DNA of 27,403 bases from assembly GCA_946887085.1 (NCBI GenBank), contig CAMPKG010000004.1:1-27403 (forward strand), given 5' to 3'. This DNA is from an uncultured Sphingobacteriales bacterium. GTDB lineage: Bacteria > Bacteroidota > Bacteroidia > Chitinophagales > Chitinophagaceae. The position numbers were made by a program, and so were the translations under genes. Below, in pieces: positions 1 to 27,403 of this stretch. Position 1 is the stretch's first letter, and each line of letters starts with the position of its first letter. The notes beneath the pieces are model-generated. The model made no database searches, was not told the origin of the DNA, and worked only from the letters and a program-made list of their open reading frames with translations.

Positions 1-178
1 TCTCAAGAATGGCGCGATGTATGCCATTTTCGGGTTGGGAGCAGTTATGATCGCAGAAGCATTCGGCGCGCATATTCCCGAATGGCTTTCGCCGGTGATG
101 ATGTTTGCAGTGATTGGTTATTTTTTCTGGAAATCAAAGAAAGCGTTGAAACGCGGACTGGTTAAGAAGACTCGATAG
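1..178 (+). CDS. DUF475/TerC-like integral membrane protein, C-terminal fragment
   Basis: The open frame enters from the left edge (first full codon at base 2) and stops with TAG at 176-178, giving about 58 residues. It contains two hydrophobic stretches joined by HIPEWLSP and ends in a basic tail (KSKKALKRGLVKKTR). The GAMYA...HIPEW pattern followed by a last membrane helix resembles the C-terminus of DUF475 proteins, which are related to TerC membrane proteins. The catalytic or binding part lies outside the window, so the family call rests on this tail alone. The basic tail probably faces the cytoplasm. Confidence 0.55.
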   Translation, partial: LKNGAMYAIFGLGAVMIAEAFGAHIPEWLSPVMMFAVIGYFFWKSKKALKRGLVKKTR

Positions 179-198
179 TCCAGTTGCAGGGCAATGTA

Positions 199-624
199 TT
201 ATTTCCGCTTTGCTGAAGTAGCTATCATTTTTTTCAACACTTCCACATCAACATCTTCAAGCTTGTTTATATAGAGGCATCCAACCCCGGTTTTGTGTTT
301 GCCCAGTTTCTCAAGTGCATCGGCGTGCTCTTCCAGGCCCACACTGAGGTATAACGACAGGTTTGCTTTGCGAGGTGAGAAACCAATAACCAGCCAATCA
401 ACCTCCCGGCCTGTTGCCGGACTCTTATATCGCTTATTGCCAAAACCAATGATGGAGCTTCCCCACATTTTGGGTTCTTCACCCGCTGCTTTTTTCATCA
501 TTTCCAGGATCGTAAAACTATCTTTTCGTTTTTGCTCGTCTGACACATTATTGATAAAATCTTCCACGCTTGCAGCGGTCGGCTTTGTTTTTATGTCAGC
601 AAGTTTTGATTTCTTTTCAGCCAT
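199..624 (-). CDS. DUF1801 domain protein (YdhG-like)
   Basis: This is a small soluble protein of 141 residues. The N-terminus is lysine-rich and is followed by a DUF1801-type core: VEDFINNV (about 20-27), a helix with FTILEMMKKAAG, then the typical MWGSSIIGFG and RYKS segments. Near the C-terminus comes GVGCLYINKLEDVDVEVLKKMI. The family is widespread in Bacteroidota and its biochemical function is unknown; related domains occur in YdeI-type proteins such as the one at 6435-7013. The gene is monocistronic on the minus strand, convergent with the membrane-protein gene at its left. There is no signal peptide or membrane segment. Confidence 0.8.
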   Translation of the reverse strand: MAEKKSKLADIKTKPTAASVEDFINNVSDEQKRKDSFTILEMMKKAAGEEPKMWGSSIIGFGNKRYKSPATGREVDWLVIGFSPRKANLSLYLSVGLEEHADALEKLGKHKTGVGCLYINKLEDVDVEVLKKMIATSAKRK

Positions 625-721
625 TGTTAACCCGTTTTGCTTTATTCTAATATTACGAAATTATTGAGTTTCTATGAACAGTAGAAATGTTTTTGATCAA
701 AACAGCTACATTAAACCGTCA

Positions 722-2626
722 TCAGGAGCCTTCGGCGGCTTCCTGTTTTAACGCGTTCGCACGGTTGATGGCGTCTTGCATTGCCGCAAAGTTTCCCCGC
801 ACTTCATAAATAGCAGCCAGCACATCATAATAAGTGGCGTTGAGCGGAGTTAATTCAATTGCTTTGTTGATCTGTTTAAGTGCGGCATCCGTGTTATTAA
901 GATTAGCCAGGGCAATGGCGCTGTTGACATATGCGTATTCGTCCAGGCTATCAGTCGCAAGATACTGAGCATATAGTCTTTCCGCAGTTGCATAGTCTTT
1001 CCTTTGAAATGCCTGGTAGGCGAGTATACCTGAGCGATCTCGTTTTTCCAGGATCGTACATAGCGGGACACCATCTACTTCAATGTTATGCACTGCGTTC
1101 TGCGCCGGCCATTTATTGTTCTGCAGCTGCTCTGTTGGTATGTACCGTGAATTCCCAATGAAGTAATCGTAGTCCAGAAAATGTCTTTCCTGGTAGTTGC
1201 CTTGTTTATAGCTTAACCAGCTTGTGTCTTCAGTAAAATAATTCTCAAGTCCCGTCATGTTCGACATTACAATGACCTTTTGACCAGGCTTCTTCCTGGC
1301 ATTTGATCTTACCCAGTCAGCTGCCTGCTTGCTGGTATTCTGGTAATAGTCAGTTTCAAAATATCCATGTGCATTTTCGAGGCCTCCTGTCAGTTCATTA
1401 AAATAAACGTATTGGTTTGGATGGCTCCTGATCATCCAGTATACCGCAGGAATCAATGCCAGTAAGACGATACCCATCACCGCTGTTTTTAGTTGTTTTG
1501 AAGCAAATAGTTGCTGAAGAGTTTGTACCGCCAGCGACGCCAAAACGACCCAGAAGGGATAGACAAAGAAGACATGGCGCCAGGTATCGTAAACATTGGA
1601 CTTTTTGTAGATAATGTACAACAAAGGAAAGAGTGCACAGAATACAATAACCGATAGTTGTAATGGGGAATAGTTTTTCAGATTCTTCCCGGGCAGAACA
1701 AAAAACATAGCAACCAGAGCAAGTATAATTACCGGTGTTGAGATCAAAATCCACTTTAGCTCGTAATACCAGGGTAGGGAAGCGCTGGATACATACTCAC
1801 CTTCAAACAGCACCTTGATAAAAATTGTGCGGTTTGTCATCTCCTGCAAAGCGAGTAAAGGGCGGGATATCGGCGATTGCAATGCCCAGGGCCATCCCGC
1901 GAGTCCCACGCAGTACCCAATCAATAATGCACCAGACAGCAAGAAAAATACTCTATTGGTATGTTTTCGATCGCCTGCGATCATTGCCTTTGCTTGTTTG
2001 TTGTGCCTGAAATGAACGAGTGTATAAATAATGATCACCGGGATCAGCAAAAAGGCTCCCGACGACCTTGTGGCAAAGGCCAGTGCAAAACCGCAAAAGA
2101 TCCAGAACGCATTTACGCGGGAGTGGTAAGGATATTGCTGCAGGAAAGTGACCAGGCCATATATGCAAACAATGAAGCCACAGGCAAAAGGAATGTCCTT
2201 AGGATTATTCATGCTTTCGCCAAAGATGCGGGGTGATAAAAAAATAAATAGTAAAGCAAACAAACCTGTGTACCAGTTTTTGCTGATCCGCGCGGCAAGC
2301 ATTCCTGTAAAGATCATCATGACAGTGCCCAGGAGTGCATTAATGAAATGTCGCAGGTAAAGTATGGGTACGAACGAAAATATCCGGTGAAGCCCTTCGA
2401 CCACAAAATCATAGGTGCCGCTATAGTACTGCATCTTTTGGTATTCCAATCCTTTTGTATCGTAGTTCAACGCCTGCCTGTCCCCATTGAGAAAATAACT
2501 CCAGATATCCCTGCCATATTCCATCTGTATCCACTCATCACCTGTCTGGCCATATTGCATACTGAGCAAGGGCATTAGGATAAGAATAAAAACAGATGTG
2601 GCTATGAAGACCTTTTTCCCGTTCAT
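722..2626 (-). CDS. GT-C-type membrane glycosyltransferase with C-terminal TPR repeats
   Basis: This is a polytopic protein of about 634 residues. The first membrane helix is at residues 5-20 and is followed at once by an acidic TGDEWIQ loop, as in PMT/ArnT-like GT-C transferases that use lipid-phosphate sugar donors. About ten more hydrophobic segments follow, then a soluble part, and the last ~100 residues form TPR-like helices (ATAERLYAQYLATDS; AALKQINKAIELTPLNATYY). The reading frame stays open up to an ATG at 2755, but the added 43 codons run through the katG terminator (2716-2746) and look non-coding. I therefore choose the ATG at 2626, directly before the first helix. Sugar and acceptor are unknown. 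It lies downstream of katG but is separated from it by that terminator. Confidence 0.65.
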   Translation of the reverse strand: MNGKKVFIATSVFILILMPLLSMQYGQTGDEWIQMEYGRDIWSYFLNGDRQALNYDTKGLEYQKMQYYSGTYDFVVEGLHRIFSFVPILYLRHFINALLGTVMMIFTGMLAARISKNWYTGLFALLFIFLSPRIFGESMNNPKDIPFACGFIVCIYGLVTFLQQYPYHSRVNAFWIFCGFALAFATRSSGAFLLIPVIIIYTLVHFRHNKQAKAMIAGDRKHTNRVFFLLSGALLIGYCVGLAGWPWALQSPISRPLLALQEMTNRTIFIKVLFEGEYVSSASLPWYYELKWILISTPVIILALVAMFFVLPGKNLKNYSPLQLSVIVFCALFPLLYIIYKKSNVYDTWRHVFFVYPFWVVLASLAVQTLQQLFASKQLKTAVMGIVLLALIPAVYWMIRSHPNQYVYFNELTGGLENAHGYFETDYYQNTSKQAADWVRSNARKKPGQKVIVMSNMTGLENYFTEDTSWLSYKQGNYQERHFLDYDYFIGNSRYIPTEQLQNNKWPAQNAVHNIEVDGVPLCTILEKRDRSGILAYQAFQRKDYATAERLYAQYLATDSLDEYAYVNSAIALANLNNTDAALKQINKAIELTPLNATYYDVLAAIYEVRGNFAAMQDAINRANALKQEAAEGS

Positions 2627-2715
2627 AGGTGGCTGATATTTACTGAAGTATCGACGAATATATCTATTGTCAGCGTATTTATGAATTGAGTTACGGGATC
2701 CGGAGATTTTTCCGC

Positions 2716-2746
2716 AAAAAAAACAGCCTCCGGTCAGAAGGCTGTT
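2716..2746 (-). terminator. Rho-independent terminator of katG
   Basis: On the minus strand AACAGCCT pairs with AGGCTGTT (2739-2746 with 2722-2729). Two further pairs, one of them a wobble, leave a five-base loop, and a run of eight Ts follows. It begins 20 bases after the katG stop codon, in the right orientation. Confidence 0.9.
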
Positions 2747-2766
2747 ATCTTGCATGAGTGTTTGTG

Positions 2767-5043
<2,277 letters not shown>

Positions 5044-5132
5044 TTAATTTTTTTATTGGTACTGAATGCTTTTAAGATTAAACACCTGCGAATTTCTGAA
5101 TCTGAAAATAGCTACTATCCTCTAGTTTTTCG

Positions 5133-5147
5133 ATAGTTAAATTCTAT
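5133..5147. promoter_or_regulatory. Possible OxyR-like half-operator upstream of katG
   Basis: ATAG-N7-CTAT is exact here (ATAG 5133-5136, CTAT 5144-5147). A partial CTAG at 5122-5125 sits in the correct N7 register, but the fourth element is not conserved. OxyR operators are built from two such units, and katG is a classical OxyR target. Only one good unit is present, so this is tentative. No good TAnnTTTG core for katG was found. Confidence 0.3.
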
Positions 5148-5190
5148 TGTTATATCGCCGAGTTATGAAAGAAATAAAAACCAAAAAAAA

Positions 5191-5236
5191 TTGCGTAGTT
5201 AAATAGCTACACATATATTTGTAGTCAAATAGCTAC
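5191..5236 (+). promoter_or_regulatory. ArsR-operon promoter with two operator boxes
   Basis: TTG at 5191-5193, a 20-base spacer and TATATTTG at 5214-5221 match the Bacteroidota housekeeping promoter. Two near-identical near-palindromes occupy it: GTAGTTAAATAGCTAC (5195-5210) between the two elements, and GTAGTCAAATAGCTAC (5221-5236) over the expected start site. Their starts are 26 bases apart. A half copy, AAATAGCTAC, recurs at 5106-5115 on the katG side. The position suggests autorepression by the adjacent ArsR protein. Confidence 0.75.
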
Positions 5237-5239
5237 GCA

Positions 5240-5563
5240 ATGAACCTGCGACGTGATGTATTTCAAGCCATAGCAGATCCTACAAGAAGAGCGATCCTTT
5301 TATTAGTAGCCTCACAGTCAATGACAGCGGGAGCTATAGCAGCGAATTTTGACACTGCGCGGCCAACAGTATCCAAACACCTGCAGATACTCACCGAGTG
5401 CGAGCTGCTGGAACAGGAGCAAAACGGCCGGGAGATCTATTATCATTTAAATCCGAAAAAAATGAAAGAAATAGCTGACTTTATCGAGCCTTTTCGCAAA
5501 ATGTGGGACGACAGGTTCAACAAACTGGAAACGATCATGAAAAACTACAAGCAAAAAAAATAA
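5240..5563 (+). CDS. ArsR-family winged-helix repressor
   Basis: This 107-residue regulator opens with [16 protein letters not shown], the ArsR-family N-terminal helix signature, followed by the recognition helix region [18 protein letters not shown] and a wing with [11 protein letters not shown]. The metal-binding ELCVCDL motif of arsenic sensors is absent, so it belongs to the metal-free group that typically precedes AHSA1/SRPBCC genes. The start codon follows the second operator box by three bases, implying a very short leader. It is the first gene of a five-gene operon; the next start is four bases after its stop. It probably represses its own promoter; the ligand is unknown. Confidence 0.92.
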
Positions 5564-5567
5564 AACT

Positions 5568-6032
5568 ATGGAGCTGAAAACAAAGATACATGCCGGAGAC
5601 GGCAAGCAGGATCTGCTGATAACAAGGGAGTTTGAATTACCTGTCAACCTGCTTTTCAGGGCCTATGTCGACGCTGAAATAGTGGAGCAATGGATGGGGA
5701 CGAAGGTGCTGAAACTTGAAGCGGAGAGGCATGGCAGCTGGAGATATGAGACCACTGATCCCAAAGGAAATATACATGGTTTCAATGGAGTGATCCACGA
5801 ATTTGTTCCCAACCAAAAGATCACGCGCACTTTTGAAATGGAGAACACGGGCTTCCCTGTTCAGCTCGAGTTCCTGCAATTTGATAAACTTACCGATGAT
5901 ACTTGTCAGCTCACGATGCAGATCGTCTACAAATCGGTTGCTGATAGGGACAGGATGCTGCAACTGCCTTTTGCACAGGGCATAAATATGGCTCATAACC
6001 GATTAGAGGAGGTCGTAACTAAATTAAAATAG
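5568..6032 (+). CDS. AHSA1/SRPBCC-domain protein
   Basis: This 154-residue protein has the START-like ligand-binding fold of the AHSA1 family. Characteristic pieces are ITREFELPVNLLFRAYVDAEIVEQWMG near the N-terminus, GSWRYETTDPKGNIHGFNGVI in the middle and KITRTFEME, ending with the long C-terminal helix NMAHNRLEEVV. These domains enclose a hydrophobic cavity; the ligand is unknown. In Bacteroidota such genes commonly follow a metal-free ArsR regulator, as here. It is soluble with no signal peptide. The gap to DoxX is six bases, so co-transcription is very likely. Confidence 0.88.
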   Translation: MELKTKIHAGDGKQDLLITREFELPVNLLFRAYVDAEIVEQWMGTKVLKLEAERHGSWRYETTDPKGNIHGFNGVIHEFVPNQKITRTFEMENTGFPVQLEFLQFDKLTDDTCQLTMQIVYKSVADRDRMLQLPFAQGINMAHNRLEEVVTKLK

Positions 6033-6038
6033 CATACT

Positions 6039-6419
6039 ATGACAAAAACAAAAAAGATCATCTACTGGGTGTCTACCATCTGGCTGGCGTTGGGAATGGG
6101 GTCAAGTGGAATAGTGCAGTTATTACGGGTAGAGGGAGAGATAAAATTCATTCTGGACCTCGGTTATCCAACGTATTTCCTCACCGTTATCGGTATATGG
6201 AAAATTCTGGGAATTATAGCGCTATTTATCCCTAAATTTCCCTTGCTAAAGGAATGGGCCTATGCCGGTTTTTTCTTTTTGAGTTTCGGCGCATTGTTTT
6301 CCCAAATAGCGTCGGGAAGTGGGGCTGCCGATATGTTCGGGCCGGCACTGTTGCTGGTGCTTACAACTGTATCGTGGTACTCCCGGCCTGCAGACAGAAA
6401 AGTTCCCGTAGCTATTTAA
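6039..6419 (+). CDS. DoxX-family membrane protein
   Basis: This 126-residue protein has four predicted membrane helices (about 8-26, 45-64, 73-90 and 97-112). The pattern FILDLGYPTYFLTVIGIWKILGI, here between helices one and two, is typical of DoxX-like proteins found with ArsR-AHSA1 pairs. Function within the family is poorly defined; links to redox or thiosulfate metabolism exist for some members, but nothing here shows which applies. It is the third gene of the operon, closely spaced on both sides. Confidence 0.85.
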   Translation: MTKTKKIIYWVSTIWLALGMGSSGIVQLLRVEGEIKFILDLGYPTYFLTVIGIWKILGIIALFIPKFPLLKEWAYAGFFFLSFGALFSQIASGSGAADMFGPALLLVLTTVSWYSRPADRKVPVAI

Positions 6420-6434
6420 TGAAAAACTGTTCAA

Positions 6435-7013
6435 ATGAATCCGAAGGTTGATTTTTTCTTTGATAAAGCAGGTAAATGGCAGCAGGAGGTAAAGAAGCTG
6501 AGAAAGGTCGTTCTTGCCTGCGGGTTGGAGGAAGAGTTGAAGTGGTTCTGTCCCTGCTATACGTTTGAGGGAACCAACATAGTATTGATACATACTTTCA
6601 AAGAATACTGCGCATTCCTGTTTTTTAAAGGCGCGCTGCTTGGAGATCCCGAAAATATTTTGTTCCAGCAAACAAAGAATGTGCAGTCAGCACGGCAGGC
6701 CAGATTTACCAACGTCCGCGAAATAGCTAAACTAGCTCCTGTACTGAAGGCATATATATACGAAGCTATAGAGGTGGAAAAGGCAGGGTTGAAAGTGGAA
6801 CTCAAAAAACCGTCCGAGTTCGCCATCGCCGAGGAATTTAAAATAAAACTGGGTAAAATGCCAGCGCTGAAAAAGGCATTTTACGCGCTGACACCTGGCA
6901 GGCAGCGGGCATATCTTCTTCATTTTTCTTCACCTAAACAATCCAAAACGCGGGAAGCAAGGGTTGAGAACTGCATACCGCAAATACTGGATGGAAAGGG
7001 ATTAAATGACTAA
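6435..7013 (+). CDS. YdeI/OmpD-associated family protein (DUF1801 plus OmdA)
   Basis: This 192-residue soluble protein has two parts. The N-terminal DUF1801-like region contains LKWFCPCYTFEGTNIVLIHTFKEY and a conserved FFKGALL segment (about 64-70). The C-terminal part contains LTPGRQRAYLLHFSSPKQSKTREARVE, the hallmark of YdeI/OmdA proteins. The family has been linked to stress and antimicrobial-peptide resistance in enteric bacteria, but that role cannot be transferred safely. It is the fourth gene of the ArsR operon, three bases before the next start. Confidence 0.88.
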   Translation: MNPKVDFFFDKAGKWQQEVKKLRKVVLACGLEEELKWFCPCYTFEGTNIVLIHTFKEYCAFLFFKGALLGDPENILFQQTKNVQSARQARFTNVREIAKLAPVLKAYIYEAIEVEKAGLKVELKKPSEFAIAEEFKIKLGKMPALKKAFYALTPGRQRAYLLHFSSPKQSKTREARVENCIPQILDGKGLND

Positions 7014-7015
7014 AC

Positions 7016-7591
7016 ATGAAAAACACAAACGACAACAAAAAGAAACTTCCGCAATCTCAAAGCGATGAGCTGATCAGCATATTGAAAACACGATTTGAGA
7101 AGAATATGAACCGCCATAAAGGCATCAAATGGGCCGATGTACAAGCAAAGCTGGAGGCAAGCGCCGGCAAATTATGGTCGCTGAACGAAATGGAAATGAC
7201 AGGGGGCGAGCCGGATGTGATCGGCCAGGATAAAAAGACAGGCGCGTATATATTCTGTGATTGCTCCGCAGAAAGTCCCAAAGGCCGCAGGAGTATTTGT
7301 TACGATGCAGAGGCGCTGGAATCAAGAAAAGAACACAAGCCGGCAGATAGCGCTGTGAATATGGCTGCCGAAATGGGTATTGAGCTTTTGACCGAGGAAG
7401 AATACCGGGAACTGCAAAGGCTTGGGAAGTTTGATACCAAAACCTCAAGTTGGGTGGAAACACCTGCCGATATCAGGAAGCTTGGTGGAGCTATATTTTG
7501 TGATCGACGGTATGATACGGTTTTCATGTATCACAATGGCGCAGAATCTTACTATGCTGCAAGGGGATTCCGAGGCCTGCTAAAAGTTTAG
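7016..7591 (+). CDS. DUF4256 domain protein
   Basis: This soluble protein of 191 residues has DUF4256 family features throughout: LLTEEEYRELQRLGKFDTKTSSWV in the C-terminal half, the GGEPDVIG and CDCSAESPKGRRS segments in the middle, and the terminal GAIFCDRRYDTVFMYHNGAESYYAARGFRG. No catalytic function is established for the family. The conserved cysteines and Arg/Glu residues suggest an enzyme or nucleic-acid-associated role, but this is a guess. It is the last gene of the ArsR operon. No strong hairpin follows before the next gene. Confidence 0.85.
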   Translation: MKNTNDNKKKLPQSQSDELISILKTRFEKNMNRHKGIKWADVQAKLEASAGKLWSLNEMEMTGGEPDVIGQDKKTGAYIFCDCSAESPKGRRSICYDAEALESRKEHKPADSAVNMAAEMGIELLTEEEYRELQRLGKFDTKTSSWVETPADIRKLGGAIFCDRRYDTVFMYHNGAESYYAARGFRGLLKV

Positions 7592-7641
7592 TTTCCCGGG
7601 TAGCACCAGAATTTTTGCTATTTTCATTTGAAAATTTGTTT

Positions 7642-8247
7642 ATGCATAAACTAGCGCTTTTATTGTTTATTGGTATCTCAGCCTGTATGCTCAGCTGCAA
7701 AAAAGAAACGCACGCAAAGGTTCAGACCGTTACAGTCAGAGATACGGTTTATGTAGAAGTGCGTGATACCACGATAATTCCCGCTATGATCAGTGACACG
7801 ACAACTACTTTTATCGTGTTGCGCCACGCAGAAAAGGAGAGCACAGGTACAGACCCTAATCTAAACAGTGATGGAGTTTTAAGGGCTGATGAATTGAAAC
7901 GTATATTAGGCAACGTGCCGGTAAAAGCTATTTACTCTACCCCGTTTAACCGGACCCTTCAAACCGTGCAGCCTTTGGCCGCCGAAAAAAGCATTACTGT
8001 AGAAGAATATCAGACAAGCAAACCTTATTCGGAACTGGTCAGTGAGATCAGTGCAGCAAACCGTGGGAAGGTGGTAGTGGTGGTCGGCCACTCCAACACA
8101 GTGCCTGACTTTCTGAAGGAGCTTAGTAAAAATACATTTAGTGTTAGCATAAGCGAGAGCCAATACGATAACCTGTTTATCGTGAGTTTACATGACAAGC
8201 TAAGTCCAAAGATTACTGCGCTTAAATACGGCAAAGCCACACCTTAA
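7642..8247 (+). CDS. Histidine phosphatase-family lipoprotein
   Basis: This 201-residue protein starts with a short lipoprotein signal (LALLLFIGISACMLSC, with Cys19 followed by KKE, a common Bacteroidota lipoprotein pattern). A linker leads into a histidine-phosphatase fold: the RHAEK motif at Arg61-His62, FNRTLQT with Arg104, and VVGHSNT with His150. These supply the phospho-histidine and phosphate-binding residues of the branch-2/SixA-like group. It is probably anchored on the periplasmic side or outer membrane and hydrolyses an unknown phosphate ester. An upstream in-frame TTG at 7615 would put nine residues before the signal peptide, so the ATG at 7642 is preferred. Confidence 0.88.
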   Translation: MHKLALLLFIGISACMLSCKKETHAKVQTVTVRDTVYVEVRDTTIIPAMISDTTTTFIVLRHAEKESTGTDPNLNSDGVLRADELKRILGNVPVKAIYSTPFNRTLQTVQPLAAEKSITVEEYQTSKPYSELVSEISAANRGKVVVVVGHSNTVPDFLKELSKNTFSVSISESQYDNLFIVSLHDKLSPKITALKYGKATP

Positions 8248-8307
8248 ACCCGCATTTAATTGCTGTTATTGTCTTTGCCCGGTTGTTTGCAAGCATCTTG
8301 CAGTCAC

Positions 8308-9747
8308 TTACTTCTTTTTCTTTTTATGGCTGTGTGCCGTAGCAACTGCCGGTTTGGCGGTATGGGTTTTGGGTTCAGGAAATTCGAACGAAGTAATGGC
8401 TTTCGAAAGATACAGCAGGAATCCGCTGTTTCGCATATACATCACCATAAGCGGGAACATTTTGAAAATGCCACGTTTGGCGGTCGTCATATTGAACCAA
8501 TGCGTGAAATATGCCAATAGCGGCATACCAAAATAAACGACGGCAATACAAATAAGCATGAAAATACCTTCGCGGCTGAAACGACGGAAGAATATTGCAT
8601 CTACAGCAACAAGTATCACAAATGTATTAATGAACAGGCCGTACAGCAAATAGTTCTGGCCTCCGAATGTCAACTTTAAGGTGATATCCTTCAGCCATTG
8701 AAAATATAGTGAGACGGAAGAAGGGTTGAGTTCATCGCTAAGGCTGGTGCCGACCGGCATATAATATTTTATAAAGATGTTCACCCAAAAAAAATAAAAA
8801 ACGAAAGGGATTAACAGGAACAAAAAACAGGTATAAAGTGTTTTTAGCATCGGCATCTTGTTTCGGCGCATATGAAAGAGTAACAGGGGTGCGCAGAGAC
8901 CTATAAATACCAGGGAATCCAACCTCACGAACGTGGCAAATCCGAAAAGCAGGCAACTAAACAGGAACACGCTGTATTGCCTTGATTGTGTGTATTCATA
9001 CAGAAAATAAATTCCTGCAAAAAAGAAAACCATGTTGCAATAATCCCATAACACTATATAAGTATAGCCATACAACTCAGGTATTACCAGGAAAAAGAGC
9101 ATAACAATGCCTGCAAGCAAAGGATGCAAGCGTTGTTTTACAAGCAAATAGAGCCACGTAAAAAATGAAATTGCTATGATGCTAAGCCAAACCTGTCCGA
9201 ATGGATGTACCAGCATCTTATAGATGATTTGCAGGTCGGTTACAAAAGGAGGTTTGAGAAGGTTAGGTGTGCTCTGCATAAGGTTAGTGGAAAAGACCGA
9301 GTTCACGATCTTATGTTCCCTAAGGGCATATTCTGCCAGCGCTTCAGGGCCGGATAGTACATCACGCGCAAATGGCGGATAAAAATAGCACCGCCAGACA
9401 CTGGGAATAAATAATGCTGTATAAAGTATTATAAACAGTATTTCATAAGGAGGTATAGGGGGCAGTTTAACATTCCGGAAACTAAATATGCTGTAATCGT
9501 AACGATGAAAAACAAAAGCGTTAAGCAACAATGTTGTGACGCAAATGGATGCTATTATACTTGTTTTGGTAATTGGGAAATGCAGCACTTCCAGTAGCAT
9601 TGGCAACAAAGAGAATACCGCTGTTCCGACAAACATGGAAATTGCCACCGTAGCAATTAAACTTTGCCTGATGCTGAACATTCGTAGGATACCCCTGCCT
9701 GCGGCAAACTGTGTTACAATAAGGAATAATAGTCCAGATATACTCAT
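8308..9747 (-). CDS. Polytopic membrane protein, GT-C glycosyltransferase-like
   Basis: This 479-residue protein has about eleven to twelve hydrophobic segments. After the third or fourth helix there is a soluble loop with FARDVLSGPEALAEYALREHK, where the charged residues could be the donor-binding region seen in GT-C enzymes. The tail ends in a His/Lys-rich stretch (AHSHKKKKK). No family could be named with certainty; the overall architecture resembles dolichyl-phosphate-mannose-type or O-antigen-related membrane proteins. It follows the smaller protein at 9751 by three bases and is probably co-transcribed with it. Confidence 0.5.
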   Translation of the reverse strand: MSISGLLFLIVTQFAAGRGILRMFSIRQSLIATVAISMFVGTAVFSLLPMLLEVLHFPITKTSIIASICVTTLLLNAFVFHRYDYSIFSFRNVKLPPIPPYEILFIILYTALFIPSVWRCYFYPPFARDVLSGPEALAEYALREHKIVNSVFSTNLMQSTPNLLKPPFVTDLQIIYKMLVHPFGQVWLSIIAISFFTWLYLLVKQRLHPLLAGIVMLFFLVIPELYGYTYIVLWDYCNMVFFFAGIYFLYEYTQSRQYSVFLFSCLLFGFATFVRLDSLVFIGLCAPLLLFHMRRNKMPMLKTLYTCFLFLLIPFVFYFFWVNIFIKYYMPVGTSLSDELNPSSVSLYFQWLKDITLKLTFGGQNYLLYGLFINTFVILVAVDAIFFRRFSREGIFMLICIAVVYFGMPLLAYFTHWFNMTTAKRGIFKMFPLMVMYMRNSGFLLYLSKAITSFEFPEPKTHTAKPAVATAHSHKKKKK

Positions 9748-9750
9748 AGT

Positions 9751-10221
9751 CTATTTAAAGGATTGATAAATGCTCAATATCTTTTTTATATCATCAGCGT
9801 TTTTAACCTCAGTTACCATCACGTTACCGTCTGCGCCATCTACGAAATAATTGGCTTTAGAGACGTCGGCGTTGCCCGGACGTGTGGCTTTAAGCCCGGT
9901 CATGTAATAAAATATTACGGGTTCCGGGATCACTATGCCATAACCAAGCTTTTTGTTATAGGTATCGGGAGGCAGTAATATCAGGGGATTCTTGATCTTT
10001 TGAGTACGAACATAAGTTGCGATTGACTTGCATGCAACATAGCCGTTACCCAACCGGTAGGCCCTGCGATCTTCATAGGTTTTTTTGTCCGATTGTTCGT
10101 ACCATTCTTCTGTTAACACAAGTATTCGTTCGTCCAACCATTTGCGGTAGTGCGATATATTGAAGAATACGATTACAAACAACATCGCAATTGCAGTAAG
10201 CGCTAATTTCCTGATATACAT
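9751..10221 (-). CDS. Hypothetical membrane-anchored protein
   Basis: This is about 156 residues from the preferred ATG at 10221. One N-terminal helix (IRKLALTAIAMLFVIVFFNI) is followed by a soluble, presumably periplasmic domain with LPPDTYNKKLGYGIVIPEPVIFYYMTG. The frame is open upstream to 10401, but that extension has unlike composition and would bury the membrane anchor, so I shortened it. The middle segment resembles the extracytoplasmic loops of GT-C-linked proteins, but no domain is recognised. It sits directly upstream of the polytopic protein at 8308 and the two may act together. Confidence 0.5.
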   Translation of the reverse strand: MYIRKLALTAIAMLFVIVFFNISHYRKWLDERILVLTEEWYEQSDKKTYEDRRAYRLGNGYVACKSIATYVRTQKIKNPLILLPPDTYNKKLGYGIVIPEPVIFYYMTGLKATRPGNADVSKANYFVDGADGNVMVTEVKNADDIKKILSIYQSFK

Positions 10222-10434
10222 TTCGCTAAGGGGTTTGACTTTCGCCTGACATTGATTATAGAAGACAATGTCCTGGTTTAAAAAGATGGGTAAAAAAATA
10301 ATTTTTGAGTAACACATTTTAAATTGCCGGCCAACCGCAGATTTCCCGTCTCCTATATGCCAATACCATCGCATATAATTTTTTCTGATTGCATTAATCA
10401 CTGAATTGTATTCATATCTTTACGTTGTAGTAAC

Positions 10435-12210
10435 ATGTCTCAAAAGCTGTCTTTTTTCAATTTGTCTTTAAAAAAGGCGCTTGACGCGGAGCCTGACGGC
10501 TTTATCAGGGCTCGGGTCAGCATTGTATTTACCATCCTTGTTTTTAGTCTGTTCAAGGCATCTTTCACTCTTGCTTCCTCTGTCGCTGCCGGCCAGGAAA
10601 TGCAAAGCTCGAGGGCGATAGTTGGTCTCATAATGTACCTGGCACTTACAAAATTGTTGCTGTCGCGGCCCGGACTGATACAAGTTATCGCGCACGCTAT
10701 GCTTTGCGCGGGCCTGATACTGGTGTGGAGCAATATCTTTCTATATATACATAAACTAAACCTGGTCACGCTTCAGTTTGTGTTTATGATAGTTTTAAGT
10801 GGCTTTTATACCCTTGGCGGCAGAGCAGGTTTGTTTTATTCTATAATGGGCGTGGCCCCGGTTGTAATTGCCGTTCTTCTTGGTGAGAATATCAATATCT
10901 ATTCCACCGACACTGTTGCCGAACTTGCGTCGCCGGGATCGGAAATATTGATCATTCTCAATTTCATTACGATCATTATCGCGCATTATCTTTTTTTTAA
11001 GGCATTCAAAAACAATGTCAGGGAGAAGGAGAAGTTGAATGGGCAACTGCGCCAATCAGTCGAAGAGGCGACGAGGCTTGCGTTATCCAGGTCTAATTTT
11101 CTTTCAACCATGTCGCACGAGTTGCGCACGCCGTTGAATGCTGTCATTGGGACTACGGAACTTCTGATAAAAGATAAGCCGGAAGAGCGACAGCAGGAGA
11201 ATCTCAGAATATTGCAGTCCTCCGCTGTAGACTTACTTTCACTCATTAACAATGTTCTTGACTTCAACAAGATCGATTCAGAAAAACTGGAGTTGGAAAA
11301 GCTCCCCGTTAATCTTGGCGAGCTGGTGCAAAACGTATGCGCAGCGCTAAAAGTGCGGGCCACAGGAAAAGGCCTTGACCTTTCTGTGGAAATTGACGAG
11401 CGCCTGAAGGGCATCTATTTCTCAACAGACCCCACACGTCTATCCCAGGTACTTTATAACCTGGTGGGTAACGCAGTTAAGTTTACGGACAAGGGTAAGG
11501 TATCCGTGGTGCTGTTTTGCGGCGATATAAACGAGGCTGAAGCAAAAATCAGTTTCTCCGTAGAAGATACCGGGATAGGTATCAGCGGTGATAAACACGA
11601 GGCGATCTTTGATGTATTTGCGCAGGCCGAATCGCATGTGACCCGTAAGTACGGGGGCACAGGCCTGGGGTTGCCCATAGTAAAACAGCTGTTGATGCTT
11701 TTTAACAGTAAAATTGAACTGGAGAGTATTCCGGGCGAAGGAAGCAAATTTTACTTTACCCTACAGCTTCAAATAGCATCTGTGCGTGCTATTTCTGAGC
11801 GCGAGCTGGTCATGGCCGGCACCGATGCTGTGGACCTGGGGCATTTGCGCCTGCTTATTGCCGAAGACAATGAGATCAACAGGATGATCATAAAAAAACA
11901 ATTAGCAACATTTAATGTGGACCCGGTTATCGTTGAAAATGGAGCGATCGCTTATGAGCGGTGGCTTAGGGAAGATTTTGACGCGGTAATACTGGATCTG
12001 CATATGCCGATTGCCGATGGTTATGAAACCGTGAAAAAAATTCGCGCTTATAGTGAGGTGGCTAAGGCAAGTACACAGGTAATTGCATTTACAGCGTCTG
12101 TAAATGAACGCGAGCAATTGGTAGAAGCCGGATTCGATGACTTCCTGTATAAACCGGCTAATATCAAAGATCTCCGGGAGAAACTGGAAGTAATTTCGAA
12201 GAAGCGCTGA
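10435..12210 (+). CDS. Hybrid sensor histidine kinase / response regulator
   Basis: This 591-residue hybrid kinase has about six N-terminal membrane helices (about 26-200) without a large sensor loop, so it probably senses an intramembrane or cytoplasmic cue. A HisKA domain follows with SHELRTPLNAVIG and phospho-acceptor His228, then a HATPase domain with NLVGNAVKFTDKG (N box), DTGIGI (G1) and GGTGLGLPIVK (G2). The C-terminal receiver domain begins at LRLLIAEDNEINR and has phospho-acceptor Asp521 in ILDLHMPIADGY and the lysine of LYKPA. No separate output regulator is adjacent. The gene stands alone and ends at a strong terminator. Confidence 0.95.
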   Translation: MSQKLSFFNLSLKKALDAEPDGFIRARVSIVFTILVFSLFKASFTLASSVAAGQEMQSSRAIVGLIMYLALTKLLLSRPGLIQVIAHAMLCAGLILVWSNIFLYIHKLNLVTLQFVFMIVLSGFYTLGGRAGLFYSIMGVAPVVIAVLLGENINIYSTDTVAELASPGSEILIILNFITIIIAHYLFFKAFKNNVREKEKLNGQLRQSVEEATRLALSRSNFLSTMSHELRTPLNAVIGTTELLIKDKPEERQQENLRILQSSAVDLLSLINNVLDFNKIDSEKLELEKLPVNLGELVQNVCAALKVRATGKGLDLSVEIDERLKGIYFSTDPTRLSQVLYNLVGNAVKFTDKGKVSVVLFCGDINEAEAKISFSVEDTGIGISGDKHEAIFDVFAQAESHVTRKYGGTGLGLPIVKQLLMLFNSKIELESIPGEGSKFYFTLQLQIASVRAISERELVMAGTDAVDLGHLRLLIAEDNEINRMIIKKQLATFNVDPVIVENGAIAYERWLREDFDAVILDLHMPIADGYETVKKIRAYSEVAKASTQVIAFTASVNEREQLVEAGFDDFLYKPANIKDLREKLEVISKKR

Positions 12211-12243
12211 TACTATCGGTTGCTTAGAGGAACTATATTATTT

Positions 12244-12270
12244 AAAAGCCGCACAAAATGTGCGGCTTTT
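12244..12270. terminator. Bidirectional rho-independent terminator
   Basis: A perfect 12-base-pair hairpin (AAAAGCCGCACA pairing with TGTGCGGCTTTT, loop AAA) has a T-rich end on both strands. It lies between the convergent sensor-kinase gene and the cupin gene and serves both. Confidence 0.93.
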
Positions 12271-12280
12271 ATGGTGTTGT

Positions 12281-12817
12281 TTACGGAGCATTTTTGAATT
12301 TCTTAAATGCGCCGGTAATTTTCCCAATGGTGTGTAAGACTGGAAATGCTATCCGTTTGACCGGAGTCGGTATTTCCATGATGTCGAACTCTGACCTGTA
12401 TCTGCGTAACAGAAAAACGCTGTCCATCATCGCGGGGCGGTGGTTTTTGCTGGCTTTTGCAGACTTGAATATCTCGGTGATAAAATATTCAAAGTTGTAT
12501 ATCGGCCAGATGCGTCCCGTGCCCTTTAAAGGGATTTCACCGGCATTCCAGAATTTATGTGCAATGCCAGCTTCAAACAATACTGTTTCACCGGCTTTAT
12601 AATAACGTGGTTCTTCTCCGGCTATTTGCGTACCCATATAACCCTCAAGTATCGTGATCTCTTCATGTTGCTTATGATGTACATGCATAGGCGGCCCGCT
12701 TCTAGGCTGCACCAGATTGTCCGCGATCATACATTCGATACCATCTTTTACATCCGGGCCCACAAAAGTCAGCTCTTCACCAAAGCCGTTGTCGATCGTT
12801 ATTGGATACTTTGTCAT
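12281..12817 (-). CDS. Cupin-domain protein
   Basis: This 178-residue protein carries a single cupin fold. The first metal-binding motif is in PPMHVHHKQHEEITILEG (His45, His47, Glu52), and the second includes His87 in AGIAHKFWNAG. A C-terminal helical extension of about 80 residues with a weakly hydrophobic end follows. Metal and substrate are unknown. It follows the membrane protein at 12819 with one base between stop and start, and GGAGG lies 8 bases before its ATG inside the end of that upstream gene, unusual for a Bacteroidota translation start. It belongs to the operon controlled by the TetR operators at 13308-13352. Confidence 0.85.
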   Translation of the reverse strand: MTKYPITIDNGFGEELTFVGPDVKDGIECMIADNLVQPRSGPPMHVHHKQHEEITILEGYMGTQIAGEEPRYYKAGETVLFEAGIAHKFWNAGEIPLKGTGRIWPIYNFEYFITEIFKSAKASKNHRPAMMDSVFLLRRYRSEFDIMEIPTPVKRIAFPVLHTIGKITGAFKKFKNAP

Positions 12818-12818
12818 C

Positions 12819-13289
12819 TTATGCCTCCTTTATTGTTGGTTTTGTGAGAGATGATAACAATAGGTAAGCCAGGGCCGCCATCACAAATAGCCTGGCGATA
12901 CTCAGCTTTTCCCACATGCCTGCCCGTCCCTGAAGATCGCTGTCTATGGAAGTGCTGTACTCGGTATTGATTATTGCCATCAGTTCCGGTACAAAATAGA
13001 TAAATGTAATGATGAGCACAAAAACGTAGATAATCAACACGGTGGCTATACTTCTGAATCTTGGTGTTTTTCTATGAACGATCAGCGCCGCAGTAAGTAA
13101 AACGAGCGTTAAGGGATGGATCGGTATCCAGAAGGGCCCGCTATTAAGCCCGTAAGAGCCCTGGAACATACTGAGCGAGACGGGTGGGGCAGCCACCCAT
13201 TGTGGTACCATTGTCAAATGTTCATAGGTGCCTCCACCTATGATGATAACGAATGCAATACATGCAAATGTCAGAATAAAGTTTTTCAT
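12819..13289 (-). CDS. Four-helix membrane protein, DUF1772-like
   Basis: This is about 156 residues from the preferred ATG at 13289, directly before the first helix; the longer frame to 13316 begins inside the operator region. Four membrane helices are predicted: about 3-21, 55-72, 82-105 and 133-150. The spacing of GGTYEHLTMVPQW near the start and WEKLSIARL near the end is reminiscent of DUF1772 (anthrone-oxygenase-like) proteins, but the match is weak. It is the first gene of the operon with the cupin and is divergent from the TetR gene. Confidence 0.6.
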   Translation of the reverse strand: MKNFILTFACIAFVIIIGGGTYEHLTMVPQWVAAPPVSLSMFQGSYGLNSGPFWIPIHPLTLVLLTAALIVHRKTPRFRSIATVLIIYVFVLIITFIYFVPELMAIINTEYSTSIDSDLQGRAGMWEKLSIARLFVMAALAYLLLSSLTKPTIKEA

Positions 13290-13303
13290 TTCCTGTTTTT
13301 TAT

Positions 13304-13352
13304 TATTTTTGGTCAATGCCCAAAATTATGATGATTTTGGTCATTGACCAAA
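13304..13352. promoter_or_regulatory. Divergent promoters with paired TetR operators
   Basis: TTTGGTCATTGACCAAA (13336-13352) is a perfect 8-1-8 palindrome. TTTGGTCAATGCCCAAA (13308-13324) is the same site with one mismatch, centred 28 bases away. Minus-strand promoter: TAATTTTG at 13328-13321, with TTG at 13351-13349 and a 20-base spacer. Plus-strand core: TATTTTTG at 13304-13311. The sites cover core elements of both promoters, consistent with TetR repressing itself and the membrane/cupin operon. Confidence 0.8.
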
Positions 13353-13361
13353 TTAAAATTT

Positions 13362-13988
13362 ATGAAAGGAACAAAAGACATCATTTTGGCCAAGGCGCTG
13401 GATATGTTCAATGAAAAAGGAATTGAGTATGTCGGTATGCGGGAGCTCGCTGCCGAACTGGGTTTGCGGATTGGGAACATCACTTACTATTTCCCAACGA
13501 AGGACGACCTGGTATTCGCAATATCGCAGGAGTATTCTGCGTCAAATACAGAGATACATTCCACGATGGCGGTAAACAGCCTTTATGATTTCCTGGCCAA
13601 GTGCAAAAAATTGTTTGAGAACGGCGTACGCTATCGTTGCCTGATGCTAAGCATGGTGCATGTGATGGAACAGAACCAGATGGTAGCAGAAAGCTATAAA
13701 AAGGTGGCGCGGGCGAGACAATCCAGTATAGCGGAGCTGATCAGAACACTGAAGGAAGGCAAATATATTGATATAGGCGATGATGATGTTGAATGGTTCC
13801 TGGTATCAATCAACAGCCTGATCGGCAGATTTTGGTTCTCGGAAGCGGCGCTTGTTACCAGGCGGAATAAGCTGGATACCTATATAGCGTATTATTTGAA
13901 AATCCAGGTGCTGCTTTTCAAGCCTTATGCTACAAAGAAGGGGTTAAGTGATCTGGAACGCTTCGTTAGCCACGAGCAACTTAATTAA
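13362..13988 (+). CDS. TetR-family regulator
   Basis: This 208-residue regulator has an N-terminal TetR helix-turn-helix: IILAKALDMFNEKGIEYVGMRELAAELGL followed by the recognition part RIGNITYYFPTKDDLVFAI. The helical ligand-binding domain that follows has no recognisable effector signature. A TTG at 13344 is in frame but lies in the centre of the operator palindrome, so the ATG at 13362 is chosen. The divergent membrane/cupin operon is its likely target. A hairpin terminator follows its stop. Confidence 0.93.
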   Translation: MKGTKDIILAKALDMFNEKGIEYVGMRELAAELGLRIGNITYYFPTKDDLVFAISQEYSASNTEIHSTMAVNSLYDFLAKCKKLFENGVRYRCLMLSMVHVMEQNQMVAESYKKVARARQSSIAELIRTLKEGKYIDIGDDDVEWFLVSINSLIGRFWFSEAALVTRRNKLDTYIAYYLKIQVLLFKPYATKKGLSDLERFVSHEQLN

Positions 13989-13997
13989 TGGAAGAAT

Positions 13998-14020
13998 AAA
14001 GCCGCTTTTTTTGCGGCTTT
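13998..14020. terminator. Rho-independent terminator after the TetR gene
   Basis: AAAGCCGC pairs with GCGGCTTT around a seven-T loop. It lies 9 bases after the TetR stop and 4 bases before the stop of the convergent M56 gene, so it can act on both. Confidence 0.85.
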
Positions 14021-14024
14021 ATCA

Positions 14025-15566
14025 CTAACAGCCTTGTATTTGTGCAAGCCTGGCTTTATGATCTTTAACTATTATTTCATAGCTGCCCGGCGTTGTTCTT
14101 ACGTTTATCGGTTTCCCGTCTTTAACAGCAGGTTTGAATCTTATTTGTTCGGAAAGGATTTTTTTCAGTCTGTTATCTATTGATTGCTTAAGATCCTGGC
14201 CGATCAGGGGCCATCTTTCGTACGACGACATTGATATTCTAAGGCCCTCTACCTCATAGTAAGCAAGTTTGCCGTCATAGTCTACCACCATCTTGTCAAC
14301 CTGCAAGGCATAACCGCCGTCTTCAAGTTTGTCCAGGTCATCCTTCAGCGCATTGAACAGGTACTCATATATGCCTTTTGCAGAACCATCCAGTACCGGA
14401 AGGGAATAGTTTTTTTCCGCATCACCGAGCATGTACTGTTCTTCATTTCCAAAAATATGCTGGCCGTTGATGGAAACGGGCATAATATCAGACTTTACAG
14501 TATACCATTTTTGTATACCTGTTAGCGGGTCCTTTATCAGGACTGAATCAGGAAGCGTAGTATAGCTGAGCAATCTTTTTTGTTGTTCCATGGTCTCACG
14601 ATATTCATAAGGAATAACCTTCAAACTCCCGAACTCAATTTCGTTGCCATTGAACTTCACTTTGTTATTGCCTGATCTTATACCGGAGAAGGACGTTTGC
14701 GTGCAGAATACTACAAGCAGTAATACCAGCGGAAGGGTAGCGGAGTATTTCAGCAACCGGTTAGCGGCGCTTTTTTCGCGTGTAAGCATAACTATCCTGT
14801 TTTTTATAGGTGAATAATTGAAACGATGAGTAAGTATCGGGGAGTTGCGTAATATACTTTGTTCCACTAAGAAGTTTCCGTATGTCGACGAACTGCTGCC
14901 GGCGGCTGTGTCGGCCTGGAATTCGTGTATCATCCGGAGTCTTCTGTAGTAAAGATGGACAAGCGGGTGAAACCAGAACACAATACGGAGCATAATAAAC
15001 AACAGATTATCCAGCGAATGCAGTCTTTTACCATGCTCTCTTTCATGGGCTATCAAGAGCTGCCATTGTTCATCGCTGTATGCGGTTCTGGCGCTAATAA
15101 ATATTGTGTCGAAAAAGGAGAAGGGACTGTGTGTTTTGCCGGTTTCTATTAATTGATAGCCATTTTCAGCACCCCTGGTGCCTGACCTGAATAGCTTCAG
15201 CAGTTTAAAGCAGTCAACCGCAACTATAGCAATGGCAACGAAAACACCTGCGAGGTACAACCCCAGAAGCAGCAGTCCTATGTTGATGCCTGATGCTGTA
15301 TCGGCTGCTTCGATTGTTTGTGCTGACTTGGCATCTAAGACATTCCTGACCTCAATAGTTGCAGCCGTGGGCCGGGATAAAAACTGATGCTCATTTCTAT
15401 TGACAATGTTATTGATCTCAGCAAACGGCAATACGACGCCTGCAAGCAGAGCTATTATAAGGTAAAACCTGTTGGCCTGGTGAAAGGTTTCTTTGCGCAA
15501 CAGAAGGTCAAAAAATACCAGGGCGGTCAGCCAGATGATAGTGGTATTAATGAGGTGCTGTAACAT
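14025..15566 (-). CDS. M56-family (BlaR1/MecR1-like) membrane metallopeptidase
   Basis: This 513-residue protein has N-terminal membrane helices (about 8-23 and 33-50), another near 95-118, and a cytoplasmic zinc-protease domain. The HEREH motif is at 174-178 and the third ligand is probably Glu215 in HEFQAD. A fourth helix near 272-290 leads to an extracytoplasmic C-terminal region of about 220 residues that lacks a penicillin-binding domain. M56 proteins are usually paired with a BlaI/MecI repressor that they cleave. No BlaI gene lies beside this one, but a palindromic site sits in its leader (15593-15610). The peptidase presumably senses a cell-envelope signal. Confidence 0.9.
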   Translation of the reverse strand: MLQHLINTTIIWLTALVFFDLLLRKETFHQANRFYLIIALLAGVVLPFAEINNIVNRNEHQFLSRPTAATIEVRNVLDAKSAQTIEAADTASGINIGLLLLGLYLAGVFVAIAIVAVDCFKLLKLFRSGTRGAENGYQLIETGKTHSPFSFFDTIFISARTAYSDEQWQLLIAHEREHGKRLHSLDNLLFIMLRIVFWFHPLVHLYYRRLRMIHEFQADTAAGSSSSTYGNFLVEQSILRNSPILTHRFNYSPIKNRIVMLTREKSAANRLLKYSATLPLVLLLVVFCTQTSFSGIRSGNNKVKFNGNEIEFGSLKVIPYEYRETMEQQKRLLSYTTLPDSVLIKDPLTGIQKWYTVKSDIMPVSINGQHIFGNEEQYMLGDAEKNYSLPVLDGSAKGIYEYLFNALKDDLDKLEDGGYALQVDKMVVDYDGKLAYYEVEGLRISMSSYERWPLIGQDLKQSIDNRLKKILSEQIRFKPAVKDGKPINVRTTPGSYEIIVKDHKARLAQIQGC

Positions 15567-15592
15567 AGTTGAAATTTAGGTTATCATCCCTG

Positions 15593-15620
15593 TAACGTAA
15601 AATTACGTTATGAAACGTAA
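15593..15620. promoter_or_regulatory. Palindromic operator upstream of the M56 gene
   Basis: TAACGTAA-AA-TTACGTTA (15593-15610) has perfect eight-base arms, and a third ACGTAA follows at 15615-15620. A possible minus-strand promoter lies upstream: AATATTTG at 15632-15625 and TTG at 15653-15651. This places the palindrome just after the expected start site, a repressor position. Confidence 0.55.
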
Positions 15621-15696
15621 TAAGCAAATATTTTTTTGCCTGTCTACAGGCAATTCCTGGTTTTTCTGTTTTTCTTAACAGTGGGTTTTTGTCCAA

Positions 15697-16671
15697 TCAA
15701 TTGATCTTGATAAGGATCTTGCCTTGTACTTTTCCCGAGCCAAAGTATCGAAATGCATCCGCCGTTTGTTCCAGTGCGTAAACCCTGTCGATAAGACTTT
15801 TCAGATTCCCTTCTTCAAATAGTTTTGAAAGCAGGTCGAGGTCTTTCCTCGTCGGCCTGTAGCCCATGATGCCAAGTTTCTTACCCGCGGCTTTTGATAT
15901 CAACGGCCCGAACACCATCAGTTTCAACAACAAACCACCCATCGAGCCACCGATCATTGAGAATGTGCCCCCGTTTTTTAAGGCACGCTTATAGTCGGCA
16001 ATGCGCCTGTGCGCAATGACGTCAAGTATAAGATCATACTGCTTGCCCGTCCTGGTATAGTCTTCTTCCGTATAGTCCATGCAATGCGCAGCACCAAGCG
16101 CACGAAGCATTTCAAATTTCTCTGGCACGTCTACGCAGTCGACCTCCACACCGTAATGTCGCGCATATTGAAGCGCAAGCGATCCCACACCGCCACCTGC
16201 TCCATTGATAAGTATGTGCTGGCCCCGTTTCAGTTCTCCGCCGAAGCGCAATCCCTGCACGGCCAGCAAGCCGGCCTGGGGCAGTGCTGCTGCTTCTTCG
16301 AAACTCATGGCTTGCGGTTTTCTGGCCAGTAATTTTGCCGGCACTGAAATATATTCTGCAAAACCGCCAAATCCGCTTTCTGCTACATCGCCAAAAACTT
16401 CATCGCCGCGGTTGAAATCGGTAACACCTGTACCAACTGATTCTACCACGCCGGCAATATCTGCGCCCAGTACTTTATGCTTAGGTTTGATAAGGCCGCC
16501 GATCAGCCGTACCAGAAACTGCTTGCCGCAAAGCAGGTCCCAATCCCATGAATTGATCGAGGCTGCATGAACACGTACCAATACTTGTCCGGGTTTCGGC
16601 GAGGGCTTTTCGATCTCGGTAAGTTCCAGGGCTTCAGGTGTTCCGTAGCTGTGATAGACGATCGCTTTCAT
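15697..16671 (-). CDS. Zinc-free MDR oxidoreductase (quinone-reductase-like)
   Basis: This 324-residue protein belongs to the medium-chain dehydrogenase/reductase superfamily. The N-terminal GroES-like domain contains GADIAGVVESVG and GDEVFG; the Rossmann domain contains INGAGGGVGSLALQYAR, the glycine-rich NAD(P)H site. Zinc ligands are missing, so it belongs to the quinone oxidoreductase or enoyl-reductase branch rather than zinc alcohol dehydrogenases. It ends with the conserved GSGKVQGKILIKI. The natural substrate is unknown. TTACGTAA lies 12 bases before its start, echoing the operator of the M56 gene. Confidence 0.9.
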   Translation of the reverse strand: MKAIVYHSYGTPEALELTEIEKPSPKPGQVLVRVHAASINSWDWDLLCGKQFLVRLIGGLIKPKHKVLGADIAGVVESVGTGVTDFNRGDEVFGDVAESGFGGFAEYISVPAKLLARKPQAMSFEEAAALPQAGLLAVQGLRFGGELKRGQHILINGAGGGVGSLALQYARHYGVEVDCVDVPEKFEMLRALGAAHCMDYTEEDYTRTGKQYDLILDVIAHRRIADYKRALKNGGTFSMIGGSMGGLLLKLMVFGPLISKAAGKKLGIMGYRPTRKDLDLLSKLFEEGNLKSLIDRVYALEQTADAFRYFGSGKVQGKILIKIN

Positions 16672-16682
16672 AATTGCATGTA

Positions 16683-16690
16683 TTACGTAA
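16683..16690. promoter_or_regulatory. TTACGTAA palindrome before the MDR gene
   Basis: A perfect eight-base palindrome lies 12 bases upstream of the MDR start and carries the same ACGTAA core as the three copies at 15593-15620. It may be a second site of the same regulator. Chance occurrence is quite possible for so short a word. Confidence 0.3.
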
Positions 16691-16753
16691 ACAAGTTAAA
16701 TGTTATTAGCGGGACTGCCATTCAAATTATTGCTGTTTTAGTAAGTTTACAGT

Positions 16754-18223
16754 ATGCGGATGTTGAGATACCTCGTTTTGCTTTTTGCAGCGCAGTTTTT
16801 TGCCGGCGACATGTTGGGACAGGAATTGCCTCGAAATGGTTCAGAGCTTCACTACCGGTTGATAAGATTCGTCGTTCCTCGGGTGGTTGACGCCGATAAC
16901 TACAAGCTGGAGGTCTTTGACAATTTTCAGGGGGCAGACGTACCGCGCGATGTAAAAGCGATTGTCAATACTACGTCGACGACGAATAGTTTTGTAGCTA
17001 CGGTTCCTGCATTCGGCAGGGGATATGCATGGAAAATTAAATGGTTACGTGGCAAAAAACAAATTGGCTCTACTCCGCTGTATAGGTTTACAGTTAAGCC
17101 CAACCCGTTTGCAGATACGTCGATAGCGCGTTTCAGGATAGTAAAGAATGCAGAGAAATACGAGGACATGTTTGTGTTTTTTGACAATACACGTTCGCTG
17201 CACAATATGAAAGGTGAACCTGTCTGGTTTTTACCCGTTATCCAGGGCGTTACAGATAGTTCAGTGGGTATCATCCGCGATCTCAAACTTACCAAAGACG
17301 GTACGATCACTTTTTTGAGCACAAAGAATATCCACGAAATAAGTTACGATGGAAATATATTATGGTCAGGACCTGATGATGGCCTCGTCAGCGGCGACAC
17401 AACAGAAAATTATCATCACCAGGTGACAAAACTCTCCAACGGGCATTACATGACCATCGGCGACAAGATGGTACCCAACAGTGTGCTTACCGGCGAGGCG
17501 CCTGCGAAAGACGCTGCAACTGCAAACCAGGCGCGCACTGCCTGTGGAACCGTTATAGAGTACGATAAGGAAGGTAAAGTGTTATGGACCTGGAATTCTT
17601 GCGACTATCTCAAACAGGGAGACGCCGTTACCCATTTTAACGCGTTTTATTTCGACGAAGCGAGGAAGACTGTATACACAAGCTATCGCAACATAAGCAG
17701 GGTAGTGAAAGCTGCTTATCCTTCGGGGGCCGTCCTGGCGCTTTACGGCGACGATCTTTATAATACCGGGAAGATTCAGGGCAAGGGTATGTTTTACTCA
17801 CAGCATAATGTAGGCGTAAACAAGAAGGGCGATATGGTCCTGTTCAATAATAATTACCAGATGCAGAGCGCGGATGTGCAAATGAACAAAAGATCGGTGC
17901 CCACGGTAGCTATTTTTAGAGAACCCATTGCGATAGGTGATACATTGCAGAAGATATGGGAGTTTAGAACCGATATTGACACATTTGTGGTACCTATGTC
18001 ATCGGGTGGTGGAAGTGTGCAGGAATTGGAGGAGGGCGACTACCTGGTGTGTGCCGGCCTGCCCGGTCGCGTGTTTATTGTTTCGGACGATAAAAAAGTA
18101 CTGTGGAATGTTTTGGTGTCGCAACTGGAAAAAGGGAAATGGGGGCCCGCCTCTGTATACCGTGTGAGCCCGGTTAGAAAAAATGATCTTGAAAAATTAT
18201 TGCCTCGCGGGCTCTCTGAATAG
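16754..18223 (+). CDS. Exported arylsulfotransferase (ASST)-like protein
   Basis: This 489-residue protein starts with a signal peptide (LRYLVLLFAAQFFAGDMLGQ). An Fn3-like N-terminal domain (about 25-118) precedes a beta-propeller-like region. Arylsulfotransferase signatures are present: ENYHHQVTKLSNGHYMTIG, KEGKVLWTWNSCDYL with HFNAF, and YSQHNVGVNKKGDMVLFNN, which supply the conserved histidines of the PAPS-independent enzymes. A periplasmic location is likely. Donor and acceptor are unknown, and many ASST-like proteins in Bacteroidota are uncharacterised. Two ATGs lie two codons apart; the first is used here. The next gene starts eight bases after its stop. Confidence 0.85.
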   Translation: MRMLRYLVLLFAAQFFAGDMLGQELPRNGSELHYRLIRFVVPRVVDADNYKLEVFDNFQGADVPRDVKAIVNTTSTTNSFVATVPAFGRGYAWKIKWLRGKKQIGSTPLYRFTVKPNPFADTSIARFRIVKNAEKYEDMFVFFDNTRSLHNMKGEPVWFLPVIQGVTDSSVGIIRDLKLTKDGTITFLSTKNIHEISYDGNILWSGPDDGLVSGDTTENYHHQVTKLSNGHYMTIGDKMVPNSVLTGEAPAKDAATANQARTACGTVIEYDKEGKVLWTWNSCDYLKQGDAVTHFNAFYFDEARKTVYTSYRNISRVVKAAYPSGAVLALYGDDLYNTGKIQGKGMFYSQHNVGVNKKGDMVLFNNNYQMQSADVQMNKRSVPTVAIFREPIAIGDTLQKIWEFRTDIDTFVVPMSSGGGSVQELEEGDYLVCAGLPGRVFIVSDDKKVLWNVLVSQLEKGKWGPASVYRVSPVRKNDLEKLLPRGLSE

Positions 18224-18231
18224 AAGTAACT

Positions 18232-19002
18232 ATGAAAATTGCTACTTATAATGTCAACGGAGTGAACGGGCGTTTGCCGGTATTGCTTCGCTGGCTCGAA
18301 GAATCGAAGCCAGATATCGTTTGTCTCCAGGAGTTGAAGGCGCCGGAAGAGAAATTTCCGAAGGACGATATCAATAACGCCGGTTATGAGGCAATATGGC
18401 ACGGACAAAAAAGCTGGAATGGCGTAGCCATACTTTCAAGAGTTGGAAAGATCAGTGAAGTGTGCCGGGCTTTACCGGGCGATCCTGAAGATATGCATAG
18501 CAGGTACATTGAAGCCGAGGTGGAGGGTATTACTGTAGGTTGTCTCTACCTGCCAAATGGAAATCCCGCGCCGGGCCCCAAATTTGACTATAAATTGAGC
18601 TGGTTTGAGCGGTTGACAGCACATGCAGCAGGTTTGTATGCTTCGGGCAACCCTGTGGTCTTAACAGGTGACTATAATGTAATGCCAACGGAACAGGATG
18701 TATATAAACCGGAAAGATGGGTGAATGACGCGCTTTTCCGGCCCGAGACCCGGGAAGCATTCAGAAAGTTAATGGCACAGGGATGGACTGACGCCATCAG
18801 GCATCTCTATCCTTCCGTTACCATCTATACATTTTGGGACTATTTCAGGAATGCGTATGAGCGAAATGCAGGGCTGCGCATAGACCATTTCCTGTTGAGT
18901 CCCGACCTGAGGCCAAAGTTGAGGAGCGCAGGGGTAGACCGGCATGTCAGAGGATGGGAAAAATCCAGCGACCATGCCCCTGTCTGGATAGAACTTGAAT
19001 GA
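18232..19002 (+). CDS. xthA: Exodeoxyribonuclease III / AP endonuclease
   Basis: This 256-residue enzyme hydrolyses 3' ends of duplex DNA and cuts at abasic sites in base-excision repair. The family catalytic residues are in place: Asn7 in TYNVNGVNGR, Glu34 in CLQELKAPEE, the GDYNVMPTEQDVY segment with the Asp/Asn pair, RIDHFLLSP, and the final SSDHAPVW with the catalytic His. Length matches E. coli exonuclease III (about 268). It is soluble and cytoplasmic. The preceding gene stops eight bases before its start; the lasso-like locus follows after 40 bases. Confidence 0.95.
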   Translation: MKIATYNVNGVNGRLPVLLRWLEESKPDIVCLQELKAPEEKFPKDDINNAGYEAIWHGQKSWNGVAILSRVGKISEVCRALPGDPEDMHSRYIEAEVEGITVGCLYLPNGNPAPGPKFDYKLSWFERLTAHAAGLYASGNPVVLTGDYNVMPTEQDVYKPERWVNDALFRPETREAFRKLMAQGWTDAIRHLYPSVTIYTFWDYFRNAYERNAGLRIDHFLLSPDLRPKLRSAGVDRHVRGWEKSSDHAPVWIELE

Positions 19003-19042
19003 CTTTCGCTTATTTGCATTTAATTTGCGGCGTACCTGTAAT

Positions 19043-19969
19043 ATGGAAAAGTATCAATATTGGGGATTTGGGCTTAATATAGAATCGGAGATAGAATTTC
19101 CTGAGTTGATACCGCAAAGTTTTGATCAGCCGGACGTGACTATTTGTTTAGGCCAGGTGCCGGAAACGAACGGAGAAATTACATCAGACACAGAGGAGGT
19201 TTTTATCACCTTCAATGAGCGCGAGTATGTGCTGGATATAAAAGGGGTATCCAGGTACTATGTTACAGGGGGAAATAAGATAATTGTTGAGCCGCACCCC
19301 TCGGTGGATGCGCTGCGTAGCGTTCGCGTGTACATACTTGCATCGGCGATGGCGGCAATATTGTTTCAACGGGGAATATTACCCCTGCATGCGTCCGCCA
19401 TCAGGATTGGAAACGAACTTGTGTTGATTACAGGCAATTCAAAAGCGGGAAAATCCACCTCGCTTGCCGGGCTGGGCAAAAGAGGTTATTCCATCTTCAG
19501 CGATGATGTGGTTGTGTTGAAAGAAGATAGCGATGGTAAGATCACAGCAACGGCTACTTACCCGATGATCAAGCTCTGGGATGATGCCGTTACAGCACTT
19601 GATCACGAAGATTTTTCTGACAGGTCGTTTCGCATAAGGCCGGGAATGGATAAGTACGGAGTGTTTTTTCGCGATAGTTTTAATAAGGAGAGCTTTCCCG
19701 TATTTAAAACGATTATTCTGCAAATAGGAGATGTGGCAAAACCTGTTTCAAGAATACTCACGGGAATTGAGGCTTTTAACGAAATATCGAAGCAGGTTTA
19801 TCGCAGGCAGCAGATGTACAACGCAGAGAGAAAGGAAATAGGTTTTCGTACTATTTCTACAATGCTTCAGCATTGTAAAGTGTACCAGATCACAAGGCCA
19901 CGGCAAAACGATCCCCGATTGCTGATAGATGAAATAGAACGCGTATTGGGCAAAGATGATCCGGCATGA
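19043..19969 (+). CDS. HPr-kinase-like P-loop protein, lasso-peptide kinase candidate
   Basis: This is a 308-residue protein. An N-terminal all-beta region (about 1-85) is followed by LPLHASAI (113-120), a Walker A motif GNSKAGKST (131-139) and FSDDVVVL (152-159), the arrangement of the HPr kinase C-terminal fold. Homologues of this type in paeninodin-like clusters (PadeK) phosphorylate the C-terminal residue of the lasso precursor. Its stop overlaps the start of the lasso cyclase by four bases, showing translational coupling. The frame is open from a TTG at 18995 inside xthA, but the ATG at 19043 is preferred. No PTS HPr gene is nearby, so a carbon-catabolite role is unlikely. Confidence 0.85.
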   Translation: MEKYQYWGFGLNIESEIEFPELIPQSFDQPDVTICLGQVPETNGEITSDTEEVFITFNEREYVLDIKGVSRYYVTGGNKIIVEPHPSVDALRSVRVYILASAMAAILFQRGILPLHASAIRIGNELVLITGNSKAGKSTSLAGLGKRGYSIFSDDVVVLKEDSDGKITATATYPMIKLWDDAVTALDHEDFSDRSFRIRPGMDKYGVFFRDSFNKESFPVFKTIILQIGDVAKPVSRILTGIEAFNEISKQVYRRQQMYNAERKEIGFRTISTMLQHCKVYQITRPRQNDPRLLIDEIERVLGKDDPA

Positions 19970-21849
19970 GCGCTATTTACGGCATAGTATACAAGGGTAT
20001 TCAGCGGACAGACGTCGTCGGGGATGCACATAAGATAGCGGTTGCGCTGAAGCACCGCGCTACTAACTGCCAGGGACAATGGCAAGGTGAGCAGATATTG
20101 CTGGGTTTTGGAAGCCTTGCTACATCGGTTGGGCAAGGCGATGCCTCATTGCTGTATGAAGACAGTCGGTTTGTTGTTGTTGCAGACAGCTTATTATTTC
20201 GCAAACAACAGCTGGCCGCTAAATTAGGAATCGACACGAGTGGTTTTTCGGATTCCCGTCTAATTCTCGAAGCCTATCATAAATGGCAACGACGGTGTGT
20301 AGATCATCTCGAAGGTGAATTTGCTTTTGCTATCTGGGACAAGAATGCTAAACAGCTATTTCTGGTCACGGATCATATCGGTTTTCGTCCTCTTTATTAT
20401 TATGAATCTGACAAGATGTTTGTCTTTAGCAGCGAGCTAAAGGGCATATTGTCGGTAAAACCACCACCACATTATTTCAACGAAGCAAGCCTTGTCGAAT
20501 ACCAGTTTCGCCATGGTGATCCACTACAGACATTTGACAGGGATATCAAAGCACTGGGCGGCGCAACACTGGTAACTGTTACTGCAACTACTACTACGAT
20601 CGATCGATACTGGACCCTTAGTACATCCGGCAAATACCGGTTTGCAAATGATGAGGACTGGATAGCTTGTCTTTCTGAATTGTTCAGGGAAGCGGTGGTG
20701 AACAGGTTGGCTACTGAATTTCCGGTAGGAGTAACGCTCAGTGGTGGATTGGATTCTTCGGCGGTGGCATCAGTGCTGGCACCGATACTTGCCGGGAAAA
20801 ATAAACCTTTGTACTGCTTTTCCTCTGTATTGCCTGAAGGGCATATCGGCCCCGAACGTGATGAGCGGAAGTTCATAGAAATTGTTGGCAACACTCATCC
20901 AAACATCATACAAACTTATGTAGACGCTCCGGGTGCAGGACCGTTCAAAGCGGTACCCGAAGCTTTTGAGGATGACGAAACATTTCCCAATGTATTCTTT
21001 TACATGGACAGGGCAATCCTGGAAGCGGCGCAACAAAAAAATGTCAGAATGCTTTTTTCGGGGTTTGGTGGCGACTACGCTGTTTCACACAAGGGAAACA
21101 CGGTCATTTATCAATTGATAATGCAGGGACGATATGTTGAGGCTTTACGTATTGCTGTTAAAATGGCGCATGTCCGTAATGAAAACGTGGCGAAAGTTTT
21201 GAGGACCGACGTCGCCGCTCACCTTTCGATATACAGGACGATCAGTCAGTTTGTGAACCGGCGCAAACCAAACAAATTGTCTCATTCGGTACTCAAGAAA
21301 GCTTTGCTTAATAGATATACACAAAACGTCAATATTAAGCCGCCAACCGACAACAAAGACTTTCTATCGCAACACGTCGCCGATGGAAATATCGCGCGGA
21401 CGTTGGGCATGTTCGCCAATCGTAATGAAAAATTTGGCATGGGAGCAGCAACACCGTTCTTTGATAAGGATCTGCTAGAGTTCATAATGGATGCACCGCT
21501 GCATTTACTGGTAAAGACAGGGCATCATAGATCGATGTTCAGGCTGGCGATGGAAGGTATTCTTCCTGAAGAGATACAATGGCGAACAGATAAATTGCCT
21601 TATTCACCATTTTTTCAAAAGCGTGTGTTTGCCTCTGTCGCTGAATTGGAGGCGATACTCGGATCGATCCCGGACCCAATAACGGGAGCTTTGATAGATA
21701 AAACGGTGATAGCCGGTTTTATTGACGAGGTAAAGGCCTTGCAGCAACAAGGAGGAGTAGAACAACTTCGCGGGATAAGAATTGCACAGGCGGGCATAAT
21801 GGCCCTGGTTATCAATCTTTTACTACAAAAAGAGTACTTTTTTGAGTAA
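19966..21849 (+). CDS. Asparagine-synthetase-like lasso cyclase (C protein)
   Basis: This 627-residue protein has two domains. The N-terminal Ntn-hydrolase-like domain starts MSAIYGIVYK: the catalytic Cys2 of asparagine synthetase B (MCGI) is Ser, so glutaminase activity should be lost. The C-terminal ATP-pyrophosphatase domain has the PP-loop LSGGLDSSAV (Ser259 onward). In lasso biosynthesis this domain adenylates an Asp/Glu side chain of the core and forms the macrolactam with the N-terminal amine. It lies between the kinase (four-base overlap) and the precursor gene, with a PqqD/RRE gene beyond, which favours lasso cyclisation over asparagine synthesis. Confidence 0.88.
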   Translation: MSAIYGIVYKGIQRTDVVGDAHKIAVALKHRATNCQGQWQGEQILLGFGSLATSVGQGDASLLYEDSRFVVVADSLLFRKQQLAAKLGIDTSGFSDSRLILEAYHKWQRRCVDHLEGEFAFAIWDKNAKQLFLVTDHIGFRPLYYYESDKMFVFSSELKGILSVKPPPHYFNEASLVEYQFRHGDPLQTFDRDIKALGGATLVTVTATTTTIDRYWTLSTSGKYRFANDEDWIACLSELFREAVVNRLATEFPVGVTLSGGLDSSAVASVLAPILAGKNKPLYCFSSVLPEGHIGPERDERKFIEIVGNTHPNIIQTYVDAPGAGPFKAVPEAFEDDETFPNVFFYMDRAILEAAQQKNVRMLFSGFGGDYAVSHKGNTVIYQLIMQGRYVEALRIAVKMAHVRNENVAKVLRTDVAAHLSIYRTISQFVNRRKPNKLSHSVLKKALLNRYTQNVNIKPPTDNKDFLSQHVADGNIARTLGMFANRNEKFGMGAATPFFDKDLLEFIMDAPLHLLVKTGHHRSMFRLAMEGILPEEIQWRTDKLPYSPFFQKRVFASVAELEAILGSIPDPITGALIDKTVIAGFIDEVKALQQQGGVEQLRGIRIAQAGIMALVINLLLQKEYFFE

Positions 21850-21876
21850 ACATCCATCTATTTTTTTGCGGAATCC

Positions 21877-21907
21877 TTGTTTGAAATGTTGTTTTACGCT
21901 ATTTTTA
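21877..21907 (+). promoter_or_regulatory. Putative promoter of the lasso precursor gene
   Basis: TTG (21877-21879), a 20-base spacer and TATTTTTA (21900-21907) match the Bacteroidota promoter with one mismatch in the last position. The expected start of transcription is about ten bases before the precursor ATG. This would let the precursor be made in excess of the enzymes. Confidence 0.5.
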
Positions 21908-21923
21908 GCCTCAAATACCATCT

Positions 21924-22073
21924 ATGGAAAAGAACTTACAAAACATCGAAAACACAACCAACAGCCAGACTAAAGAAAGTTGGGTGAAGCCAACAGTTGA
22001 AACACTATCCGTACTTGAAGATACGCTTGCGGCGGGCGGCGTGGGTACAGATTCAACAACTGAGCTAACTTAA
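21924..22073 (+). CDS. Lasso-type precursor peptide, 49 residues
   Basis: This small gene begins at an ATG 74 bases after the cyclase stop. The leader has W20-V-K-P23, matching the aromatic-x-x-P motif that the RRE protein binds, then VETLSVLEDT with Thr34. Applying the Thr(-2) rule, the core starts at Ala36: AAGGVGTDSTTELT, 14 residues, with Asp at core position 8 for an eight-membered macrolactam ring and a six-residue tail. The C-terminal residue is Thr49, a possible target of the adjacent kinase. The leader resembles that of paeninodin. An alternative core start at Ala37 would give a seven-membered ring. Cleavage after GG is also conceivable, but no C39 peptidase is present. Expression and product are unproven. 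Confidence 0.75.
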   Translation: MEKNLQNIENTTNSQTKESWVKPTVETLSVLEDTLAAGGVGTDSTTELT

Positions 22074-22352
22074 CTTCACCAGCTTTTGCTCGTGCATTTT
22101 TTGTAAACATAAGAGCGTATCGGCAGTGCACTCGTCCTGCTGCACATCATAACGCCCCATAAGGTACTGGATCAATTCCTCCACCCTTATGGGTTTTTCT
22201 ATTTGCTGCCAGATCACATTTGCCATTTTGTTCAGGCCTATGTAATTGCCGTTGGTGATATCCATTATCACCAAATCATCCCCCAGGTTGCTGGATACAA
22301 GTTCGCCGGCATTGCGCTGTACGGTCATATCTACCATGATAGTCGCTCTCAT
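22065..22352 (-). CDS. PqqD-like RRE protein (lasso B1)
   Basis: This is up to 95 residues. The PqqD signature is clear: NLGDDLVIMDITNGNYIGLN, then MANVIWQQIEKPIRVEELI and ADTLLCLQKMHEQKLV. Such RiPP recognition elements bind the leader peptide and deliver it to the peptidase and cyclase. The gene is on the strand opposite to the kinase, cyclase and precursor, and its last nine bases overlap the end of the precursor gene tail to tail. Possible starts are 22352, 22337 and 22328; the putative promoter at 22364-22357 places transcription start near 22350, favouring the two internal ATGs. The usual partner B2 peptidase is not adjacent. Confidence 0.85.
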   Translation of the reverse strand: MRATIMVDMTVQRNAGELVSSNLGDDLVIMDITNGNYIGLNKMANVIWQQIEKPIRVEELIQYLMGRYDVQQDECTADTLLCLQKMHEQKLVKLS

Positions 22353-22356
22353 AATG

Positions 22357-22364
22357 CAAAAATA
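22357..22364 (-). promoter_or_regulatory. TATTTTTG promoter core for the PqqD gene
   Basis: An exact TAnnTTTG element on the minus strand, ending five bases before the longest possible PqqD start. It lies inside the U-rich tail of the upstream ompA-type terminator. No TTG is seen about 20 bases further upstream, so strength is uncertain. Confidence 0.45.
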
Positions 22365-22396
22365 ATAAAACCGTTCTTTAGAACGGCTTTATTATT
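22358..22396. terminator. Strong hairpin terminator between OmpA lipoprotein and PqqD genes
   Basis: Arms 22361-22376 and 22381-22396 pair with one mismatch around a four-base loop (core CCGTTC/GAACGG). On the minus strand it is followed by TTTTATTATTTTT, so it ends the OmpA-lipoprotein transcript. It can also stop plus-strand transcripts that run on from the precursor gene. Confidence 0.9.
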
Positions 22397-22412
22397 ATAT
22401 CTCAATGATGTG

Positions 22413-23081
22413 TTAATGATTTGCCTGCGCTGGCGCATCCTGTTTCATTTTCTCGTTGGCATATATCTGGAATTCCACGCGGCGGTTTTGGGCGCGTCCG
22501 GCATCGGTCTCGTTGCTGGCTATAGGTCGCATTTCACCATATCCATATGTAGTGACACGGCTACGCAGGATGTTTCTCGAGATAAGGTAACCAGCCACCG
22601 ACTCTGCACGACGCTCAGATAATCCCTGGTTGTAGTCTGTAGTACCACGGCTGTCGGTATGTCCCGATATTTCGAGGTTCGTATCAGGGTATTTGTTCAG
22701 AATGGTTACCAGCTTGTTCAGAGAGTTGTAAGCGTTGTTACCAAGACTGGCGCTGGCTGTTTGGAATAATACCGCCTCGTCGAAACGCACCACGATACCT
22801 TCTCCCACACGTTCTACTTCTGCCCCCGGCACTTCGTTTTTGATCTCTTCGGCTTGCTTGTCCATCTGGCGGCCAATGACAGCGCCAGCTGCGCCACCCA
22901 CTGCTGCGCCAATGATAGCGCCTGCAGCTGTGTTGCCTGCTGCGCGGCCCACAACACCGCCTACTACGGCGCCGCCGGCGCCGCCGATCACTGCCCCTTT
23001 TTGTGTTTTATTCATCGATCCGCAACTGCTGCCGAATATACCTGCTACTACTACGAGTGCTATACATGTTCTGATGTTCAT
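22413..23081 (-). CDS. OmpA-family lipoprotein with glycine zipper
   Basis: This is about 222 residues from the preferred ATG at 23081. The lipoprotein signal NIRTCIALVVVAGIFGSSC is followed by a glycine-zipper region (GGAGGAVVGGVVGRAAG and repeats, about 30-65), then an OmpA C-terminal peptidoglycan-binding domain with NLEISGHTDSRGTTDYNQ and GRAQNRRVEF. This is the YiaD/Pal-like architecture that tethers the outer membrane to peptidoglycan. The frame extends to 23108, but the extra nine residues precede the signal peptide. It is a monocistronic gene with its own terminator and divergent from the deacetylase operon. Confidence 0.93.
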   Translation of the reverse strand: MNIRTCIALVVVAGIFGSSCGSMNKTQKGAVIGGAGGAVVGGVVGRAAGNTAAGAIIGAAVGGAAGAVIGRQMDKQAEEIKNEVPGAEVERVGEGIVVRFDEAVLFQTASASLGNNAYNSLNKLVTILNKYPDTNLEISGHTDSRGTTDYNQGLSERRAESVAGYLISRNILRSRVTTYGYGEMRPIASNETDAGRAQNRRVEFQIYANEKMKQDAPAQANH

Positions 23082-23141
23082 AACCTGTCTTTTAACTAAA
23101 GCCTTCAAAAAATTATGCCTTCTTTAAGGGGTGGGGTGTTA

Positions 23142-23149
23142 TAAGTTTG
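23142..23149 (+). promoter_or_regulatory. TAAGTTTG promoter core before the deacetylase operon
   Basis: An exact TAnnTTTG match in the 163-base divergent gap between the OmpA lipoprotein and the deacetylase gene. It would give a leader of about 90 bases. No good TTG is seen at the expected upstream distance. Confidence 0.4.
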
Positions 23150-23244
23150 CTAAGAATAAGTAGTACGTCGTTTTTTCACTCATTTTCAGGCAGTTTTGCC
23201 GATCGGCGCTTGCTGATTATATTGTATCCTGTTATATAGGCCGC

Positions 23245-24087
23245 ATGACAAAGCTGATGATCATATGGGATTACGACACGCCAATAGCACGGATAACGGC
23301 TAGCAAGCCTTATAACTATGTATTTGAGTCCTGCCTGGAAGAAGAAGGCCATGTCAACTATATCCTGGATGTAGCCCGGCAGCTGGGCGCCAGGTTTACT
23401 TTTGCGGTGCTGGGTTTTGGCGCCGAAGCCACGGTGGCACCTTTCGACGTCAGGCATGTGATCCGGCGTATTGCAGCAGAAGGTCACGAAGTAGCATCTC
23501 ACTCATGGAAGCATGAATGGTTGCCCTACCTGACAAAATACCAGCTTGACAAAACCCTGGAGCGAAGCAAGTTAATACTTGAAGAGTGTGTTGCGGCAGG
23601 GTATACCGTGAATGGGTTTGTATTACCGCACGACCGCCCGATGAGCTGGTATTCGCGGATGGCATTTAGCGCCGGCGACAGAACAATTTACCCTTTTTTC
23701 CCCGGTGCAAGTATCGATGGGGTAGCAAAAAGCCTGAAACATCAGGGCTATAAATGGATGCGGGTAAATTACCGTCCCATGTGGCAGAAATTCGTGGATT
23801 GGAAGGGGGTAAATATTAATTTCAGGCTGGCACGAAGGTTTACTTCCGAGGGAGGCTTTCATTTTGTGCCCGAACACTCCATGGAATTTGGAAAACCTAC
23901 TATGGATGCGCTGCAATACGCCATACGCAAGGGACAACCCTTGGTAGTTGCCGGCCATCCGGGCGCCTTCAGCTTCAGGAACGAGAATTTTGATAATTTC
24001 AACCGTTTTATGGACACAGTAGCTGGCCATATTGCCAGGCGAGAAATAGAACTGATAACCGTTTCAGAATATTTACATTTGCAATAG
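23245..24087 (+). CDS. NodB-like polysaccharide deacetylase-family protein
   Basis: This 280-residue protein lacks a signal peptide, so it acts in the cytoplasm if the start is right. The NodB fold is visible: IIWDYDTP with metal-ligand aspartates at 9 and 11, and SHSWKHEW with His86 and His90 (the H-x3-H metal pair). The expected RxPxG motif is replaced by FVLPHDRP, and VVAGHPGAF near the C-terminus may carry the last conserved His. A carbohydrate or other N-acyl substrate is expected but unknown. It begins a tightly packed operon with ACP, ketoacyl synthase and GNAT genes (gap of one base to the ACP gene), so it may act on the molecule acylated by that module. Confidence 0.8.
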   Translation: MTKLMIIWDYDTPIARITASKPYNYVFESCLEEEGHVNYILDVARQLGARFTFAVLGFGAEATVAPFDVRHVIRRIAAEGHEVASHSWKHEWLPYLTKYQLDKTLERSKLILEECVAAGYTVNGFVLPHDRPMSWYSRMAFSAGDRTIYPFFPGASIDGVAKSLKHQGYKWMRVNYRPMWQKFVDWKGVNINFRLARRFTSEGGFHFVPEHSMEFGKPTMDALQYAIRKGQPLVVAGHPGAFSFRNENFDNFNRFMDTVAGHIARREIELITVSEYLHLQ

Positions 24088-24088
24088 T

Positions 24089-24316
24089 ATGGAAAACAAG
24101 TTTCTAGACCTTTTCAGGGAGCAGTTCATGGAGACGGAGGCCGATGATATCCGGTTTGATACGGAGTTCCGCACGATACCCGAGTGGAGCTCGCTTTTGG
24201 CATTATGCGTCATTGCTATGGTTGATGAAAATTACAGCGTGAAACTGGCTGATACTGACATCAAATCCTGCACTAAGGTGAGTGATATATACAATATTGT
24301 TTCTACGAGGGTTTAA
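24089..24316 (+). CDS. Acyl carrier protein, atypical
   Basis: This 75-residue protein has the acidic four-helix ACP pattern. The phosphopantetheine serine is probably Ser35 in PEWSSLLALCV, where the usual Asp-Ser-Leu reads Ser-Ser-Leu. Helix three is ADTDIKSCTKVSDIYNIV. It would carry acyl chains as thioesters for the ketoacyl synthase three bases downstream and hand them to the GNAT protein. Divergence from housekeeping AcpP suggests a dedicated carrier of a specialised pathway. No phosphopantetheinyl transferase gene lies in the window. Confidence 0.85.
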   Translation: MENKFLDLFREQFMETEADDIRFDTEFRTIPEWSSLLALCVIAMVDENYSVKLADTDIKSCTKVSDIYNIVSTRV

Positions 24317-24319
24317 CCA

Positions 24320-25324
24320 ATGGCTTTCATCTCGGCAATTTCATATTATACCCCTGAGCATAGGTTGACCAACGATATGCTCATCGAGCGTTATCCTGAC
24401 GGAGACATTGTGAAGACGGAACAAGTGACCGGTATCAAAAACCGCTACATAGCCGCCGAAAATGAGTTCAGTTCCGATCTTGCTGTAAAAGCATCTGAAA
24501 AGCTGTTCACAGAGTATAATATCGACAGGAGTACCGTTGACTTTGTGATTGTATGTACGCAGACGCCCGACTATTACCTCCCGTCAACATCCTGCATCGT
24601 ACAGAATGCATTGGGCCTGTCAACAAAAACCGGTGCGCTTGATATCAACATGGGCTGCTCCGGCTATGTATATAGCCTTGGTGTTGCAAAGGGCATGGTG
24701 GATACAAGTGTGGCAAAGAACCTGTTGCTGATAACAGTGGATATATTCTCCAAGTTCATTCATCCCAGGGATAAGGCTAACCAGGTAATATTTGGCGACG
24801 CAGCTACAGCAACACTTGTCACAGCCGGCAAGGGATTGTTTCAGCTGAATGATTTTGTATTTGGTACCGATGGTAGCGGAGCAGGCAACCTGATCATTAA
24901 AGAGGGTGCAGGCCGCAATTTTAAAAAGACATTTGAGGAAAGAACAGACGAATACGGGAATGTATTGTGCGATTCTTACCTCTATATGAACGGCAACAAC
25001 GTGTTCAGTTTTACAATCCAGTCGGTGCCGGTGTTAGTGAGGGACGTTATAGAAAAGAACGGAACCAGTTTAGATGAAGTAGATCATTTCATTTTTCACC
25101 AGGCCAATAACTTCATACTTGAATACCTCCGCAAAAAAATAAAAATACCTGCCGAAAAATTCATCAGGAATATTGAAGGGGTGGGGAACACCACCTCCAG
25201 TACCATCCCGCTCGCCTTTAAAGATGCGATGAATGCCGGTGCTTTCAAGACCGGGCAGAAAGTACTTCTTGTGGGTTATGGTGTTGGGTTCTCCTGGGCC
25301 GGAGCCATTGTAACGGCATCTTAA
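24320..25324 (+). CDS. 3-oxoacyl-ACP synthase III (FabH-like)
   Basis: This 334-residue thiolase-fold enzyme condenses an acyl-CoA or acyl-ACP starter with an extender on ACP. The catalytic triad is complete: Cys113 in NMGCSGYVY, His260 in FHQANN and Asn290 in GVGNTTSSTIP. The C-terminal GYGVGFSWAGAIV is typical. Its placement directly behind a dedicated ACP (three-base gap) and before a GNAT gene (two-base gap) suggests a specialised role in making a short acyl or beta-keto-acyl group rather than housekeeping fatty-acid initiation. Confidence 0.93.
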   Translation: MAFISAISYYTPEHRLTNDMLIERYPDGDIVKTEQVTGIKNRYIAAENEFSSDLAVKASEKLFTEYNIDRSTVDFVIVCTQTPDYYLPSTSCIVQNALGLSTKTGALDINMGCSGYVYSLGVAKGMVDTSVAKNLLLITVDIFSKFIHPRDKANQVIFGDAATATLVTAGKGLFQLNDFVFGTDGSGAGNLIIKEGAGRNFKKTFEERTDEYGNVLCDSYLYMNGNNVFSFTIQSVPVLVRDVIEKNGTSLDEVDHFIFHQANNFILEYLRKKIKIPAEKFIRNIEGVGNTTSSTIPLAFKDAMNAGAFKTGQKVLLVGYGVGFSWAGAIVTAS

Positions 25325-25326
25325 GC

Positions 25327-26373
25327 ATGAAAAATGCTGAAAAAATACTTGGTATTTTAAAGAACCAGGGCTATTCCTTTGCCTTCCTGGTGAAGGACGA
25401 GGTACCACTGCACAAAGAATTCGTAGAGCGCAACTGGCCCGGCGCCGGTACACGTGGCAATTATGAATACAATAGCTGGAAGTACGGAACGCGCGGCGAT
25501 GCGATCAATCTTCTTGTCTGCAAAAAGGACGGAAAGATCATAGGCCAGATAGGGTACGTGCAGGCAAGGGTTTGGGTGAATGGCTCTGTTCACAACAGCG
25601 CCTGGGGCTGCAATTTTAAAGTCGATGAAAGCTACCGTGATGTTGGGATAGGCGCAGCGCTGGAGTTATATGCGGCAACGCAATTTCCCATCATCCTCGG
25701 CAACACGCCCTCGGCTCCTTCAATAAAATATAAAAAAGCCATCGGTTATCAATTGCTCGACGGCCCGGTAACCATGATGCTGCCATTGGCTGCAGATCAT
25801 GTATTGCAACTGAAAACACCTGAAGCGCTGAGAGGCTGGATGCCTCTTGCATCAGTTATTATTACCCCGTTTCTTCGATTGCTAAACCGTATGCGCCTGC
25901 GGAACAACGCCGGTGGACGATGGCTTAGTTCCCCTCCAGGCGACATCGCAACACGCATTATGCAAAAAGAAAGAGCACTTGCTGTGCCGCATATCGTTCA
26001 CGATACAGACTTTCTGAAATGGAGGTGCAAACCGATAGAAAATGTCAGGGCTTCCCCAGAGATGCTAATGCACGATGGCGATGACGCATCTTTTGCGATC
26101 TATTCAGCCTCTGGAAAACTCATCAATCTCTACGATTTTTCTTTCAGCAGTATCGATGTAGCTAAGTCTTTTATAAAATTACTTTCAGCAAACACGGCTG
26201 CGTCCACCATCAAGGTGTTGGCAAATGGCGAAGACGAAGTTGCATTGTTCAGAAAACTAGGATTTATTCCTTTCCGCACCCGTGCGGTGATCACGGTTTA
26301 TGCGCGCGACAAGAATTTCGATAGTGAGCGTGCAATGTATGTGACACTTTACGACGGAGACGGTGATATCTGA
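25327..26373 (+). CDS. GNAT-fold acyltransferase
   Basis: This 348-residue protein contains a GNAT acetyltransferase core: KKDGKIIGQIGYVQARVWV (beta strands), WGCNFKVDESYRDVGIGAAL with a degenerate acyl-CoA/ACP-binding loop, and a C-terminal second domain of about 150 residues with LFRKLGFIPFRTRAVI resembling a second GNAT unit. It is the last gene of the deacetylase-ACP-KAS III operon, so it probably transfers the acyl group made there onto an amino-sugar or other amine. Its stop TGA abuts the stop of the convergent OmpA gene. Confidence 0.75.
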   Translation: MKNAEKILGILKNQGYSFAFLVKDEVPLHKEFVERNWPGAGTRGNYEYNSWKYGTRGDAINLLVCKKDGKIIGQIGYVQARVWVNGSVHNSAWGCNFKVDESYRDVGIGAALELYAATQFPIILGNTPSAPSIKYKKAIGYQLLDGPVTMMLPLAADHVLQLKTPEALRGWMPLASVIITPFLRLLNRMRLRNNAGGRWLSSPPGDIATRIMQKERALAVPHIVHDTDFLKWRCKPIENVRASPEMLMHDGDDASFAIYSASGKLINLYDFSFSSIDVAKSFIKLLSANTAASTIKVLANGEDEVALFRKLGFIPFRTRAVITVYARDKNFDSERAMYVTLYDGDGDI

Positions 26374-27207
26374 TCATTTTTCCAGGATGCGTATTTCAAC
26401 GCGGCGGTTCCGGTTTTCGTCCTCGGGGCTGCGCTCCACACGCACCAGCGGCCGGCTTTTGCCAAAACCCTCAGAGGAAAGCCTCTCCGCCGCAATACCA
26501 TTTTTCACCAGGTATTCATAAACAGCCCTTGCTCTGTTGTGTGACAGGCGAAAATCATCAGCATCAAAATCGTATCCATCTGTAGTGCCTTCAAGCACGC
26601 AACAGATGTGGCCTTCTATCCTGATCTTTACGTTTGGGTATTCTTTCAGCGTTGCCAGGAGTTTCTGAAGAGCAGGCTTTGACGCCTCTGTCCATCGGTG
26701 GCTCCCCGGCAGAAAGAATATATTATCAAGCCTTATGGCCTCATTCTTTTTTACATTGGAGATGTCAATGACGGGGCGTTTTGGTTTGTCAGCGGCTTTC
26801 ACAGGCTCCGGAATACCACCAGGTATCAGGTCAACCCGCCGGTCTGGTGCATTTCCCGAAGGGGCGGTCATATCCTCCCGCTTCACTTCGCCCCTCCCCG
26901 TCACCATCTGCAGTTCTTCGGTTTTGAACCCCATGGATGTGAGATAACCGGCAACGTTTTTTGCTCTTGCCTCAGACAGGCGCAGGTTCGCGGTATCGCC
27001 GCCAACATAGTCGGCATAACCTACAATGGCCAGTTTTTTGCCCGGTTGTAATATGTTATGGTAAATGAGTGAGTCTATCCGACGCTGTTCATCTGTCCGG
27101 AGCGATGAGATGCCGAGATCGAAATACAGCTCTACAGTATCTGCTGCTTTCTGTGCCTGCGCGATAACTGCAAATAGCATTAACCCGGAAGTTAAAACAG
27201 TCCTCAT
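26374..27207 (-). CDS. Exported protein with two OmpA-like domains
   Basis: This 277-residue protein has a signal peptide (RTVLTSGLMLFAVIAQAQ) and two OmpA/MotB-like domains in tandem. The first (about 24-128) has LAIVGYADYVGGDTANLRLS and APDRRVDL; the second (about 145-277) has KIRIEGHICCVLEGTTDGYD, LSHNRARAVYEYL and ENRNRRVEIRIL. Each would bind peptidoglycan; the first lacks the usual GHTD and reads GYAD. There is no lipobox Cys. It follows the LytTR regulator gene by three bases, so it is probably co-transcribed with it. Confidence 0.9.
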   Translation of the reverse strand: MRTVLTSGLMLFAVIAQAQKAADTVELYFDLGISSLRTDEQRRIDSLIYHNILQPGKKLAIVGYADYVGGDTANLRLSEARAKNVAGYLTSMGFKTEELQMVTGRGEVKREDMTAPSGNAPDRRVDLIPGGIPEPVKAADKPKRPVIDISNVKKNEAIRLDNIFFLPGSHRWTEASKPALQKLLATLKEYPNVKIRIEGHICCVLEGTTDGYDFDADDFRLSHNRARAVYEYLVKNGIAAERLSSEGFGKSRPLVRVERSPEDENRNRRVEIRILEK

Positions 27208-27210
27208 TGG

Positions 27211-27403
27211 TTACATCAGGTTTCTTCCTACCCTGTCGAATACTTTTAAAAAATCTTCCCGCAGTCCTTTTGATACCGGTATTTCCTTTCCGTTCGTCAT
27301 TGTAATGACGCCGCTGACATCGTAACGCCTGATGCAATTCAGGTTTACGATAAACGACCTGTGTACCTGGTGGAACGGGTGATCGGCTACCAGTTGCTTA
27401 AAT
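27211..27403 (-). CDS. LytTR DNA-binding regulator, C-terminal fragment
   Basis: The frame runs in from the right edge and stops at 27213-27211, giving 63 residues. It contains FHQVHRSFIVNLNCIRRYD, the LytTR beta-strand core, followed by TNGKEIPVSKGLREDFLKVF. LytTR domains bind DNA and are commonly fused to a receiver domain in LytR/AgrA-type response regulators; whether a receiver is present is hidden beyond the edge. It lies directly upstream of the tandem-OmpA gene. Confidence 0.9.
   Translation of the reverse strand, partial: FKQLVADHPFHQVHRSFIVNLNCIRRYDVSGVITMTNGKEIPVSKGLREDFLKVFDRVGRNLM

Follow-up and report, generated by a model that had tools for sequence, protein, structure and literature searches.

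How could a lasso peptide be made from a locus that has a precursor, a cyclase, a leader-binding protein and a kinase and lacks a leader peptidase gene? The question is raised by four genes in the window (the whole 27.4 kb stretch of DNA analysed here), namely K (19043-19969), C (19966-21849), A (21924-22073) and, on the minus strand, B1 (22065-22352), which form one lasso peptide locus. An earlier sequence-only reading had described these frames, in the order K-C-A with a reversed B1, as an HPr-kinase-like protein, a Cys-less cyclase, a 49-residue peptide and a PqqD-type RRE. The positions and the order are correct, and all four identities are borne out by profiles and motif residues. What that reading overlooked is that the B2 leader peptidase is missing and that the predicted core has no Ser at its end, as well as two gene overlaps. 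No B2 was found in the whole window using a 20-sequence profile (hmmsearch --max, E up to 10). The stop of K and the start of C share 4 nt (ATGA, 19966-19969, plus strand) at the site where many relatives place B2, and the convergent genes A and B1 share 9 nt at their 3' ends (22065-22073). Because the leader peptidase gene does not lie beside the locus, the leader is probably cut by an enzyme encoded elsewhere or removed by another route.

Domain analysis of K, C and B1

K (plus strand, 308 aa) is an HprK/PEPCK-like peptide kinase with H116, a P-loop GNSKAGKS (131-138) and D154-D155. It matches PF07475 with E=2e-5 and 24.6 bits (curated cut-off 33.3) and TIGR04352 with E=1.7e-7 and 30.7 bits (cut-off 200). 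A His-Lys-Asp-Asp motif of lasso kinases is described in two papers (PMC9266682, PMC10368454). This motif of the HprK-like lasso kinases is complete in K, and H116, K137, D154 and D155 are invariant across 27 aligned K sequences. The predicted model of K has a pLDDT of 88; Foldseek searches with it retrieved PEPCK (TM about 0.55 by query) and HprK (about 0.3), and this confident model points to a PEPCK/HprK-like fold.

C (plus strand, 627 aa) is a predicted lasso macrolactam synthetase. It begins MSAIYG, so that Ser2 replaces the Cys2 of asparagine synthetases, and the SGGLDS ATP motif is retained. The NCBIfam model that it matches best, NF033535, is that of the lasso cyclase (3.3e-105, 353 bits, cut-off 525). 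B1, of up to 95 aa, is a PqqD-like RRE matching PqqD PF05402 above its cut-off (4e-15) and lasso_PqqD_Bac NF033536 with 1.2e-18 and 67 bits (cut-off 80); the N-termini of relatives suggest that it starts at 22337 (MVDMTVQRN). In the profile searches against lasso families that had been proposed from the sequence, C and B1 matched lasso models, K, C and B1 all scored below the NCBIfam cut-offs, and A matched no profile family in the databases searched.

Phylogeny of the cyclase

Relatives were collected by alignment, which gave 191, of which the best 80 were kept; a scan of genome contigs with the single cyclase as query gave no relative. The cyclase tree comprised 20 chosen Cys2 sequences and 29 that start without this Cys and were labelled lasso on that ground. 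Cys-less lasso sequences split from the Cys2 asparagine synthetases at 96/87, and the window C sits within a lasso clade of 28 sequences with support of 100/100. One Cys-less sequence, L035, falls at the base of the Cys2 side; around L035 and L028, both labelled lasso by their start, neither K nor B1 nor B2 was seen. The closest cyclases to the window C are from Bacteroidota, three Bacillota sequences lie on a distant branch, and most related cyclases have B1, B2 or K as neighbors. The lasso-like nature proposed earlier would have been doubtful if C grouped with asparagine synthetases or if the peptide frame were not conserved beside cyclase homologs. It is supported on both counts: C stands apart from the asparagine synthetases, among the Cys-less cyclases, and the peptide frame is conserved there.

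The precursor and its predicted product

A (plus strand, 49 aa, stop codon included in the span) is identical to a protein, P0254, found on 3 contigs. Its 35-aa leader (21924-22028) carries a W(-16)-V-K-P motif and ends in T(-2)-L(-1), and most parsed relatives share the spacing of 16 from W to core. The predicted core, AAGGVGTDSTTELT (22029-22070), would form a ring from A1 to D8 with a tail S9-T14, and it aligns position by position with GLGGGGPDFGSELS from Chitinophaga (L010). When 640 stop-to-stop segments of at least 25 residues were scored with a profile of 39 other precursors, from which the window was left out, A reached 47.2 bits (E=4.4e-14) and the runner-up 9.2 bits (E=0.034); in 20 residue-shuffled sets no score exceeded 6.9 bits. 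The 39 members were collected by a motif pattern, and the profile is therefore partly selected for the motif.

Across 30 sequences of the precursor family W, P and D8 are invariant and T(-2) occurs in at least 90%. The features expected of a lasso precursor, Asp or Glu at 7-9, the recognition motif and T(-2), are all present in A (D8, W-V-K-P). T(-2) is the residue recognised in processing according to one study (PMC10368454), and A retains it despite having no local B2.

A total of 58 precursors were parsed. The counts retain two that repeat the peptides of others with a different start (P0250, P0257), one truncated at the end of its locus (L096) and at least four doubtful parses (the second peptide of L018, L098, L110 and L136). 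Before counting, 16 start fragments of frames taken as chance or doubtful were dropped, a frame in L099 among them, and so were frames in which no ATG precedes the Trp, one of which, in L111, is plausible. Cores of 13-16 residues make up 50 of the 58. The core ends in Ser in 35 and in Thr in 4 (33 and 4 of 56 without the two repeats); the window core ends in Thr rather than in the C-terminal Ser phosphosite of the paeninodin type. Not every locus with a K encodes a core that ends in Ser, which leaves the phosphosite less secure than that of paeninodin. Lasso tails usually carry a bulky residue acting as a plug. The tail of the predicted core has no such residue, which makes threading uncertain.

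Missing leader peptidases and split gene sets in Bacteroidota

B2 is present in 20 of the 27 related loci (L001-L027). Two relatives with K and C, L006 and L015 (the latter a complete chromosome by its title), likewise have no B2 in their loci, and the precursors of both, like that of the window, keep T(-2) and W..P. A single clade of the three B2-less cyclases was rejected (AU p=0.0003) in a test made after the first cyclase tree was seen and with L008, L019 and L023 labelled B2-bearing though B2 does not adjoin their C. The window cyclase is a long branch (0.96), and its neighbors differ between the two trees.

Several genomes have their lasso genes split. The chromosome of Emticicia sp. 21SJ11W-3 encodes 5 cyclases (E<=1e-30, three by partial alignment), 5 kinases and 4 B1, together with one intact B2 and one broken B2; the intact B2 lies near 0.919 Mb and a B2-less locus, with the predicted core GSSDAGEDYASEIS, at 5.02 Mb. 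In Chitinophaga sp. YR573 the sole C match is about 309 kb from the sole K and B2 matches, and the sole C of C. oryziterrae is on a different contig from K and B2. No B2 turned up anywhere in a Paludibacter MAG whose layout is similarly B2-less, and this MAG may be incomplete. In these bacteria lasso enzymes can probably act in trans. In the open-licence literature, judged by titles and abstract openings, we found nothing on Bacteroidota lasso sets that are split or lack B2.

An M56 peptidase frame (14025-15566) was weighed as a possible stand-in for the missing peptidase and rejected: it lies on the opposite strand, 3.5 kb off, and has no homolog at E<=1e-15 in L001-L027 or L157-L164.

A proposed pathway and its alternatives

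From the gene identities, motif residues, precursor family and absence of B2 from the window, all read from the sequence, we consider it fairly likely that a short lasso peptide of class II type, tailored by a kinase, is the product of the locus and that its leader peptidase is encoded elsewhere. B1 would bind the W..P leader of A and present A to the enzymes. K would phosphorylate a hydroxyl on the linear precursor, most likely that of the C-terminal Thr14, with T11 or a ring residue also possible. A B2 peptidase from elsewhere would read T(-2) and cleave after L(-1), and C would adenylate D8 and join it to A1 in a lactam that encloses the tail. The resulting 14-mer would have a calculated [M+H]+ of 1261.59, or 1341.56 with one phosphate.

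B2 might instead be unnecessary, general proteases trimming the leader and B1, C and K maturing the freed or even the uncut peptide. We regard this as rather unlikely, given that all three B2-less precursors keep T(-2) and W..P and that B2 belongs to most related loci; in its favor, the three B2-less cyclases are not a single clade, the Paludibacter MAG gave no B2, and pseudomycoidin is reportedly produced in vivo without leader and leader peptidase, going by the title of Zyubko 2019. The locus, with neither B2 nor an exporter in the window, could also be a decaying remnant that lost B2 first and makes its product no more, and one Emticicia B2 is visibly broken. This seems improbable: the frames of K, C, A and B1 are open with motif residues intact, K has a 78%-identical relative (P0122) on another contig, and the K-C overlap holds no trace of B2.

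Wrong joins do occur in metagenome assemblies, and it is very improbable that one at the K-C junction deleted B2, as the end of K and the start of C match the ends of their own families and meet in the ATGA overlap, the cluster (90% identity) with the identical K protein comprises 9 contigs, at the K protein level only, and L015 and L006 have K and C without B2. The scores under the curated NCBIfam cut-offs would suit an asparagine-synthetase-like enzyme of another pathway next to a chance 49-aa frame. The tree position of C, the change of Cys2 to Ser, the E-value of A against the precursor profile and the B1, B2 or K neighbors of most related cyclases argue strongly against this, and we give it hardly any credence. 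Against the preferred reading, with B2 supplied in trans, stand the lack of B2 in the Paludibacter MAG and of an exporter in the window, the tail without a bulky plug, the sub-cut-off scores of K, C and B1, and the missing C-terminal Ser.

More speculatively, very short phospho-lasso peptides may form a large family in Bacteroidota, with genes that are often split and one B2 or one cyclase serving distant precursors, so that maturation would be a service shared genome-wide instead of being confined to a closed cluster; in these tail-poor cores a phosphate on the final Ser or Thr may act as the stopper that keeps the thread in place, and some lineages may have dropped B2. Genome mining usually seeks adjacent A, B and C genes and would count split sets as incomplete and skip them. 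Should one B2 serve several distant loci, Bacteroidota would have more lasso peptides than cluster-based counts indicate. The locus allows a direct test of whether B2 is dispensable, whether lasso kinases accept Thr at the C-terminus and whether a core of 14 residues can remain threaded without bulky tail residues.

Comparison with known systems

The pseudomycoidin cluster of Bacillus (kinase PsmK and PsmN) has the kinase in common with the window and, by title, forms its product without a leader peptidase; the window differs in having no match to the nucleotidyltransferase profile, and it has no B2. The paeninodin (Paenibacillus, PadeA/K/B1/B2/C), ThcoK and SyanK clusters resemble the window in an HprK-like kinase acting on a lasso precursor, an asparagine-synthetase-like cyclase and a class II core. 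They have split B1/B2, and their kinases carry the H-K-D-D motif seen in K (PMC9266682). In contrast to this group, the window has no B2, a reversed B1, no exporter seen, a C-terminal Thr instead of Ser and a 14-mer core; its cyclase is on a branch far from the three Bacillota sequences. The bsf system of Bradymonas sediminis is Gram-negative and has a B1-aided kinase and a Gly1-Asp8 ring, and BsfK targets Ser3 and accepts Thr there; it differs in its own B2, a penultimate Ile in the leader (Thr in the window) and a phosphosite inside the ring (PMC10368454).

The gene combination had been called specific to paeninodin-type clusters of Firmicutes. This does not hold, because kinase-bearing lasso clusters are also known in Proteobacteria and Bradymonadales (PMC8498205, PMC10368454), and the closest cyclases are from Bacteroidota. 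The suggested search for the same gene order in relatives found K-B2-C-A with reversed B1 in L004, L005 and L018, so this arrangement is nothing exceptional among Bacteroidota. The Bacteroidota loci L001-L027 (Mucilaginibacter, Chitinophaga, Flavipsychrobacter and others) share the cyclase clade and precursor family with the window; they differ in that most include B2 and several have an ABC exporter, a nucleotidyltransferase, a sulfotransferase or three Collar proteins. Tietz 2017 is cited in one paper as naming Bacteroidetes among under-explored lasso sources (PMC7533575).

Genomic surroundings of the locus

The GC content of the locus (0.44-0.47) is similar to that of its surroundings. No exporter was found among the scanned frames of the window (ABC profiles had no match at E<=1e-5), and no Rfam match reached gathering scores. 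A weak candidate promoter of the Bacteroidota type, TTTG-N16-TATTTTTA, precedes A (21880-21907, plus strand); such matches number 4 in the window against 2.6 expected. Sigma-70-like sites were no more frequent than by chance. Between the OmpA lipoprotein gene and B1 lies a terminator-like hairpin of 16 pairs (22361-22396, minus strand), of a class that is not significant, because the region has 5 such sites against 3.9 expected from shuffles.

The locus had also been proposed to be an insertion between housekeeping genes. Relatives of xthA were found at E<=1e-60 in 157 of 399 genomes searched, and in the 6 fetched for neighborhood comparison no other window gene, including the OmpA gene, had a homolog within about 1.5 kb of xthA, which gives that proposal no support. 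The best identity of xthA is 81% in one order and 82% in another, and placement by this gene is ambiguous. Apart from K, C and B1, the only flanking genes with homologs in L001-L027 or L157-L164 are a phosphatase (L159), a sensor kinase (L018, L025) and a FabH-like gene (L021).

Organization of the lasso locus

The locus comprises genes for an HprK/PEPCK-like kinase (K, 19043-19969), a lasso cyclase (C, 19966-21849) and a 49-residue precursor (A, 21924-22073) on the plus strand, and for a PqqD-like RRE (B1, 22065-22352) on the minus strand. The end of K shares 4 nt with the start of C, and the convergent genes A and B1 have their last 9 nt in common. The lasso genes lie between xthA (18232-19002), upstream, and an OmpA lipoprotein gene of the YiaD type (22413-23108) on the minus strand, downstream. 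Just past the latter, polysaccharide deacetylase, ACP-like, FabH-like and GNAT-like genes form one operon-like run (23245-26373), apparently a small pathway for acyl transfer that is independent of the lasso genes.

B1 was identified by profile matches, and Y37 and six further residues are invariant in 14 aligned rows. A strong hairpin lies only 8 nt before the first ATG of B1 (22337-22400, minus strand); a TATTTTTG box overlapping its foot may serve as a promoter for B1, in which case translation would more likely begin at the later start, 22337.

Cyclase and precursor

The best match to C, whose N-terminus is MSAIYG, is the NCBIfam lasso cyclase (3.3e-105, under that model's cut-off). In a tree built from 29 rows called lasso because their N-terminus lacks the Cys and 20 selected asparagine-synthetase rows that have Cys2, the two groups split at 96/87; one Cys-less row (L035) takes a basal position on the synthetase side. 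C falls within a 28-row lasso clade (100/100) and, inside it, a 14-row Bacteroidota clade (100/98); its nearest relative there is from Chitinophaga (90/89), a position that is not resolved with the other sampling of a 24-cyclase tree.

Precursors were collected by applying a motif pattern near lasso genes of related loci and dropping chance or doubtful frames, which left 40 distinct sequences including the window's. A profile built from the other 39 singled out the A frame among 640 segments at 4.4e-14, and when 30 of these 40 were used as queries in a broad protein search, 27 family members were recovered, the window's own peptide among them. In an automatic parse (58 rows, two being repeats with another start), the ring has 8 residues in 49 rows and 9 in 9, the core begins with Gly in 45 and Ala in 6, ends with Ser in 35 and Thr in 4, and is 13-16 residues long in 50. 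The predicted window core, AAGGVGTDSTTELT, aligns one to one with GLGGGGPDFGSELS of a Chitinophaga locus (L010), with Thr replacing Ser at positions 11 and 14; it is short compared with the 16-23 residues described as usual for lasso cores (PMC4289311). Two or three different precursor genes occur at L012 (11872-12325), L095 and L096, and also at L009, L011 and L018; such loci hold some unusual cores, for example GYWYFGGDVFGELS.

The sequence-only reading, which took this for a phospho-lasso cluster of the paeninodin type, is upheld in that C stands apart from true asparagine synthetases and the precursor frame is conserved near related lasso genes. Its typing is not, as the core lacks the C-terminal Ser of the paeninodin type. 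Since cyclase, precursor, B1 and kinase are present, that Ser is absent and B2, the leader peptidase, was assessed within the window only, we assign the locus, on its sequence, to a Bacteroidota variant of lasso-peptide loci and not to the paeninodin type. Judged by its genes, it is predicted to work like a phospho-lasso pathway.

The kinase

H116, the P-loop K137 and D154-D155 are invariant across 27 aligned K homologues; these residues make up the His-Lys-Asp-Asp motif that lasso kinases are reported to require (PMC9266682, PMC10368454). The AlphaFold2 model of K (pLDDT 88, pTM 0.86) resembles PEPCK first and HprK lower down, with modest TM-scores; at the sequence level HprK is recovered by the K profile (3tqf, 4.9e-6). 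At E<=1e-20, K has matches in 12 of the 298 Chitinophaga-order genomes; at E<=1e-25, it has them in 13 of the 291 genomes from the Emticicia order and 24 of the 295 from the Paludibacter order.

The missing B2 peptidase

The 27,403-base window gave no B2 match, however weak, up to E=10. Among 27 Bacteroidota cyclase loci compared with the window (L001-L027), 20 have B2, and the seven without it include some cut by contig ends (L017, L023). Where both K and C are present, B2 accompanies them in 19 of 21 loci; the two exceptions are L006 (Paludibacter MAG, K-A-C) and L015 (Emticicia, K-C). Three loci (L004, L005, L018) have the window layout with B2 between K and C. The window cyclase stands apart from those of L006 and L015 in the 24-cyclase tree. 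Absence of B2 probably arose more than once, because a single clade of these three cyclases is rejected (AU p=0.0003, in a test done once the first, 49-row tree had been seen) and the L006 cyclase pairs with that of B2-bearing L003 (90/85).

Lasso genes are also dispersed in some relatives. The Emticicia sp. 21SJ11W-3 chromosome (L015, L157-L161), labelled complete, has five cyclase-type and five kinase genes scattered along it, as well as four B1; its single intact B2 lies near 0.919 Mb, and a second B2, near 3.616 Mb, is broken by stop codons. At the thresholds used, Chitinophaga sp. YR573 and C. oryziterrae have one each of C, K, B1 and B2, the latter species with an additional stop-ridden, 14-bit B2-like match. 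In YR573, A, B2, K and B1 are grouped and a distance of about 309 kb separates them from C, which lies on the same contig; the C. oryziterrae genes are spread over two contigs. A search of the Paludibacter MAG found no B2. In a collection of open-licence papers, judged by titles and abstract openings, we found no account of Bacteroidota lasso sets that are split or lack B2.

Proposed pathway

In the pathway we propose, B1 would present the leader, K would phosphorylate the precursor while it is still linear, as a review describes for PadeK (PMC9266682), a B2 encoded elsewhere would cut before A1, and C would close the A1-D8 ring. Retention of T(-2), the penultimate leader residue, fits continued use of a B2. 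The site taken by reviewed lasso kinases is the C-terminal Ser (PMC9266682), and BsfK is reported to target Ser3 and to accept Thr there (PMC10368454). Since a C-terminal Ser is not universal in the precursor family, even next to K, the phosphosite of the window core, most likely the C-terminal Thr14, may instead be T11 or another residue.

Tailoring genes and other neighbors in related loci

Kinase and sulfotransferase genes near lasso genes have been published, mainly from Firmicutes and Gram-positive anaerobes (PMC8498205, PMC4289311). Next to the lasso kinase at L001, L024, L025, L084, L097, L104, L108, L109, L111 and L112 and in many Bacteroidales loci among L114-L137 there is a sulfotransferase-like (PF00685) gene, sometimes together with a second kinase; the adjacency of this gene to the kinase in so many Bacteroidota loci suggests sulfated lasso peptides. 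Phage Tail Collar domain (PF07484) proteins of about 185 residues also occur in runs, usually three in tandem, near the cyclase at L001, L007-L013, L016, L022-L024, L026 and L027, and at L157 (six, on the Emticicia chromosome) and L163; at several loci these runs are accompanied by a formyltransferase-like gene.
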